From Mesoterricola sediminis (GTDB lineage: Bacteria > Acidobacteriota > Holophagae > Holophagales > Holophagaceae), in assembly GCF_030295425.1 (NCBI RefSeq), contig NZ_AP027081.1:3207001-3271000 (forward strand): a stretch of 64,000 nt of DNA. Reading direction: 5' to 3'. The notes under the pieces are model-generated. The model did not search any database, was not told where the DNA came from, and worked only from the letters and a program-made list of their open reading frames with translations. Positions 1-64,000 of the stretch are shown here, in pieces; position 1 is the first letter of the stretch, and every line of letters begins with the position of its first letter. A program made the position numbers and the translations under genes.

Positions 1-1
1 C

Positions 2-274
2 GCCATCGACCTGTCCTCCCTGGGCGACCTGGTCCGGATGCTCAACGGCGGCCTCAAGAACAACCACGCCTACGCCCTCCTCGTGCAGGCCCAGCCCGGC
101 GCCGGCCTGCGCGGGTCCCGCATCGAGGGCATCCCGCCCACCGTCGTGTCCATGCTCGGCGCGGACGGCGACCTGAACGCCAACCGCCTGCAGCGCCAGA
201 TCATCAGCCGTGCCGTCCTGCCCCTCGAATCCGAGGTGCGCGGCCTCACGGCCATGGAACTCGAAGTCGAATAG
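2..274 (+). CDS. C-terminal end of an exported protein, possibly SpoIVB-like peptidase (partial)
   Basis: The reading frame is open from the first bases of the window to a TAG at 272-274, so only about 90 C-terminal residues are visible. They include a stretch reading 'NNHAYALLVQAQPGAG' and end in 'MELEVE'. I have a weak impression of the C-terminal part of SpoIVB (S55) peptidase-type proteins of Acidobacteriota, but no catalytic residue lies in this piece. The next gene begins within 20 bases and encodes a secreted protein, so the two probably form an operon. Function should be treated as unknown. Confidence 0.6.
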   Translation, partial: AIDLSSLGDLVRMLNGGLKNNHAYALLVQAQPGAGLRGSRIEGIPPTVVSMLGADGDLNANRLQRQIISRAVLPLESEVRGLTAMELEVE

Positions 275-292
275 GCTCCCATGGAGACCCAG

Positions 293-2413
293 ATGAAGCG
301 TCACCCCCTCCTTCCCTGCGCCGCCCTCGTCCTGGCGGCGGGACTCCAGGCCCAGCAGCCCTCGGCCACCTTCAACGCCTTCAACGACTGGCTCACCGCC
401 GAGGCGCGGGGCGTCTCCGTCGGCGCCGACGGGCGCCTGCGCCTGGCCCCGGCCCTCCGCCGCGTGGCCCAGCTCCCCGAGGGCGTCGTGTGGTCCGCGG
501 TCTCCGACGGCACGGCGGGCGCCTACCTCAGCGCGGGCAACGAGGGCAAGCTGTTCCGCTACACCGCCGGACAGGTCAAGCCCCTGGCCCAGGTCAAGGG
601 CGGCATCGTCTTCGCCATGGCCCGCCTGGGCAACGACCTCATCGTGGCCCCCTCGGGGGAGGGGAAGCTCTACCGGGTGACCCCCGCGGGCGACGTGAAG
701 CCCTTCTGCGAGATCGAGGCCCGCCTGGTGTGGGCCCTGGGCGTGGACGGCAACGACCTCCTCGTCGCCGGCGGCGGCGAGAAGGGGGCGGTGCTCCTCC
801 TGGCCCGCGAAGGCAGCAGCCGCAAGCTGGCCGACCTCCCCGAGGAGACCGCCTTCACCGCCCTGGCTCCCGACGGCAAGGGCGCCTGGTACCTGGGCAC
901 CCACGGCCGGGGCCTGGTGGTGCGCTACACCGGCGTCCGCACCGGGGACCGCCTGGAGACGTTGGCGGCCACGGGCTTCGAGGAGGTCCACGCCATCGCC
1001 CTGAACGGCGGCCGGGTCTTCGCCGGGGCCACGAGCGGGGTCAGCAACCGCTTCGCCACGGGCAGCCTGGAGCGCCGGGAGGGCTACCTGGCCGAGCCCG
1101 GCACCCAGACAAAGTCCGCGGTCATCCGCATCGACCGGGACGGCGTGCCGCAGACCCTCTGGCAGAGCACGCAGAGCCAGATCTTCGCGCTGGCGGCCTG
1201 GAACGGGCACCTCCTGGTCGGCACGGGCAACCGGAGCCGGCTCTTCTCCGTCCCCCTCTCGGACGCCGAGCGGGCCGAGAACCCCTTCGCCGCCCTCCAG
1301 GACCTGGGCGCCGCCCAGGCCACGGCCTTCCTCCCGGCGGGCTCCGACCTGATGGTGGTGGCCTCCAACCCCGCCGAACTGCACCTCATCAACCAGGTCC
1401 AGGCCACGGAGGGCACCGTCGAGAGCCGCATCCTCAAGGGCGCCCCCCTGGCGGACTGGGGCCGGGCCTACGTGGAGTCCCTGACGCCCCAGGGCACCAG
1501 CGTGGACTTCCAGGTCCGCACCGGCGCCACCGAGACCCCCGACAGCACCTGGACCCCCTGGACCCCGCCGCTGGTCGGAGGGGAGCGGCCCAACCTCCCC
1601 CCCGCGCGCAACGCCCAGTTCCGGCTCAGGCTCTCCAGCACCCGGGGCGGGGCCACCCCCACCGTCGAGAGCGTCCGGATCCACTGGGCCAACCGCAACC
1701 TCGCCCCCCTGTGGGAGGGCGTGGAGATCATGCCGCCCGGACTCGTCATCACCCGCACCGCCCCGCCCGACGACATCGGCATCGAGCGGGTCCCCCTCGA
1801 GACCCAGAAGCTGATCCCCGCCCTGGGCTACGCGGGCTCGGAGAAGCGCAGCTTCCGCCGCGGCGCCCAGGCCTTCATGTTCAAGGTCGCCGACCCCAAC
1901 GGCGATCCCCTCGCCTTCGCCATCCGCCTCCTCCCCGAGGCCGGCGGCGCCCCGATCCCCCTCGAGAAGGCGTGGAAGGAGCGCTTCTTCACCTTCGACA
2001 CGCTCCCGGTCCCCGACGGCAAGTACCGCCTCGAGGTCACCGCCAGCGACGCGCCGGGGGTGCCCCTGAACGCGGCCCTCGAGGCCACCTGGCGCACCGG
2101 CGCCTTCATCATCGACCACACGCCGCCGGTCATCTCCGAGGTGTCGGCCGTGCAGGACGGCGACAGGGTGCGCGTGCGGTTCTCCGCCCGGGACGCCACC
2201 AGCGTCCTGAAGGAGGCCGCCGTGAGCGCCGACGGCGACAGCTGGGTCCAGGTGGCCCCCGAGAGCCGCATCTTCGACACCCAGGAGGCCACCTTCGACG
2301 TGACCCTGCCCCGGGACCGGGTGCGGGGCAACCGGGTCCTCGTGCGGGTGACGGACCTCTGCAACAACGAGCAGACCGCCAGCGCCGCCATCGGGGAGCC
2401 CAAGCGCAAGTAG
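293..2413 (+). CDS. Exported beta-propeller / Ig-like-domain protein of unknown function
   Basis: About 706 residues. I prefer the ATG at 293 over the one at 281 because GGAG lies seven bases before it and the protein then opens directly with a signal peptide (MKRHPLLP, hydrophobic core, cleavage near 'LQAQ'). Residues ~30-360 show repeated short beta-blade-like units ('[18 protein letters not shown]', '[10 protein letters not shown]', 'YLGTHGRG'), as in propeller proteins. Residues ~400-700 look like fibronectin/Ig-type beta domains ('[16 protein letters not shown]'). It is probably periplasmic or outer-surface. No catalytic motif is seen. It follows the partial gene by 18 bases, so they are likely co-transcribed. 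Confidence 0.8.
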
Positions 2414-2447
2414 GGGAGGTTACCCTCAGGGTCGACGGGAGGCTGCC

Positions 2448-3893
2448 ATGCACGCGCTGAAGGACCCCGGACTGCTCAGGAGCCAGGCCTGGATCAACGG
2501 GCGCTGGGTGGACGGCGAGCCCCTCGAGGTCCGCGACCCCGCCACCGGGGCCCGGGTCGGCTCGGTGCCGGCCCTGGGCGCCGCCGAGGCCCGGGAGGCC
2601 GTGGAGGCCGCCGCGGCGGCCCTGCCCGCGTGGCGGGCCCGGCCCGCCCACGCGCGCGGCCAGGCCCTGCGGCGCATGTTCGACCTCATGGGCGCCCACG
2701 AGGACGACCTGGCCCTCCTCATGACTTCCGAGCAGGGCAAGCCCCTGGCCGAGGCCCGGGGCGAGATCCGCTACGCCGCCTCGTTCCTGGAGTGGTTCTC
2801 CGAGGAGGCCCGGCGGATCTACGGGGAGACCATTCCCGCCCCCTCCGCGGACCGGCGCATCGTCGTCGTGAAGGAGCCCGTGGGCGTGGTGGCCGCCATC
2901 ACCCCGTGGAACTTCCCGTCGGCCATGATCACCCGCAAGCTGGGCCCCGCCCTGGCCGCGGGCTGCACGATGGTCCTCAAGCCGGCCGGGGCCACGCCCC
3001 TGTCCGCCCTGGCCCTGGCCGAGCTCTCGCGCCGGGCCGGCATCCCGGACGGGGTGTTCAACGTGGTGACCGGCCCCTCCGGCCCCATCGGGCAGGAGCT
3101 CACGACGAACCCGCATGTGCGGAAACTCACCTTCACCGGGTCCACCGAGGTGGGCAAGCGCCTGCTGGCCCAGTGCGCGGGCACGGTCAAGAAGGTCTCC
3201 ATGGAACTGGGCGGCAACGCCCCCTTCCTCGTCTTCGACGACGCGGACCTCGAGGCTGCCGTCGCCGGGGCCGTGGCCTCCAAGTTCCGGAACTCCGGCC
3301 AGACCTGCGTGTGCACCAACCGCTTCCTCGTCCAGGAGGGCATCCGGCCCGCCTTCGCCGAAGCCCTGGCCGCCGCCGTGGCGGACCTCCAGGTGGGGGA
3401 CGGGCGGGAGCCGGGGGTCCAGCAGGGCCCGCTCATCGACGAGGGGGCCGTGGCCAAGGTGGAGGCCCACATCCGGGACGCCGTGGCGCGGGGCGCGCGC
3501 ATCCTGGCCGGCGGGTCCCGCCACGCCCTGGGCGGCACCTTCTTCCAGCCCACGGTCCTGGACGGCGCGGACCCCGCCATGGCCCTGGCCCGGGAGGAGA
3601 CCTTCGGCCCGGTGGCCGCGGTCTTCCCGTTCCGCACCGAGGCGGAGGCCGTCGCCCTGGCCAACGACACGCCCTACGGCCTCGCCTCGTACCTCTACAC
3701 CCGGGACCTGGCCCGCGCCTGGCGGGTGTCCGAGGCCCTGGAATACGGCATGGTGGGCATCAACACGGGCCTCATCTCCACCACCGTGGCCCCCTTCGGC
3801 GGCGTCAAGGAGTCCGGCCTGGGCCGGGAGGGCTCCCGCCACGGCATCGAGGACTACCTGGAGGTGAAGTACCTCTGCATGGCCGGGCTCTGA
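2448..3893 (+). CDS. gabD: NAD(P)-dependent succinate-semialdehyde dehydrogenase
   Basis: A 481-residue aldehyde dehydrogenase that would oxidise succinate semialdehyde to succinate in the GABA shunt, in the cytoplasm. Visible landmarks are the Rossmann segment '[14 protein letters not shown]', the lysine in '[10 protein letters not shown]', the glycine motif 'FTGSTEVGK', the general-base glutamate in '[10 protein letters not shown]' and the catalytic cysteine in '[11 protein letters not shown]' (a CxC, as in the bacterial GabD enzymes known to form a redox disulfide). The C-terminal '[15 protein letters not shown]' is typical of GabD. Length matches the family (~480). GGGAGG precedes the ATG. 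No GABA transaminase is adjacent, so the substrate is assigned from sequence resemblance only. Confidence 0.88.
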
Positions 3894-3937
3894 CAGCCGG
3901 GCCGGCGCCGCCCCGTGGGAAGGCCCCCGCCTGGGGC

Positions 3938-4549
3938 TCAGGCCAGGTCGCGCGAGGCGTCCGCAGCGGGATCGGGGTGCGACAAGGCCCGCCCGCGGAG
4001 GAGGACCAGGACGAGGGTGGCCTGACCTTCGGTCCAGGCCTCGCCCTCCCCTTCCAGGAGCGCGGCGGCGCCGGCCTCGAGGGCCAGGCCCCCCACCCGG
4101 GCCGCCCCCTCGGCGCAGTAGACCAGGCGCAGGGGGGCGTCCGGCAGGCGCTGGGCGCCGGCGCCGGGGCGGAGCACCGACAGGTCATGGGTGCAGGCGC
4201 CCCGGCGGGTCATGACGCCGAAATCCAGGCAGGGGCCGCCCAGGAGGCGCCCGGTGGTCACCCAGTCCCCGCTGAAGCGCACGGGCTGGAAGGGCCCTGC
4301 CAGGCGCTGGCGGCCGTGGGGCCCGTGGTCCAGGTCCAGGCCCTCGCCCGCCAGCAGGAGCAGGGAGCGGTCCAGGCCCGGGAAGGCCGAGAAGGGCCCA
4401 TCCGCCAGGACAGGCGCACGGCTGATCCGGAGGAGGAAGCCCGTCGCCAGGCTGGCCCCCTCGGGCCGGATCAGGAACTGGTCGGTGGAACCGAGGCCGT
4501 TCTTCCAGGGCATGGCGCGGACATCGCCCGGCCCCAGGCGGCGGATCAA
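3938..4549 (-). CDS. HutD/Ves family protein
   Basis: A 203-residue cupin-fold protein of the HutD/Ves family, thought to modulate histidine utilisation or stress responses; its ligand is not established. The opening 'GDVRAMPWKNGLGSTDQF' is the family's N-terminal signature. The start is a TTG whose bases overlap the TGA of sppA upstream (TTGA, 4546-4549). This gives translational coupling and restores the usual family N-terminus, so I prefer it to the internal ATG at 'MPWKNG'. No hut genes are nearby, and the sppA linkage is the only context. Confidence 0.8.
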   Translation of the reverse strand: MIRRLGPGDVRAMPWKNGLGSTDQFLIRPEGASLATGFLLRISRAPVLADGPFSAFPGLDRSLLLLAGEGLDLDHGPHGRQRLAGPFQPVRFSGDWVTTGRLLGGPCLDFGVMTRRGACTHDLSVLRPGAGAQRLPDAPLRLVYCAEGAARVGGLALEAGAAALLEGEGEAWTEGQATLVLVLLRGRALSHPDPAADASRDLA

Positions 4550-6330
4550 CGGAGGTCCAGGTCGTAGGGCATGCGCGCGTAGAGCCCGTTGGGATCGTTG
4601 AGGGTCTCCAGCTGGCCGAAGAGCCGCTGGACCTGCTGCTGGAGGACGCCGGCGCGGGCCTGGGTGTAGGGGTGCTTGCCGCCGCCCAGGGCCTCCATCA
4701 GCTTCTCGATGGGGCTCTTGGGCTCGGCGGGGCCGGCCAGGGTGTAGTCCTTCTCCACCTTGGCGAGCTTGGCCGCGTGGCGGACGGCCTCCTGGAGGCC
4801 GCCGAGCTCGTCCACGAGGCCGAGGCGCTGGGCCGCGGCGCCGGACCAGACGCGGCCCTGGGCGATCTCGTGCACGGCGTCGCGGCTCATCTTGCGGCCT
4901 TCCGCGACCTTGCCGAGGAAGACCTCGTAGATCCAGTCCACCGAGCCCTGGGCCCGGGCCAGCTCCTCGGGGGTCTTGGGGCGGGAGAGGGTGGCGGCGC
5001 TGGCGAGGCGGCTGGTCTGCACCCCGTCCCAGGTGATGCCGTGCTCGTTGGCGAGGGCCTTGATGTTGGGCAGCATGCCGAAGACGCCGATGGAGCCGGT
5101 GATGGTGGTGGGCTCCGCGAAGATCCGGTCCGCCTGGCAGGAGATCCAGTAGCCGCCGGAGGCCGCCAGGTGGCCCATGGAGACCACGACCGGCTTCTCC
5201 TTCCGGGCCAGGACCAGCTCCCGCTGGATCAGCTCGGAGGCCGTCACGCTGCCGCCGGGGCTGTTGACCCGCAGGACGATGGCTTTCACGCCCTTGTCCA
5301 GGCGCAGGCGGCGGATCTCGCGGCTGAGGGCGTCCCCGCCCACGGCGCCGTCGGTGCCGCTGCCGTCCACGATGGTGCCCTCGGCGAAGACCAGGGCGAT
5401 GCGGTTGCGGCCGGTCTCCGCGTCGGGCCCGGCCTTCACGTAGGTGGCGAGGTCGATCTGGGGATAGTCGCGGTCCGAGGCCTTCTTCCCGGCCAGGGCC
5501 TTGAGCTCGTCCAGCACCTCGTCATAGGCGGCGAGCTTGTCCACGAGCCCGGCCTTCAGGGCCTCGGGCGAGGTCAGGGTGCCCTGGGTGTCGGCGATGG
5601 CCTGGACGGCCTCGGGACTGAGCTTGCGGTCGGCGGCCACGGTGCGCTTCCAGTCGGCCCACAGGTCGTCGAGGAGGGACTGGACCTCTTCGCGGTTGGC
5701 GTCGCTCATGCGGTCCAGGACGAAGGGCTCCACGGCGCTCTTGTACTTGCCGGCCCGGGTCACCTGGACGTCGATGCCGTACTTCTTGAAGGCCTTGCCG
5801 AAGAAGGTGATCTCGGAGGCGAAGCCCGTGGCGTCCACGAGGCCCATGGGGTTGGCCATCACCTTGCCCGCGCCGGCGCAGAGGTAGAGTTCCCGCTTGG
5901 TCCAGTACTGGTTGTAGGCGAGGACCGGCTTGCCCGAGTCCTTCTTGAAGCGCTGGATCGCCTCCCGCAGCTCCTTCAGGGCGGCGGGGCCCGAGCCCAC
6001 GCCCTCCGGCCGCAGGTTCCCGGTGATGAAGAGGGCGCTGACGCTGCCGTCGTGGGTCGCCCGGTCCAGGGCCTGGATCACCTGGTGCAGGGGCAGGCCT
6101 TCAGCCGGGCCCTGGCCCGCCATGCGCTGGACGACTTCCGCCGGCGAGGTCTCCCGGTAGGCGTCCGTGAAATTCGTGTTCAGGTCGAGGATGAGGACGG
6201 CCCGGGCGGGTACCGTCGGCTTGCTGGGCCCCATGGAGGCGAGGAGGAGCACCAGGAGCACGAGGCACCCGCCGCAGAACACCACCAGGCCGACCAGGGT
6301 CGCGAAGAGCGAGCGGAAAAATTCCTTCAT
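4546..6330 (-). CDS. sppA: Signal peptide peptidase SppA, 67 kDa type
   Basis: About 594 residues, a membrane-anchored serine protease that degrades cleaved signal peptides. An N-terminal membrane anchor ('LFATLVGLVVFCGGCLVLLV') is followed by two tandem ClpP-like domains. The lysine of the Ser/Lys dyad is likely in 'TRAGKYKSAVEPF' in the first domain. The serine is in 'HLAASGGYWIS' in the second, after 'VKAIVLRVNSPGGSVTAS'. I place the start at the ATG at 6330 with a purine-rich AGGGGGTGG upstream; a GTG three codons earlier is possible. It overlaps the HutD-family gene by four bases. The length is that of the long E. coli-type enzyme, not the short SppA36 form. Confidence 0.92.
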   Translation of the reverse strand: MKEFFRSLFATLVGLVVFCGGCLVLLVLLLASMGPSKPTVPARAVLILDLNTNFTDAYRETSPAEVVQRMAGQGPAEGLPLHQVIQALDRATHDGSVSALFITGNLRPEGVGSGPAALKELREAIQRFKKDSGKPVLAYNQYWTKRELYLCAGAGKVMANPMGLVDATGFASEITFFGKAFKKYGIDVQVTRAGKYKSAVEPFVLDRMSDANREEVQSLLDDLWADWKRTVAADRKLSPEAVQAIADTQGTLTSPEALKAGLVDKLAAYDEVLDELKALAGKKASDRDYPQIDLATYVKAGPDAETGRNRIALVFAEGTIVDGSGTDGAVGGDALSREIRRLRLDKGVKAIVLRVNSPGGSVTASELIQRELVLARKEKPVVVSMGHLAASGGYWISCQADRIFAEPTTITGSIGVFGMLPNIKALANEHGITWDGVQTSRLASAATLSRPKTPEELARAQGSVDWIYEVFLGKVAEGRKMSRDAVHEIAQGRVWSGAAAQRLGLVDELGGLQEAVRHAAKLAKVEKDYTLAGPAEPKSPIEKLMEALGGGKHPYTQARAGVLQQQVQRLFGQLETLNDPNGLYARMPYDLDLR

Positions 6331-6385
6331 GGGAACCACCCCCTATTGTTTCCATCATGTCACGGGACGCCCGCTTCCCGACCCC

Positions 6386-6414
6386 TTGGGCAAAGGTGAC
6401 AAGAATGGTAAACT
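6386..6414 (+). promoter_or_regulatory. Predicted sigma-70 promoter of the bacilliredoxin gene
   Basis: TTGGGC at 6386-6391 and TAAACT at 6409-6414 are separated by 17 bases. The start codon lies 20 bases after the -10, giving a very short leader holding AAGGAGG (6423-6429). Confidence 0.45.
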
Positions 6415-6433
6415 TTCGTGTCAAGGAGGCCCC

Positions 6434-6844
6434 ATGGGCAACTATCCGGAATACATGGTCGCGCCGATGCGCGATGAGCTGACCCAGGCGGGTTTCGAGC
6501 ACCTCATGACCCCGGAGGACGTGGACCGCGCGCTGGCGCGGCCCGGCACCACCCTCCTCGTGGTGAACTCCGTGTGCGGCTGCGCCGCCGCCGGGGCGCG
6601 CCCCGGCGTCGTCCTGGCCCTCACCCGGCTCGGCGCCACGTTCGATCACAAGGTGACCGTCTTCGCCGGCATGGAGAAGGAGGCCACCGCCCGGGCCCGG
6701 GAGTACTTCGAGGGCGCCGCCCCCAGCTCCCCCCAGGCCGCCATCCTGCGCGAGGGGCGGCTCGTCCACCTCATGCAGCGCACCGCCTTCCTGGACCGCG
6801 CCCCCGAGGCGATCGCCGAGGAGCTCGTCGCTTCGGTCGGCTAG
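6434..6844 (+). CDS. BrxA/BrxB family bacilliredoxin
   Basis: A 136-residue thioredoxin-fold protein that, in Firmicutes, removes bacillithiol from protein cysteines. It carries the family's CGC active site (Cys48-Gly-Cys50 in 'VVNSVCGCAA'), the N-terminal 'APMRDELTQAGF' and a late 'HLMQR'. The start is the ATG at 6434, seated after a perfect AAGGAGG. The frame is open further upstream but that part has no homology-like character. BrxA/B proteins are also found in Acidobacteriota and Bacteroidota; whether this organism makes bacillithiol cannot be told here. It is divergent from sppA. Confidence 0.88.
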   Translation: MGNYPEYMVAPMRDELTQAGFEHLMTPEDVDRALARPGTTLLVVNSVCGCAAAGARPGVVLALTRLGATFDHKVTVFAGMEKEATARAREYFEGAAPSSPQAAILREGRLVHLMQRTAFLDRAPEAIAEELVASVG

Positions 6845-6860
6845 GGCGTACCATGGGGGG

Positions 6861-8228
6861 ATGCGCACCATCCTCCTTTCCGCCCTGGCCACCGCCCTGC
6901 TCGGAGCCCAGGAGCCCCCGCCGGCTCCCGCTCCGCCGCCGCCCTCGACCCTGGCGACCCCCATCGTGGTGGACCTGGGACCGATGTTCGCGGCCGCGGA
7001 GCGGAACACGCCGGTCACCCCGCCGGGGGTGGAGACCTGGACGAACCTGCCCAACGTGGGAACGGGGCTGCCCGCCTACCGCTTCAACCTGTACCGGGAC
7101 CCCCTCTACTTCGTGGTGAAGGGCAACCGCATCGTCGCCCACACCACCGTGAACTACTGGTTCGAAGTGGGGCTGCGGATGGGCTCGTACGTGAAGGGTA
7201 TGGGCTCCTGCGGCCTGCCCCCCGAGAAATTCCGCCGGGCCCGCCTGGGCATCCAGGCCGAGGTCAACCTGACGCCCGACTGGAACCTGGACCTGCGGCT
7301 CACCCCCGAGGAGCCCGTCCGCATCGACGGCTGCCAGATCACCTTCGTGGGCTACGACATCACCGACCGGGTGCTCTCGGGCATGAAGGACAACCTGACC
7401 AAGGCCCTGGAGGCCATGCGGAGCCAGATCCAGGATGCGGTGAAGCTCCGGGCCCGCGCCGAGGAGGCCTGGCGGCAGGCCCTCCAGCCCGTGGAACTGG
7501 CGCCGGGCGTCTACCTCGCCCTGAACCCCGAGCGGGTGCGCCTGGCGCCCTGGGCCAGCCAGGGCAAGACCCTGACCCTGACGCCCGAGATCCAGGTGCG
7601 CCCCGCCATCACCCTGGGGGTGCGCCCCGAGGTCGCGCCCCGCCCCCTGCCCCCGCTGGACCTCAGCGCCGGCCCCATCGCCGCCGGCCTCAACCTCCAG
7701 GTGGACGCGGACCTGAGCTTCGAGCACGCGGCGAAGCAGATGATGGCCCAGGTCGGGGGCCAGACCTTCGAGACGGAGAAGGGCAAGTTCCGCATCGAGG
7801 GCGTGGCCATCCGGGCCAAGGACGGCTTCGCCTACCTGGACCTGGACGTGCGGGGCCGCGTCGACGGGCGCCTGACCCTCAAGGGCCGCCCCGTGTTCGA
7901 CGCGCAGCTGGGCATCCTGCGCCTGGAGGACCTGGACTACACCCTGGAGACCCAGAGCCTCTTCACCCGGTTCGGCGAGTGGCTCTACCGGGGCACCCTC
8001 AAGCGCACCCTCTCCGAGAAGTGCGGGATGTTCCTCGACCACAGCCTGAAGGACATCAAGGAGAAGACCCGGGCGGGCCTGAACCGGACCCTCGCCCCGG
8101 GCGTGGCCCTGGCCGGGGACGTCGACCTCCTGCACGTGCGCAGGGTCGACGTCCTCCCGGACCGGTTCAAGGTGGAGGCGCGTCTGGAGGGCACGGCCCG
8201 CCTCCTTGTCACGCCCGACCTGAAGTAG
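6861..8228 (+). CDS. Exported DUF4403-like protein
   Basis: About 455 residues with an N-terminal signal peptide ending near 'LLGAQEPPP', followed by a proline-rich linker. The body has alternating amphipathic strands ('LNLQVDADLSFEHA', 'GFAYLDLDVRGRVDGRLTLKG') and ends in 'VEARLEGTARLLV'. The layout, including the late segment 'TLKRTLSEKCG', fits DUF4403, a BPI/lipid-binding-like exported family of unknown role. It lies 16 bases after the bacilliredoxin and may be co-transcribed. Assignment is by resemblance only. Confidence 0.65.
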   Translation: MRTILLSALATALLGAQEPPPAPAPPPPSTLATPIVVDLGPMFAAAERNTPVTPPGVETWTNLPNVGTGLPAYRFNLYRDPLYFVVKGNRIVAHTTVNYWFEVGLRMGSYVKGMGSCGLPPEKFRRARLGIQAEVNLTPDWNLDLRLTPEEPVRIDGCQITFVGYDITDRVLSGMKDNLTKALEAMRSQIQDAVKLRARAEEAWRQALQPVELAPGVYLALNPERVRLAPWASQGKTLTLTPEIQVRPAITLGVRPEVAPRPLPPLDLSAGPIAAGLNLQVDADLSFEHAAKQMMAQVGGQTFETEKGKFRIEGVAIRAKDGFAYLDLDVRGRVDGRLTLKGRPVFDAQLGILRLEDLDYTLETQSLFTRFGEWLYRGTLKRTLSEKCGMFLDHSLKDIKEKTRAGLNRTLAPGVALAGDVDLLHVRRVDVLPDRFKVEARLEGTARLLVTPDLK

Positions 8229-8237
8229 CGCGGGACC

Positions 8238-10280
8238 TCAGTAGGCGAGGACCTTGCGCATCCCCTCCAGCACCTTGTCGGTGTTGGGCAGGATGGCGCG
8301 CTCCAGGATGCGGTTGAAGCCCACGGGGGTGAAGGTGCTCCCCACGCGGCCCACGGGGGCGTCCAGCCACGGGAAGCACTGCTCCGTGATCTGGGCCGCC
8401 ACTTCGCCGCCGAAGCCGCCGAAGATCTTGTCCTCGTGGACGACGATCGCGCGGTGGGTCTTCTTGACGCTGGCGAAGATGGTCTCGGTGTCCAGGGGGT
8501 TGAGGCTCCGCAGGTCCACCACCTCGACGCTCACGCCCTCCTTCTCGAGCCGGTGGGCGGCCTCGAGGGCGAAGTGCACGGGGGTGCCGTAGGCCAGGAC
8601 CGTCAGGTCCTTGCCCTCGCGGCGCACCCGGGCCTTCCCGAAGGGGACGGCGAACTCCTTGGGCACGTGGGCCTTGGCCTGGGCCGCGTTGTAGAGGTAC
8701 TTGGGCTCCAGGAAGAGGGTGACGCCCTTGCTGCGGATGCAGCTGCGCAGGAGGCCCGCGGCGTCGTCGGCGAAGGCCGGCATGACGACCCGGATGCCGG
8801 GGATCGTGGTGAGGAAGCCCTCGATGTTCTGGCTGTGGTAGAGGCCGCCGCCGATGTAGCCCCCGGAGGCGAGCCGGATGGTCACGTTGGGCACCTGCTT
8901 CCCGCAGCTGCGCCAGGACTCGTGGCTGAGCTCGATGAGCTGCTCCGCGGCGGGCCAGAAGTAGTCGGCGAACTCCGCGCCCTCGACCACCACGCGGATG
9001 CGCTCGTCCAGCTTGCAGAAGCCCAGGGCGGTGCCGGTGATGAAGTCCTCGGCGATGGGGCCGTTGAACACCCGGGAGCGGCCGAACTCCTGCTGCATCC
9101 CCTTGGTGATGTTGAAGATGCCGCCCTTCTCCTTGTTGGCGACGTCCTGGCCCCAGATGTAGGTGTCGGGGTTGGCCCGGAACTCCTCCTTGAGGGTCTG
9201 GTTCACGGCCTGCAGAAGGGTGATGGCGGGCCCCTCCTCCTGGTGGAGGCCGTCCGGGAAGGCGGGGCTCACCCAGGGCTCGGGGACCAGGTGCTCATGG
9301 ATGGTGGCGGGATCGGGATCGGGGGCCACCAGGGCCGCGTCGGAGGCGGCGTTGTAGGCCTCCAGGTTCGTCTTCTCGATCTCCTGCAGCTCCGCCTCGG
9401 TCACCCCGTGGGCGAGGCAGGTGGCGCGGAAGCGGGGCAGCGGATCCTGGGCCCGGGCCGCGGCCAGCTCCTCGGGGGAGCGGTAGAGCTCGTGCTTGTC
9501 CGAATTGGAGTGGCTGCCGATGCGGACGCAGTCGGCCTGGACGATGGCGGGGCCGGCGCCGGAGCGGGCGTGCGCCACGGCCTCGTCGAGGGCCCGCTTG
9601 GAGTCCAGGGGATCCTTGCCGTCGCACTTGAGGATCAGGACGTTCTTGAAGCCCCGGAAGTTGTCGCACACGTGCTCGTTGGCGGTCTGGTCGGACTTGG
9701 GCACGGAGATGCCGTAGCCGTTGTCCTGGAACACGAAGACCACGGGCAGCTTCTCCAGGCTGGCGCCGTTGATGGCCTCGTAGACGTACCCTTCGGAGAC
9801 GCTGCTCTCGCCCTGGCTGCTGAACACCACCAGGTCCCGGCCGTAGGTCTTGGCCGCCCGGGCCAGGCCCACCGCGTGCTGGGTGTGGTTGCCCGTGCAG
9901 CTGGACACGTTCTGGATGTGGATCTCCGGCTTGCCGAAGTGGTTCGACATGTGGCGGCCGCCGCTGGAGGGGTCCGTGGCCTTGGAGATGCCGTTGAGGA
10001 TGATCTCCAGGGGGGTGAGGCCCGCGGCCAGGCAGGTCAGCATGTCCCGGTAGTAGGGGAAGAGGTAGTCGACCCCCGCCCGGAACGTGAGGCCCAGGGC
10101 CAGCTGGATGCCGTCGTGCCCGGCGCAGGGGGCGTGGTACGACCAGCCGATGGCCTGCTTCAGGTAGTTGGGGGCCTTGTCGTCCAGGACCCGCCCCATG
10201 TGCATGAGGCGGTACCATTCGCGGAGATCGGCGGCGCCCGGCGCGGAGGAGGTCTCGGTCTTCTCTAGGGTCTTGGTCAT
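8238..10280 (-). CDS. Fused alpha/beta E1 subunit of branched-chain 2-oxoacid dehydrogenase
   Basis: A 680-residue fusion of the two E1 subunits that decarboxylate branched-chain 2-oxoacids on thiamine diphosphate and acylate the E2 lipoyl arm. Residues ~20-320 are E1-alpha ('YYRDMLTCLAAGLTP', 'GGRHMSNHFG', cofactor region from 'SSQGESSVSEG' to 'FQDNGYGISVP'). Residues ~350-680 are E1-beta ('WGQDVANKEKGGIFN', 'NGPIAEDFITGTALG', 'IRLASGGYIGGGLYHSQ'). Such fusions are known in Bacteroidota and Acidobacteriota. No E2 or E3 gene is within the window. It lies 36 bases after the Nfu-type gene, probably one operon. Branched-chain acyl-CoA products could feed the phosphate butyryltransferase/butyrate kinase genes at 52-56 kb. 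Confidence 0.85.
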   Translation of the reverse strand: MTKTLEKTETSSAPGAADLREWYRLMHMGRVLDDKAPNYLKQAIGWSYHAPCAGHDGIQLALGLTFRAGVDYLFPYYRDMLTCLAAGLTPLEIILNGISKATDPSSGGRHMSNHFGKPEIHIQNVSSCTGNHTQHAVGLARAAKTYGRDLVVFSSQGESSVSEGYVYEAINGASLEKLPVVFVFQDNGYGISVPKSDQTANEHVCDNFRGFKNVLILKCDGKDPLDSKRALDEAVAHARSGAGPAIVQADCVRIGSHSNSDKHELYRSPEELAAARAQDPLPRFRATCLAHGVTEAELQEIEKTNLEAYNAASDAALVAPDPDPATIHEHLVPEPWVSPAFPDGLHQEEGPAITLLQAVNQTLKEEFRANPDTYIWGQDVANKEKGGIFNITKGMQQEFGRSRVFNGPIAEDFITGTALGFCKLDERIRVVVEGAEFADYFWPAAEQLIELSHESWRSCGKQVPNVTIRLASGGYIGGGLYHSQNIEGFLTTIPGIRVVMPAFADDAAGLLRSCIRSKGVTLFLEPKYLYNAAQAKAHVPKEFAVPFGKARVRREGKDLTVLAYGTPVHFALEAAHRLEKEGVSVEVVDLRSLNPLDTETIFASVKKTHRAIVVHEDKIFGGFGGEVAAQITEQCFPWLDAPVGRVGSTFTPVGFNRILERAILPNTDKVLEGMRKVLAY

Positions 10281-10315
10281 TCAGGTGTCCTCGGTTGGGG
10301 GACCCCCGGGGGGCT

Positions 10316-10858
10316 TCAGTAGCTGATCACCCGGATCGCGGGGTCCACTTCGTCCTGGAGCAGCCCCTCGATGAACCTGAGGGTCCCCGTCCCCGAGCTG
10401 GGGCAGGAACCGCAGGCGCCGTGGTAGCTGATCTGCAGCACGTTGTCCTCGAAGGAGAGGACCTCCAGGCCCCCTCCGTCCCCGGCCAGTCCGGGGCGGA
10501 TGCGCTCGTCCAGGAGCTTGTTGATGCGGGCCAGTTTCTCGTCGTCGGCCAGGGAGGCCCCCGGGTGGGGGGCGTCGCCGTCCACGGCGTCCATCTCCAG
10601 GTCCTCGATGGCCTCGCAGATGGGGTCGATGAGGCCGCTCCACTCGTCCTCCATGGCCTTGTTCACGGTGACGAACCGGTCCATGTAGAAGACGGAGGTG
10701 ATGTGCCCCAGGGCGAAGAGGCGCGACGCCAGGGGGTCCCCCACGGCGGCGCCGAAGTCCCGGAAGGAACGGGTGCCCGAACGCAGGAGCGGCCGCTGAA
10801 CGATGAACTTCAGGGCGTCCGGGTTGGGGGTGGGCTCGATATTGACGACCTTGGGCAT
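10316..10858 (-). CDS. NifU/Nfu-type Fe-S cluster scaffold protein
   Basis: A 180-residue carrier for Fe-S clusters. Residues 1-90 are an Nfu N-terminal domain ('NIEPTPNPDALKFIVQRP'). Residues ~110-180 are the NifU C-terminal domain with the cluster-binding CxxC ('GACGSCPSSG'), ending 'LQDEVDPAIRVISY'. Length matches mitochondrial/bacterial Nfu1-type proteins. A TAAACT box (10884-10889, minus) lies 26 bases before the start. It probably leads an operon with the E1 gene, fitting the need of lipoyl synthase for Fe-S clusters, though that link is inference. Confidence 0.87.
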   Translation of the reverse strand: MPKVVNIEPTPNPDALKFIVQRPLLRSGTRSFRDFGAAVGDPLASRLFALGHITSVFYMDRFVTVNKAMEDEWSGLIDPICEAIEDLEMDAVDGDAPHPGASLADDEKLARINKLLDERIRPGLAGDGGGLEVLSFEDNVLQISYHGACGSCPSSGTGTLRFIEGLLQDEVDPAIRVISY

Positions 10859-10974
10859 GCAGTGACCTCGTACGTCCTTGAATAGTTTACCGGAAAGCTC
10901 GGGTTTATCCAGCGCTTTCCGCCGGCCCTCGCCTTGGACCCCCCGGGGGGGAATACTGGATGCAGGAGTCGCAG

Positions 10975-11760
10975 ATGTTCGAGACGGAACGGGAAGCTTG
11001 CATCCAGGCCGCGAAGGCCGGCGGGGCGGTCCTCAAGGGCCTGTGGGGGCGCCTGGACCCCTCGACGATCACCGAGAAGACCAAGAACGATTATGTGACC
11101 GAGGCGGACCGCAGGAGCGAGGCCACCATCCACCGGGAACTGGACCGCCTCATCCCCGGGCTGGCCTTCCTGGGCGAGGAGACCGGGGCCCAGGGCCCCC
11201 AGGGCGGGCGCCGCTGGATCGTGGACCCCCTGGACGGCACCCTCAACTTCGTCCAGGGCTTCCCCCACTGGTGCGTGTCCGTGGCCCTGTGGGACGAGGC
11301 GGGCCCCCTGGCCGGCTGTGTCTACGACCCCCTCCGGGAGGACGTCTTCGCGGCCGCCCGGGGCGCGGGCGCCACCTGCAATGGCCGGCCCCTGGCCGTC
11401 TCCGCCCAGGCGGGCCTGGACGGGGCCTTCCTCGCCACCGGCTTCGCCTTCCAGCTGGGCGACCGGTTCCCCCGCTTCCAGCGGGCCCTGGAGCCCGTCT
11501 TCTACCGGGCCAAGGCCATCCGCCGCGCCGGCTCCGCCGCCCTGGACCTGGCCCACACGGCGGCCGGCATCTACGACGGTTTCTTCGAGATGGGCCTCAA
11601 GCGCTGGGACTTCGGGGCCGGCGTCCTCCTCGTGCAGGAGGCGGGCGGGACCCTCTCGGACTGGGAGGGCGGCGACACCTGGCGGGAGACGGGCGACATG
11701 GTGGCCGCCGCCCCCGCCGTCCACCCCGAGCTGGTGGCGGCCATCCGGACGCGCCCCTGA
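10975..11760 (+). CDS. Inositol monophosphatase family phosphatase
   Basis: About 261 residues of the Mg-dependent, Li-sensitive phosphatase family (SuhB/IMPase/CysQ). The metal-binding motifs are present: 'LGEETGAQ', 'WIVDPLDGTLNFVQGFPHW' and, near the end, 'WDFGAGVLLVQEAGG'. I place the start at the ATG at 10975 because AGGAG sits six bases before it; the ATG at 10960 lacks a site. The substrate could be inositol phosphate, a sugar phosphate or a nucleotide and cannot be told from sequence. It is convergent with the OPT transporter. Confidence 0.87.
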   Translation: MFETEREACIQAAKAGGAVLKGLWGRLDPSTITEKTKNDYVTEADRRSEATIHRELDRLIPGLAFLGEETGAQGPQGGRRWIVDPLDGTLNFVQGFPHWCVSVALWDEAGPLAGCVYDPLREDVFAAARGAGATCNGRPLAVSAQAGLDGAFLATGFAFQLGDRFPRFQRALEPVFYRAKAIRRAGSAALDLAHTAAGIYDGFFEMGLKRWDFGAGVLLVQEAGGTLSDWEGGDTWRETGDMVAAAPAVHPELVAAIRTRP

Positions 11761-11763
11761 ACG

Positions 11764-11795
11764 CGCGCGGCGCGCCCGGAAGGGCGCGCCGCGCG
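11764..11795. terminator. Perfect 14-bp GC-only hairpin between convergent genes
   Basis: CGCGCGGCGCGCCC at 11764-11777 and its exact complement at 11782-11795 enclose a GGAA tetraloop. It sits between the convergent phosphatase and OPT transporter genes and has no T-tract on either strand. It is likely a bidirectional transcript end or RNA-stabilising hairpin rather than a classical rho-independent terminator. Confidence 0.6.
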
Positions 11796-11812
11796 GGTGG
11801 GAGGGGTGCCGG

Positions 11813-13834
11813 CTACTCGGTCGCCTTGGCGGCGCGGCTGTACACCACCGTGAAGATGCACAGGGCGGTCATGGCCGCGATGGCCAGCCATTCCCCGGTG
11901 GCGCCCTCGGCGGAGGCCGCGGAGAGGATGGGGAAGCCCTCCTTCCACTTGATCTTCACGAAGCTGGCGATGACGCCCATGATGCCGCCGCCGGCCATGA
12001 GGCCGCTGGCCACGAGGATGCCGCGGTTCTCCCGGGCCTTGGCCAGGGCGTCGGAATCGCCGGTCTTCCGGCGGTTCACGATCCAGGCCAGGACGCCGCC
12101 CAGGAGCAGGGGGCTGTTCACCTCGATGGGCAGGTACATGCCCAGCGCGAAGCCCAGGGCGGGCAGCTCGACCATGCGGAGGACGAGGCTCAGGACGACG
12201 CCCAGGGAGAACAGGAACCAGCGCAGGGGCATGGCGGTGGTGCCGAAGATGCCGTCCAGGATCTCGCGCATGGCGCTGGCCTGGGGCGCGGGCACGGCCG
12301 CGGTGCCGAAGCCCTGGTGGGCCATGCCCCACATGGCCAGGCCGGTGAAGACGGCGGCCACGAAGGTGCCCATGAACTTCAGGCCCATCTGCTTGGCCGG
12401 GGTGGCGCCGATCCAGTGGCCGATCTTGAGGTCGGTGGCGAAGGCGCCGCTGGCGGAGAGGGCCGTGCACACGACGCCGCCCACCATGAGGGTGATGAAC
12501 ATGCCCACGCCGCCGGCATAGCCCAGCTTGACCATCACGAGGCCCGTGATGATCAGGGTCAGCATGGTCATGCCGCTGATGGGGTTGGTGCCGATGGTGG
12601 CGATGGCGCGGGCGGCCACGGGGGCGAAGAGGAAGGCGATGGCCATGACCACCCCGGTGCCCATGAAGGCCGCGAAGACGGCGCTCTTCATGCCCAGGCC
12701 AAAGCTGAAGAAGAGGAAGGCGGCCAGGGCGAAGACGAGGAGGCCCATGGCCACGAAGCTGTTGGGCAGGGTGCGGTGGGTGCGGGGGGCGATCCCCTTC
12801 TCCACCTTCTCGGCGGACTTGAGGCCAGCCAGGTTCTTGCCGATGCTCCGGATCATGCCGGGCATGCCCGCGAGCACGCCCATGATGCCGGCGCCGGCGA
12901 TGGCGCCGATGCCGATGATGCGCACGTAGGCCTTGAAGATCTGCTCGGGGCTCATCTGCGCGATGGGCAGGGCCCCCGGCGGCAGGGTCACCGGCACGTG
13001 CTGGCCGATGGCGTGGATCATGGGCACCAGGACGAAGGTGGAGAGCACGCTGCCCGCGGCGATCACGGCCGAGTAGCGCAGGCCGATGATGTAGCCGATG
13101 CTCATGGTGGCCGCGCTGTTCAGCATGTTGAAGGCCATGAACTGGCGGCGGAGGAAGGCGCCGACGCCGGCGTGGACCAGGGTGATGGTCTCCGACATGC
13201 CCCGGAAGAGGGCGCTGAAGCCGTCGTAGGCCATGCCCAGGAGGGCGGATCCGGCCAGGACCTTGGCCTGGTTCCCGGCGCTCTCGCCGCTGGCGAGGAT
13301 CTCGGCGGTGGCCGTGGCCTCGGGCCAGGGGAAGACCCCGTGGTTGTCCACCATGAAGTTGTGGCGCAGGGGGATGAAGAAGAGGATGCCCAGGGAGCCG
13401 CCCAGGAAGGACACCAGGACCACCTGCCACATGTGGGGGGTGGGGACGGAGGAGCCGGGGACGGCGGCCAGCATGTAGAGGGCGGGGATCGTGAAGACCG
13501 CGCCGGCCACCACGTGGCCCGAGTTGGCCCCGATGCTGGTGATGATGACGTTCTCCAGGATGGAGGAGCGCCGGGCGTAGAACCTCGAGATGCCGATGGC
13601 GAGGATGGAGATGGGGATGGCGGCCTCGATGCCCTGGCCCACGCGGAGGGCCAGGTAGGCCGCGGCCATGCTGAAGACGGCGCAGAAGAGGATGCCGTAC
13701 AGCACGCTGCGGAGGGTCACTTCGGGCACGCCGTCCTGGGGCACGAGGGGCACGTATTCCTCGCCGGGCTCCAGGACACGCCGGTAGTTCTCCGGCAGGC
13801 CCTTGATGGCCGTGGATTCGTCGGATGAGGACAT
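11813..13834 (-). CDS. OPT family oligopeptide transporter
   Basis: A 673-residue polytopic inner-membrane protein of the OPT (oligopeptide/metal-chelate) family. After a cytoplasmic N-terminus ('GLPENYRRVLEPGEEYVP') there are many hydrophobic segments, with family landmarks such as 'SILENVIITSIGANSGHVVAGAVFT' around residue 95 and 'YSAVIAAGSVLSTFVLVP' mid-protein. AGGAGA precedes the ATG. It starts 31 bases after the M1 aminopeptidase stop, so uptake of peptides and their intracellular trimming are probably co-expressed. A siderophore or metal-peptide substrate is an alternative. Confidence 0.88.
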   Translation of the reverse strand: MSSSDESTAIKGLPENYRRVLEPGEEYVPLVPQDGVPEVTLRSVLYGILFCAVFSMAAAYLALRVGQGIEAAIPISILAIGISRFYARRSSILENVIITSIGANSGHVVAGAVFTIPALYMLAAVPGSSVPTPHMWQVVLVSFLGGSLGILFFIPLRHNFMVDNHGVFPWPEATATAEILASGESAGNQAKVLAGSALLGMAYDGFSALFRGMSETITLVHAGVGAFLRRQFMAFNMLNSAATMSIGYIIGLRYSAVIAAGSVLSTFVLVPMIHAIGQHVPVTLPPGALPIAQMSPEQIFKAYVRIIGIGAIAGAGIMGVLAGMPGMIRSIGKNLAGLKSAEKVEKGIAPRTHRTLPNSFVAMGLLVFALAAFLFFSFGLGMKSAVFAAFMGTGVVMAIAFLFAPVAARAIATIGTNPISGMTMLTLIITGLVMVKLGYAGGVGMFITLMVGGVVCTALSASGAFATDLKIGHWIGATPAKQMGLKFMGTFVAAVFTGLAMWGMAHQGFGTAAVPAPQASAMREILDGIFGTTAMPLRWFLFSLGVVLSLVLRMVELPALGFALGMYLPIEVNSPLLLGGVLAWIVNRRKTGDSDALAKARENRGILVASGLMAGGGIMGVIASFVKIKWKEGFPILSAASAEGATGEWLAIAAMTALCIFTVVYSRAAKATE

Positions 13835-13865
13835 GGATTCTCCTGGGGGACTGGGGATGGCTGGA

Positions 13866-15647
13866 TCAGGCGGGGTACTTGTCCATGACGCCCTGCACCA
13901 CGCGCCGGGAGAGGCCGTGGTAGCCCGGGGACGCCTGGGCGAAGATGTCGCGGGCCAGGGCGCGGGTCGCCGCGGTCCGGCCGAGGGCGCCGTACAGGGG
14001 CCGCAGGTACTTCATGCGCCCCACCCGGGAGAGGACCTCGCGGACCCGGGGGAACACGGCCTCGTACCCGCTGCCGGCGGCCACGACGAGCCACTCCACG
14101 AGGATCTCGTGGTTGCCCCGCCCGGTGAGGGCCAGGGTCCGGTCCAGCCAGGCGCAGGCGTCCAGGGGCAGGACGCGGGGCAGGTTCTGCAGGAAGACCA
14201 GCAGTTCGGTGGGCGTCCAGGCCTTCATGGCCTCCGCGTCGGGCCGGTGGCCGGGGAATCCCTTGCCCAGGGCCTCCAGGGCCTCCAGGGTCTCCGACCG
14301 GAAGACCGGGGCGTTGGCGGGCATGCCGGGCTTGTGGAGCCAGTCGTCGGCGCCGATGCGGGCCAGGAGCCCCGGCAGCCGCTCCTCCACGAAGGCCTGC
14401 CACTGCTCGGTGGTGATGGAGGTGAAGCGGAAGCGCTTCATGTAGGCCTGCACGAAGGCCGCGAAGGTCTCCTCGCCGGCCTCGCGCTCCATCAGGGCCA
14501 CGAGCCGGGCGCCCTTCTCGTAGGGGATGCTGGAGAAGGCGTCGTCGGGGTCCACGCCCTCCAGGTGGGTGCGCAGGACCGTCAGTTCCGGCGCGTCCTT
14601 GAAGCGGGCCAGGGATTCGTCCAGGGCCTTCTGGCCGATGGCCCAGCCGATGGCGTAGGCCTCCTGGCCGCGCAGGGCCTTCAGGATCTTGCGCTCGGCC
14701 CACACCGTGAAGCCCTCGTTGAGCCAGAAGTGCTCGGCGGTGGCGTTGGTGACCAGGTTGCCGGTCCAGGAGTGGGCCAGCTCGTGGGCCACCACGTCCA
14801 CCAGGGAGCGGTCCCCGGCCAGGAGGGTCGGGGTGAGGAAGGTCATGCGGGGGTTCTCCATCCCGCCGTAGGGGAAGGAGGGGGGCAGCACGAGCATGTC
14901 GTAGCGGTCCCAGTCGTAGGGCCCGAAGAGCCCCTCGGCGCGGACGATCATGTCCTCGACGCCGGCGAACTCCCAGGCGGCGCGCTCGATGGTGGCGGGC
15001 TCGGCCCACACCCGGGACCGGTGGCTGAGGTCCCGGCCCTCCAGCTCGCCCACGGCCAGGGCCAGCAGGTAGCTGGGGATGGGCTGCGGCATGCGGAAGC
15101 GCCAGGCCCGGGTGCCCGGGATCGGCCCCGGCTCGTCCCCGTCGGGCCCGGCGCTCATGACGGCCGTGAGCCCCTCGGGCACGACGACCTCGGCGTTGTA
15201 GGCGACCCGGGCCACCGCGCAGTCCTGGCAGGGCACCAGGGTGCGGGCGTGGATGGCCTGGCACTGGCTGAAGAGGAAGGGATGCCGGCCGCCCTCGGTC
15301 TGGGCGGGCTCCAGCCACTGGAGGCCCATGGCCGCGGGGCTGGTCTCGTAGGCGACGACCACCGCCCCGGTGCCGGCGGGGAGCTGCAGGCGCAGCCGCC
15401 GTCCCAGGATGGGATCCTCGGGGCCCAGCTCGAAGGGCACGTCCACGTCCGTGGCCGGGACCCAGGCCCGGTAGATGGTCAGGCCCTTGGTGTCCAGGTC
15501 CAGGAGGCCCTCCGACGGCTCCGCGAGGACCAGGGTGGCCTCGCCGCCCAGGACCTTCCGCTCGAAGTCCACCAGGAAGCGGAGATGCCAGCGTTCCGTG
15601 CGGGGCTGGGCGTCGTCGAAGTACGAATGGGGATCGGGGCGGGCCAT
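13866..15647 (-). CDS. M1 family aminopeptidase (leukotriene A4 hydrolase-like)
   Basis: A 593-residue zinc metallopeptidase removing N-terminal residues from peptides. The substrate-anchoring 'GGMENP' and the zinc site 'HELAH' followed 18 residues later by the glutamate of 'NEGFTVW' are intact near residue 287. The overall size and the C-terminal helical domain match LTA4H/cold-active aminopeptidases rather than the ~870-residue PepN. No signal peptide is seen, so it is cytoplasmic. GGAGGA precedes the start. It heads a probable two-gene operon with the OPT transporter. Confidence 0.9.
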   Translation of the reverse strand: MARPDPHSYFDDAQPRTERWHLRFLVDFERKVLGGEATLVLAEPSEGLLDLDTKGLTIYRAWVPATDVDVPFELGPEDPILGRRLRLQLPAGTGAVVVAYETSPAAMGLQWLEPAQTEGGRHPFLFSQCQAIHARTLVPCQDCAVARVAYNAEVVVPEGLTAVMSAGPDGDEPGPIPGTRAWRFRMPQPIPSYLLALAVGELEGRDLSHRSRVWAEPATIERAAWEFAGVEDMIVRAEGLFGPYDWDRYDMLVLPPSFPYGGMENPRMTFLTPTLLAGDRSLVDVVAHELAHSWTGNLVTNATAEHFWLNEGFTVWAERKILKALRGQEAYAIGWAIGQKALDESLARFKDAPELTVLRTHLEGVDPDDAFSSIPYEKGARLVALMEREAGEETFAAFVQAYMKRFRFTSITTEQWQAFVEERLPGLLARIGADDWLHKPGMPANAPVFRSETLEALEALGKGFPGHRPDAEAMKAWTPTELLVFLQNLPRVLPLDACAWLDRTLALTGRGNHEILVEWLVVAAGSGYEAVFPRVREVLSRVGRMKYLRPLYGALGRTAATRALARDIFAQASPGYHGLSRRVVQGVMDKYPA

Positions 15648-15793
15648 GGGCGGGTTCCTCCAGGTGCCGGGAAAAATGGGAAATTTCTATCAGGAAACAG
15701 GATTTGTTCCAAGGATCTGGGCCCATTATCCCTGGGTCGAGGGGCTTCCAGGGTCACAATTCGTCGGACGGCCGCAATCCGGATGGCCCACAA

Positions 15794-15820
15794 CGAAAAG
15801 CCGATCGCGGGGATCGGCTT
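15794..15820 (-). terminator. Rho-independent terminator of the C69 dipeptidase gene
   Basis: Read on the minus strand, a 9-bp stem (AAGCCGATC/GATCGGCTT, 15798-15806 with 15812-15820) with a 5-base loop runs directly into TTTTCGTTG. It lies 25 bases after the dipeptidase stop. Confidence 0.8.
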
Positions 15821-15844
15821 CTCGTCGTGGGGTGGGGAGGCGGG

Positions 15845-17476
15845 TCAGTGCCCGGCCTGGCCGGCGGGGATCTTCAGGTCCTCGCCCTTGTCCTGGACGA
15901 TGCGCTTGTACCAGTCGGGGGCGTAGGCGGGGTGGGTCACCTGGCCCTTGGCGTCGCGGACGTTGCCGTCCAGGTACTTCCAGATGAGGAACTCGCCCAG
16001 CTTCTTCCAGCGGGCCGTGGCCTGGTCGCCCAGGCGGCACGAATAGTCGGTGAGGAAGGCCCGGGCCTGGAGGGGGTTCTGGCGGTAGAGGGCCAGGGCC
16101 TGGGCCTCGATCTCCGCCTGGCGGGCGAAGTAGCCGCCCTCCAGCTCCCGCTGCACCTTCTGGACGTCGACGATCATGTCGTCCCAGCGGGTGTAGGCGT
16201 AGTTGGAGACGAAGTTGAACGTCCAGAAGGCGCTGTCCCAGCTGAACTCGTTCCAGCTGCCGGTGCCCTCGGCGAAGGTCCTGGGCACCGAGGTGATGGC
16301 GCAGTACATGGGCACGTAGACGGTGGTGAACGTGTCGTCCACGCCGAACCAGAGGACGCCGCCCACGGGATCGGGCAGGAAGGCGCGGGACTGGCTCACG
16401 AAGCTCCAGCCGGTCTGCTGGGTGGAGATGGCGCGCTCGTGCAGGTAGTCCTTGCCCTCGGACTTCCACTCCATGGGCCGCCAGCGGTAGGGCAGGTGGT
16501 AGGGGCCGGCGCCCACGTCCTTGGACATGTCCAGCTCGGTGCCCTCGTAGTGGTCGCGCATGAGCTCCATGACGTCGCGCACGGCCAGCTTCTGGTCGGG
16601 CTTGATCCACAGGGGCATGGGCCGGGCCCCGGGCTTGCCGAGGGCGATGTCCGCGGGGATCTTCAGGGAGGGGGCGGCGCGGTGGAAGACGCTCCACACG
16701 CGGGCCTCGCAGAAGCGCAGGGCCCCGAAGTCCGCGGGGGCGTAGACGTCGGTGAAGCTGAAATCCTTGTCCGCGCCCTTGTACCAGCCGTTCTTGCGGG
16801 CGAACTCGATGACGTCCTTGGCGTAGAGGCAGTTCTGGGGCTCGTTCAGGGGGAAGGTGGAGATGCGGGCGTGGTTGGCGTGGGAGCTGATGGTCCCGTC
16901 GGGCAGCTTCACGGCGACCCACACGGCGCCCTTCTGGCCCTTGCCCTTGCCGATGATCTCGAAGATCCATGCCTCGTTGGGGTCGGCGACGGAGATGGAC
17001 TCGCCCTCGCTGGCGTAGCCGTACTCCGCCACCAGGTCCGCCATGACCTGGATGGCCTCCCGGGCCGTCCTGGCGCGCTCCAGCGCGATGTACATCAGGC
17101 TGCCGTAGTCCACGATGCCCGCGGGCTCCTGGAGCTCCTTGCGTCCGCCGAACGTGGTCTCGCCGATGGAGACCTGGCGCTCGTTCATATTGCCCACCCG
17201 GGCGTAGGTGACCGGGGCCTCCTTGATGCGGCCCAGGAACTTGCCGGTGTCCCACTCGACGATGTCGCGCAGCTCGCCGGGCAGGTGAAGCCCGGCCGCC
17301 TTGTAGTACAGCTCCCCGTAGAGGGTGTGGCTGTCGGCGGAGTAGGCGATCATGGTCGACCCGTCCTTGCTGGCGCCCTTGGTCACGAGGATGTTGGTGC
17401 ACCCGACCAGGGGCTGTGCGAGGCTGGAGACCAGCACCGCCGCGGCGGCCGTCAGGGTTCTGAGCAGAGGCGTCAT
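15845..17476 (-). CDS. C69 family dipeptidase
   Basis: A 543-residue Ntn-hydrolase peptidase (PepD/C69). Residues 1-25 form a signal-like leader, and Cys26 ('LVGCTNILVTKGAS') is the expected nucleophile exposed after removal of the N-terminus. Family landmarks are 'DGSTMIAYSADSH', 'NEAWIFEIIGKGKGQ' and 'SHANHARIST'. AAGGA lies five bases before the ATG. The hydrophobic leader points to export, unlike the cytoplasmic enzymes of Lactobacillus. It is divergent from the alpha/beta hydrolase gene. The cysteine also resembles a lipobox end ('PLVGC'), so lipidation cannot be excluded from sequence alone. Confidence 0.87.
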   Translation of the reverse strand: MTPLLRTLTAAAAVLVSSLAQPLVGCTNILVTKGASKDGSTMIAYSADSHTLYGELYYKAAGLHLPGELRDIVEWDTGKFLGRIKEAPVTYARVGNMNERQVSIGETTFGGRKELQEPAGIVDYGSLMYIALERARTAREAIQVMADLVAEYGYASEGESISVADPNEAWIFEIIGKGKGQKGAVWVAVKLPDGTISSHANHARISTFPLNEPQNCLYAKDVIEFARKNGWYKGADKDFSFTDVYAPADFGALRFCEARVWSVFHRAAPSLKIPADIALGKPGARPMPLWIKPDQKLAVRDVMELMRDHYEGTELDMSKDVGAGPYHLPYRWRPMEWKSEGKDYLHERAISTQQTGWSFVSQSRAFLPDPVGGVLWFGVDDTFTTVYVPMYCAITSVPRTFAEGTGSWNEFSWDSAFWTFNFVSNYAYTRWDDMIVDVQKVQRELEGGYFARQAEIEAQALALYRQNPLQARAFLTDYSCRLGDQATARWKKLGEFLIWKYLDGNVRDAKGQVTHPAYAPDWYKRIVQDKGEDLKIPAGQAGH

Positions 17477-17581
17477 GGGCGTCCTTTCTGGCGCAGGAAA
17501 CCCCTGATCATATCAAGGCACCATCTGGATGCGAGGTATGGGTCGCGGCTTGTCGCTTCCGTCACACCCGCCGGAGCCCCC

Positions 17582-18553
17582 ATGATCCCCACCCCCCCCG
17601 CCCAGGTCCAGGAAGCCCCCGCCCCCCGGGAGGCCGCCTTCCCCGGCTTCAACGGCCTGCCCCTCCGGGGCACGGTCCTGCCCGCCCCCGGCGGGCTCTT
17701 CGCGGTGCTGGTGCCCGATTCGGGCCCCCTGGACCGGGACTGGCGGGAGGCGCGGCAGCCCCACCACCCGGGCCGGGCCTTCGCCCAGTGGCTCCAGGGC
17801 CTCGGCGTGGGCTCCCTGCGCTTCGACAAACGCATGGCCGGCAGCCGTGACCCCAAGCTGGACTGTTCCCTGGACGCCCAGGCGGGGGACGTACGGGCGG
17901 CCGTGGCCGCCGCCCGGGCCCTGCCCGAGGCCAAGGGGCGGAAACTGCTCCTGGTCGGGCACGGGGAGGGCGCCCTCCTGGCCCTCATGGCCGCCGGTGA
18001 AGCGGATGCCGCCCTCCTCCTCGGCATGCCCGGCCAGACCCTGGCCAGGACCATCGAGGAGCAGGTGGCCAAGCAGCTACCAGCCAGCCGAGCGCCCCAG
18101 AACCTGGCCTTCCTGCGCGCCGTCTTCCAGGCCATCCGGGACCGGGGGCCGGCCCCCGTCCCCGGCGGCGAGGTGTACCCCGCCCTGGCCCGCCTCGGCG
18201 CCGGCCTCATGGCCCCGGAGACCCTCGCCTACGTCCGGGCCACCCTCGACCTGGACCCCTGGGCCATCGCCGCTCGTTCACCCGTTCCATTGGCCGCCGC
18301 CTGGGGGACCAAGGACCTGGCCTGCCCGCGCCCGGCTGCCATCCCCAGGACCTTCCCCGGCCAGGTCATCGACCTCCCCGGGGCCAACCACGTGCTCAAG
18401 GCCGAGCCCCGGACCCTGGCGGACCTGGACCCCCGCTCCGCCCTGGAAGGCTATGGGGACGACAAGCCCCTGGCCGACCTGACGCCCCTGGCCGCCTGGA
18501 TCCGGACCTTCAGCGGGCCGTCGGAGGAGGGAACTTCGCCAGCATCGCGGTGA
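17582..18553 (+). CDS. Alpha/beta hydrolase-fold protein lacking the nucleophile serine
   Basis: About 323 residues. The start is the ATG at 17582 after CGGAG; the same frame is open far upstream without homology-like character. The fold is recognisable from 'LVPDSGPLDRD', 'GVGSLRFDKRMAGS' and the nucleophile elbow. That elbow reads Gly126-His-Gly-Glu-Gly where this family has GHSEG, so Gly128 (GGG, 17963-17965) replaces the serine. The later Asp ('WGTKDLACP') and His ('LPGANHVLK') of a triad are kept. As written it cannot be a serine hydrolase; it is a pseudoenzyme, a binding protein or a sequencing error. Its end overlaps the convergent lipoprotein gene. Confidence 0.75.
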   Translation: MIPTPPAQVQEAPAPREAAFPGFNGLPLRGTVLPAPGGLFAVLVPDSGPLDRDWREARQPHHPGRAFAQWLQGLGVGSLRFDKRMAGSRDPKLDCSLDAQAGDVRAAVAAARALPEAKGRKLLLVGHGEGALLALMAAGEADAALLLGMPGQTLARTIEEQVAKQLPASRAPQNLAFLRAVFQAIRDRGPAPVPGGEVYPALARLGAGLMAPETLAYVRATLDLDPWAIAARSPVPLAAAWGTKDLACPRPAAIPRTFPGQVIDLPGANHVLKAEPRTLADLDPRSALEGYGDDKPLADLTPLAAWIRTFSGPSEEGTSPASR

Positions 18554-19067
18554 CGGCCTTGGCCACGTCCTGATCCGACTCCTCGGGGGTGAGGCTGTCG
18601 TCCAGCACCTCCTCCGCCTCGGCCCGCCAGATCACCTGCTGACTCTTGAAGTCCTTGATTTCCAGGATGATGGAGCCGATCTTCCCCCGATGGCCGCCGC
18701 TGACCGGGGCCGCGACCCCCACCCCGAGGCCGAGGCCCCGGACCGGCACCATGCCCAGGCCCACGGACACGTGGCCGCGGGCGCCCTTGCGCCGGGGGCC
18801 GTAGGCGGCCTGGTAGATCACCAGGAAGTCCGGGTCGGCGGCGGACTCCCGCCGGAAGCCCTTGGCGGTCAGTTCCGCCTCCACGGCCCGGCGCACCCGG
18901 GCGTCCGCGATCGGATTGGCCCCGCCGCCGCCCTTGGGGGCGGCGTACCAGTCCCAGGCGCGGTAGCCGGCGTAGGTGGCCCGGGCGTCATAGTCGTAGT
19001 GGACCTTGGGCCCGGCGCAGCCCGTGGCGAGGGCGAGCACGGCAAGACTTGCATAGAGCGTTCGCAT
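18510..19067 (-). CDS. DUF4136-like lipoprotein
   Basis: About 185 residues starting at the ATG at 19067, after AAGGG. The leader ends in the lipobox 'ALATGC' (Cys17), so it is a lipid-anchored envelope protein. The mature part begins 'KVHYDYDARATYAGYRAWDW', continues with 'RVRRAVEAELTAKGFR' and ends with 'QDVAKAVTAMLAKFPP'. This layout is typical of DUF4136, whose function is unknown. Its 3' end overlaps that of the alpha/beta hydrolase by 44 bases. It follows the M28 peptidase gene on the same strand at about 56 bases. Confidence 0.8.
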   Translation of the reverse strand: MRTLYASLAVLALATGCAGPKVHYDYDARATYAGYRAWDWYAAPKGGGGANPIADARVRRAVEAELTAKGFRRESAADPDFLVIYQAAYGPRRKGARGHVSVGLGMVPVRGLGLGVGVAAPVSGGHRGKIGSIILEIKDFKSQQVIWRAEAEEVLDDSLTPEESDQDVAKAVTAMLAKFPPPTAR

Positions 19068-19123
19068 GGGCAGACCCTTCCTGAACATGTTGGACCGCCC
19101 GCCCAGGGGCCGGGTTGAGGGGC

Positions 19124-20461
19124 TCACTGGATCCGGGTGGGCGGGACGGCCAGGGACTCGTTCCCCTCCCGGTCCCGGGTGGCCACGCCGTAGAAGTAGT
19201 TGTCGGTGCCGGCTCCGGGGAGGACCACCCGGTCCCCGGGGGCGAACACCAGGTCCTGCTGCCAGGCCACGGCGTCGGCGCGGCGCCGGTAGACGACGAT
19301 CGCCGCGACCCGCGGATCGGTGGAGGGCGTCCAGGTGAGGACGGCGTCGGGGGTCGCGGCCCCGGACAGCACCACGTTCCGCACGGGCTCGGGGGCCGTG
19401 GCCAGGTGGTGGAAGGCCCCGACCAGGGTCCGGGTCAGCTTGGCGCAGTAGCCCGGGTCGAACCAGGCGGTGGAATCCCCGTAGGTGCGGCCGTTCACGA
19501 CGCGGGGCACCTGGTGCTGGCGGTCGTAGTTCTCGAGGGTCTCGCTGAGCCGGGCCGCGGGGAAGCCCTCCCGGTTGAAGGCGAGGTGGTCCCCGCCCCG
19601 CCCGACGCGGTCCCTGCGGAGCATGAGCACCAGCTCAAGGCCCTCCTGGTACCGCTCCCCGAAGCGCTTCAGGTAGCGCGCGAGCTCCCGGCTCGGGCTG
19701 TCGTTCTCGCCGCCCAGGGCCTCGCGGAGCCGCTTCTGGGCGTCGGTCTCCTGGGAGGGCACCCCTTCCGAGAAGAGCCGCGCGGAGCCGGCCTCGCGGG
19801 CCGTCCCGTACCCGGCCACGTTCCCCACGCAGTCCGCGGCGACCATGCCGAGGACGTTCATTCCCTCGTCCTTGAGGCGCCGGGCCAGGTGGGCCGCGCC
19901 CAGGAGGCCCTGCTCCTCGGCGATGGTGGCCACGAAGTAGATGCTCACGGCGGTGCGGTCCGAGGCCATCACGTAGGCCATCTCCAGGGCCAGGGCCACC
20001 CCGGAGCCGTCGTCGTTGGCGCCGGGAGCGTCCGAGGCCGCGTCCATGACGTCGTTGGCGCGGCTGTCGTAGTGCCCGCACACGACGAGGCAGTCCTTGG
20101 CGCGGGTGGGGTCGAGGCCGGGCAGGACGACGCCGACGTTGACCATCTCGGTGGGCTTGGGCACGCGGGGCCCGGGCTCCGCCGTGAACCGGTCCTCGAA
20201 GGGCACCAGGCGGGACCCGGGCAGGGCCGCCAGGGACCGGGCCTCGGCCGCGAGCCAGCGCCGGGCCGCGCCCACGCCCCGGGATTCGGACGTGGTGTCG
20301 GAGAGGCTGTGGCGGGTGCCGAAGCCGGCCAGGCGCTCCACGGTCCGGCGGAGACGGCTGGATTCCACCTTCCGGGCCAGGGCCTGGACCGGCGTCTCGG
20401 TGGAGACGGGCGTCTGGGCGGTGAGGCTCACGGTGAGGAGGAGGAGGGCGAGCACGCGCAT
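19124..20461 (-). CDS. Secreted M28 family aminopeptidase with C-terminal Fn3-like domain
   Basis: A 445-residue zinc exopeptidase with a short signal peptide (to about 'SLTAQ'). Metal-ligand motifs of M28 are in order: 'VVCGHYDSR', 'GANDDGSGVA', 'TIAEEQGLLGA', 'VAADCVGN' and the late histidine near 'RGGDHLAF'. After residue ~350 a fibronectin-like segment ('DAVLTWTPSTDPRVAAIVVY') follows. It is probably periplasmic or secreted and acts on peptides, complementing the C69 and M1 enzymes and the OPT transporter. Confidence 0.88.
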   Translation of the reverse strand: MRVLALLLLTVSLTAQTPVSTETPVQALARKVESSRLRRTVERLAGFGTRHSLSDTTSESRGVGAARRWLAAEARSLAALPGSRLVPFEDRFTAEPGPRVPKPTEMVNVGVVLPGLDPTRAKDCLVVCGHYDSRANDVMDAASDAPGANDDGSGVALALEMAYVMASDRTAVSIYFVATIAEEQGLLGAAHLARRLKDEGMNVLGMVAADCVGNVAGYGTAREAGSARLFSEGVPSQETDAQKRLREALGGENDSPSRELARYLKRFGERYQEGLELVLMLRRDRVGRGGDHLAFNREGFPAARLSETLENYDRQHQVPRVVNGRTYGDSTAWFDPGYCAKLTRTLVGAFHHLATAPEPVRNVVLSGAATPDAVLTWTPSTDPRVAAIVVYRRRADAVAWQQDLVFAPGDRVVLPGAGTDNYFYGVATRDREGNESLAVPPTRIQ

Positions 20462-20562
20462 GGGGACCCCGCTGGGACCCGGCCGGGACCGGGCGCTAGG
20501 GCCATCCTACGCAAAGGCGCGGGCCGGATGTTAAACTTTCCACCCACCTCTACGGAGCGTCC

Positions 20563-21315
20563 ATGTTCGAACTCAATGGCAGAATCGCCCTCGTGACCGG
20601 AGCCAGCCAGGGCATCGGCGAAGTCATCGCCAAGCAGCTGGCGCGGCAGGGCGCCTTGGCCGTCTGCGCATCCCTCCCCAACACGGAGGAGGATCTCAAG
20701 CGGGTCGTCGCCGAGATCGAGGCCGCCGGGGGCCGGGCCGACTACGTCCTGCTGGACATGCGGGACGGGGACAGCATCCGCGCGGCGGTGGCCACCACGG
20801 TGGAGCGCCACGGGGGCCTCCACATCCTGGTGAACAACGCCGGCATCACCAAGGACAAGCTGATGATCCAGATGAAGGAGGAGGAGTTCGAGCTCGTCCT
20901 GGACATCAACCTCAAGGGCGCCTGGCTCGCGACCCAGGCCGCCGCCAAGACCATGATGAAGCAGCGCTGGGGCCGGGTCATCAACATCGCCTCCGTCGTG
21001 GGCCAGATGGGCAACGCCGGCCAGGGCAACTACGTGGCCTCCAAGGCCGGCCTCATCGGCCTCACCAAGACCGTGGCCCGGGAATTCGCCAGCCGCAACG
21101 TCACCTGCAACGCCGTCGCCCCCGGCTACATCGCCACCGCCATGACCGAGAACCTCCCCGCCGAGGTGAAGGCCGAGTTCAACCGCCAGATCCCCCTGGG
21201 CCGCATGGGCACCCCCATCGACATCGCCAACGCCGTCGTCTTCCTGGCCTCGGAGGAGGCGGAGTACATGACGGGCCAGGTGCTGAGCGTCAACGGCGGC
21301 ATGCTGATGCCCTAA
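20563..21315 (+). CDS. fabG: 3-oxoacyl-[ACP] reductase
   Basis: A 250-residue short-chain dehydrogenase that reduces beta-ketoacyl-ACP with NADPH in fatty acid synthesis. Key features are the cofactor loop 'TGASQGIG', 'NNAGITKDKLMIQMKEEEF' (very FabG-like), the catalytic serine in 'NIASVVGQMGNAGQGN', 'YVASK' as the YxxxK, and the C-terminus 'MTGQVLSVNGGMLM'. GGAG precedes the ATG, and a TAAACT box lies at 20532-20537. The Pls/PosA synthetase starts 60 bases downstream on the same strand. No other fab genes are adjacent. Confidence 0.93.
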   Translation: MFELNGRIALVTGASQGIGEVIAKQLARQGALAVCASLPNTEEDLKRVVAEIEAAGGRADYVLLDMRDGDSIRAAVATTVERHGGLHILVNNAGITKDKLMIQMKEEEFELVLDINLKGAWLATQAAAKTMMKQRWGRVINIASVVGQMGNAGQGNYVASKAGLIGLTKTVAREFASRNVTCNAVAPGYIATAMTENLPAEVKAEFNRQIPLGRMGTPIDIANAVVFLASEEAEYMTGQVLSVNGGMLMP

Positions 21316-21375
21316 ACGCCCGGGCCCTCCCCGCGGTCCCAGGTAACCGAACGAACTGACGAACCTGGAGGCCCC

Positions 21376-24300
21376 GTGGCCCGTCCCCTGCCCCATCCCC
21401 CCCCCGGCCCCCCCCGGGAGGAGCGGCTCACGGACCTGTTCCAGGAGACCGTCGCACGGCATGGCGACCGGCTCGCCGTGGCCTTCGGGGGGGCGCGCCT
21501 CACCTACCGGGAGCTGGACGCCCAGGCCAACCGCCTGGCCCGGCTCCTGGCGGAGCGCGGGGCCGGGCCCGGGGTCCACGTGGGTCTCCTGCTGCCCCGC
21601 TCCGACCGGGCCCTCGTGGCCCTCCTGGCCATCCTCAAGGCCGGCGCGGCCTACGTGCCCCTGGACCCGGACTATCCCGCCGAGCGCATCGAGGCCATCC
21701 TGGCGGACGCCGGGGCCCGCCTCCTGGTGTCCGACCTGGGCCTCTCGGGCCGCGTCGGCCTGGGGGCCTGGGACCTGATCCTGCCCGCCCAGGAGGGCCC
21801 CGCCCTGGCCGCCCTGCCCCCGGAGGCCCCGCCCCAGCGGGCCGGGCCCGGCGACCCCTGCTACGCCATCTTCACCAGCGGCTCCACGGGCCGGCCCAAG
21901 GGGGTCTCCATCAGCCACCGCGCGGCCTGCAACCTCGTGCGGGCCGAGAGGTGGATCTTCGGGGTGGAACCCGGGGACCGGGTCTACCAGGGCTTCAGCC
22001 TCGCCTTCGACGCCTCCGTGGAGGAGATCTGGCTGGCCTTCCACGCGGGCGCGGCCCTGGTGGTGGCCGACGCCATGACGGCCCGGAGCGGCCCCCTGCT
22101 CCCGGCCTGGCTCCGGGACCAGGGCGTCACCGTCCTCTCCACCGTGCCCACCGTCCTGGGCACCTTCCGTGACGACCTCCCCGGCGTGGGCCTCCTCATC
22201 GTCGGCGGCGAGGCCTGCCCGCCGGACCTCGTGGCGCGCTGGGCCCCGGGCCGGCGCATGGTGAACACCTACGGCCCCACCGAAGCCACCGTCATCGCCA
22301 CCTGGGCGGACCTGGAACCCGGCCGCCCCGTCACCATCGGCCGCGCCATCCCCAACCTGGAGGCCCTGGTGCTGGACGGGGACCTGCGGCCCGTCCCCGA
22401 CGGCGCGGAGGGGGAGCTCTGCCTCCGGGGCGCCGGCCTCGCCCTGGGCTACCTGGGGCGCCCCGACCTCACCGCGGAGCGGTTCCCGGCGGGGCCCGGG
22501 GGCGGCCGCGTCTACCGCACCGGGGACCGGGTCCGCCGGGAGCCCGGCGGGGACCTGGTCTTCCTGGGCCGCCTGGACGACCAGGTGAAGGTGCGGGGCT
22601 TCCGCATCGAGCTGGGCGAGATCGAGGCGGCCCTCCGGGGCGCCCAGGGCATCCTGGAGGCCGCCGCCGCGGTGCGCCCCGGGCCCGGCGCGGACCAGCT
22701 GGTGGGCTACGTGGTGCCCCGGCCCGGAGCCGCGCCCGCCGAGGCGGAGCTGAGGTCGGCCCTGGGGGCCACCCTGCCGCCCTACATGGTTCCCGCGCGC
22801 ATCGTCGCGGTGCCGGCCCTGCCCCTGCTGCCCAGCGGCAAGCTGGACCGGGCCGCCCTGCCGCCCCCGCCGCCCGCGGCGGCCCCGGCCGAGGCCCCCG
22901 AGGTCCCCCTCTCCCCCGCCGAGGCGGAGCTGGCCGCGGCCTGGGCCCGGCTCTTCCACCGGGCCCGGGTGGGGCCCGACGAGGACTTCTTCATGGACCT
23001 GGGCGGGCATTCCCTCCTGGCCGCGGTCATGGTCTCGGGTCTCCGGGCCTCGGCGGCCTTCCGGGACCTCGCCGTCCCGGACGTCTACGCCTTCCCCACG
23101 GTGCGGAGCCTGGCCCGGGAGCTCTCCGGGCGCGCCGCCGCGGCCGCCGCGCCGGCCCCGCCCCCGCCGGCGTCCCGGACGCGCCGCTGGCTGTGCCACC
23201 TGGGCCAGGCCGCGGGCCTCTACCCCCTCCTGGGGCACTTCGGCCTCCAGTGGCTGGCCCCCTACCTCACCTACAGCTGGCTCATCGACCACGACGCGGA
23301 CCGCCTGCCCGCCCTCGCCGCGGCCCTCGGGGCCGTGCTGGTCATGACCCCGGCCATGTTCCTCCTCTCCATCGCCGCCAAGTGGATCCTCCTGGGCCGG
23401 GTGCGTCCGGGCGCGCACCCACTCTGGGGCTTCTACCACTGGCGCTGGTGGCTGGCGAGCCGCATCCAGGCCGCGACGCCCACCGGGTTCCTGACCGGCA
23501 CGCCCTGGATGCGCGTGTACCTCCGGCTCATGGGCGCCCGGATCGGGCCCCGGACCCACTTCGCCAGCGACACCCTCACCGGCTTCGACCTGCTCACGGT
23601 GGGCGAGGACACCTGCGTCGGCGTGGACGCGCGGCTCGAGGCCCACGCCGTGGAGGACGGGATGCTGCGCCTGGGCGCCATCGCCATCGGCGCCCGCTGC
23701 TGCGTGGGGGCCCGGGCCGTGGTCTCCCCGGGGTCCGTCCTCGAGGACGGCGCGGAGCTGGGCGACCTGAGCCTGCTCCCCGAAGGCGGGCGCATCCCCG
23801 CCGGGGCGCGGTGGACGGGCTCCCCGGCCCGCCCCGCCCCCCCGGGGCCCCCCCGCGGCGAGCCGGACCGGCCCCCGCGGCGGCGCGTGGTCGCCATGGC
23901 CCTCGCCCAGGGCGCGGGAGCCTTCCTCGCCCCCGTGGTGTACCTGCTGGCGATCCTGCCCGGCATGCTGGCCCTCAACGAGCTGTGGATCCGGATCCCC
24001 GGCTTCTTCGGCTACCTCTGGGCGGTGCCCCTCGCGGCCCTGTCGTACGTGGTGCTCCTGGCCCTCGTCATCCTCGGCGTCAAGCGCCTCGCCCTGCCCC
24101 GGGCCGAGCCGGGCACGTACGGGCTCTGCAGCGCCTTCTACCTGCGCAAGTGGTTCACCGACCAGCTCCTGGAGATCTCCCTGGACCTCCTGGGCCCCCT
24201 CTACGCCACCCTCTACCTCAACCCGTGGTACCGCGCCCTCGGCGCGCGCATCGGGCCCCGGGCGGAGATCTCCACCGCCGGAGCCGCCTCGCCGGACCTG

Positions 24301-25284
24301 CTGGACATCGGCGAGGAGACCTTCGTCGCCGACGCCGTCTCCCTGGGCACCCCCCGCTACGACCTGGGCCGGATCACCCTGGCCACCACCCGCGTGGGCC
24401 GGCGCGCCTTCGTGGGGAACAGTGCCTCGGTGCCCGGGGGGACCGTCCTGGGCGACGAGGCCCTCCTCGGCGTCCTCTCCGCGCCCCCCCTGGACCCCGC
24501 CGAGGCGGCCCGGACCGACGCCTCGTGGCTGGGCTCCCCCGCCATCCACCTGCCCCGCCGCGCCCGCGCCCAGGGCTTCGGGGAGGAGGCCACCTTCCGG
24601 CCCTCCCGGTCCCTGGTGCTCCGCCGGCTCGTCATCGAGTACTTCCGGGTGACCCTGCCCGCCACGGGCTTCACCCTCCTCACCTGCCTCCTCCTCACCG
24701 GCCTGACCGTGCTCGAGGAGAAACTGGGCCTGCTCCGGACCGCGATCCTCTTCCCGGCCCTGTACTTCGCCGCGGGGATCGCGGCCTGCCTCGGCACGGC
24801 GGCCGTGAAGTGGCTCCTCATGGGCCGCTACCGCCCCGGCGAGAAGCCCCTCTGGTGCGGCTTCGTCTGGCGCACCGAGCTGGTCTCGGCCCTCCACGAG
24901 AACCTGGCGGTGCCCTGGCTCCTGGGCCTGGCCCAGGGCACGCCCCTGGTGCCCCTCTACTTCCGCCTCATGGGCGCGCGGATCGGCGCCGGCGTCCACA
25001 TGGAGACCACCTGGCTCACCGAATGGGACCTGGTGGAGATCGGGGACGGCGCCTGCCTGGGCCCGGACTGCACCATCCAGACCCACCTCTTCGAGGACCG
25101 GGTCATGAAGCTCTCCACCGTCCGCATCGGCCCCGGCTGCGCCGTGGGCACCGACGCCGTGGTGCTCTACGACACCCGCATGGAGCCGGGCTCGCGCCTG
25201 GGCGGCCTGAGCCTGCTCATGAAGGGGGAGGTCCTCCCCGCCGGCACCGCCTGGCAGGGCAGCCCCGCGCGCCGGGTGGGCTGA
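21376..25284 (+). CDS. Pls/PosA family nonribosomal peptide synthetase
   Basis: A 1302-residue single-module synthetase starting at a GTG after GGAGG. Residues ~15-490 are an adenylation domain ('FTSGSTGRPKG', 'NTYGPTEAT', 'YRTGD', 'GKLD' Lys489). Residues ~512-575 are a carrier domain with the phosphopantetheine serine in 'GGHSL' (Ser546). The rest alternates membrane segments with three hexapeptide-repeat acyltransferase-like domains, each beginning near 'LMGARIG' or 'ALGARIG'. This is the layout of epsilon-poly-lysine synthetase Pls and PosA-type proteins, which make amino-acid homopolymers without a classical condensation domain. By hand alignment to GrsA the pocket is D212 A213 E216 S255 I275 G277 T298 V306 I307 K489, close to the lysine code I recall for bacitracin synthetase. 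Product and polymerising activity are inferred. Confidence 0.88.
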   Translation: MARPLPHPPPGPPREERLTDLFQETVARHGDRLAVAFGGARLTYRELDAQANRLARLLAERGAGPGVHVGLLLPRSDRALVALLAILKAGAAYVPLDPDYPAERIEAILADAGARLLVSDLGLSGRVGLGAWDLILPAQEGPALAALPPEAPPQRAGPGDPCYAIFTSGSTGRPKGVSISHRAACNLVRAERWIFGVEPGDRVYQGFSLAFDASVEEIWLAFHAGAALVVADAMTARSGPLLPAWLRDQGVTVLSTVPTVLGTFRDDLPGVGLLIVGGEACPPDLVARWAPGRRMVNTYGPTEATVIATWADLEPGRPVTIGRAIPNLEALVLDGDLRPVPDGAEGELCLRGAGLALGYLGRPDLTAERFPAGPGGGRVYRTGDRVRREPGGDLVFLGRLDDQVKVRGFRIELGEIEAALRGAQGILEAAAAVRPGPGADQLVGYVVPRPGAAPAEAELRSALGATLPPYMVPARIVAVPALPLLPSGKLDRAALPPPPPAAAPAEAPEVPLSPAEAELAAAWARLFHRARVGPDEDFFMDLGGHSLLAAVMVSGLRASAAFRDLAVPDVYAFPTVRSLARELSGRAAAAAAPAPPPPASRTRRWLCHLGQAAGLYPLLGHFGLQWLAPYLTYSWLIDHDADRLPALAAALGAVLVMTPAMFLLSIAAKWILLGRVRPGAHPLWGFYHWRWWLASRIQAATPTGFLTGTPWMRVYLRLMGARIGPRTHFASDTLTGFDLLTVGEDTCVGVDARLEAHAVEDGMLRLGAIAIGARCCVGARAVVSPGSVLEDGAELGDLSLLPEGGRIPAGARWTGSPARPAPPGPPRGEPDRPPRRRVVAMALAQGAGAFLAPVVYLLAILPGMLALNELWIRIPGFFGYLWAVPLAALSYVVLLALVILGVKRLALPRAEPGTYGLCSAFYLRKWFTDQLLEISLDLLGPLYATLYLNPWYRALGARIGPRAEISTAGAASPDLLDIGEETFVADAVSLGTPRYDLGRITLATTRVGRRAFVGNSASVPGGTVLGDEALLGVLSAPPLDPAEAARTDASWLGSPAIHLPRRARAQGFGEEATFRPSRSLVLRRLVIEYFRVTLPATGFTLLTCLLLTGLTVLEEKLGLLRTAILFPALYFAAGIAACLGTAAVKWLLMGRYRPGEKPLWCGFVWRTELVSALHENLAVPWLLGLAQGTPLVPLYFRLMGARIGAGVHMETTWLTEWDLVEIGDGACLGPDCTIQTHLFEDRVMKLSTVRIGPGCAVGTDAVVLYDTRMEPGSRLGGLSLLMKGEVLPAGTAWQGSPARRVG

Positions 25285-25285
25285 C

Positions 25286-26659
25286 TCAATCCACCAGGTC
25301 GGCCCGGCGGCTGCCGTCCTTCCACACCAGCTCCACCCGGCTGCCCTTCGCGGCCTGGCCGGGGCGCGTCAGCACCCGGCCCTCGGCGTCCCGCACGAGG
25401 GTGAACCCCCGGTCCAGGGGACCGCGGGGATCCAGGGCGCGCAGCCGGGCCTCCAGCAGATCCAGGCGATGGGCGGCCCGGCGGACCTGGGCCTCGGCCG
25501 CCGGAGCGAGGCGGGTCCGGGCGGCCTGGATCCGGCTGGCGGCCACGCCGGCTCCCAGGCCCTGGCCGGCCTGCTGGAGGCGCTGGCGCAGGAGGGCCAG
25601 CCGGGCCCCGTGGGCCTGGAGGCGCTGGGCCGGATGGGCCAGGTGCAGGCGCTGCACGAGGCGCTCCAGGGCGAGGGCCGGCCCGGGCGTCGTCCGGGCG
25701 AGCCGATGCTGGAGGGCCGCCAACCGTTCCCCGGCCCGGGCGATCCGCTCCGGCACCACCCGGAGGCCATGGCTGTCCGTCAGGAGGTTCACCTGGCTTT
25801 CCAGACCCCGCAGCCGCCAAGCCATCCGGTCCTGGAGGGCCGCCACCCGGCGTTCCAACTGGGCGGCGAGGGCCTTGAGGTCCGGCGTCGCCCATTCAGC
25901 GGCCTGGCTGGGCGTCGCCGCCCGCCGGTCCGCGGCCAGGTCCACCAGCGTAGTGTCGATCTCGTGGCCGACCCCGGTCACCACCGGCAGGCGGCAGGCC
26001 GCCACCGCCCGCACCAGGTCCGGGTCGTTGAAGGCCCCCAAGTCCTCGGCGCTGCCGCCGCCGCGGATCAGCAGGATGGCGTCGCAGCCCCAGTGGGGGT
26101 CCTGGATCTCGGCCAGGGCCCAGGCGTTCTCCGCCGCGGCCCGGTCCCCCTGGGCCGCCGCGGGGGCCACGAGGATGTCCACCCCCGGCGCCCGGCGGAG
26201 GGTCACCTGGAGCACGTCCCTCAGGGCCGCGCCGCCCGGCGCCGCCACCACGCCCAGGCGCCGGGGGAATCCGGGCAGGGGGCGCCGGGGCCGGTCGAAG
26301 ACCCCCTGCGCGCGCAGGTCGGCCTCCAGCCGCCGCAGGCGCTCCTGGAGGTCCCCCTGACCCGCCTTCTCGCAGTGGGTGACCGCCAGGGTGAGGCTGC
26401 CGCCGGGCACATACAGGTTGAGGGAGCCCTTCACGACGACCCGGTCCCCGTTGCGGGGCGCGTGGGCCAGGAAGCGCTGCTGGGAGGCCCACACGGCGCA
26501 GGAGAGGGCGGCGCCCTCCTCCTTGAGGGTGAAGTACCAGTGCCGGCCCGAATCCCGGACGTTGGAGACCTCGCCCAGGAGGCACACGGCGGAGAAGGCC
26601 GGCTCCACCCGGGCCTTCACCTGTTCCAGGAACCGCTTGACGGAGATCGGGGCGTCCAC
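25286..26659 (-). CDS. xseA: Exodeoxyribonuclease VII large subunit
   Basis: A 457-residue subunit that with XseB degrades single-stranded DNA. The N-terminal OB-fold ('SAVCLLGEVSNVRDSGRHWYFTLK') is followed by the catalytic region ('RGGGSAEDLGAFNDPDLVRAV', 'PVVTGVGHEIDTTLVDLAAD') and a long C-terminal coiled coil. The start is a GTG, four bases after the decarboxylase stop, so they are likely co-transcribed. XseB is not in the window. It ends one base from the stop of the convergent synthetase. Confidence 0.93.
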   Translation of the reverse strand: MDAPISVKRFLEQVKARVEPAFSAVCLLGEVSNVRDSGRHWYFTLKEEGAALSCAVWASQQRFLAHAPRNGDRVVVKGSLNLYVPGGSLTLAVTHCEKAGQGDLQERLRRLEADLRAQGVFDRPRRPLPGFPRRLGVVAAPGGAALRDVLQVTLRRAPGVDILVAPAAAQGDRAAAENAWALAEIQDPHWGCDAILLIRGGGSAEDLGAFNDPDLVRAVAACRLPVVTGVGHEIDTTLVDLAADRRAATPSQAAEWATPDLKALAAQLERRVAALQDRMAWRLRGLESQVNLLTDSHGLRVVPERIARAGERLAALQHRLARTTPGPALALERLVQRLHLAHPAQRLQAHGARLALLRQRLQQAGQGLGAGVAASRIQAARTRLAPAAEAQVRRAAHRLDLLEARLRALDPRGPLDRGFTLVRDAEGRVLTRPGQAAKGSRVELVWKDGSRRADLVD

Positions 26660-26663
26660 GGGC

Positions 26664-28091
26664 TCAGACGGCGGCGGCCGCGTCCAGCAGGGCCTTCCAG
26701 AGGCCCTCCACGTCCGAGAGCTCCGTGGCGGCGCTGCCGATGGAGACCCGGAGGATCTGCCGGCCCTTGAGGACCGAGGGCGTGAGGTAGAAGCGGCCGC
26801 CCTTGTTCACCCGGCCCTGGATGGCCAGGTTGTGGGCCCGGAGGTCGTCCTCGTCCGTCACGCCGGCCGGGACGTGCCGCAGGCACACGGTCTGGAGGTT
26901 CACCGGGGCCATCAGCTCCCACCCGCCCGCGGCCTCCACCTGGGCCTTGAGCCACTGGGCGTTGGCCAGGTCGCGCCGGATGCGGGCCTGGAGCCCCTCG
27001 ACCCCCTGGTCCTTGAGGAGGAACCAGAGCTTGAGGGCCCGGAACCGCCGCCCGAGGGGGATGCCCCAGTCCCGCAGGTTCTTCACCTGGCCGTCCTGGT
27101 CCGTGTGCAGGTACGAGGGGTTGGTGCTCATCACCCGGATGAGATGCTCCGGATCCTTCGTGAAGTACGCGGAAAGATCGAAACCCGTGCCCATCCACTT
27201 GTGGGGGTTCAGCACCAGCGAATCGGCCTCCTCGATGCCCTTCCACATCCAGCGCGCCTCGGGGCAGATCATGGCCGTCCCGGCCATGGCCGCGTCCACG
27301 TGCAGCCAGATGCCGTAGTCGGCGGAGAGGCGGCCCATTCCCTCCAGGGGATCCACGGCCGTCGTGGCCGTCGTGCCGATGGCCGCGACCATGGCGCAGG
27401 GACGCCGGCCGGCGGCCAGGTCCTCCTGGATGGCCCGCTCCAGCAGGTCCAGGCGCAGGGCGTGCTGGTCGTCCGTTCCGATGAGGCGCAGGTTGTTCCG
27501 CCCGAAGCCCGCCAGGAGGGCGGCCTTCTCCACGCTCGCGTGGGCCTGGTCCGAGGCATAGACCACCAGCGGAGCTTCCTCCGCCTGCATGCCGCCCCGG
27601 GCCTGCCCGAAGGCGCTGGACCATTCCCGGGCGCAGAGGAGCGCGCAGAAGGTGGACGTGGACGCCGTGTCCTGGATGACCCCCGTGAACGCCGCGTCCA
27701 GCCCCAGCATCTGCCGGAGCCAATCCATGACGACCTCCTCCACCTCCGTGGCGGCCGGGCTGGTCTGCCAGCTCATCCCCTGGGCGCCCAGGCCCGCGCA
27801 GGCCAGGTCCGCCAGGACCGACGCCAGGTCCGAATTGGACGGGAAGTAGGCGAAGAAGCCCGGATGGTTCCAATGGGTGATCCCCGGCAACACCACCCGG
27901 TCCAGGTCCCCGGTGAGGCCCGCAAGCCCCTCCCCCTTGGCCGGTGGCTGCGACGGCAGGAGCCGCTTCACATCCCCCGGCTCCAGCGGACTCATGACCG
28001 GCAGATCCCCCATGCGGTCGCGGTACTCCGCGATCCAGTCGACCAGTTCATGGCCCAGGCGGCGGAATGTTTTCGTATCCATGGGAACCAT
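26664..28091 (-). CDS. Group II PLP-dependent amino acid decarboxylase
   Basis: A 475-residue fold-type I decarboxylase of the aromatic-amino-acid/glutamate decarboxylase group. The PLP lysine is in 'NPHKWMGTGFD'. Other landmarks are 'GVIQDTASTSTFCALLCARE', 'WLHVDAAMAG' and 'NHPGFFAYFPSNSDLASVLAD', the last being typical of tyrosine/tryptophan/DOPA decarboxylases. Two ATGs (28091 and 28082) are possible and neither has a clear ribosome site. The substrate is probably an aromatic amino acid but is not proven. It is followed directly by xseA, and its promoter region abuts the tRNA-Arg promoter. Confidence 0.85.
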   Translation of the reverse strand: MVPMDTKTFRRLGHELVDWIAEYRDRMGDLPVMSPLEPGDVKRLLPSQPPAKGEGLAGLTGDLDRVVLPGITHWNHPGFFAYFPSNSDLASVLADLACAGLGAQGMSWQTSPAATEVEEVVMDWLRQMLGLDAAFTGVIQDTASTSTFCALLCAREWSSAFGQARGGMQAEEAPLVVYASDQAHASVEKAALLAGFGRNNLRLIGTDDQHALRLDLLERAIQEDLAAGRRPCAMVAAIGTTATTAVDPLEGMGRLSADYGIWLHVDAAMAGTAMICPEARWMWKGIEEADSLVLNPHKWMGTGFDLSAYFTKDPEHLIRVMSTNPSYLHTDQDGQVKNLRDWGIPLGRRFRALKLWFLLKDQGVEGLQARIRRDLANAQWLKAQVEAAGGWELMAPVNLQTVCLRHVPAGVTDEDDLRAHNLAIQGRVNKGGRFYLTPSVLKGRQILRVSIGSAATELSDVEGLWKALLDAAAAV

Positions 28092-28193
28092 TCAACCCAA
28101 TTCAGCCGGCCCGGCCAACCGGGAATTGAGCTTTCCTCCACTTTCCCGGAAATTTCCAGCCCCCCATCCCCCCCGCCCCCGCCCCCCATTCAG

Positions 28194-28222
28194 TTGCCAC
28201 CTCTCCGCCGGGGCGATATACT
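28194..28222 (+). promoter_or_regulatory. Promoter of tRNA-Arg
   Basis: TTGCCA (28194-28199) and TATACT (28217-28222) are 17 bases apart, 24 bases before the mature tRNA 5' end. Confidence 0.65.
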
Positions 28223-28246
28223 GCAGGACCCGTCACAACGGGAAAC

Positions 28247-28323
28247 GCAGCCGTAGCTCAGTTGGATAGAGCGTTGGCCTCCGAAGCCAAAGGTCGCGCG
28301 TTCGAGTCGCGCCGGTTGCACCA
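28247..28323 (+). tRNA. tRNA-Arg, anticodon CCG
   Basis: A 77-base tRNA with encoded CCA. The 7-bp acceptor stem is GCAGCCG with CGGTTGC (one G-U), the D-arm begins TAGCTCAG, the anticodon arm is TTGGC-CTCCGAA-GCCAA with anticodon CCG, and the T-loop is TTCGAGT. It reads the CGG codon. The last 47 bases are the left half of a 50-bp repeat recurring at 34770, so this gene is the integration site of the element downstream. The element regenerates the 3' end exactly, so the tRNA stays functional. Confidence 0.97.
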
Positions 28324-28326
28324 GTC
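28277..28326 (+). repeat. attL: 50-bp direct repeat within the tRNA-Arg 3' end
   Basis: Identical over 50 bases to 34770-34819. It starts in the anticodon arm and runs three bases beyond the CCA, so strand exchange left an intact tRNA. Confidence 0.95.
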
Positions 28327-28336
28327 CCTGAACGAT

Positions 28337-28369
28337 AACCCCTGTAGCTGAACAAGCTTCGGGGGTTTT
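28337..28369 (+). terminator. Terminator after tRNA-Arg supplied by the island
   Basis: AACCCC (28337-28342) pairs with GGGGTT (28362-28367), with an inner AGCT/AGCT pair, ending in TTTT. It lies inside the island, so the tRNA now ends on an element-borne terminator. The ancestral one is presumably that at 34820-34841. Confidence 0.65.
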
Positions 28370-28436
28370 CCTTATCCCAGCCAAAGAGCCTGAAGCACCC
28401 GCAAGTGGACTTCAGGGATAGCGTTTCCCGCCAGCC

Positions 28437-28456
28437 AGGGCACAACATGGGCACAA
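28437..28456. repeat. Putative integrase arm-type site, left
   Basis: agggcacaacatgggcacaa contains two GGGCACAA units 11 bases apart. A copy with one mismatch lies at 34689-34708, just inside the other end of the island in the same orientation. Confidence 0.5.
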
Positions 28457-28612
28457 CGATTCCTGCCCTGAATGCCAGTTTCCGCAAGGCTATCTGGCAC
28501 TTCCCGCCTAGCCCGTGACCCTCGCCAGCCAACCAGGGAGGGGTTTTCCCCGGTCGACAGGACCGCGCCTGGAATGCCCACGGGTGGAGGACCTATTAAC
28601 GGGACCCATCTT

Positions 28613-28638
28613 GAGGCGGGTTAAGGGTTAACCAGAAG
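28613..28638. repeat. 26-bp direct repeat, copy 1
   Basis: Matches 30190-30215 at 25 of 26 positions (core gggttaaccagaag). The pair brackets the prim-pol-like gene, with the second copy inside its 3' end. It could be a replication iteron, a resolution site or the scar of a nested insertion. Confidence 0.6.
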
Positions 28639-29009
28639 GTAGGTATAGGGCTTCCTTGCGCGTCCAGAGATCCGTTTGCGCGGTAGATAAGCAAGCAGAC
28701 ATGGAAGGTTCCGCCAAACCCAAGGAGCAGGTTCATTGACAGCCCTCTACCATGCGAGTCCGCGTGGTCAGCCATATCGCGCCCTGGCATTCAAGTCGGC
28801 GCTCAAGGTCCCCTTGTCCTTCGGCTCAGAGTTCGGCAACCGATGGAACCCCAAGAAGTCCTTGAGTGACAAGGGAAAACCAGGGATCAGGGTCAAGCGT
28901 AGTCAGCTGGTCTCTCAGACAATAAGGAACTATTACAAATATAACAACTTATTACTGTCCCTCCGGAATAAGCGAGGACCACCAACGGTCCCGCCCGGAG
29001 ATATGGACC

Positions 29010-30242
29010 ATGACGACCCATGCCAGCCAGTTCAACCGCTATTCCCGCTACCAATGGATCTACCATGCGCTCCTGGAAGGTGGTGTCCCCATCGCGGTCC
29101 TCAAGGCTGGCAGCAAAAAGATCGCTGCACCAACGGCGCCCCAAAGTCTCTGCAGGGACCTTCAGCACGTCGAAATCGCCCTGGATGACCTTGGATTGAA
29201 CCTGGGCGCCATCACCCACAACAAGGACCTGCCAGGTATCAACCCCAACCGGTTTGCGGATCTGGACATTGACGACCTTGGGCATGGCTGCGACCTCTCC
29301 CCATTCAATTTCCGGGTATGCCGCAAGGATGATCCTGAACTTGGTCACTACTGGTTCAGGGTTGCGGACCCTTCCCAGCCCATCGAGGCTTCCAATCCAG
29401 CGACGCATGACGTGTGTACCTGGAACACGGTCCTGCCTGGTTCGATCCATGCGGATGGCTCCATGTACGAATTGCAGGTCAAGGAAGATGGGATCTGGGT
29501 TCCATGGGATGGTCAGCCCTTCAGCCTCGACCTGCTGCCGATCCTTGATCCTGCGCCCTATCGGATATCGCCCAAGGACCGGGAATCCGCCCTGAACAAG
29601 AGAAACACCCGGACGCGCCCGGAGCAAAAGCGCGTAGAAGTCCTGTGGGTCACCGCATCAGGCAAACCTGAAACCCGGTTGAAGAAGGCGAAATTCTATT
29701 TGCGTGGGAAAGCCTGGAAGTCGATTTCCGGCATGAATGGTCACGGCACCTTCCTGGCAGTGATGTGCAACCTGAGGCTTTACTTCCAACTTCCCCTCAG
29801 CCTCGCCATGCCCCTGGTCAAGGAGCATTACAACCCTCGTTGCATCGATGCCCATGGGAACCCCGCGCCCTGGTCGGACAAGGAGATCGAGCACAAGTTC
29901 GACGAGGCTGGAAAACCGGGCATGTTTCCCAGCCTCGGCGTATCGGATCCCAAGGCGAAAGCGAAGGTGGCTGCGGAGGCATTGCATAGCCAGGTAAGAA
30001 CCTTCCTCGGCACCTTTACAGTTCCTGGAGGTTCCTGCCGCCCTGCAGAATTGCGATGCGCATTCATCGCCTTCAGGTGCGGAGAGGACGTCTCGGAGAC
30101 GGCATTCGGAATCGCCATGGAGGCAGCGTGTGGGATCCGAACCAGGAAACCTGGAGGGGTTCGTGCCTATGTCGGAATCCACCTCTCGGAGGCGGGTTTA
30201 GGGTTAACCAGAAGTGGTGTAGCAATTCAAGAGGCAGCTTAG
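29010..30242 (+). CDS. Prim-pol-like replication protein of the island
   Basis: A 410-residue protein. Residues ~15-200 resemble the bifunctional primase/polymerase N-terminal domain of plasmid and phage replication proteins: an opening 'GGVPIAVLKAGSKK', an acidic metal-site motif 'DLDID' (Asp84-Asp88), then 'TWNTVLPGSIHADGSMYE'. Residues ~235-330 resemble the primase C-terminal helical domain ('PWSDKEIEHKFDEAGKPG'). No helicase domain follows, so a host helicase would be needed. CGGAG lies upstream of the ATG. The last residues run through one copy of a 26-bp repeat. The family call is from motif appearance, not a database search. Confidence 0.65.
   Translation: MTTHASQFNRYSRYQWIYHALLEGGVPIAVLKAGSKKIAAPTAPQSLCRDLQHVEIALDDLGLNLGAITHNKDLPGINPNRFADLDIDDLGHGCDLSPFNFRVCRKDDPELGHYWFRVADPSQPIEASNPATHDVCTWNTVLPGSIHADGSMYELQVKEDGIWVPWDGQPFSLDLLPILDPAPYRISPKDRESALNKRNTRTRPEQKRVEVLWVTASGKPETRLKKAKFYLRGKAWKSISGMNGHGTFLAVMCNLRLYFQLPLSLAMPLVKEHYNPRCIDAHGNPAPWSDKEIEHKFDEAGKPGMFPSLGVSDPKAKAKVAAEALHSQVRTFLGTFTVPGGSCRPAELRCAFIAFRCGEDVSETAFGIAMEAACGIRTRKPGGVRAYVGIHLSEAGLGLTRSGVAIQEAA
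30190..30215. repeat. 26-bp direct repeat, copy 2
   Basis: Partner of 28613-28638 with one mismatch. It lies within the final codons of the prim-pol-like gene. Confidence 0.6.
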
Positions 30243-30295
30243 AGAGGCTGTTGCCTGAATGTTGCCCACGAGGTATTCCCCGAGACAGCACACAG

Positions 30296-31054
30296 TCAAT
30301 GGTCGAACTCATCCTTCAAGGTTGCTCGCAGTTCATTCGTTCGTGCCCGGGTGATCCGCTCCAGCGCAGCCGTCTTGATCTGTTCCTTGATGGATCCGCC
30401 CTCGTAGAAATGAGCCTCGAACTCGGCGGTGGAGTCGCGAACCTTGATCCAGTCTCTTTGGGCTTGGATCAGCAACTCCCGGTGCTTCTGGTCAACAAGC
30501 CGCCCCAAAAGGGTCTTGTACGTGGCGTTCAATTCCCGGTCAGCTTCCTGGTATTTCCTCCAAGCACAAGCCCTCATCTCAATTGTAGTCTGCGGGTTCT
30601 CACAAGGATCAATCAGCCGGAGGCTCAAGGCGATGGGAACCTGGTTAAAGTCCTGAACACGAACCTCGGCAATGACCTCAGGGAGATTGAGAAGGTATTC
30701 TCCCGGTGCTTCCCCTGGAGAAAGCCGCTCCGCCACTTCAAAAACGTCCTTCGCCTTGATGATCCCGAATTCCATAATGCAGTCTGCAGCGACGGTCCGA
30801 CGGTCAAGCCTCCATGGCTGATGCCCCTCTGAGAGCGCCTTGCCGATTTCGCGAGCGACGGCTTCAGGGTTCAACCGCTCGTAACTGAATTGGGATGCTT
30901 CTCTCCAGCCTTTTGGCAGCCGAGCCGCAGCAAGCATAGGGCTGGAGGGCTGTTCGCGCCTTGTTGGCACTTGAGCGTTGGCGAAACTGGTCGTCATCAC
31001 CATGGTTGTAGCCAAGCCAATTGAACCAATCTGCATACCCACGCTCTTAGGCAT
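30296..31054 (-). CDS. Exported protein with LprI-like (DUF1311) domain
   Basis: A 252-residue protein with a signal peptide (cleavage near 'SFANAQ'). Residues ~40-140 are not recognised. Residues ~148-245 match the DUF1311/LprI pattern: a cysteine pair ('CENPQTTIEMRACAWRKY'), 'EADRELNATYKTLLGRL', then 'LIQAQRDWIKVRDSTAEFEA'. Some LprI-type proteins inhibit host lysozyme in the periplasm, but most are uncharacterised. It is last in the minus-strand cargo operon and its start overlaps the nuclease gene by 8 bases, so the two are translationally linked. Confidence 0.75.
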   Translation of the reverse strand: MPKSVGMQIGSIGLATTMVMTTSFANAQVPTRREQPSSPMLAAARLPKGWREASQFSYERLNPEAVAREIGKALSEGHQPWRLDRRTVAADCIMEFGIIKAKDVFEVAERLSPGEAPGEYLLNLPEVIAEVRVQDFNQVPIALSLRLIDPCENPQTTIEMRACAWRKYQEADRELNATYKTLLGRLVDQKHRELLIQAQRDWIKVRDSTAEFEAHFYEGGSIKEQIKTAALERITRARTNELRATLKDEFDH

Positions 31055-31928
31055 CCTTGTTATTTATTGGAACAAAGACAATTTTACCACCTTGGTCTTC
31101 CTTGTATACGATCACAAGTTGTCCCCGCATCCCATTAGCATCAACATCAGCAATAGCTGCATCAGTGATATTTTTATCGGATCCTGAATCCTCATAAGAC
31201 ATTTTTTTAAATTCCGCAAATCCTTCAACCGTTTCAAACTGGATATCAACCACTGCAGATTCAATTTCATGAATTCTTCCGACCTCATCATCTCTTATAA
31301 GCAAATCTACCGAAGGGAAATGAATTGAAACGACTCCATTGCCGTTATCGTCAACGGGAACGGGAAGACCTTGGAACTCCACCATAGCTGCTCGTTCCAA
31401 TCCTTTAAGGTCTATCGGTTCACGATTAGCATCAAGGATAGTAAATTTAGACAGGATTGGAATTGGTCTAGTTTTTGGAATAAATTTCCAGTCAAAATGA
31501 TGAACAATACGATTAAACAGCCTTAACCCCGAGGCAAGAAGCCAGGGAAATGAGTCAACTTCTGACAATCGTAGACAGCGAATATTGTGATGCGCCGCTT
31601 TAGCCATTGCAGCTTTAGTAAACCCCTTTGGAGAAACTATGACTCCCCTGGCAATGCCAGTATCCCGGCATTTTGCCCAAAAGCTTTCAACATCATTGAC
31701 AGTTATCTTTCGAGAGCGATCACGGCACTCAATGGCTATTTCTACGCAATGATGGTTTGCCTTAAGCAAAATTAAAACGTCATGCTCACGCAAATCTCCA
31801 GTAATTCGATCTCGAATATATGCTGGAGATTCAATGGTGACATTTCCTTTGCTACCCAAGACTCGCTCCAGGGTAGCCACTAGTTCTTCTAATGATTTGC
31901 CTGGGCGCTTCTTCTTCAATGAATTCAT
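31047..31928 (-). CDS. Mrr-like PD-(D/E)XK nuclease with unknown C-terminal domain
   Basis: A 293-residue protein without a signal peptide. Residues ~10-125 look like an Mrr_cat restriction-endonuclease domain: 'KSLEELVATLERVLGSKG', Asp50 ('REHDVLI'), Glu67-Cys-Arg69 ('EIAIECRDRSRKI') and 'ARGVIVSPKGFTKAAMAKA'. Arginine occupies the usual lysine position of ExK. Residues ~130-293 are not recognised and contain acidic strands. No methyltransferase is nearby, so modification-dependent restriction or another nuclease role is more likely than classical R-M. It sits fourth in a cargo operon with exported proteins. The gene is AT-rich compared with the chromosome. Confidence 0.65.
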   Translation of the reverse strand: MNSLKKKRPGKSLEELVATLERVLGSKGNVTIESPAYIRDRITGDLREHDVLILLKANHHCVEIAIECRDRSRKITVNDVESFWAKCRDTGIARGVIVSPKGFTKAAMAKAAHHNIRCLRLSEVDSFPWLLASGLRLFNRIVHHFDWKFIPKTRPIPILSKFTILDANREPIDLKGLERAAMVEFQGLPVPVDDNGNGVVSIHFPSVDLLIRDDEVGRIHEIESAVVDIQFETVEGFAEFKKMSYEDSGSDKNITDAAIADVDANGMRGQLVIVYKEDQGGKIVFVPINNKDA

Positions 31929-31983
31929 ATAACACTCGTCCCCATTACATTAGCAACTCAATCATCCGTTACATTTATGGACC

Positions 31984-32727
31984 TTAGCATCCTGTCGTTT
32001 TCATCTGTGCAGCCCTTGTGACAATTAAACCTTTGCCTTGGCTTATGCCTATAAACAAAGTAGGAAGGGAAACATTATAGTGATCAGTCAGATCAATCAA
32101 TAAATCAATATTCCCATCGGAGTTAAGGTCACCTGCCCAGAGCAGCCGAATTTCCCCTTCGCTTCCCACCCCAACGAATTTTCCATCGTGGAACCAAGCA
32201 TTTTCATACTCTGCCAGCACCTGCATTCGACCACCGATCCGCAACACGAGTTTTGCCGAAGTTTTATCATAATCTCCCTGAGGAATGGGAGGAGGGCACT
32301 CAAGCGTGAGAGTATAGGTCTTCCCGTTCTTCATCGACAAATCGACTGGCGAATTTGGCGTAAGGCTTATTTCCCCAGAAACACGTTCTGCCAGATGTGC
32401 GGCAACCTTGGGTACCTTTCTGAACAAGAATAGAGGTGAACCAAGATTCTCGATGATAGAAACCCTCTTTCCCGTCTTCTGGCTGCCTTCATCGACCATG
32501 CCATCAACTACAGCATCAATTTTTAGAGTCGCCTTCCGCACCACATCACTTCTATCAGTTCCTGAGAGCAGAGCGAACCAGCGTTCACCGGTTTTCCCAT
32601 GGACCTCAGAGCCATGCCATTCCCCTGTCAGCAGTAAATCGCCCACCTTTCGGGAATATGGAGATTGAGCGGACAGGAATACACAAAGTACAACCGCTGG
32701 TGAGGCGCGACGGATTTTGACGGTCAC
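31984..32727 (-). CDS. Exported protein of unknown function with a Ca-loop-like motif
   Basis: About 247 residues. I choose the GTG at 32727, which overlaps the TGA of the upstream gene (GTGA) and follows GGAGG. An ATG four codons earlier would remove that coupling. A signal-like leader ('SPAVVLCVFLSAQ') is followed by beta-rich sequence. Near residue 210 there is an EF-hand/VCBS-like loop 'GDLNSDGNIDLLIDLTD', commonly calcium-binding in extracellular repeats. I do not recognise the family. It is third in the cargo operon. Confidence 0.65.
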   Translation of the reverse strand: MTVKIRRASPAVVLCVFLSAQSPYSRKVGDLLLTGEWHGSEVHGKTGERWFALLSGTDRSDVVRKATLKIDAVVDGMVDEGSQKTGKRVSIIENLGSPLFLFRKVPKVAAHLAERVSGEISLTPNSPVDLSMKNGKTYTLTLECPPPIPQGDYDKTSAKLVLRIGGRMQVLAEYENAWFHDGKFVGVGSEGEIRLLWAGDLNSDGNIDLLIDLTDHYNVSLPTLFIGISQGKGLIVTRAAQMKTTGC

Positions 32728-33119
32728 TTCATCCTCCAACGGATAACTGATGCTCCTTTGAGGGTTCGCACCTGAAGCGAGTGAAGGTCTAGGACGTACC
32801 TAAAGCCATGTTCATTCTCGATGACGAGACAACCCTTACCTTGAGCGATCTTTGTGATGTAACACGCCTGGATGTCTTCTTCCACATCCGGATCCACGAT
32901 GACGGAATAGACCTGTCTTCGCCAAAGAGCAATGCCTGATTTAAGGTCGGTCGCAAGCACGACCCCCATCAGGAAGCCATGGGGAACGGAATATTCGGTT
33001 CCATCAATCCGTAGAGGCGGCACCGCCGCTGGGGCGCTGCGCTTGGCGTGAACCCCAGATGGCGCAAGCGTCAACGTGGAAACGAGGATCATTCGAACAA
33101 GGAAATTACCCCCTAACAT
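32724..33119 (-). CDS. Small exported protein of unknown function (cargo gene B)
   Basis: About 131 residues. The signal peptide (MLGGNFLVRMILVSTL, cleavage near 'VHAKRS') is followed by a beta-rich domain containing 'FLMGVVLATDLKSG' and 'CLVIENEHGFRYVLDL'. I choose the ATG at 33119. A GTG at 33131 is also in frame, but in the degenerate copy near 39.4 kb a one-base difference falls between GTG and ATG while the frame from the ATG is kept. It starts 14 bases after cargo gene A and ends in a GTGA overlap with the next gene. Function unknown. Confidence 0.65.
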   Translation of the reverse strand: MLGGNFLVRMILVSTLTLAPSGVHAKRSAPAAVPPLRIDGTEYSVPHGFLMGVVLATDLKSGIALWRRQVYSVIVDPDVEEDIQACYITKIAQGKGCLVIENEHGFRYVLDLHSLQVRTLKGASVIRWRMK

Positions 33120-33133
33120 CCGTTCCCTCACTT

Positions 33134-33547
33134 CTATTTTCGATCGACTTGGACAAGGTTGATCGCGGACTTAATGCGGACAATTTGCATGATGCCTGGT
33201 CTGAACTTGGTGATTGGGCAGACAACGAAATCGCCCACAACGGGCTTGTCAAAAAAGTTTCCAGGAAGGGACCGGAGGCTTGCGGGAAGTTCTTCACCCG
33301 AATCTTCACCATGGACTCCAAGCACCCGCTTTGTCCCAATGATCCATATCCGGAGGCTAGGAGTTCCGTTCCAAGCTGACAAGCGCCCATGCACCTTGAA
33401 GGCAGGACCGGCACCTGCGTCAGCCCGTGCGCAATCGCATTTCACTCCTTCCAGGTCTTCCTTTGCTACCTGGGGAGTCGCAGCATGCACGGCGCTCAAG
33501 GCTATGAGGATAGCCCCTGAGAATATCGCTGCAAGGTAGATACGCAT
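33134..33547 (-). CDS. Exported protein of unknown function (cargo gene A)
   Basis: A 137-residue protein with a signal peptide (to about 'AVHAAT'). The mature part starts with a Cys-x-Cys ('GVKCDCARADAG') and contains 'KVHGRLSAWNGTPSLRIW', 'IIGTKRVLGV' and 'PVVGDFVVCPITKF'. I do not know a named family. A clear paralogue is at 39431-39850, so the protein exists in at least two copies here, each directly downstream of an integrase 3' end. It opens the island's cargo operon, 57 bases after the integrase stop. Confidence 0.75.
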   Translation of the reverse strand: MRIYLAAIFSGAILIALSAVHAATPQVAKEDLEGVKCDCARADAGAGPAFKVHGRLSAWNGTPSLRIWIIGTKRVLGVHGEDSGEELPASLRSLPGNFFDKPVVGDFVVCPITKFRPGIMQIVRIKSAINLVQVDRK

Positions 33548-33604
33548 TGCGGGTGATTCCGAATAGAACCTTCGTTTTCCGTAAGATGTCCGAGTATAGC
33601 TTGC

Positions 33605-34640
33605 CTATGCGAGCCCCAAACGTCGACCGAGGGTTTCTTGAGCTGTGCGTTTAGCCTGAATGGAAGTCTCAATGTAGATCATCGTTGTGGCGATGTTTTT
33701 GTGCCCGAGCATCCCTTGGATTTCCGTGATCGGGGTTCCAGTTTCGGCGTGGAGCGACGCGAATGACGCCCTAAGCCGGTGCTGCGTCACGGAACCCAAC
33801 CCAAGTTCCCCGCAGAAGCGCTGGAGGACCTTCTTGCAGAACTGTGGGCGGTGGGGCTTGCCATCTTCAGCAGGGAACACCCATTCGCTCAGGATCGGCG
33901 GCAGAGCATGGATCGCACCAAAGCCAGTCCGGGACCGGTAGAACCCTTGCCTCCTTCCCTTTGGCTTTGCCCACGGTGTAGGTCCGCTCCGCTGGGTTGA
34001 ACCACTCCCAGCGCATTCCCAGAGCCTCGGATTCCCGAAGCCCAAGCCCGATCATCACCCTCACCAGAACCCGCACATGACGGTTCCGGGCTTGCCGATC
34101 GAGGGAAGCAAGGAAGTCCTTGATCCTCAACACAGGCACTACCGGGCGCGGCTTCCTCTGCACCCGCAGTTTGGGAAGGCGGAATGGCGCAGCCTGGAGG
34201 TAGTGGGATCGGATCGCGAACTGGACGATGGCATTCAGAGTCCGGAAGGTGTTGTTCGCATAGGTCGGTGAACACCCTTCCTCCAGCATGTGCGCCCTCA
34301 GGACCGTCGCCTCCTGGGTGGTCAGCCTCTTGACGGGCAAGGCTCCAACCTGCGGCAGCACCCACCGCCTCAGGGCACACTCCGCACTCACCCAATGCCC
34401 CTTGGAGAAGGTCGCCTTGTTCACGGTCAACCACTCCATGACCAGTTCCCGCACCGTCACGATCCTGGAGGGTCGGTTCAACTGCCCGTTGAGCAGGTCC
34501 TTTCGCTTCTCCTCCAGCACCGCCCTGGCTGTCGGCAGATCGGTTGCCCTGGTGGATCCGTGGACCCTCTGCCCGTTGACCTTCAGGCTGTAGTGCCAGA
34601 AACGCCCAACGCGCTTGAGTCCCTGGTGCCCTGTTGCCAT
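33605..34640 (-). pseudogene. Tyrosine integrase of the island, broken by a frameshift
   Basis: A phage-type tyrosine recombinase in two overlapping frames. The N-terminal part (34640 to about 33900, start after GGAG) includes the arm/core-binding region and the first catalytic Arg ('GLGLRESEALGMRW'). The C-terminal part (about 33930 to 33605) has 'QHRLRASFASLHAETG', 'GMLGHKNIATTMIY' with the His, second Arg and the Tyr. The protein reads correctly to 'PVPDWLWCD' and then from 'LPPILSEWVFPAEDGKPH' in the other frame, so one base was gained or two lost near 33900-33930. It lies next to attR, as expected. Unless the frame is corrected, the element cannot excise itself. Confidence 0.85.
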
Positions 34641-34688
34641 GTCTCGCTCCCCTGGAAGGGCGAGGCTTCAGGACTGCATGGAAGGGCA

Positions 34689-34708
34689 AGGGCACAACAT
34701 GGACACAA
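34689..34708. repeat. Putative integrase arm-type site, right
   Basis: agggcacaacatggacacaa, one mismatch from 28437-28456. It lies between the integrase start and attR, where integrase binding could also control its own expression. Confidence 0.5.
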
Positions 34709-34769
34709 TCCATGTCCACCGATCAAGGTAAGAGCTTTGTTTACTGGCGTTATCGCTTGTCGACCCTTT

Positions 34770-34819
34770 GCCTCCGAAGCCAAAGGTCGCGCGTTCGAGT
34801 CGCGCCGGTTGCACCAGTC
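34770..34819 (+). repeat. attR: 50-bp direct repeat of the tRNA-Arg 3' end
   Basis: Exact copy of 28277-28326. It is not a second tRNA: the 5' half of a tRNA is absent upstream. Confidence 0.95.
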
Positions 34820-34841
34820 AAAGCCCCCGCAAGGGGGCTTT
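34820..34841 (+). terminator. Probable ancestral tRNA-Arg terminator
   Basis: AAAGCCCCC and GGGGGCTTT form a 9-bp stem with a GCAA loop immediately after attR. Before integration this would have followed the tRNA directly. The trailing run is short (TTT CC). Confidence 0.65.
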
Positions 34842-34964
34842 CCGTTGCCTGGTCCGCGACTCGGACGCGCGAGTGGGTTGCGGAGACGGTCCAGTGGACC
34901 GTCGGAGCAAGCCGCGGGACCCGCAGGGTGTAATGAGTCGATCCTGCGAAACCCCTCCCGGCAT

Positions 34965-36398
34965 TCAGAGGGCCCCAGAGGCCTCCCGATCGAGCCGGAT
35001 CACCTCCAGGTGACGACAGAGGGCTTGTAGGGCCTCCCAGGCGTTGCCGGTGAGCATGCACAAAAGGGCCCTGAGGCGGGCCAGGATCTTCCGAAGGTTG
35101 TGCCCGGCCCCGCAGAGGATCGCATTGATCGCGTCCCCTGCCATGCCTTTGAGGAAGTTCCGTCCCAGCAACCCGTCCGCCTTCATGTGTCCGATCTCCG
35201 GCTCCACCGCGGATCGCCGTCGTAGGTGGCGCTTGAGGGTGTAGCCGAGCTTCCGGGTGCCGCTGGTGAGGACCCGGCTTCGTTCCTCGGGAACTCCATG
35301 CCCCTTGTATCCTCGGTCAACGAAGGTGTGGGCCGGAACCTTGCCTGTGAGCCGCTCGACCTGGTCGAGTTGACCTTCCAAGGTGTGGCCATCGTAGGGG
35401 TTGTCCGGGCAGGTCTGAATGCCGACGACGAAGCCTTCCTTGTGCGTGACGGCGAGGCTGACCTTCACCCCGAACTCGTAGGGGCGGTGGGCCTTCCCTT
35501 TGGCGATGCACTCCACCTCGGGTGCATGCAGGCTGTAGATCTTGCCCTTGGTGAGCCGGGTCTGACCGAGAATGAGCTCCGCCAGAATCATGGTCCGCTT
35601 GTTGCGGTCGAAGGCGACATCGGACATCTTCCGCTCGACATCGCGCATCACCCGGCCGGCCATGGTCTTCAGGCTCTTCAGGACCTTCTTGGCGCGCTTG
35701 AATTGCCTGGCCTTGGAATGGCCGCCGTGCTTGCGGAAGGCCCGGTCCATCATCCGGCGGTAGCTCTGGCGCAGGACCAGACCTTCGTCCTTGGCCACGC
35801 GGAGCATGGCTGCATGAACCTTGCGGTAGAGGCGCGCGTCGGTGGGGTGCTGCACATTCTTCGGCTGGACGGTGGTGTCCACGATGACCTTGTCGAAGCT
35901 CGTCTCGGTGATGGTCCGGGTGGCCTTGCCCGCCTCGATCGTGATCTTGAGCAGCTTCTCCACGCCCTTCTCGCCGATCCGCTGCCGCCAGCGGGTCATC
36001 TGGGTCGGATGAACGGGCAGGTCATGGCGGAAGAATTCCTCGCCGCAGAAGAACTGCCAGTAGGGGTTCTCAACTCAGCGGGCAACGGTCAGCTCGTCGG
36101 AGAGGTTGAAGGTGTGCTTGAGGAGTTGGAGGCCGGCCATGAGCCGGGTGGGGACCGCCGGTCTGCCGTTGTTGGGGCAGAACATGGGCCGGAATTCAGC
36201 GGCGATTGCATCCCAATCGATGGCCGCGGCAAGGCGGACCAGCTCGTGGTTCATGTCCAGGGCCAGGTCCAGGCGCATGGTCCCCATCAGGGTGCGTTCG
36301 TGGGTGGTTGCCTTGGGCTTGGGCTTCGTCGGTACACCGGAATCCGGGGGGTCGCCCCCTACTATCTTGTGTACCTTATACTTGAAAAGTTTCATCAA
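34965..36398 (-). pseudogene. IS5-family transposase interrupted by one nonsense codon
   Basis: A DDE transposase of about 477 codons. The N-terminal DUF772-like part (36398-36078) contains 'AIAAEFRPMFCPNNGRPAVP' and ends 'NLSDELTVAR'. It meets TGA at 36075-36077, where a TGG is expected ('ARWVENPYWQ'). The frame then continues unchanged through 'VENPYWQFFCGEEFFRHDLP' into the catalytic part. Acidic residues are visible in 'KVIVDTTVQPKN', 'TFVDRGYKGHG' and 'AVEPEIGHMKADG'. An ATG at 35999 could give a truncated protein. I could not define terminal inverted repeats or a target duplication. Confidence 0.87.
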
Positions 36399-36428
36399 AT
36401 TACTGATTTATTTGCTGGTTGTACGTAA

Positions 36429-36679
36429 TGCAGGGCCGACTAATGAACCGCCTGGTTTGGCATGCCACTTCCGATCTAATCGGCATGCCAAAGCAATCGA
36501 ATCATGAAGGGTACTCGTCTGATTTGGCGCGCCAAATCAATCGGAAAACGAAGTCCGTCCTCACGGTCCCGTCGCCGCTGCCATAGACCGCCCGATTGAA
36601 CGACTGGCCATTCTTCTGCGGTGTAATGTAGCGCCATATGCGGACAAATTGGCGCGTCAAAGCAACCGCCAGATGGCCT
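36429..36679. repeat. Gene-free stretch with palindromic TTGGCRYGYCAA repeats
   Basis: Four related palindromic units: TTTGGCATGCCA (36456-36467), GGCATGCCAAAGCAATCG (36482-36499), GATTTGGCGCGCCAAATC (36521-36538, perfect) and TTGGCGCGTCAAAGCAACC (36648-36666). No coding sequence is convincing. They lie between the IS remnant and the methyltransferase-like gene. Confidence 0.5.
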
Positions 36680-37033
36680 TCAGGCTTGGGTTGGATCGCT
36701 TTTTGCGTCAGGCGAGCCATTCTCGCGCCAGATCCACTCCCGGAAGACCAACTCGGAGACGATGGAAATGGAGAAGGCCGCCCAGAAACCTGCGCCGTAC
36801 CACATGAAACAAGTCACAGCAAGCCATTGCCCGACATACATGGGGTGCGTAAACCATCGGTAGGGACCTGTCCTGACGAACTTGAACGGCACAGGAGAAG
36901 GACCAATGCGAGCCCCTTTTGGGTTCAGTTTTGCAGCCCAGGAAGTCAGGGCGATACCAGCAAAGCCCAAGATCAGGAGCAGAAATCGGAAATGTGCAAA
37001 AAAAGCAGCGATGTTGCCGAAAAAACGAAGCAT
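36680..37033 (-). CDS. Small isoprenylcysteine methyltransferase-like membrane protein
   Basis: A 117-residue membrane protein with about three hydrophobic segments. The motif 'RTGPYRWFTHPMYVGQWL' is the hallmark of the ICMT/phospholipid methyltransferase family, which use S-adenosylmethionine at the membrane. It is shorter than usual (150-200) and lacks the C-terminal 'E...L...Y..Y' segment needed for cofactor binding, so it may be truncated. It begins 24 bases after the ABC permease stop and is last in that minus-strand operon. The composition is less GC-rich than the core. Confidence 0.65.
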   Translation of the reverse strand: MLRFFGNIAAFFAHFRFLLLILGFAGIALTSWAAKLNPKGARIGPSPVPFKFVRTGPYRWFTHPMYVGQWLAVTCFMWYGAGFWAAFSISIVSELVFREWIWRENGSPDAKSDPTQA

Positions 37034-37057
37034 GGTGGCCTCTTTGATTGGTTGACG

Positions 37058-38608
37058 CTAACAATTCGGGAGTTGATCAGCTCCGTTGGAGTGTTCAAGT
37101 GCTGCGGTCAACTGATCCCGTTGCGAGTGCAGGAGCCCGCAGGAACGTAGGAGCGACTTGTAGAGAGCGAATGCCTCAGTAAGTAAGGCCAGAAAGAGCG
37201 CGATGCCCAAAAGCCATGGCGCCAGATTCAAGCAGATGACCCAGATGAACATGAGAATCGCCCAAGGCAACAACAGAAGGCCGAGCCGTTTTAGACCCGT
37301 ATCATCCATCTCGCTCGGATTCATGCCCTTGGGATCCAGCGGCTGAGGGTGTTGAATAGAAAAACGTAGCCCGACGCGCGCTTGAGCTAACGCCAGCGTG
37401 CTACACAAAAGAAATGCATATAAGCAGAGTGAGGGGGGCATGGGAGTTGCGAAAACTGCACAGAGCATCAGAAGAAAGACGACTGTGAACTTGTACAGCA
37501 GGGTGCCAGCGAGCTTTCCCAGGAGAAGATCGGAATCTTCAAGAGGAAGTGTCCAATACCCCCGAACGCTGGCGCGGTCAAAACCGAACAAGGCGCAACT
37601 GAACTTGCCCCCAAGGGGAAGCATGACCCAGCTCATACAGCCAACAGTCCAGGAAGGTCCGGGGCGAAGCCCTACAGCAAGGGGTTCAATCAAGCTCAAG
37701 AGCGCGATGAATGGCAGGAATAGGAAAATGCGTCCGTTCTTGCTGCTGATAATTCCGTACCATCTATATTTTGCCACACCCATCCACAGGCGATCGAAAG
37801 TCCAAGGCTTCCTGAAGCCCATGTCGGCTTGGTGTCTGGTCTCCCCCAGCAAGTCACGTCGAAGCACTCCATACGTCGCGAAGATAAGAATGATGGTCCA
37901 CCCCACTGCCAGGCCGATGGCATTTAAGGGGGGCCAGCCTCCAGAAAGGATTGCTTCCCAACAAAGAACAAGTTGGGTTGTGGGGAGCCATGGCGCCAAA
38001 TGAATCCCGAACTGTTCGATGGGAAGCGAGCGAAGTGTCTGTCCCTTGAGAAGAAATGAGATCAGAGCCCGCATCGCGAAAAAAACTACTGCATAGATGG
38101 CCAAGATCTTCAAGCTGCTTCCAACATGGCGGCTCACAGAACCCACTAGGTGTTCCAGACAAATGAGCCAAAGGAGCATCAGTGGAATACAGGGAATTAC
38201 CGAGAAAAGCAAGCTCGGGTGGGCCAGGGACGCACCAAAGCAGGCAGCAAGCCCTATGATCCAGAGGAAGACCTTGATCGGTGTAAACAGGGAAGCCACC
38301 AGTTCGCTCAGGAACAAAGCATGAGGAGGGGCAATAAAGGGTCTAAAGGGTTCGAAATTTAGAGTGCAGGTGCCATCCCATATCCCAGAGAGAGTACCAG
38401 AGCCCAGTAGTAGATTGGCCATTACAAGGCCTATAATATAGGGATTGGCGTGTCCAAGGGCGTTGGCGGCATAATGTGAAAATATCCCAGTAGCGACTAG
38501 AGATGGAATGGATATGATGCAAAGGAAGACAATCAACCCTTTCCTCTTGCGCGGGTTGTTCTTCAATTTCTCTGAATATAAGGCTGCACGGAAAAGGTTC
38601 ACATCCAT
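37058..38608 (-). CDS. ABC transporter permease
   Basis: A 516-residue polytopic protein with about ten to twelve hydrophobic segments ('KGLIVFLCIISIPSLVATGI', 'LLPWAILMFIWVICLNLAPW'). It is not clearly of a named subfamily but has the look of ABC-2-type exporters. Its start overlaps the ATP-binding subunit by 10 bases (38599-38608), which pairs them functionally. The cargo is unknown; exporters with this simple two-gene layout often move lipids, antibiotics or peptides. Confidence 0.78.
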   Translation of the reverse strand: MDVNLFRAALYSEKLKNNPRKRKGLIVFLCIISIPSLVATGIFSHYAANALGHANPYIIGLVMANLLLGSGTLSGIWDGTCTLNFEPFRPFIAPPHALFLSELVASLFTPIKVFLWIIGLAACFGASLAHPSLLFSVIPCIPLMLLWLICLEHLVGSVSRHVGSSLKILAIYAVVFFAMRALISFLLKGQTLRSLPIEQFGIHLAPWLPTTQLVLCWEAILSGGWPPLNAIGLAVGWTIILIFATYGVLRRDLLGETRHQADMGFRKPWTFDRLWMGVAKYRWYGIISSKNGRIFLFLPFIALLSLIEPLAVGLRPGPSWTVGCMSWVMLPLGGKFSCALFGFDRASVRGYWTLPLEDSDLLLGKLAGTLLYKFTVVFLLMLCAVFATPMPPSLCLYAFLLCSTLALAQARVGLRFSIQHPQPLDPKGMNPSEMDDTGLKRLGLLLLPWAILMFIWVICLNLAPWLLGIALFLALLTEAFALYKSLLRSCGLLHSQRDQLTAALEHSNGADQLPNC

Positions 38609-39339
38609 GTGAGCGCTCCCGCCTTAGCCTTTCCGACCGTACGCAGGAAAAGAGACTCCAATGTCTCGTTTCCTCTGAGGAGTGATTCAGCCGATCCATC
38701 TGCCTCTATGCGTCCCTGGTTGATGATAATAAAGCGACTGCAAAGACGTTCTGCAAGGCCGAGTAGGTGGCTGGTCATCAAGATGGTTGTCCCATGGTCA
38801 CGCAGGGATTCCAACAAGGAGCGGAGCGTGTCGGAGCTGACAGGATCCAGGCCTTCAAAGGGTTCATCTAAGAAAAGAAGACTAGGGGCATGAAGAAGTG
38901 CAGCGCTGAGGGCCGTTTTCTTTTTCATTCCAAAACTGAAATCAACTATTGGAAGCGGTTGTAAGAAATCAATTTCCAGCAATTCGCCGAGTTCTCGGAT
39001 GCGATTCTGAAGAACCTCTTCTTGCAATCCGTGGATTCGGCCGACGAAATGCAGATACTGCTCACCCGTAAGCCCATCAAACAAGGCAGTCGTATCAGGC
39101 ATAACGCCCATGATGCGACGCAGAGCTGTTGGTCGGCTCTCAACGCGATGTTTACAGATGTCCATGCTGCCTTCCGAAGGGGAAAGCTGGCCGGTCAATA
39201 AACGAACAAGCGTTGTTTTTCCCGCACCATTCCTTCCGAGAATTCCTATAAATTCGCCTGCTTGAACTTGAAAATTGATTTCTTTAAGTGCCCATACGTC
39301 ACCAAAACGGCGCCCAAGGCTTTCCACGTTAATCACCAT
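38599..39339 (-). CDS. ABC transporter ATP-binding protein
   Basis: A 246-residue nucleotide-binding subunit. Walker A is 'GRNGAGKTTLV', the signature-like motif is 'DFSFGMKKKTALSAALLH' (FSFGM in place of the canonical LSGGQ), Walker B is 'LLFLDEPFEGLDP' and the switch histidine lies in 'LMTSHLLG'. It belongs to the CcmA/ABC-2 exporter type. The ATG is directly joined to the stop of an upstream 27-codon stub (TAAATG), so it may be translated by coupling to that stub. Confidence 0.88.
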   Translation of the reverse strand: MVINVESLGRRFGDVWALKEINFQVQAGEFIGILGRNGAGKTTLVRLLTGQLSPSEGSMDICKHRVESRPTALRRIMGVMPDTTALFDGLTGEQYLHFVGRIHGLQEEVLQNRIRELGELLEIDFLQPLPIVDFSFGMKKKTALSAALLHAPSLLFLDEPFEGLDPVSSDTLRSLLESLRDHGTTILMTSHLLGLAERLCSRFIIINQGRIEADGSAESLLRGNETLESLFLRTVGKAKAGALTWM

Positions 39340-39423
39340 TTAGGTCTCCAAGTGAAGCCATGCTGGCGTAAGCGTCAATGAGGGAACGAGGATCATTCGA
39401 AAAAGGAAACAACCTCCCACCAT
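39340..39423 (-). pseudogene. Truncated copy of cargo gene B (27 codons)
   Basis: Starts MVGGCFLFRMILVPSL, matching the signal peptide of the protein at 32724-33119, then diverges and stops at TAA, whose last base abuts the ATG of the ABC ATPase. The signal peptide is all that is left. It may still be translated and could couple translation into the transporter. Confidence 0.7.
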
Positions 39424-39430
39424 CGCCCCC

Positions 39431-39850
39431 TCACTTCCGTTCACGGTCCATTCGGACAAGGTTGGTCGCGGACTTCATGCAGACAACTTGCGTGACACCT
39501 GGTCGGAACTTGGTTCGTGGACAGACAACGAAGTCGCCCACAACAGGCTTGTCAATAAAGTCACCAGAAAGGGAACGGAGGTTTTCTGGGAGTTCTTCGC
39601 TCGAATCATCCCCACGGGCTCCAAGAATCCGCTTTGTTCCAATAATCCCTATCCGGAGACGGGGAGGTCCGTTCCAAGCCGACATGCGTCCATGCACCTT
39701 GAAGGCAGGCCCGGCACCTTCGTGGGCCTGTGCGCAATCGCCATCCACCCCTTCTGGGTCTTTCTGGGCGACCCGGGGAGACGCAGCATGTAATGCGCTC
39801 AGGGCTAAGAAGATAGCCCCCGAGATCAAGGATGGAACAGGGGTGGGCAT
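39431..39850 (-). CDS. Paralogue of cargo gene A, exported protein of unknown function
   Basis: A 139-residue paralogue of the protein at 33134-33547: 'KVHGRMSAWNGPPRLRI', 'IIGTKRILGARGDDS' and 'KPVVGDFVVCPRTKFRPG' align along the whole length. The Cys-x-Cys of the island copy is reduced to one cysteine ('GVDGDCAQAH'). The N-terminus (MPTPVPSLISGAIFL) is a weaker signal peptide. The frame is open upstream through integrase remnants, so the start was placed by homology. It may be intact and expressed, or drifting. Confidence 0.65.
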   Translation of the reverse strand: MPTPVPSLISGAIFLALSALHAASPRVAQKDPEGVDGDCAQAHEGAGPAFKVHGRMSAWNGPPRLRIGIIGTKRILGARGDDSSEELPENLRSLSGDFIDKPVVGDFVVCPRTKFRPGVTQVVCMKSATNLVRMDRERK

Positions 39851-39899
39851 TGCGGCTGATTCCGAATGGATCCTGGATTTCTGGGAGGTTCCTAATGAT

Positions 39900-40100
39900 A
39901 GCTTGCCTTGGCGAGCCCAAACGCCGGCCGAGGGTTTCTTGGGCGGTACGTTTTGCCTGAAGGGAAGGCTCAAGGGAGGTCCTCGCTGGGACGATGTTTT
40001 GTGCCCGAGCATCCCTTGGATTTCCGGGACAGGTGTTCCTGTTTCAGCGTGCAGGGAGGCAAACGTCGCTCGAGGTCTGTGCTGCGTCACCGTGCCCGGA
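39900..40100 (-). pseudogene. Integrase C-terminal remnant
   Basis: Reads 'GTVTQHRPRATFASLHAETG' and 'PEIQGMLGHK' and then shifts frame where an A-run has lost one base. It matches 33605-33800 of the island integrase. The N-terminal two thirds are missing and replaced by a Fic fragment. Confidence 0.82.
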
Positions 40101-40446
40101 AGGGCCCTTGGGTCAGGGAGACCTGGAGGACGCGTTCGGACTGGGCGAAGGCCGCGGTGATCTGCTCGAGGAACCGCGCTGCGAGGGGGTGGCATTCAGG
40201 CCATTCTGGAAAGCCTGGGCTTGTTCCAGGGCGGCATCGTGGCTCGACCGGACCTGGAGGACGCGCTTGGACATAGGGGCCAGAGGTGCCGCAGGGGGTG
40301 CTTGAGCCAGGGCCAAATCGGTGAGGGCCCTTGCGATGCGCCCGTTGCCGTCCTCGAAAGGATACAGGGTCACCAACCCAGGATGGGTCAGGCCGGCGCG
40401 GACCAAGCCGTCCAGCCTGCCGTGGGATTCGTTGAATTTCGATGCG
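40087..40446 (-). pseudogene. Fic-domain protein fragment
   Basis: 'GLTHPGLVTLYPFEDGNGRI' corresponds to the Fic AMP-transferase motif region. The first histidine of HPFxDGNGR is Tyr here (YPFEDGNGR), and a downstream 'ARFLEQITAAFAQSERVL' in another frame corresponds to the later helices of DUF4172-Fic proteins. A frameshift near 40190 separates the two. The N-terminus is missing. It is a decayed gene. Confidence 0.65.
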
Positions 40447-40637
40447 GCCGACCCTCACGCCCCGCCGGGCAAGCCCTGGGGATTCGGGGGCCCTCCCTTC
40501 CCGGCGCCGGGCGCCGCCTTGGGCCCCCGGCTCTGCACCCGGTCCATCCCCGCGGCTTCACGGGGCCGCCCCCCCGCCCTGTTGCCAGGGGCTCCTGGAG
40601 CGGCAACACTCCGAAGCAAGCCCCCACGAGGTTTCCC

Positions 40638-41288
40638 ATGCCCCTGCCCTTCCCCGCCGAGATCCCCCCCGACTTCCAGGCCCGGCGCGGCTGGCGGCTG
40701 ACCCTGAACGGGGCGCCGGTGGAGCCGGTCACGGGGTTCACGCTGGAGGCGCCGGCCTTCGGAACGCTGGCCTACGGGCTCCTGCCCCGCGGCTACGACG
40801 GCTGGTGCTTCCACGAGACGGGCGGAGGCGGGGTCGTGGTGGCGCCCTTCGCCACGGTGGACGGACGGCTCCATGTGGGCGTCATCCGCCAGGCCCGGGC
40901 CTTCCAGGGCGGGGAGGTGTGGAACCTCCCCCGGGGGTTCCGGGATCCGGGAGAAACGGCGAGCCAGGCGGCACGGCGGGAGCTGTTCGAGGAGACCGGC
41001 CTGGAGGTTCCGGAGGCGGAGATCCTCGTGCTGGGCCCTCCGGGCAATCCCAACAGCGCCTTCTTCCGCACCGACGCCCCCGGCGAGGGCATGGGCATCT
41101 GCGCGGCGGCCGTGGACCCCGCCCAGGCGGCAGGCCGGACCGGACCCGACGCGGCCCACGAGGGCATCACGGATTTCCGTTTCATCCCCTGGACGGAAGC
41201 GGCCGGTCTGGGCGACATGATCACCAATGCCGCCGTCGCGCGCCTCCTCGCCCATCTCGCGACGGCCCCCGGGGAGGTCCGCCTGTGA
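40638..41288 (+). CDS. Nudix hydrolase
   Basis: A 216-residue protein with a complete Nudix box (GX5EX7REUXEEXGU) from 'GFRDPGETASQ' to 'RRELFEETGLEV'. It hydrolyses nucleoside diphosphates linked to another moiety, such as ADP-ribose, NADH or sugar nucleotides; the substrate is not predictable. It follows the decayed island zone and starts the core region. Its stop overlaps the GTG of the next gene (GTGA, 41285-41288). Confidence 0.85.
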   Translation: MPLPFPAEIPPDFQARRGWRLTLNGAPVEPVTGFTLEAPAFGTLAYGLLPRGYDGWCFHETGGGGVVVAPFATVDGRLHVGVIRQARAFQGGEVWNLPRGFRDPGETASQAARRELFEETGLEVPEAEILVLGPPGNPNSAFFRTDAPGEGMGICAAAVDPAQAAGRTGPDAAHEGITDFRFIPWTEAAGLGDMITNAAVARLLAHLATAPGEVRL

Positions 41289-42481
41289 GCCGCCACCCCG
41301 AGTACCTGGATGTGCTGGACACCGTCCGCCTGAGCAGCCGGAACGGACAGGATGCCACCGCGGACCGGGTCCTCGCCCGGGCCCGGCTTTCCCTCGCCCT
41401 CCTCCAAGGCCGGGTGCCGGTGCTGAGCCAGACCCAGGTCTTCGACTCGCCTATCCTCCTGCCCGACACGTTCGAGACCTCCGACTTCCAGGACCTCTGC
41501 CAGCTATTCTCGGCTGGTCTCATCCAGATGCGGCCCTTCGGAACGCCGGGGGCCGTGGAGGCCTTCCGCCGAGCGCTGGCCCGGGATCTCTTCGTCTTTT
41601 CCGCCTGGCCCGAACTCCCGGACCGGCGGGGGGGCAGCGCCGATCCGCGGGGGGACCTGCTGGCCTTCCTGGAGGATGGGCGGGTCCACGGCCTGACGCC
41701 GGCCCTTCACGCCCGGGCCGAGGCCCTGGTGGCCCTGGACCGCCATGAAAAGCGCTTCGAAGGACGGCGCCCGGCCCAGGGTCGGGCCCCGCGCCTGGCC
41801 CAGGTGTTCGCCCAGGTCCGCCACGGTCTGAAGGCGCCTGGAGGCCTGGCCCCCATCCTGGACCGCCTGGCAAGCCAGCCCGGAGACCGCAGCGCCCTCT
41901 ATGGGGCCATCGAGGCGGGCGACGAAGCCCCCGCCCTCCAGGCCGCGGCCCGGGAGCTGGTGGACGCCTGCTACAACCGCGTGGTGGCCGGATCCCTCGG
42001 CCTCCACCGCATGGAACTCACCCTCGCGGCCACCTCCGCGGCCGAGGCCGCCCAGGCCCTCCTCGCCCGGGAGGAAAAACACCTGGAGACGCAGGTGGCC
42101 GAGGTCCTCCTGCCTCCGGACGGCAAGGCGCTTCGCCCGGTGGACTGGACCCTCCTCCGGGACTTCCGCCAGCGCTTCCCGGAGGGCATGGCCAGCCCCC
42201 ACTACGCGAAGGCCGGTTCCGCCTTCCTGGCCCAGGCCATCGCCCAGCGCGGCCAGACGGCATACGGCCTCGCCCTTCGCCTCGCCACCTGGGCCATCCC
42301 CACCGCCCTCGGCGCGGCGGCGGGCTGGACGAGCCCCGCCTCCAGCAGTCAGGCGTTCCAGATGGTCCTGTGGGGGGCCCCGGGCGCCCTGGGGCACGTG
42401 CTGCACACGACGGTCACGCGGGTGTCGACCCAGCGCCTGGAAAAGCGCTTCCGGGCGCTGCTGGGCACCGTCCGGGCCTGA
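41285..42481 (+). CDS. Protein of unknown function coupled to the Nudix hydrolase
   Basis: About 398 residues from a GTG overlapping the upstream stop. The frame is open much further upstream but that part is antiparallel noise over the Nudix gene. The sequence is mostly helical and Ala/Leu/Arg-rich ('LSLALLQGRVPVLSQTQVFD', 'FRRALARDLFVFSAWPELP'), with a long helical middle and a hydrophobic C-terminal segment around residues 340-375 that could be one or two membrane spans. I recognise no family. Coupled translation suggests it works with the Nudix enzyme. Confidence 0.7.
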   Translation: MSRHPEYLDVLDTVRLSSRNGQDATADRVLARARLSLALLQGRVPVLSQTQVFDSPILLPDTFETSDFQDLCQLFSAGLIQMRPFGTPGAVEAFRRALARDLFVFSAWPELPDRRGGSADPRGDLLAFLEDGRVHGLTPALHARAEALVALDRHEKRFEGRRPAQGRAPRLAQVFAQVRHGLKAPGGLAPILDRLASQPGDRSALYGAIEAGDEAPALQAAARELVDACYNRVVAGSLGLHRMELTLAATSAAEAAQALLAREEKHLETQVAEVLLPPDGKALRPVDWTLLRDFRQRFPEGMASPHYAKAGSAFLAQAIAQRGQTAYGLALRLATWAIPTALGAAAGWTSPASSSQAFQMVLWGAPGALGHVLHTTVTRVSTQRLEKRFRALLGTVRA

Positions 42482-42490
42482 GTCCCGGGC

Positions 42491-42922
42491 TCAGTGGGTG
42501 ATGTAGTGCTCCAACTGGCCGATGACGAACTGCTGCTCGGAGATGACTTCCTTGACGAGGTCGCCGATGGACAGGAAGCCGGCGACGGTGCCATCGGCGG
42601 CCAGCACGGGCAGGTGCCGCACGTGCTTCTCGGTCATGATCTCCATGCACACCTCCACGCGCTCCGTCAGCGGGACGGTGATGAGGTGCTCGCTCATGAC
42701 CTCGCTGACGCGGGTGTCTGCGGAGGAGCGGCCGTGGAGGATCACCTTCCGGGCGTAGTCCCGCTCCGAGAAGATGCCCACCGGACGGTCGCCGTCCATG
42801 ACCAGGAGGGCGCCGATGTCGTGCTTGGCCAGCAGGTGCAGGGCCTGGAGCACGGTGGCGTCGGCGGCCACCGACAGCAGGCGGTGGGGTTTGCCGGCGA
42901 GGAGCTGTTCCAGGGATTTCAT
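42491..42922 (-). CDS. Tandem CBS-domain protein
   Basis: A 143-residue protein made of two CBS domains, forming one Bateman module that senses adenine nucleotides or similar ligands. The first spans ~8-65 ('ADATVLQALHLLAKHDIGAL', 'VGIFSERDYARKV') and the second ~75-130 ('MSEHLITVPLTERVEVCMEI', 'AGFLSIGDLV'). No effector domain is attached, as in many stand-alone CBS proteins. It is convergent with the unknown gene and lies ahead of the sensor kinase stop region. Confidence 0.9.
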   Translation of the reverse strand: MKSLEQLLAGKPHRLLSVAADATVLQALHLLAKHDIGALLVMDGDRPVGIFSERDYARKVILHGRSSADTRVSEVMSEHLITVPLTERVEVCMEIMTEKHVRHLPVLAADGTVAGFLSIGDLVKEVISEQQFVIGQLEHYITH

Positions 42923-43035
42923 GCCGCCTCCGAAGGGCCGAAACCGGCGCTCCGTGCGGCGGTCCGGGCTTTGGCCCGAAGGTAGGGCGTTTCGGGAACG
43001 AGTTCCATTTAAATAAATTTTTCCGGATTCGAGCC

Positions 43036-46000
43036 TCAGGGATTGGGCAGGTCGATGGCCGGCAGGTCAACGTAGAACCGGGCGCCTTCGCCCAGCCGGG
43101 TCTCCAGGTCGATGCTGGCGCCCATGGCGTCCACCATCTGCTTGACGATGCTCAGCCCCAGGCCCGTGGACTTCTCCTGTCCCGTGGGCCGCGCGCTGTG
43201 CCGCGCGAAGCGCTGGAAGAGGCGTTTCCGGTCCTCCTCGGTGAAACCCGGTCCCTCGTCAGCAACTATGAGCCGAACATGATCGCCCCGGCGCGCCAGC
43301 TCCACGGTGACCCGCCGCCCCGCGGGCGAGAACTTGATGGCGTTGGACAGGAGGTTCTCCAGGATGCCCTGGCAGAAGCGGGCGTCGCCCGTCACCCAGA
43401 GGGGGCCGCCCTCCGACGCGTGGAGGAGGCGCACCCCCTTGGCCTCGGCCGCCGGCCGGTGGCGGCCGACGACCATGTGCGCCAGGGAGCGCAGGTCCAC
43501 GGGCTCCCGCTCGGGCCGGAGGCTGCCGGATTCCAGGGCCGTCACATCCAGGAAGCGGCCGATCAGATCGGCCATGTCCCGGCCCGCCGCGAGGATGGCC
43601 GCGGCCCCGCGCCGGATCGCCGCGAGGTCGTCCTCCTCCTGCAGCAGCTGCGCCTCCAGCACGATGCCGCTGAGGGGATTGCGGAGGTCGTGGGCGACGA
43701 TGCCCATGAAATTGGTCTTCTGGGCGTCCAGGGCCTGGAGTTCCGCGTTGGCGGACTCCAGGTCGAGGGTGCGTTCGCGGAGTTCGCGGGTCCGGTCCTG
43801 GATGGCGGCCTCGAGGGCCGCGTTCCGCCGGCGCAGGGCCCGGGAGCGGCGCCGGACCAGGGCCGCCACGCCCCAGGACGCCAGCAGGGCGCCCGTCGCC
43901 GCCGCCCACCAGGTGCGGAACCAGGGGGGACGCACCCGGAAGGCGAGGACGGCCTCGGGACCGATCGCGCCGTGGACGTCCATGGCCCGGACGCGGAACC
44001 GGTAGCTCCCCTCCCACAGGCCGAGGTATTCCTTGAAGGGCTCCCGCGTCCAGGGAGACCAGTCGTGGTCGAGCCCGTCCATCCGGGTCTGGAACAGGAC
44101 GCCGTCGCCCGCGTCGAAGGCCGGAGCGGCGAACTCGAACCGGAGCCGGCCCTCCCGGTGGGCCAGCGCCACCGGGGCGCCGGCGCCGTCCACGGGGAGG
44201 ACGCGGCCCAGGGCCGTGGCCGCCCTGCGAAGCCGCGCCTCCGGGGCGGCGGCGCGCTCCCGGACCTGGAGGGTGTCGAGGCGGTGCAGGAGACCGACGT
44301 CGCCGATCCAGACCGCGCCCGGCTCCACGAGGAGGGGGCTCTCGTCCTGGGCCTGGAAGCGCCGGGACGGCGCGATCTCCCAGCGCAGCCCGCCCCCCGG
44401 CGCCGGCACGGCGGCGCCCAGCAGGTAGCGCAGGGTGGTCCGGTCCTTCACGATCATCCACAGCCGGCCGGTGGGGTCGGCCTGGAGGTCCTGGAGCCCG
44501 TAGGGGCTGCCCGCGAGCAGCGCGCCCAGGGCGGGATCCGGCACGAAGGCGCCCCTGGCCGCGTCGAAGCGGCAGGTCCCCTCCGGGGTGGAGAAGACCA
44601 GGCCTCCCCCGAAGGCGTGGACGGTGATCTGGTAGGGGGACGGCAGGCCCTGGGCGGTGCCGTAGCGGACCACCTCCGCCCGGGGGGCGCCGGGGGCGCC
44701 GGTGACCCGGACCCGGAGGACGCCCTGGGTGCCGGTGCACAGCCAGTGCCCGCCCGCGCCATCGGGACAGCCGCCGCGGATCTCCTCGGTGATGCCCTGG
44801 AGGGCGGCCTCCCGGCGCCAGGTTCCGCCTCCCTGGCGGAGGGTGAACAGCCCGGCCAGGTGCCCCACGAGGATCCGGTCGCCGTCCAGGCCCAGCCAGC
44901 GGCATGCGGTGAGGGAGGTCGCCACCGGCTCCGCGGCGCCGCCCCGGATCCGGTACACCCCCCCGTAGGACGCGGCCAGCAGGTCCTCGCCGACGCTCAA
45001 CAGGTGCCAGGTCTGCCCCTTGATGCCGGTCACCTGGGCGAACCTCGCCCCGTAGGGCCCCGGCGCGAGCCGGAACACCCCCAGGCTCGTGCCCGCGTAC
45101 AGGACGCCCTTGTGGCGGTGGAGGCTGAGCACGTGGCCCCGGAGGCCGTTCTCGACGCCGAAGCGGGTGAGGGGGTCGGGGTGCTCGACCCGGGCGAGCC
45201 CCTCGTCCAGCCCCAGCCAGAGGCCCCCCGTGCGGTCCTGCCGGACGCCCAGGACGGAATCGGTGGGCAGGCCCGTGCTGCGGTCCACGAGGGTGGCGAT
45301 CCGCCCTTCCCGGTCCGCGGTCAGCAGTCCCCCCATGAGTGTGCCGATGACGAGGGTCCCGTCCGGAAGGCGCGCATGGCTGTAGAGGAGCGCCTTGGCC
45401 AGGCGCCCCGCGGCCTCCGGCGCGAAGGGGCGGATTCCTTCGCCGTCGTGGAGCCACAGCCCGGTCCGGGTGCCGACCAGCAGGGTCTCCGCGGACCAGG
45501 GCTCGACCATGAAGACCTTCTCCCCGGCCAGGGCCGCGGTGCCGGGAAGGACCTTGAAGGCGTCCCCCTCCAGGACGGCCAGGCCGGAGCCCACCACGTG
45601 GACCAGGATCCGCCCGCCGGCCTCGAAGATGCCCGTGAAGGCCCGCCCCGGGGGCGCCCAGCTCCGGACCCGCGCGCCGTCCCAGAAGAAGAGGCGCTCC
45701 GTGGCGAGGAAGTAGACCCCCCGGGGCGTGGCGAGGGTCCGCCAGATGTAGTTGAAGTTCCGGTCCTCCGGCGCCGCGGCGTCCAGCAGCGAACGGTAGC
45801 GGAATCCGCCGTCCCCCGTGCGTTCGAGGGTGCCGAAGTCCCCCGCGGCCCCCACGCAGACCCGGCCCCGGGCGTCCACCGCGAGGGAGCGCACGTGGCG
45901 GCGCTGGGAGATGGGCGCGAGTTGCCAGCGGACCCCGTCGTAGACGAGGACGCCCTCGTTGTTGGCCACGAACACCAGCCCCTGGGCATCCTGGACCACG

Positions 46001-46167
46001 TCCCAGTTCTGGGAGCCGCCGGGCAGGTCCCGGGGCGTCCACAGCCGGAGGGGAGGCAGCCCCTGCTCCGGCGGCAGGGCGCGCACCTGCGGCCAGGGCG
46101 CGAGGGCCAGGGCCGTCCAGAGGTAGAGGCATCGTGTAAGCGTCAAGGCGTACCGGTGAGCTGTCAT
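43036..46167 (-). CDS. Reg_prop / Y_Y_Y sensor histidine kinase
   Basis: A 1043-residue membrane sensor kinase. A signal/anchor segment is followed by a periplasmic two-component propeller of Reg_prop repeats (residues ~45-630; 'VQDAQGLVFVANNEGVLVYD', 'VLGVRQDRTGGLWLGLDEGL'). A Y_Y_Y domain (~670-735, 'SPWTREPFKEYLGLWEGSY') leads to one membrane segment (~740-765) and a coiled coil. The H-box is 'GIVAHDLRNPLSG', the N-box 'LENLLSNAIKFSP', with the ATP lid 'ADEGPGFTEED' and 'TGLGLSIVKQMVDAMGA'. There is no receiver or HTH domain, and no response regulator is adjacent, so the partner is elsewhere. The ligand is unknown; Bacteroides relatives sense glycans. Confidence 0.9.
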   Translation of the reverse strand: MTAHRYALTLTRCLYLWTALALAPWPQVRALPPEQGLPPLRLWTPRDLPGGSQNWDVVQDAQGLVFVANNEGVLVYDGVRWQLAPISQRRHVRSLAVDARGRVCVGAAGDFGTLERTGDGGFRYRSLLDAAAPEDRNFNYIWRTLATPRGVYFLATERLFFWDGARVRSWAPPGRAFTGIFEAGGRILVHVVGSGLAVLEGDAFKVLPGTAALAGEKVFMVEPWSAETLLVGTRTGLWLHDGEGIRPFAPEAAGRLAKALLYSHARLPDGTLVIGTLMGGLLTADREGRIATLVDRSTGLPTDSVLGVRQDRTGGLWLGLDEGLARVEHPDPLTRFGVENGLRGHVLSLHRHKGVLYAGTSLGVFRLAPGPYGARFAQVTGIKGQTWHLLSVGEDLLAASYGGVYRIRGGAAEPVATSLTACRWLGLDGDRILVGHLAGLFTLRQGGGTWRREAALQGITEEIRGGCPDGAGGHWLCTGTQGVLRVRVTGAPGAPRAEVVRYGTAQGLPSPYQITVHAFGGGLVFSTPEGTCRFDAARGAFVPDPALGALLAGSPYGLQDLQADPTGRLWMIVKDRTTLRYLLGAAVPAPGGGLRWEIAPSRRFQAQDESPLLVEPGAVWIGDVGLLHRLDTLQVRERAAAPEARLRRAATALGRVLPVDGAGAPVALAHREGRLRFEFAAPAFDAGDGVLFQTRMDGLDHDWSPWTREPFKEYLGLWEGSYRFRVRAMDVHGAIGPEAVLAFRVRPPWFRTWWAAATGALLASWGVAALVRRRSRALRRRNAALEAAIQDRTRELRERTLDLESANAELQALDAQKTNFMGIVAHDLRNPLSGIVLEAQLLQEEDDLAAIRRGAAAILAAGRDMADLIGRFLDVTALESGSLRPEREPVDLRSLAHMVVGRHRPAAEAKGVRLLHASEGGPLWVTGDARFCQGILENLLSNAIKFSPAGRRVTVELARRGDHVRLIVADEGPGFTEEDRKRLFQRFARHSARPTGQEKSTGLGLSIVKQMVDAMGASIDLETRLGEGARFYVDLPAIDLPNP

Positions 46168-46217
46168 CCCATCCTATGACGAATCCCGCCGCCGCGAACC
46201 GGGGTCTGCGCGGGGAC

Positions 46218-46245
46218 TTGACGGGTCATATTATTTATTTATTTT
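46218..46245 (+). promoter_or_regulatory. Predicted promoter of the small His-rich peptide gene
   Basis: TTGACG (46218-46223) with TATTTT (46240-46245), 16 bases apart in an unusually AT-rich stretch. AGGAGG at 46253-46258 follows. Confidence 0.45.
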
Positions 46246-46261
46246 CTGTCCAGGAGGCTCC

Positions 46262-46432
46262 ATGAAACGCCTGACCGCCCTGCTCATCCCCCTCGCGCTG
46301 GTGCTCGCGGCCAGTCCGGTCCTCGAAGCCCACGGCCGCGCGGGTTCCGCCCGGGGAGGCAAGCACCACCCCTCCAAGCGACCCGCCGTGAAAAAGCACC
46401 TGCCCGAGGGTCACGTCGGCCACATGCGCTGA
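46262..46432 (+). CDS. Small exported His/Lys/Arg-rich peptide (56 residues)
   Basis: A 56-residue gene with its own promoter-like sequence and a perfect AGGAGG four bases before the ATG. Residues 1-23 form a clear signal peptide (MKRLTALLIPLALVLAASPV, cleavage near 'LEAHG'). The ~33-residue mature part is basic, with several histidines ('KHHPSKRPAVKKHLPEGHVG'). No cysteine is present. I recognise no family; metal buffering or nucleic acid/envelope binding are possible from composition alone. Confidence 0.7.
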   Translation: MKRLTALLIPLALVLAASPVLEAHGRAGSARGGKHHPSKRPAVKKHLPEGHVGHMR

Positions 46433-46484
46433 AGTTCGGGCACCATGGGGCACGGCCCCCCGGGGGGCCGCTCCGAGGTCCACC

Positions 46485-46796
46485 ATGCGCCCCAAAGAGA
46501 CCGTCCTCGCCTGGGTCAAGGCCTTCAACCGCGCGGACGCGGATGATGTCGCCCGCTTCTACGCGGAGGACGCCATCCGCCACCCGGTGACCGACTTGGC
46601 CCAGTCGGGGCGCGAGGCCGTCCGGGAGGCCTACGCCCGGGAATTCCGGGACGCCGACCGGGTCTGCCTCGTGGAGAACCTCTTCGAGGACGGCGAGTGG
46701 GCCGTCCTCGAATGGAAGGATCCCCAGGGGCTGCGGGGATGCGCCTGCTTCCGCGTGGTGGACGGCCTCATCGTCCTCCAGCGGATCTACGGGTGA
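46485..46796 (+). CDS. NTF2-like (SnoaL-type) protein
   Basis: A 103-residue small alpha+beta barrel protein. 'VLAWVKAFNRADADDVARFY' followed by 'AEDAIRHPV' is the standard NTF2/SnoaL opening, and 'REAVREAYAREF' and 'ACFRVVDGLIVLQRIYG' complete the cone fold. Such proteins act as small hydrolases, isomerases or binding modules and the ligand cannot be inferred. The next gene on the same strand starts 40 bases later. Confidence 0.82.
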   Translation: MRPKETVLAWVKAFNRADADDVARFYAEDAIRHPVTDLAQSGREAVREAYAREFRDADRVCLVENLFEDGEWAVLEWKDPQGLRGCACFRVVDGLIVLQRIYG

Positions 46797-46836
46797 GCCG
46801 GTGCTATCCTGACCGCCTCCAGGTCCCGGAGCGCCC

Positions 46837-47244
46837 ATGGCCGTCAGCATGTCCAGGCTCGATGAACTGATCGCCCTCCGGGCCCGGGAACGGGAGGAGG
46901 CCCAGCGGGACCATCTCCGGGCCATGACCGGGCGCCTCGACGAGGCCCTGGGGCCGCGCGTCCTGGAGGCCCTGGATCCCGGGGGGGAGGGTGGCTGGGA
47001 GGCCGGGCCCCTGGCCGCGGCGCGGCGCTTCGTCTTCCGGAACACGGAGTACCACCTGGCCGTCCACGCCCCCCTGGGCGCGCCCCGGGTGGAGGTGGAG
47101 CTCCGTCACGCGGACCTGCGCTTCAACGCCCTGGCGAAGAAGACCGCCCTCCAGGACGTGGACGAGGACTGGTTCCTCGCCAACCTGGAGACCCTGGCCG
47201 GCCAGGTCCGGGACCGCCTGGTGAACCCCCGGAACTTCACCTGA
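46837..47244 (+). CDS. Uncharacterised 135-residue protein
   Basis: A soluble protein with an Arg/Glu-rich helical N-terminus ('LIALRAREREEAQRDHLRAM') and a mixed C-terminal part ('FVFRNTEYHLAVHAPLGAPR', 'VDEDWFLANLETLAGQVRDR'). GGAG precedes the ATG; a second ATG four codons on is also possible. I recognise no family. Its last 8 bases overlap the convergent photolyase gene. Confidence 0.7.
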   Translation: MAVSMSRLDELIALRAREREEAQRDHLRAMTGRLDEALGPRVLEALDPGGEGGWEAGPLAAARRFVFRNTEYHLAVHAPLGAPRVEVELRHADLRFNALAKKTALQDVDEDWFLANLETLAGQVRDRLVNPRNFT

Positions 47245-48490
47245 GGTGGCGCTTCGCCTCGGCCAGGAACCGGGCCCGGGCGAAGGCGTGGTCCACGAGG
47301 GGCGCGGGGTAGCCCGGGGCGCCGCCGGCCTCCCAGGGGCGGTGGACCACGCGGGTGGGGAGGCCCGCCAGTTCCGGCACCCACCGGCGCACGTAGACGC
47401 CGTCCGGGTCGAAGCGCTCCCCCTGGGCCACGGGGTTGAAGACCCGGAACCAGGGCTGGGCGTCGCAGCCGCAGCCCGCGCTCCACTGCCAGCCCATGCT
47501 GTTGTTGGGGAGGTCCGCGTCCTCCAGGTGGGCCAGGTAGTGGGCCTCCCCGAGGCGGTAGTCCACCAGGAGGTGCTTGGTGAGGAAGCTGGCGGCCACC
47601 ATGCGGGCGCGGTTGTGGACCCGGCCCGTGGCCAGGAGCTCCCGGGCCGCGGCGTCCACCACGGGGTAGCCGGTGCGGCCCTCGGCCCAGGCCCGGAACG
47701 CGGCGCCGTCGTCCCGCCACGGGAAGCCCCGGAAGGCGGCCTGGAAGGGCGCGTCGACCAGTTCGGGCCAGGCGCGCAGGAGGTGGTGGGCGAAGTCCCG
47801 CCAGACCAGCTGGCGTTGCCAGGCGGGCGCTCCCGGCCGGCCCGAGGCGGCCGCCCAGGCCTGGCCCGCGCTGACCCGGCCCGCGTGGAGGTCCGTGGAC
47901 AGCCCCGAGGTCCCCGCCTGGTCCAGGCGATCCCGGGCCTCGGCGTAGGCCGCCAGCCCCCCCTCCAGGAAGGGGCCGAGGCGATCGGGGAGCAGGGGTC
48001 CCGCGGGCCAGCGGGCCAGGTCCGCCGGCAGGGGGTCCAGGCGCTCCGGCGCGTCCAGGGGCCGCGCCAGGAGGGCCCGGCGCTGGAAGGCGCCATGGTA
48101 GGCGGTGAAGATCCGGAACATGCCCCCTTCCCCCGTGCGCAGGCCCTCCGTCAGGGTCTCGCCGGGGAAGAGGCGCAGGGGGCACGGCAGGGCGTGGGCC
48201 AGGGCCGCCTCCTGGGCCCGGGCCCCGGGCTCCGAGAAGGCCAGGGCGTGGACCGCCCCCGCGCCGAGGCGCGCAGCCAGGGCCGGCAGGACCTCCAGCG
48301 GGTCTCCGGGCGCGTGGACCAGGCCGGAGCCCAGGGCCTCGAGGCGCGCCGCGAGCTCGCCCAGGTACGGCCGCGTCCGGGCGTCGGGGAGCCCCGCGAA
48401 GACCGGCACCGCCGCCGGCGCCGCCGCGGCCAGGGACCCCAGGTCCGCCACGCGCAGATCCTTGCCCCGGTACCAGACGATGATCGCCAT
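47237..48490 (-). CDS. phrB: Deoxyribodipyrimidine photo-lyase
   Basis: A 417-residue FAD enzyme that repairs UV-induced cyclobutane pyrimidine dimers with blue light. The antenna-binding N-terminal domain is followed by the FAD-binding helical domain: 'QRQLVWRDFAHHLL', 'GYPVVDAAARELLATGRVHN', 'RARMVAASFLTKHLLVDYRL', 'LPNNSMGWQWSAGCGCDAQP' and 'FNPVAQGERFDPDGVYVRRW'. These match class I CPD photolyases. The N-terminus reads 'IVWYRGKDLRVAD' where most relatives have W-F-R-R-D-L-R, a small variation. The enzyme is somewhat short (relatives ~450-480). Confidence 0.92.
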   Translation of the reverse strand: MAIIVWYRGKDLRVADLGSLAAAAPAAVPVFAGLPDARTRPYLGELAARLEALGSGLVHAPGDPLEVLPALAARLGAGAVHALAFSEPGARAQEAALAHALPCPLRLFPGETLTEGLRTGEGGMFRIFTAYHGAFQRRALLARPLDAPERLDPLPADLARWPAGPLLPDRLGPFLEGGLAAYAEARDRLDQAGTSGLSTDLHAGRVSAGQAWAAASGRPGAPAWQRQLVWRDFAHHLLRAWPELVDAPFQAAFRGFPWRDDGAAFRAWAEGRTGYPVVDAAARELLATGRVHNRARMVAASFLTKHLLVDYRLGEAHYLAHLEDADLPNNSMGWQWSAGCGCDAQPWFRVFNPVAQGERFDPDGVYVRRWVPELAGLPTRVVHRPWEAGGAPGYPAPLVDHAFARARFLAEAKRHLR

Positions 48491-48582
48491 GAAAGCCCCC
48501 GTTCCCTTGAGATTCTTAACGGAAGGCGGGCGCCGGGAACCAGGATTTTTTCGGGGTATGCTGGGGGGGTCAGGAGACCGCC

Positions 48583-49596
48583 ATGCCCGAAACCGCCATC
48601 ACCTTCGACGACGTCCTCCTGATCCCCGCCTACAACCACCACGAATCGCGGCGCATCGTGGACATCGGCATGACCGACAAGACCGGCAAGCTCACCCTGG
48701 AGCTGCCCATCCTGACGGCCAACATGGACACCATCACCGAGGACGCCATGGCGGACTTCATCTCCGCCAAGGGGGGCATCGGCACCCTGCACCGCTTCTG
48801 CACGGTCGAGGAGAACGTGGAGATGTTCCGGCGCTGCCGGGGCCCGGTCTTCGTGAGCGTGGGCACCTCCGAGAAGGAGATGGAGCGGGTCGAGGCCCTG
48901 AAGGCCGCCGGCGCCCAGTACTTCTGCGTGGACGTGGCCCACGGCCACGCCAAGTACGTGGGGAAGATGATCAAGCGCATGCGCCAGATGCTTCCCAATG
49001 AGTGCATCATGGCGGGCAACGTGGCCACCTACGCCGGCGCCGACTACCTGGCCAGCGTGAAGGCCGACATCATCAAGGTGGGCATCGGGCCCGGCAGCGT
49101 GTGCACCACGCGCATCAAGACGGGCTTCGGGGTGCCCCAGCTCACCGCCATCCAGGAATGCGCCCGGGCCGACCGCTCCATCGTCGCCGACGGCGGCATC
49201 CGGTACCCGGGCGACATCGTGAAGGCCCTGGCCTTCGGGGCCGACTTCGTGATGGTGGGCGGCATGCTGGCCGGCACCCGCCCGACCCCCGGCGAGCCCC
49301 TCCTCGACGACCTGGGCCAGCCCACCCACAAGAGCTACCGGGGCATGGCCAGCAAGGAGGCCGCGGACGACCACCTCGGCGGCCTCACCGGCTGGAAGAC
49401 CGCCGAAGGTGTGGCCACCAAGGTGCCGTACCGGGAGGACGAGGACGACATCATCGCCGACATCGTCGGCGGCCTGCGCAGCGGCCTCACCTACGCGGGC
49501 GCCAACACCATCCGGGAGCTCCAGCGCAAGCTCAACTACATGGTCATCACGCCGGCCGCGCGCATGGAGAGCCTGCCGCACAAGCTCATGCAGTAG
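48583..49596 (+). CDS. GMP reductase / IMP dehydrogenase family enzyme, CBS-less
   Basis: A 337-residue TIM-barrel enzyme. The catalytic cysteine is Cys174 in 'GIGPGSVCTTRIKTGFG', with 'VADGGIRYPGDIVKALAFGA' and 'MVGGMLAGT' following and a flap at 'YRGMASKEAADDHLGGLTGW'. There is no CBS insertion, and length, 'GGMLAG' and the flap fit GMP reductase (GuaC, GMP to IMP) better than GuaB, though a CBS-less IMPDH is possible. AGGAG precedes the ATG. A purine phosphoribosyltransferase lies 0.7 kb downstream, consistent with purine salvage. Confidence 0.85.
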   Translation: MPETAITFDDVLLIPAYNHHESRRIVDIGMTDKTGKLTLELPILTANMDTITEDAMADFISAKGGIGTLHRFCTVEENVEMFRRCRGPVFVSVGTSEKEMERVEALKAAGAQYFCVDVAHGHAKYVGKMIKRMRQMLPNECIMAGNVATYAGADYLASVKADIIKVGIGPGSVCTTRIKTGFGVPQLTAIQECARADRSIVADGGIRYPGDIVKALAFGADFVMVGGMLAGTRPTPGEPLLDDLGQPTHKSYRGMASKEAADDHLGGLTGWKTAEGVATKVPYREDEDDIIADIVGGLRSGLTYAGANTIRELQRKLNYMVITPAARMESLPHKLMQ

Positions 49597-49611
49597 GCGC
49601 GACGACGGCCC

Positions 49612-50157
49612 TCACTTGGAGGCGGGGTCGATGGTTTCCACGGAGTCGATGGTCAGCCACGCTTTCCCGGGATCCATGAAGGCCGCGTCGTTGACGGTGT
49701 AATTGACCTTTTTGTCGACGGTCATGTCCTTGAAGGTCACGTTCTTGGAGGCAAAGGACGAGCCGAACTTCTTGAACGAGAGGTTGACGTCCATCTCCAC
49801 GGCGTGGCCGTCGTCATCCGTGGCTTCGATGGCGAAGATGCTAGAGAAGCTGAGAGCCGTCGTGTCGAAGTAGAGGTAGATCGCCTGCTTGGCGGGAACC
49901 TCGGCCAGGAACCGGTCCGCGGGCTGGCTCTTCACCTTGCCCACGACCTTCCGCGGCTTCGGGTCGGACACGCCGGTCGCCACATAATAGTTGCCGACCG
50001 TCAGGAACTTATCGACAACCCTCAGCTTGATCGGCAGGTCCGTGTTGTTCTTGATGACCGTGAACCGCGAGCGCACGAGGCCCAGCGCGGGATCGGCCTG
50101 GGCCGGGGCGCAGGTGAGCACGGCAATCGCCGCCAGCGCGGCAGGGCGCAGGTTCAT
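49612..50157 (-). CDS. Exported protein of unknown function
   Basis: A 181-residue protein with a signal peptide (MNLRPAALAAIAVLTCAPAQ, cleavage near 'AQADP'). The mature part is beta-rich ('SRFTVIKNNTDLPIKLRVVD', 'QAIYLYFDTTALSFSSIFAI', 'KVNYTVNDAAFMDPGKAWLT') and looks like a single beta-sandwich. No cysteine pair or catalytic motif is seen. It has its own strong promoter-like sequence. It is convergent with the GMP reductase-family gene. Family not recognised. Confidence 0.75.
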   Translation of the reverse strand: MNLRPAALAAIAVLTCAPAQADPALGLVRSRFTVIKNNTDLPIKLRVVDKFLTVGNYYVATGVSDPKPRKVVGKVKSQPADRFLAEVPAKQAIYLYFDTTALSFSSIFAIEATDDDGHAVEMDVNLSFKKFGSSFASKNVTFKDMTVDKKVNYTVNDAAFMDPGKAWLTIDSVETIDPASK

Positions 50158-50207
50158 GAATTCCTCCGGGGTTGGGGGTGAGACCTTTCGGGATGGAAGG
50201 CTGGGGC

Positions 50208-50236
50208 AAATATTAATTCTTTATCGCATCTGTCAA
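50208..50236 (-). promoter_or_regulatory. Promoter of the exported protein at 49612
   Basis: A consensus TTGACA (minus strand, 50231-50236) is followed by an AT-rich -10 region (ATATTT with 17 or TAATAT with 15 bases spacing). It lies about 50 bases before the start codon. Confidence 0.55.
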
Positions 50237-50283
50237 GCCCCCGGCGCGTAGGCAAGCTCCGGGCCCCCAGGTAAGCTGGAGGC

Positions 50284-50811
50284 ATGACCACCAAGCGCTT
50301 TTTCACCTACGAGGAGATCCATCGCACGGTGGCCGCCCTGGCCCGGGAAATCCAGGCGAGCGGCTTCGACCCGGACGTGACGGTGGCCATCGGCACCGGC
50401 GGCTTCATCCCCGCCCGGATCCTGAAGACCTACCTGAAGAAGCCCATCCTCACCGTCGGCATCAAGCTCTACGGCGACGACAACGTCATCCACGGGGGCC
50501 CCAGCAAGGTGCAGTGGATCGACGAGGTGGAGCGCAAGCTGAAGGGCCGGCGGGTGCTGCTCATCGACGAGGTGGACGACACCCGCACCACCCTGGCCTA
50601 CTGCCTGCGCGAGCTCCTGAACCACGAGCCGGCCGAGATCGCCGTGGCCGTGCTGCACTGCAAGGACAAGCCCAAGCGGGACGAGCTCCCCGGCGCGGTG
50701 AAGCGCTACTGGGCGGGCCAGCACCTCCAGGACGTCTGGGTGGTGTACCCCTGGGACGCCGAGGACATCGACGCCCACTGCGCCCAGGCCGAGCAGGCTG
50801 GGCACCGGTAG
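50284..50811 (+). CDS. Purine phosphoribosyltransferase (hypoxanthine/xanthine type)
   Basis: A 175-residue type I PRTase that joins a purine base to PRPP. The PRPP loop is 'VLLIDEVDDTRTTLAYC', preceded by the PPi loop region 'IGTGGFIPARIL'. The C-terminal hood ('VWVVYPWDAED') resembles the bacterial/fungal xanthine-guanine and hypoxanthine enzymes of this size. GGAGG-like sequence precedes the ATG. It probably works in salvage alongside the GMP reductase-family enzyme. Confidence 0.85.
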   Translation: MTTKRFFTYEEIHRTVAALAREIQASGFDPDVTVAIGTGGFIPARILKTYLKKPILTVGIKLYGDDNVIHGGPSKVQWIDEVERKLKGRRVLLIDEVDDTRTTLAYCLRELLNHEPAEIAVAVLHCKDKPKRDELPGAVKRYWAGQHLQDVWVVYPWDAEDIDAHCAQAEQAGHR

Positions 50812-51018
50812 GGCCGGCCCGATCCATGAACCAATCAATCAATCCGGGGAGCGCCGCCCCCACCCCGCCCCGCACGGGCGTCCAGAAAAAACAGGTTATA
50901 TAAGTAAGTCTTAGGAAAAAGGCTTGAAATTCCGCTTCCCCGGGAGCTTGATAGGCTTATTCTTTCAATGAAGTCCATCACCCATTGGACGGTGCAGCCG
51001 CAACCGCCGGAGGAACCC

Positions 51019-51423
51019 ATGAACCAGGTCGTCGCCCGCTACCAGGATGGCCACCTCATCAAGGGCCATACCGTCGATTTCACGCCCACCAGCGAACGGT
51101 TCCACGTGTACCCCTTGGGCTCGTACCCGGGGGCCAAACCGCTGGAGATCGATGTCACCGATCTCAAGGGCGTCTTCTTCGTGAAGAACCTCCAGGGCAA
51201 CCCGGCCCACGTGAAGCGCAACATCTTCGAACCCACCAACCTGACGCCCGGGCGCAAGGTGCGGGTCGTGTTCAAGGACGGTGAGGTCCTCCTCGGCCAT
51301 GCCCAGGGCTACCACCCCGAGCGCAAGGGCTTCTTCATCCTCCCCGCGGACCAGCGGTCGAACAACGAGCGCTGCTACGTCCTCGCCGCGGCCACGCGGG
51401 AAGTCTCCATCCTCGGCGCCTGA
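51019..51423 (+). CDS. Uncharacterised 134-residue protein
   Basis: I place the start at the ATG at 51019 with GGAGGA upstream; an earlier in-frame ATG at 50968 lacks a site. The protein is small, soluble and beta-rich: 'VVARYQDGHLIKGHTVDFTP', 'LEIDVTDLKGVFFVKNLQGN', 'KVRVVFKDGEVLLGHAQGYH' and 'GFFILPADQRSNNERCYVLA'. This type is seen in Acidobacteriota and Deltaproteobacteria, sometimes beside PilZ-like proteins, but I know no function. It ends directly against the ferritin-like gene. Confidence 0.75.
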   Translation: MNQVVARYQDGHLIKGHTVDFTPTSERFHVYPLGSYPGAKPLEIDVTDLKGVFFVKNLQGNPAHVKRNIFEPTNLTPGRKVRVVFKDGEVLLGHAQGYHPERKGFFILPADQRSNNERCYVLAAATREVSILGA

Positions 51424-51921
51424 TCAGCGCGCGCGGAACAGCAGGTCCAGGTCCTCCTTGAGGCTCTGGAGGTCCTCCTCGTGCTCCACCTCCTGGGCGA
51501 GGATGCCCAGGGCCATGTTGTAGGTGACCGGATCCGCTTCGCGGGTGGCCTCCATCAGGTTCTTGTAGGTGGAGATCGCGCACTGCTCGCCGGCGATGTT
51601 CTGCTCCAGGAGGGTGCCCACGAAGGGATCCTCGGGGGCGTCGTAGGGGCAGGGGCTGAATTCGCCCCACTGGGAGGGGCGCAGGATGGGAACCCCGCCC
51701 AGCTGGACGATGCGGTTGGCCACCAGGGTGGCGTGGGCCAGCTCCTCCGTGGCGTGGAGGTTGAGTTCGGCGGCGACGGCGTCCTTCATGGGCCCCTTGA
51801 TCAGCTTGGCCCCCAGCCAGTACTGGTAGTAGGCGAGCCATTCGCTGGCGTAGGCCGCGTTCAGGAGCCGCAGCAGCTCATTGATGTCCATGCCGACGAT
51901 TTCCCGGCCCTTGGTGCCCAT
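51424..51921 (-). CDS. Ferritin-like (bacterioferritin/Dps-like) protein
   Basis: About 165 residues from the ATG at 51921, after GGAGG. A four-helix ferritin-like fold with di-iron ligands: 'NAAYASEWLAYYQYWLGA', 'LNLHATEELAHATLVANRIV', 'EQNIAGEQCAISTYKNLM' and 'ILAQEVEHEEDLQSLKEDLD'. It resembles the stand-alone ferritin-like/DpsL group involved in iron storage or peroxide detoxification. It is convergent with the upstream unknown gene and divergent from the fused kinase gene. Confidence 0.85.
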   Translation of the reverse strand: MGTKGREIVGMDINELLRLLNAAYASEWLAYYQYWLGAKLIKGPMKDAVAAELNLHATEELAHATLVANRIVQLGGVPILRPSQWGEFSPCPYDAPEDPFVGTLLEQNIAGEQCAISTYKNLMEATREADPVTYNMALGILAQEVEHEEDLQSLKEDLDLLFRAR

Positions 51922-52046
51922 GGGAGCCTCCGTGTGGGCCCCCAGCATAGCCTAGGTCGGGAGGGATTGTGACGGACATCCCCCGGAGCCGCGCGGGACG
52001 CTTGCTAGAATCCCGGGGACCGCGTCTGGAAACTCAGGAGTCATCC

Positions 52047-54260
52047 ATGTTCGATATTGAACTGTCGCTGGATCAGCAGATCCTCGCTTCGGGCCGCATC
52101 CGGCCCGCCGTCGTCTTCCCGGAGGCGCTCGACCCGCGGATCATCGAGGCGGCCTGCAACCTCACCCGGTTCGCCCGCCCCGTGTTCCTCGCCACGGAGG
52201 CGGAGGTGCGGGAGGTGATCAGCCGCCAGCTCGGCCACCTTGATCCCACCCGCGTCGCCTTCGCCCTCTCCGAGAGCGCCTTCGTGGACATCACGAAGCG
52301 CCAGGACCTGGTGGAGGCCTTCGCCCGGGACCACGTGGAGGCCTGCCGCGCCGAGGGCCGCGAGATCAGCCTCTTCGACGCCCAGTGCTGGGCCTCCGTG
52401 CCCGTCAACTTCGGCATCATGGCCGTGGCCCACGGGCACGCGGACACCGTCGTGGGCGGCGTGGCCACCGGCGAGAAGGCCTTCTTCCGCCCCATGCTGA
52501 AGCACCTCAAGGCCCAGGAGAACTGCTGCGAGGCGGGCATCTTCGTCCTCCCCGACGAGCATCCGAAGGACATCATCAACCAGAACATCGTGGTCTTCGG
52601 GGACGTGGGCGTGAACGCCGTCATGACCCCCGAGAGCCTCGCCGCCTCCGCCGTGGGTACCTGCGCCATCGCGCGGGACCTCATCCCCGAGTCCGTGCTC
52701 CCCGAGATCAACGGCGCCATCGTCTCCTATTCCAACCGCGGTTCCGACGACGGCCCGGGCGCGGATCTGGTCCGGGAGGCCACCCGCCTCGTGCCGGCCC
52801 TCCTGGAGGAGCGGATCCGCCGCGGCGACCGCTACCGCTCCATCCGGATCCAGGGCGAGGTCAAGGTGAACGTGGCCCTCTCCCAGCGCTCCGCCACCTA
52901 CTACCACGGGGGCCAGGACGTGCAGTGGCCCGGTTCGGCCAACGTCATCATCTGCCCCAACCTGGACATGGGGAACATGCTCTACCACCTCTACGCGACC
53001 CGGTTCCCCGACGCGAAGAAGTTCCCCGTCCTGTTCGGGCTGCGATTCAAGGGCGTGGACCTGGCCATGGACTGCACCCCCGAGGACATCCGCCTGGCGG
53101 TGAAGGCTTCCGTGCTGCGGATGTACAAGTACGGCCAGTGGGAGGAGACCCCGAAGGACACCTTCTTCCGCCGCTACCGCGTCCTCGCCATCAACCCCGG
53201 CTCTACCTCCACCAAGATCGCGATCTACGAAGGCGACAAGGAGCGCGCGACCCAGGAGCTCCAGCACGCCGCCGAGGAGCTGCTGCCCTTCGAGGGCCAG
53301 CCCATCACCAGCCAGTTCGCCTTCCGCAAGGACGCCATCCTCGCCTTCCTCGCCGAAGGCGGCCTGGGCGTCGCGGACCTGGACGCCGTGGCCGGCCGGG
53401 GCGGCCTGCTGTGGCCCCTCGAGCACGGCACCTACCACGTCAATGAGCGCATGGCCGACGACCTGGCCCAGGGCGTCCAGGGCGACCACGCCTCGAACCT
53501 GGGCGGCCTCATCGCCCGGGAGCTGGTGGCCGGCACCGGCAAGCCCGCCTTCATCGTCGACCCGGTCGTGGTGGACGAGGTGCCCGATTTCGCCAAGATC
53601 ACGGGCGTCAAGGCCATCCGGCGGAAGGTGATCAGCCACGCCCTCAACCAGATCGCCACCGCCCGCCGCTACGCCGAGGAGCACGAGACCTTCTACGAGC
53701 GCATCAACGTCATCGTGGCCCACCTGGGCGGCGGCATCTCCGTCGGCGCCCACGTGAAGGGCCACTACCTGGACGTGAACAACGCCCTGGACGGAGAAGG
53801 CCCCTTCACCCCCCAGCGCTCCGGCTCCCTGCCTGTTGGCCAGCTCATCGAGCTCTGCTTCTCCGGCAAGTACACCCGGGACGAGCTGAAGAAGCTGAAC
53901 AAGGGCCGGGGCGGCCTCATCGACCTCCTGGGCACCGCCGACCTGCGGGCCCTGGAGGGCCGCTACCTCGCCGGGGAGGCCGAGGTGATCCAGGTGATGG
54001 ACGCCATGGCCTACCAGATCGCCAAGTGGATCGCCTCCCTCGTGCCCGCCTTCCAGGGCGAGCGGGTGGACCAGGTGCTCCTGACCGGCGGCATGGCCCG
54101 CTGCCGGCCCACCGTGGACTACATCCGGAAGGCCATCGCGGCCATGGGGTGCGGGCTGACCGTGTACCCCGGCGAAAATGAAATGTTCGCCCTGGCCAAG
54201 GGCGCCCTCCGGGTGCTCGCGGGCAAGGAAGCGCCCAAGGACTACCACGGCCGGGCCTGA
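52047..54260 (+). CDS. Fused phosphate acyltransferase-butyrate kinase
   Basis: A 737-residue protein joining two enzymes normally made separately. Residues ~1-375 are a phosphate acetyl/butyryltransferase (PTA_PTB) domain ('IRPAVVFPEALDPRIIEAAC', 'VGGVATGEKAFFRPMLKHLK', 'SANVIICPNLDMGNMLYHLY'). From ~378 it is a butyrate kinase of the ASKHA fold: 'VLAINPGSTSTKIAIYEGD', 'VAGRGGLLWPLEHGTYHVN', 'VIVAHLGGGISVGAHVKG' and 'VDQVLLTGGMARCRPTVDYI'. It would convert acyl-CoA to acyl phosphate and then make ATP plus acid. The ATG at 52047 has AGGAG six bases upstream. No stop or frame change separates the halves. A stand-alone phosphate butyryltransferase is 0.5 kb downstream. Confidence 0.9.
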   Translation: MFDIELSLDQQILASGRIRPAVVFPEALDPRIIEAACNLTRFARPVFLATEAEVREVISRQLGHLDPTRVAFALSESAFVDITKRQDLVEAFARDHVEACRAEGREISLFDAQCWASVPVNFGIMAVAHGHADTVVGGVATGEKAFFRPMLKHLKAQENCCEAGIFVLPDEHPKDIINQNIVVFGDVGVNAVMTPESLAASAVGTCAIARDLIPESVLPEINGAIVSYSNRGSDDGPGADLVREATRLVPALLEERIRRGDRYRSIRIQGEVKVNVALSQRSATYYHGGQDVQWPGSANVIICPNLDMGNMLYHLYATRFPDAKKFPVLFGLRFKGVDLAMDCTPEDIRLAVKASVLRMYKYGQWEETPKDTFFRRYRVLAINPGSTSTKIAIYEGDKERATQELQHAAEELLPFEGQPITSQFAFRKDAILAFLAEGGLGVADLDAVAGRGGLLWPLEHGTYHVNERMADDLAQGVQGDHASNLGGLIARELVAGTGKPAFIVDPVVVDEVPDFAKITGVKAIRRKVISHALNQIATARRYAEEHETFYERINVIVAHLGGGISVGAHVKGHYLDVNNALDGEGPFTPQRSGSLPVGQLIELCFSGKYTRDELKKLNKGRGGLIDLLGTADLRALEGRYLAGEAEVIQVMDAMAYQIAKWIASLVPAFQGERVDQVLLTGGMARCRPTVDYIRKAIAAMGCGLTVYPGENEMFALAKGALRVLAGKEAPKDYHGRA

Positions 54261-54270
54261 AGGCCTTGCA

Positions 54271-54288
54271 GGCGGCGGCGCCGCCGCC
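54271..54288. repeat. 18-bp perfect GC palindrome after the fused kinase gene
   Basis: GGCGGCGGCGCCGCCGCC, ten bases after the stop codon. It can fold as a short hairpin but no T-tract follows. Confidence 0.4.
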
Positions 54289-54371
54289 GCGTAAGGACAG
54301 ATAAAGACTGTGTGCACTTTCGTTACAGATCTTGTGCGTCTCAATCCAGGCTTGAATAATTAATTTCTCCT

Positions 54372-54410
54372 GGGCCCCTCCGGGATCATTGCGAAATCCC
54401 GGGGGGGCCC
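54372..54410. terminator. 15-bp hairpin upstream of the 93-residue gene
   Basis: GGGCCCCTCCGGGAT (54372-54386) pairs with 54396-54410, all Watson-Crick but one G-U, with a 9-base loop. There is no T-run. It may end transcripts of the fused kinase gene or be a leader element of the gene starting at 54470. Confidence 0.5.
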
Positions 54411-54469
54411 TATGTTTGGTATCCCAAGCGGAGGATTCCCTGGATGGCGCCTAGGCGCGGGAGGGTACC

Positions 54470-54751
54470 GTGTCCGTCGAACTGGCGAAGAGCGACTTGA
54501 GCCTGGAGGGCCTGCTCCAGGACGCCGCCCCGCCGTTCCGCCATGCCATCCTGGGGGCCCTGGAACGGGAGGGGTACGAGATCACCCGAGGGATCCCCAA
54601 CCTGCAGCTGCCCCTGGAGATCGACGATTCGATCGGATGGCTGGCGGATGCCCGGTACGGGGACGCATGGTCCCGCCTCCACCGCACGCTGATGCGCGCG
54701 GCGTCGGAGGGGACCCTCGTGGATCTGAGCTACGGGGCTGGCGGGTCCTGA
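54470..54751 (+). CDS. Uncharacterised 93-residue protein
   Basis: Starts at a GTG six bases after GGAGGG. The protein is soluble and helical ('FRHAILGALEREGYEITRGI', 'WSRLHRTLMRAASEGTLVDL'). I recognise no family. A strong hairpin lies about 60 bases upstream. It is convergent with the phosphate butyryltransferase gene. Confidence 0.6.
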   Translation: MSVELAKSDLSLEGLLQDAAPPFRHAILGALEREGYEITRGIPNLQLPLEIDDSIGWLADARYGDAWSRLHRTLMRAASEGTLVDLSYGAGGS

Positions 54752-54789
54752 GGGGGGATTGTTCGCCGCCAGCCCCCGGGGGGGGGGAC

Positions 54790-55695
54790 CTACTTCGCCG
54801 TGAGGGCGGCGAGGGCGATGGAGTAGAGCTTGGTCAGCACGCTGTCCCCGCGGGAGGAGAGGATGCAGGGGGCCTGGGCGCCGGCCACGATGGCCGCGAT
54901 CTCGCAGCCCGCGAGCTTGCTGCTGGTCTTGTAGAAGACGTTGCCCGCGTCGATGTTGGGGAAGACCAGGCAGTCCGCGTCGCCGGCGACCTCGCCCCCG
55001 ACGCCCTTGGTCCGGGCGCATTCGGCGTCGACGGCCACGTCCAGGGCCATGGGGCCGTCCACCCAGGCGCCCTTGATCTGGCCGCGGTCGGCCATCTTGG
55101 CGATGATGGCGGCGTCCACGGTGGGCTGCACCTTGGGCAGGACCTGCTCCGAGGCGGCGATGAGGGCCACCTTGGGGCGGGCGATGCCCAGGGCCTGGGC
55201 GACGCCGACGACGTAGTTGGTGATCGCGATCTTCTCCTTGAGCTCCGGGTAGGGGATGACGGCCACGTCGCCGCAGACCAGGAGCTTGGGGTAGCTGGCG
55301 TGCTCGATGACGGAGACGTGGGAGAGGATGGCGCCGTTGTCCATGAGCCCGGCGTCCTTGTTGAGGATCGCGCGCATGTACTTGTCGGTGCTCACGAGGC
55401 CCTTCATCAGGATCTGGGCCTCCCCGGACTTCACGAGCGCCACGGCCCGGGCCGCGGCCTTGACCTCGGAGGGCTCGTGGATGATGCGGAACTGGGCCGG
55501 GTCGATGCCCAGCTCCCCGCACACCTTGCGGATCACCGCCTCGTCGCCCACGAGGGTGCCGTCGACGATGCCGCGGCCCACGGCGTCGTGGACGGCCTCG
55601 ATGGTGTGGGCGTCGTTGGCGTAGGCGGCGGCGAGCCGGCGCCGGGGCTTGGCTTTCACGGCTTCGAGCATCTGTTCGAGGCGGGTGATGGACAT
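54790..55695 (-). CDS. ptb: Phosphate butyryltransferase
   Basis: A 301-residue acyltransferase exchanging CoA for phosphate on short or branched acyl groups. Landmarks are 'GEAQILMKGLVSTDKYMRAI', 'LVCGDVAVIPYPELKEKIAI', 'AWVDGPMALDVAVDAECART' and 'ADCLVFPNIDAGNVFYKTSS'. Length matches Ptb of clostridia (~300). The nearby fused acyltransferase-kinase supplies a kinase, so two different acyltransferases could feed one kinase activity, perhaps with different acyl chain preference. GGATCC/GGAGG-like sequence precedes the ATG. Confidence 0.9.
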   Translation of the reverse strand: MSITRLEQMLEAVKAKPRRRLAAAYANDAHTIEAVHDAVGRGIVDGTLVGDEAVIRKVCGELGIDPAQFRIIHEPSEVKAAARAVALVKSGEAQILMKGLVSTDKYMRAILNKDAGLMDNGAILSHVSVIEHASYPKLLVCGDVAVIPYPELKEKIAITNYVVGVAQALGIARPKVALIAASEQVLPKVQPTVDAAIIAKMADRGQIKGAWVDGPMALDVAVDAECARTKGVGGEVAGDADCLVFPNIDAGNVFYKTSSKLAGCEIAAIVAGAQAPCILSSRGDSVLTKLYSIALAALTAK

Positions 55696-55772
55696 GGATC
55701 CTCCTGGGGCTCCGGGGATTTTACAATGGGGAAGGCGCGCGCCGATGTGACCGCCGGCATTAGAATGTCGCC

Positions 55773-56408
55773 ATGGACAGATCGACGGCGGTGATCATCG
55801 GGGCGGGACCTGGCATCGGGGCCGCGGCGGCGCGCAGGTTCGCGGCGGAGGGCTTCCGGGTCGCCGCCGTGGTTCGGCCAGGCGGGACCCTGGACCTTCC
55901 GGCGGATGCCCTCCAGGTGGAGGCCGACCTCGCGCGCGAGGGGCAGCTCGGGCCCGCCCTCGCGCGGATCCGCGCCTGGGGCGGCCCCGCACGGGCCGTC
56001 GTCTACAACGCCTCGGCCGGCGCCCCGGGCGGGGCCGAGGCCCTGGACCCGGAGCGCGCGCTGGCGGACCTGAGGGTGAACGTCCTGGCGCCGCTGGAGG
56101 CGGGGCGCTGGGCGGCGGAGGGCATGCGCGCCCTCGGCGGCGGGACCCTGCTCTTCACCGGGGGCGGCCTGGGCCTGGCGCCCAAGGCGGGCATGGCCTC
56201 GGGCTGCCTGGGGAAGGCCGCGCTGCGGAGCCTGGCGCTGAACTTCTCCCTGGAACTGGAACCCGACGGCATCCATGCCGCCACCCTGACGGTCTGCGGC
56301 TTCGTGCAGCCCGGGACCGCCCTCTCCCCCGACCGGGTCGCCGGGGCCCTCTGGGACCTGCACGCCCAGCCCCCGGGGGCCTGGGACAGGGAGCGGGTTC
56401 TGCCTTAG
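55773..56408 (+). CDS. Atypical short-chain dehydrogenase/reductase
   Basis: A 211-residue Rossmann protein with the cofactor loop 'IGAGPGIGAAAARRFAAEGF' and 'NASAGAPGG' in place of NNAG. The usual YxxxK is absent: the region reads 'LFTGGGLGLAPKAGMASGCL' then 'GKAALR', where relatives of this subgroup have Y-A-S-L-S-I-G-K. The Tyr is therefore replaced, which may abolish reductase activity. A TAGAAT box (55761-55766) sits just before the ATG, giving a near-leaderless transcript. Next on the strand is clpS at 27 bases. Confidence 0.72.
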   Translation: MDRSTAVIIGAGPGIGAAAARRFAAEGFRVAAVVRPGGTLDLPADALQVEADLAREGQLGPALARIRAWGGPARAVVYNASAGAPGGAEALDPERALADLRVNVLAPLEAGRWAAEGMRALGGGTLLFTGGGLGLAPKAGMASGCLGKAALRSLALNFSLELEPDGIHAATLTVCGFVQPGTALSPDRVAGALWDLHAQPPGAWDRERVLP

Positions 56409-56435
56409 AATGGACCCGGAGGGCCGGAACCAGGC

Positions 56436-56777
56436 ATGGGCGCACCGGATCAGGACAACGGGTTCACCGGCCAGTCGGGAGTAGGCACCCGCACGGCCCC
56501 TTCGACGCGGCTGCGGCTCACCCCGCCGTCCCTGTGGAAGGTCATTCTCCACAACGACGACTTCACCACCCGGGACTTCGTGGTGCAGATCCTCACCTCG
56601 GTCTTCCGGAAGCCCGAGGCCGAGGCCGTGCGCATCATGATGGACGTCCATCGGAAGGGCACGGGGGTGGCCGGCATCTACCCCTACGACGTGGCGGACA
56701 CCAAGGTGGCCCAGGTCCGGACCCTGGCCGAGGCCCGGGAATTCCCCCTGCTCTGCACCCTGGAACCGGAGGCCTGA
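56436..56777 (+). CDS. clpS: ATP-dependent Clp protease adaptor ClpS
   Basis: A 113-residue N-end-rule adaptor that delivers proteins with bulky N-terminal residues to ClpA(P). After a flexible 30-residue N-terminal tail the core begins 'LWKVILHNDDFTTRDFVVQI', where the Asn-Asp-Asp segment binds the substrate alpha-amino group, and continues 'VHRKGTGVAGIYPYDVADTK'. The clpA gene follows after one base, the standard arrangement. Confidence 0.93.
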   Translation: MGAPDQDNGFTGQSGVGTRTAPSTRLRLTPPSLWKVILHNDDFTTRDFVVQILTSVFRKPEAEAVRIMMDVHRKGTGVAGIYPYDVADTKVAQVRTLAEAREFPLLCTLEPEA

Positions 56778-56778
56778 C

Positions 56779-59091
56779 ATGGCCGTCCCCACCCCCACGA
56801 TCGCGCCCGCGCTGAACCAGGCGATCCAGAAGGCGTTCGCCGCAGCCCGGGAGGCCCGCCACGAGTACCTCACCCTGGAGCACCTCCTCCTGGCCCTCCA
56901 GGAGGACCCCGTCGTCATCGAGGCCGTGGCCGCCTGCGGCGGGGACGCCGCCGAGCTCGCCCGGGAGCTCGACACCTGGCTGAAGGCCCGCCTGGAGGCC
57001 CTGCCCCCGGAGGCCCAGGACAACCCCGTGCCGACCCTCGGCTTCAACCGGGTCATGGAGCACGCCATCCTCCACACCATCTCGGCGGAGCGCGCCACCG
57101 TGGACAGCGGCGCCGTGCTGGTGGCCATCCTCCAGGAGAAGGAGAGCCACGCGGCCTACCTCCTCAAGCGCCACGGCGTGTCCCGCCTGACCCTCCTCCG
57201 CCACCTCTCCCACGGCAAGCCGGGGCGCGACCGCGGCACCGCGCCCGAGGTCCAGGCCGAACCGGAGGGCGAGGGCCAGCCCAAGGACCCCCTCAAGGCC
57301 TACGCCACGGACCTGGTGGCCCGGGCAGCCGCCGGCAAGATCGATCCCCTGGTGGGCCGCGAGGAGGAACTGGAGCGCATCATCCACGTGCTCTGCCGCC
57401 GCCGGAAGAACAACCCCCTGCTGGTGGGCGAGGCGGGCGTCGGCAAGACCGCCATGGCCGAGGGGCTCGCCCTCCGCATCCACGAGGGCCGGGTGCCGGA
57501 CTCCCTCAAGGGGGTCTCCCTCTTCAGCCTGGACATGGGCTCCCTCCTGGCGGGGACCCGCTACCGGGGCGACTTCGAGGAGCGGGTGAAGGCCGTCCTG
57601 GACGCCCTGGCCCGGCATCCCGGGAGCCTCCTCTTCATCGACGAGATCCACACGCTGGTGGGCGCGGGCGCCGTGAGCGGCGGCTCCATGGACGCCTCCA
57701 ACCTCCTCAAGCCCATCCTCGCCAGCGGCGACCTGCGCTGCATCGGGGCGACCACCTTCCAGGAGGCCAAGTCCAGCATCGAGCGGGACCGCCCCCTGGC
57801 GCGGCGCTTCCAGAAGGTGGAGATCAACGAGCCGTCCGAGGCCGACAGCGTGGCCATCCTCAGGGGCCTCCGCCCCCGCTACGAGGCCCACCACGGGGTC
57901 CGCTACCCCGACGACGTCCTCGAGGCCGCCGTCAAGCTCTCCAGCCGGTTCCTGCGGGACCTGGCCCTGCCCGACAAGGCCATCGACGTCCTCGACGAGG
58001 CGGGCGCGGCCCTCAAGCTCGCGCCGGGCCGCAAGCGCCGCAAGGTGGCCGTCGCCGACGTCGAGGCGGTGGTGGCGCGGATGGCGCGCATGCCGCTCCA
58101 GTCCGTGGGCGCCGACGACCGGGAGAAGCTCGCCGGCCTCGAGGAGGGGCTGCGCGCCGTGCTCTTCGGGCAGGACGAGGCCGTGGCCAAGGTCTGCTCC
58201 GCCATCAAGCTCTCCCGCTCCGGGCTGCGCGGCCACGACCGGCCCGTGGGTTCGTTCCTGTTCGCCGGCCCCACGGGCGTCGGCAAGACCGAGCTCGCCA
58301 AGCAGCTCGCCAAGAGCCTGGAGGTGGCCTTCCTGCGCTTCGACATGTCGGAGTACATGGAGAAGCACGCCGTGAGCCGCCTCATCGGGGCCCCGCCGGG
58401 CTACGTGGGCTTCGAGGACGGGGGCCTGCTGGTGGACGCGGTCCGCCGGAACCCCCACGCCGTCCTGCTCCTGGACGAGATCGAGAAGGCCCACCCGGAC
58501 ATCTACGCCATCCTCCTGCAGGTCATGGACCACGCGACCCTCACCGACAACCACGGCCGGCGCGCGGATTTCCGCCACGTCACCCTCATCCTGACGACGA
58601 ACGCCGGGGCCCGGAACCTGAGCCAGCGCATGGTCGGCTTCGGGGAGGCCGGGACGGGCGGGAGCGCGCGGGGCTCCCTGGAGAAGGCCTTCTCCCCCGA
58701 ATTCCGCAACCGCCTGGACGCCATCGTCACCTTCGGTCCCCTGGGCCGGGCGGAGATCCTGCGGGTCGTCGACAAGAACCTCCGGGAGCTCCAGGCCCTG
58801 CTGGACGAGAAGGGGGTCCAGCTGGAGGTCGCCCCCGAGGCCCGGGGCTGGCTGGCCGATCGCGGCTACGATCCCGCCTTCGGCGCCCGCCCCATGGCCC
58901 GGGTCATCGAGGAGCACGTGAAGCGCCCCCTGGCCGATCAGATCCTCTTCGGGGACCTCAAGGCCGGTGGCCGCGCGGTCGTGACCCTGGGCCCGGCCGG
59001 CTTGGCCATCGCGGCCGAGGGAGGCGCCTACTGTTCGTCGGCGGAAGGTCCGTACAGGGCGGGAACGGGGACGTCGAGAAGGCGCAGGTAG
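56779..59091 (+). CDS. clpA: ATP-dependent Clp protease ATP-binding subunit ClpA
   Basis: A 770-residue Hsp100 unfoldase that feeds ClpP. The N-terminal Clp_N repeats (~1-150) are followed by AAA1 (Walker A '[13 protein letters not shown]', '[20 protein letters not shown]') and AAA2 (Walker A '[15 protein letters not shown]', '[20 protein letters not shown]'). The short middle region with no long coiled coil distinguishes it from ClpB. The C-terminus ends with an arginine run. Its last 64 bases overlap the convergent DinB-family gene. ClpP is not in the window. Confidence 0.94.
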
Positions 59092-59531
59092 ACCGTCAGC
59101 TGGGCCCGGTGGTGGATCGCGTGGTTGAGGATGAAGCCGCGCACGACGGCGATCCGGGGCATGGCGAAGAGGACCTTGCCGTGCTCCTTGCCGCTCCAGA
59201 TCACCTGGAAGTCGCTGTCGGAGGCGCGGCCGATGGCCTCGGCGCCCCGCTTCACCCCTTCGTCCAGGGTGGCCAGCATGCCGGCCACGGTGTCGCTGGG
59301 CTTGGGCAGGCTCGCCATCGTTTCCGGCAGCCCGAAGTCCATCTCCGTGGTGGCGAGGGTGCCCACGGCCCAGGAGGGCATGCCCGCGAGGTGGTTGGCC
59401 AGTTCACCGAGGGTGAAGGACTTGGGATGGGGCCGGAAATCCAGCCGGCCTTCGGGGATGCGTTCGATCACCCGGCGGAGGCCCGCCATTTCGTGCTCGA
59501 ACTCGGGGAGGATGGTCGCTGCGATGCCCAT
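59028..59531 (-). CDS. DinB family protein
   Basis: About 167 residues from the ATG at 59531, chosen because AAGGAGG lies four bases before it. A four-helix DinB/YfiT fold with a metal-binding His triad: 'SFTLGELANHLAGMPSWAVG' and the later '[20 protein letters not shown]'. Many relatives are bacillithiol- or mycothiol-dependent transferases, which is notable with a bacilliredoxin at 6.4 kb, but the thiol used is inference. It overlaps clpA tail to tail. Confidence 0.85.
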   Translation of the reverse strand: MGIAATILPEFEHEMAGLRRVIERIPEGRLDFRPHPKSFTLGELANHLAGMPSWAVGTLATTEMDFGLPETMASLPKPSDTVAGMLATLDEGVKRGAEAIGRASDSDFQVIWSGKEHGKVLFAMPRIAVVRGFILNHAIHHRAQLTVYLRLLDVPVPALYGPSADEQ

Positions 59532-59666
59532 GGGGCCTCCTTGAAGATCCCCAATGTGGCGAATAAAAGGCGAACAGTCAAGCCCTCTTTCCGTAAATTC
59601 GGACGGGATTCCCGGCCAGGTCACGGAAATCGATGGAAAAAACCAGGATGGCCAGGAACCCCCGCC

Positions 59667-60179
59667 TCAGCGCCGGCCGCCGGTGATGGCGATGGGCAGG
59701 TCCATGGCCCGCCAGGCCCGCAGGCCCCCCTTCAGGGGCCGCACCCACCGGTAGCCCCGGGCCTCCAGGAGCAGGGCCGCCTGGTGGGAGAGCTTGTCGT
59801 TCCAGTCCACGAGGACCACGAGCTGCTTGGTGTCGGCCACGTGGGCGCCGATGTGCTTCACCAGCCCGGCCAGGGGGATGTTGAGCGCGCCCCGCACATG
59901 CCCCTTGGGCCCATGGAACTCCGCCTCGGTGCGCACGTCGACCACCGCGGGGGGCTGCCCCGGGTTGAGCTGCACCAGGTCGATGGGCAGCAGCACCTCG
60001 TGGGCGCGCGCCCGGCGCCAGGACTGGAAGTCGGGCAGCTTGAGGACGGCCAGCACGAGGAGCAGGAGGATGCCGAACCCCAGGGGCGCCAGGAACTCGG
60101 GCCGGCTGGTCCAGCCGGCGGCTGTGACGGGCGTGGCCTCCTGGATCATGGCCATCAGGACTGCGGGGGGGACTACCAT
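59667..60179 (-). CDS. Membrane-anchored rhodanese-like protein without catalytic cysteine
   Basis: About 170 residues from the ATG at 60179, after GGAGG. One membrane segment ('APLGFGILLLLVLAVLK') is followed by a rhodanese domain (~70-165): 'VVDVRTEAEFHGPKGHVRGA', 'NIPLAGLVKHIGAHVADTKQ' and 'LLEARGYRWVRPLKGGLRAW'. Where an active rhodanese has C-x-x-G-x-R, this one reads 'VLVDWNDKLSHQAA', so it cannot form a persulfide. It is probably a binding or scaffolding version. Confidence 0.82.
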   Translation of the reverse strand: MVVPPAVLMAMIQEATPVTAAGWTSRPEFLAPLGFGILLLLVLAVLKLPDFQSWRRARAHEVLLPIDLVQLNPGQPPAVVDVRTEAEFHGPKGHVRGALNIPLAGLVKHIGAHVADTKQLVVLVDWNDKLSHQAALLLEARGYRWVRPLKGGLRAWRAMDLPIAITGGRR

Positions 60180-60265
60180 GGATGCCTCCGGGACCGGTCC
60201 TGCCCGCGAGGGGCTGCCGGGGACGACCCCCCGGACCGGAACCGGCCTGATGTCATTTGCGGTAC

Positions 60266-60271
60266 TATAAT
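60266..60271 (+). promoter_or_regulatory. Consensus -10 box of the Ig-like lipoprotein gene
   Basis: TATAAT 13 bases before the start codon; no good -35 at the right distance. The leader would be only a few bases long. Confidence 0.4.
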
Positions 60272-60284
60272 CGAGGAAGAACGC

Positions 60285-60866
60285 ATGATGCATGTCCGTA
60301 TGTGGTTTCTGGGTGCCGCCGCGGCGCTGGCCGTCTCCTGCGGGGGAGGCCGGGACGAGGGATTCCTCGCCGTGGAGCCCGCGACGCCGGCCGTTTCCGT
60401 GGGCGAGACCGTCGTCCTCACCGCGCTCCCGCCCTCCGACTGGAGCGGCGAGGTGGAATGGGAGGTCCAGGGCCTCTACGGCGGAGGGCTCCTCCAGAGC
60501 CGCGGCCTGCGGGTGACCTACGTGCCGCCCGCGGCGGCCGGGACCTACACGGTGAACCTCAGGGCCACCGGCGCCGACGGCCGCGTCCACAAGCAGGCCG
60601 TGGAGGTGCGGGTCCTGGGGAGCGCGGCCATCGAGCCGGCCTCGGCCCGGGTGCTCCCGGGCGCCTCCGTGCAGTTCCGGGCCGTCCTCAAGGGCGTCCC
60701 CCGGGAGGCCGTCGTGTGGGCGGTGACGGAGGAGGGCGGCGGCGAGATCGGCCCCGACGGGCGCTACACGGCGCCCCAGTGCCCCGGCACCTACCACGTG
60801 ACCGCCGCCGCCGGCCAGGACGGGGCAACGGCGGCCACCGCCGTGGTGACGGTGGCCCCCCGCTGA
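60285..60866 (+). CDS. Lipoprotein with Ig-like domains
   Basis: About 193 residues from the ATG at 60285, after GAGGAAG; a second ATG follows directly. A lipobox 'LAVSC' gives a lipidated N-terminus, followed by 'GGGRDEG'. Two Ig-like (BIG2/Ig-fold) repeats follow: 'ATPAVSVGETVVLTALPPSD' with 'GTYTVNLRATGADGRVHKQA', and 'PASARVLPGASVQFRAVLKG' with 'CPGTYHVTAAAGQDGA'. It is probably a surface or outer-membrane-anchored protein. Function unknown. Confidence 0.8.
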   Translation: MMHVRMWFLGAAAALAVSCGGGRDEGFLAVEPATPAVSVGETVVLTALPPSDWSGEVEWEVQGLYGGGLLQSRGLRVTYVPPAAAGTYTVNLRATGADGRVHKQAVEVRVLGSAAIEPASARVLPGASVQFRAVLKGVPREAVVWAVTEEGGGEIGPDGRYTAPQCPGTYHVTAAAGQDGATAATAVVTVAPR

Positions 60867-60875
60867 CGCCCGGAA

Positions 60876-62474
60876 TCAGGCGAGCCTGAATTCCCGGGTG
60901 AGATCCTGCAGGCGGTTGGCGAGCCCCGCCACCGCCTCCACGGTGCCGCGGATCTCGTGGACCGAGGCCGCGAGGTCGCCGATGGCGCGGGTGCTGTCCT
61001 CCACCCGGCGCGCGGTGGCCTCCATGTGCTGAGCCATGCTCGAGGCGGCGCCGGCCTGGGCCTCCATGCCCTGCGCGATGGCTTCCAGGTTGCGGCCGTT
61101 GTCGGTCACGGCGCCCAGGATGCCCTCCAGGCTCTCCCCGACGCCGGCAACAGAGGCCTGGCCGAGGCCGACGCGCTCGCCGCTCTCGCGGATCAGGTGC
61201 TCGATCTCGCGGGCCGCGGAGGCGGCGCGCTCCGCCAGCTTCCGGACCTCCTCGGCCACCACGGCGAAACCCTTGCCCTGGTGGCCGGCCTTGGAGGCCT
61301 CGATGGCGGCGTTCAGGGCCAGGAGGTTGGTCTGGCGGGAGATCTCGGCGATGACCACGGTGATGCGCCCCACCTTGTCGCTGCTCTGGCGGATGCCCTC
61401 GGTGACCTCGATGGTGCGGGCAACCTGGTCGCGGCCGGCCTCCGTCACCTCCAGCGCCGCCCGGGCCCGGTCGCGGGCGCCGGCGGTGGCGGCCTTCGCG
61501 CGGTCGATGGTGGCGGACATGTCGGCCAGGCCCGAGGCGGCGAGGTCCACCTCGGCCTTCTGCCCCGCGGCGTCCTGGCGGAGGGCGCTGCTGGTGGTGG
61601 CGAGGGCGTTGGCCCGCGAGGACAGGTCCCCCGAGACGCCCACGAGGGCCTGGGCGGCCTCCCCCAGGGTGCGCACGCTGGCCCTGAATTTCGCTCCCAC
61701 CGCGTTCAGGTCCCGGGCCATCCGGCCCAGTTCGTCCTCCTCCCCTTCGGGGCAGGTGCGGCTCAGGTCGCCCTGGGCCATGGCGCTCATGGTCAGGGCA
61801 AGGCGGTCCACGCCGTCGATGGTGCGGCGGGTGATGGCCCGGGACAGGACGGCGCTGAGGAGGAGCGCCGCGGCGAGGCCCGCGCCCATCACCTTGTAGC
61901 TGAACGCCGTCGCGGCCTCCAGGGCCTTCTGGCCCGCGTCGTTCTTGGCGTTCTGCTGGTCGAAGAGTTCCTGGATGAGGGCGCGGGCCCGGTCCAGGTG
62001 GGGGCCTCCGTCCCGCATGCGCTGCGGCAGCAGGGCGCCCCGCGGGTCGCCCTCCATCTGGCGGAAACTCACCGGGAACCCGTCCAGGTAGCGCTGGATC
62101 TCCGCGAGGCAGGTCCGGACCTTGGGGCCTTCGTCGGACTCCCAGGGCAGGGTCTCCATGGCCCGCATGGCCCCCTGGAGGCGGCCTTCGCAGCCCTCCA
62201 CGTAGACCCGGAAATCGGGCACGAAAACCCTGTTCCCGGCCGCGGCGAGGAGGGCCTGGTGCCCGGCCCGCACATGCTGGAACTGGTAACGGAGCTCGTT
62301 CAGGGCCTTCAGCTGCGGGTTGCGCTCCACCATGCGGCGGGCCCCGTCGGAACTGCGGTGGAGGGCGCTCCAGCCGATCCCCGTGAGCGCCACGAGGAAG
62401 AGGACCTGGATCAGGGCGAGGCCCGTCACCTTCAGCCGGAGCGATACGTTCGAAACCAGGGTCCTGCGGGACAT
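60876..62474 (-). CDS. Methyl-accepting chemotaxis protein
   Basis: About 532 residues from the ATG at 62474 (GGAGG four bases upstream); the frame is open much further upstream but that part overlaps other genes. Two membrane segments ('[20 protein letters not shown]' and '[20 protein letters not shown]') flank a helical periplasmic sensor of ~150 residues. A HAMP domain and the signalling coiled coil follow. The kinase-binding tip is '[20 protein letters not shown]' to '[20 protein letters not shown]'. The periplasmic ligand is unknown. No other che gene is in the window. Confidence 0.92.
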
Positions 62475-62587
62475 CGGGCCTCCACGACCCGGAGGCCTCG
62501 GGGGCCGCCGGGGCGACTTGTTTGATGAATTCAAATGATAGCCGGACACCGGGCCCCTGCCGCCGCCCCGGTCCCCTGCGGCGGGCG

Positions 62588-63595
62588 TCAGGAAAGGGGA
62601 GCGGGGGCCGCCAGGCCCAGGCCCGCCAGGACCTCCCGGAAGGCCTCCGGAAGGGGGGCCTCGCAGGAGAGGCGGCGGCCGTCCCCGGGGTGATCCAGGG
62701 CCAGGCGCCAGGCGTGGAGCATGGGGGTGGGGCAGGCGTGGCTGCGGCGGTCGGCGTCCATCCAGGCCCCGGCGCCCCCGTACAGGGGGTCGCCCAGGAT
62801 GGGGGCGCCCAGGTGGGCCAGGTGGACCCGGATCTGGTGGGTCCGGCCCGTGAGCAGTTCGCATTCCACCAGGGCGAGGCCCGCGGCCCGGCCGAGGACC
62901 CGGACCCGGGTCTGGGAGGGCCGGCCCTGGGGGACCACGGCCATCTTGAGGCGGTCCGAGCGCTGGCGGCCGATGGGGGCGTCCACCAGCAGAGAGCCGG
63001 CCTCGGGCAACCGCCGGCTCATGCGCGCGATCGCCAGGTAGCGCTTGTCCACCGACCGGGCCTTGAACTGGGCCTGGAGGGCGGTCTGGGCCCCCTGGTC
63101 CTTGGCCATGGCCAGGCAGCCGGTGGTGAAGCGGTCCAGGCGGTGGACCAGGCCCGGCCACCGGGGAGCGTCCGCCTCCTCGTCCTCCTCCGCCGGATCC
63201 TCCCCCTCGGCCAGGGGCGCCGGGGCGGCGTGGAGACGGCCCAGGAGGGCGTTGAGCACGGTGCCGGAGGGATGCCCGGGACCGGGATGCACGACGAGGC
63301 CCGCGGGCTTGTCCACGATCCACAGGCGGTTGTCCTCGAAGAGGGTGGGCAGGTCGAAGGCCTCCGGCTCGAGGAAATGGGCCGGGGGCGCGGGATCCGG
63401 CAGGGTGGTGGCGACCTGGGCGCCGGCGCGCAGGCGGGTGCCCGGCTTGGTGGCCGCGACCCCGTCCACCAGGACCTGGCCCGACCGGATCCAGGCCTCC
63501 CAGCGGGAGCGGGCGATGTCGGGGTGGGCCTCGGCGAGGAACCGGTCCAGGCGCGGCGCGCCCTCGGGCAGGTGATGGATCGTGGGTTCGCTCAC
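62588..63595 (-). CDS. RluA-family 23S rRNA/tRNA pseudouridine synthase
   Basis: About 335 residues with an S4 RNA-binding domain (~1-75, '[20 protein letters not shown]') and a catalytic domain. The catalytic Asp is in '[18 protein letters not shown]', with '[20 protein letters not shown]' and '[20 protein letters not shown]'. RluD (23S rRNA helix 69) is the closest description, but the family members are hard to separate by eye. The start is a GTG overlapping the lgt stop (GTGA, 63592-63595), so translation is coupled to lgt. An acidic insert occurs near residue 140. Confidence 0.88.
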
Positions 63596-64000
63596 GCGGC
63601 CGCCTCGGCGGCGTGCCGCCGGCGGAAGAGGACCCACAGGATGAGGCCGAAGGCGATGAAGGCCAGGGCCGTCGCCCGGCCCGTGGACAGCCACGGAATG
63701 TTCAGCAGGAACCCGCGGTCCAGGTCCGCGCGCCAGGTCTCGGTGACGATCCGCCCCACCCCCTCCAGGACGAAGTAGAGGGCGCCCACCTGGCCCGCGA
63801 ACCGGCGGCGGCCCCGGGTGGCCAGGAGCAGGGCCATGACGAGGGCGTTGGCCAGGAGGGTGTAGAGCTGGACCGGGTGGATGGGCAGGTTGAGGGGCGT
63901 GCCCGACAGCCAGTGGGCATCCGGATTGGTGAAGGTCACCGCCCAGGGCAGGTGGCATTCGGTGCCGTAGCAGCACCCCGCGGAAAAGCAGCCCAGGCGG
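63592..64000 (-). CDS. lgt: Prolipoprotein diacylglyceryl transferase (partial, 3' part)
   Basis: The open frame runs off the window end, leaving about 135 C-terminal residues. '[20 protein letters not shown]' belongs to the Lgt signature region, followed by '[20 protein letters not shown]' and two further membrane segments. Lgt adds diacylglycerol to the lipobox cysteine, needed for the lipoproteins in this window. The stop overlaps the pseudouridine synthase start by four bases. Confidence 0.92.

Follow-up and report, generated by a model that had tools for sequence, protein, structure and literature searches.

A Butyrate Kinase Fused to a Putative Pseudo-Phosphotransacetylase Domain in Mesoterricola sediminis and Other Acidobacteriota

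Described PTA-Fold Sensors and Phosphotransacetylases

The phosphotransacetylase (PTA) domain of the hybrid malic enzyme MaeB is devoid of catalytic residues, binds acetyl-CoA, and controls the malic enzyme to which it is attached (PMC7902834, PMC12704298). The acetyl-CoA site lies between the two subdomains in B. bacteriovorus and on the outer face in E. coli; the PTA domain forms a D3 hexamer, and the linker moves the malic enzyme domains (PMC7902834, PMC12704298). Among the catalytically active phosphotransacetylases (Pta), the enzyme from P. gingivalis completely loses its activity through the single exchange S311A or R312A. The exchange D309A has the same effect, and D318A leaves 11% of the activity (PMC6461089).

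The window described here, a stretch of 64,000 nucleotides from Mesoterricola sediminis (contig NZ_AP027081.1, forward-strand positions 3,207,001 to 3,271,000), encodes a butyrate kinase with a PTA-fold domain at its N terminus. Taken as a whole, this protein is probably best explained as a kinase with a dead regulatory domain rather than as a two-in-one enzyme, an interpretation based on the sequence and a predicted model.

The Fusion Gene and Its Distribution

The fusion gene spans positions 52047 to 54260 on the plus strand, with the ATG at 52047, caggagtcatcc ahead of it, and the stop codon at 54258 to 54260. The frame is uninterrupted and encodes 737 residues. Residues 20 to 348 match the PTA_PTB family PF01515 with 102 bits (cut-off of 24 bits), and residues 378 to 731 match the butyrate kinase equivalog TIGR02707 with 435 bits (cut-off of 289 bits). 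An AlphaFold2 model built from 38 aligned fusions shows a mean pLDDT of 84 and a pTM of 0.84.

The original prediction of a single-chain fusion is borne out by this intact frame and by its recurrence in independent genomes. All 80 loci of an independent collection contain both domains in one frame, apart from truncations at contig ends and a frameshift in one MAG (L085), and so do the matches of full length in a set of 297 Acidobacteriota genomes. An assembly or frameshift artifact was rejected, since the identical single frame occurs in independent isolates and MAGs. M359, located near the domain junction, is replaced by Leu in 83 of 110 relatives and therefore does not indicate a conserved internal start releasing a separate kinase. 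Such a start was rejected on the basis of the alignment, in which the junction lacks a conserved Met among the 110 relatives.

A search for the same domain pair in other genomes, suggested together with the prediction, yielded the fusion in more than 100 genomes and MAGs. These are Holophagaceae/Geothrix isolates, further Acidobacteriota, and a scatter of records that bear the names of other phyla. The isolates include Geothrix fermentans DSM 14018, G. oryzisoli, G. campi, G. limicola, and G. rubra. The window genome's own family has 27 listed members in the draw of 297 Acidobacteriota genomes, and 23 of these carry the fusion (split between contigs in one case), which is also scattered over other families. 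Scanning of GTDB genomes with the N-domain alignment gave 104 relatives, 80 of which were kept as the independent set; all 80 are fused, and most belong to the Acidobacteriota, including Geothrix isolates. Records from outside this phylum are titled Krumholzibacteriota, Eisenbacteria, Elusimicrobia, Myxococcota, Spirochaetales, and Latescibacterota, but titles of MAGs can be wrong, which makes the spread beyond Acidobacteriota provisional. A draw of 149 genomes around the Spirochaetales record contains the fusion in the center genome only, the other matches being ordinary Pta-like frames. In line with the initial remark that the fusion is not known as a characterized enzyme, no paper describing a PTA-domain/butyrate kinase fusion was found in the open-access literature searched, and the same literature yielded no paper pairing butyrate kinase with Geothrix.

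The Butyrate Kinase Domain

The butyrate kinase domain, residues 377 to 737 (positions 53175 to 54257, plus strand), contains a complete ASKHA active site, so that the kinase half of the protein stands as predicted. N383, S386, R451, D505, H559, R591, and E710 show no substitution in the aligned relatives wherever the position is present, and the motif NPGSTSTK is found in this domain. The active-site residues are presumably equivalent to those of acetate kinase. All 38 members of the fusion alignment match TIGR02707, and the predicted residues 376 to 737 match Buk2 of T. maritima with Z scores of 42 to 43. The putative substrate, butyrate or isobutyrate, is assigned from the family name.

Three PF00871 matches are found in the window genome, among which the fusion is the only butyrate-type kinase and the other two are acetate kinases. 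The presence of these two acetate kinase genes (L001 and L002) and a canonical Pta (L158) suggests that acetate and C4-type acids are served by separate kinases. A second candidate for an acid-kinase fusion in this genome, at L001, was rejected: the 903-residue stretch is a long stop-to-stop frame, and the gene is an ordinary ackA.

The N-Terminal PTA-Like Domain

The N-terminal domain, residues 1 to 365 (positions 52047 to 53141, plus strand), has the PTA_PTB fold according to its PF01515 match and to the structural matches of the predicted residues 1 to 367, which align with Pta and with the PTA domain of MaeB at Z scores of about 30 to 33. The domain is closer to the Pta models (93 to 100 bits) than to those of phosphotransbutyrylase (Ptb) (20 bits) and lies far below every Pta and Ptb cut-off, with 93 bits compared to 311 for the Pta equivalog TIGR00651 and 20 bits compared to 399 for the Ptb model NF004472.

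In the HMMER alignment, the motif DLSRGC of the M. thermophila Pta (MtPta) is matched by DLAMDC in the fusion, with MtPta S309, R310, and D316 corresponding to A340, M341, and D347. The codons for A340 and M341, at positions 53064 to 53069 of the plus strand, occupy the place of the catalytic Ser-Arg pair. None of 110 aligned fusions contains the two residues together, the Ser being lost in 109 and the Arg in 108. Position 340 is occupied by Pro in 61 fusions, Ala in 48, and Ser in 1; position 341 is Met in 94 and Arg in 2, with other residues in the remainder. The equivalents of MtPta D307 and D316 are retained. The pair is kept in the stand-alone enzymes of fusion-bearing and related genomes, as DLSRG in Pta and as SSR- or TSR-type motifs in Ptb.

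With respect to the P. gingivalis enzyme, the equivalents of D309 and D318 are kept in the fusion and those of S311 and R312 are not. The loss of a pair whose individual exchanges inactivate that Pta argues against a working phosphotransacylase, and acyltransferase catalysis by the N-domain has likely been lost. The initial assignment of the N-terminal half as a phosphate acyltransferase is thus not sustained, given the family-wide loss of the pair and the scores below the Pta and Ptb cut-offs.

Conservation of the Domain, Cleft, and Linker

Judged from sequence comparisons, purifying selection acts on the two domains with similar strength: pairs of family members are on average 66% identical in the N-domain and 71% identical in the kinase, and dN/dS values between Geothrix genomes are 0.15 and 0.13, respectively. 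Residues 363 to 376 (positions 53133 to 53174, plus strand) form a linker of the type GxWxxTPxDTFFRR that is nearly invariant in relatives, with G363, W365, T368, D371, T372, F373, and F374 each present in at least 107 of 110. The cleft residues R148, N310, Y/F313, and D347 are retained across the fusions. Taken together, the similar dN/dS values, the invariant linker, and the kept cleft residues indicate that the N-domain is probably functional. Several CoA-site positions of MtPta are changed in the fusions, namely, S128 to Pro, K283 to His, Q286 to Thr, and T298 to Met or Leu, so that CoA is not assured as a ligand of this domain; a ligand site related to that of Pta but remodeled is plausible from the alignment.

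The N-domain could instead be a structural or oligomerization appendage without a ligand of its own, kept because the kinase has come to need it in order to fold or assemble. The nearly invariant linker would fit such a role, and because butyrate kinase alone suffices in relatives, the domain could simply be entrenched. The conservation, however, extends into the ligand cleft, at the four residues named above and beyond the needs of a scaffold, which leaves this explanation improbable.

The Neighboring Phosphotransbutyrylase

A canonical Ptb, the likely pathway partner of the fusion, is encoded by the convergent neighbor P0001 at positions 54790 to 55695 of the minus strand. Its best NCBIfam matches are Ptb models with 319 to 325 bits, below their cut-offs of 399 to 410, and it keeps the motif LSSRGDS, Ser-Arg included. 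By its sequence, a real ACYLTRANSFERASE adjoins the fusion, as this complete Ptb-like gene faces it in the window. A small frame of 93 amino acids is located between the two convergent genes at positions 54470 to 54751 (plus strand), and in many Geothrix genomes the gap between fusion and ptb amounts to about 0.8 to 1.2 kb.

A complete fusion is present in 29 of the Acidobacteriota genomes; Ptb adjoins it on the same contig in 28 of these (one cut at a contig end) and is found on a different contig in the remaining one, G292. In G284, in which the fusion is split, Ptb was not seen. Ptb lies downstream of the fusion in 53 of the 80 loci of the independent set, in 27 of them convergent and in 26 co-directional, the gaps in the latter mostly ranging from 6 to about 240 bp. 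Nine of the 27 loci without an adjoining Ptb end at contig ends. Searches of the whole genomes for the other 18 loci revealed further PTA_PTB proteins in all of them, and 3 contain a Ptb-like gene about 10 to 20 kb from the fusion. No conserved metabolic neighborhood beyond ptb was recognized, and the upstream neighbors vary between groups. Two differing Ptb-like genes in tandem (frames of 309 and 337 amino acids) occur in G303 (L155, 650 to 2579, plus strand), a genome in which a Pta of ordinary length was not found besides the fusion. A further genome from the window genome's family, G150, keeps ptb (contig 15, 98475 to 99371) and is devoid of the fusion and of butyrate kinase matches.

With the Ser-Arg pair lost and a canonical Ptb adjoining, the two steps still appear to be split over two proteins, which goes against the channeling of acyl phosphate within the fusion that had been proposed at the outset. 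A bifunctional enzyme, in which an N-domain with altered catalytic residues makes acyl phosphate and hands it over to the kinase, would accord with the PTA fold, the two retained catalytic-site aspartates, the succession of the two activities, and the purifying selection on the N-domain. It is nevertheless unlikely in light of a loss common to all family members, more than half of which have Pro in place of the Ser, the low Pta and Ptb scores, and the canonical Ptb kept beside the fusion.

A dead PTA domain might also serve as a docking scaffold that holds the separate Ptb to the kinase, with acyl phosphate passed within a two-protein complex. This would be in keeping with the tight genetic linkage of fusion and ptb, which run in the same direction and are closely spaced in 26 loci, and with the dimerization of classical PTA enzymes through the PTA fold (PMC7902834). 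The N-domain is, however, of the Pta and not the Ptb type, so that a dimer interface shared with Ptb is not expected, and the linkage of ptb and buk occurs without a fusion too; such a scaffold is hence hardly probable.

In fusion-less Acidobacteriota (G146, G296, G216, G272, and G256), a stand-alone butyrate kinase directly adjoins ptb, and the PTA-like domain was therefore probably added to a working pair. The simplest history compatible with these loci would be a gain of the domain in front of buk, with ptb retained.

Origin of the N-Terminal Domain

Phylogenetic analysis places the N-domains of the fusions and the MaeB rows in separate groups, each supported at 100/100. The MaeB rows group with ordinary Pta, and the fusion domain stands apart on a supported branch. 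The tree contains long branches, and the exact placement of the fusion N-domain is uncertain; a descent from Ptb or MaeB is unsupported by it.

The nearest unfused relative of the N-domain is a stand-alone PTA_PTB protein of ∼390 amino acids in G012 (L153, 2064 to 3293, minus strand), which shows 38% identity to the N-domain over part of its length. It keeps the Ser-Arg pair (DFSRSS), lacks the Asp316 equivalent, and is encoded near a gene for a TPP-enzyme C-terminal domain resembling a subunit of 2-oxoacid:ferredoxin oxidoreductase. This protein may resemble the source of the fusion N-domain.

Proposed Role and Significance

The preferred explanation is that a butyrate kinase gained an N-terminal, catalytically dead domain of the phosphotransacetylase fold. 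The separate adjoining Ptb would form the acyl phosphate from CoA esters of the butyryl or isobutyryl type, and from this phosphate the kinase domain of the fusion would form the acid and ATP with ADP, or catalyze the reverse. The PTA-like domain would most likely bind a CoA species (CoA, acetyl-CoA, or a pathway acyl-CoA) in the cleft between its subdomains and, through oligomerization and the conserved linker, tune kinase activity to the acyl-CoA/CoA state. We infer the ligand, the oligomer, and the direction of regulation, as we do the absence of acyltransferase activity.

The role of the domain would be that of the PTA domain of MaeB, arrived at independently. The two lie on separate branches and have lost different residues, which leads to the proposal of a convergent use as a sensor of CoA esters. 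On this analogy, regulation of the butyrate kinase by a pseudo-PTA sensor appears rather probable, with the kept equivalents of D307 and D316, not required of a domain that has no catalytic role at all, speaking against it. More tentatively, the fusions may represent a widespread, undescribed class of acid kinases in which a dead homologue of the enzyme one step earlier in the pathway, linked in cis, senses the acyl-CoA/CoA pool that supplies the active neighbor Ptb with its substrate and gates substrate-level phosphorylation, as a second independent conversion of a PTA enzyme into a sensor.

A pseudoenzyme domain conserved across the family suggests a regulated step in the Ptb-Buk pathway, which is usually described as merely two catalytic proteins. 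If true, the fusion would be the second independent example after MaeB of the PTA fold acting as a sensor, making it testable whether the same allosteric route of cleft closure and linker movement arose twice. The label "bifunctional phosphotransacetylase/butyrate kinase" is probably wrong for these proteins, and correct naming is relevant to metabolic models of Acidobacteriota and to the engineering of butyrate and isobutyrate pathways.

Comparison with Known Systems

The kinase part of the fusion is a full-length match to described butyrate kinases (TIGR02707; T. maritima Buk2, 1saz/1x9j), with 331 bits in phmmer and a complete active site. The known butyrate kinases are stand-alone enzymes, whereas the fusion carries about 376 extra N-terminal residues. 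These residues show a whole-domain fold match to Pta (M. thermophila, 1qzt; P. gingivalis, 6iow), with a Z score of about 33, but differ from it in the replaced S309 and R310 equivalents and in scoring 93 bits, below the cut-off of 311. In two-gene ptb-buk systems, as found in Clostridium and in unfused Acidobacteriota, the butyrate kinase gene adjoins ptb as it does here. The kinase of the fusion differs in bearing the extra domain, and ptb is convergent with the fusion in Holophagaceae in contrast to the co-directional genes of the two-gene systems.

The hybrid malic enzymes (MaeB, DME, and TME) share with the fusion a catalytically incomplete PTA-fold domain on a different, active enzyme (PMC7902834, PMC12704298), and the predicted fold of the fusion N-domain matches the PTA domain of MaeB with a Z score of about 32. 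The acetyl-CoA-binding pocket of MaeB is only partly conserved in the N-domain. The malic enzyme catalytic domain is absent from the fusion, in which the malic enzyme model matches the PTA part alone (residues 123 to 319). The partner is thus a butyrate kinase instead of a malic enzyme, the PTA-like domain is N-terminal instead of C-terminal, and the positions of the lost residues read DL[AP]M in the fusion compared to VLQR in the MaeB rows.
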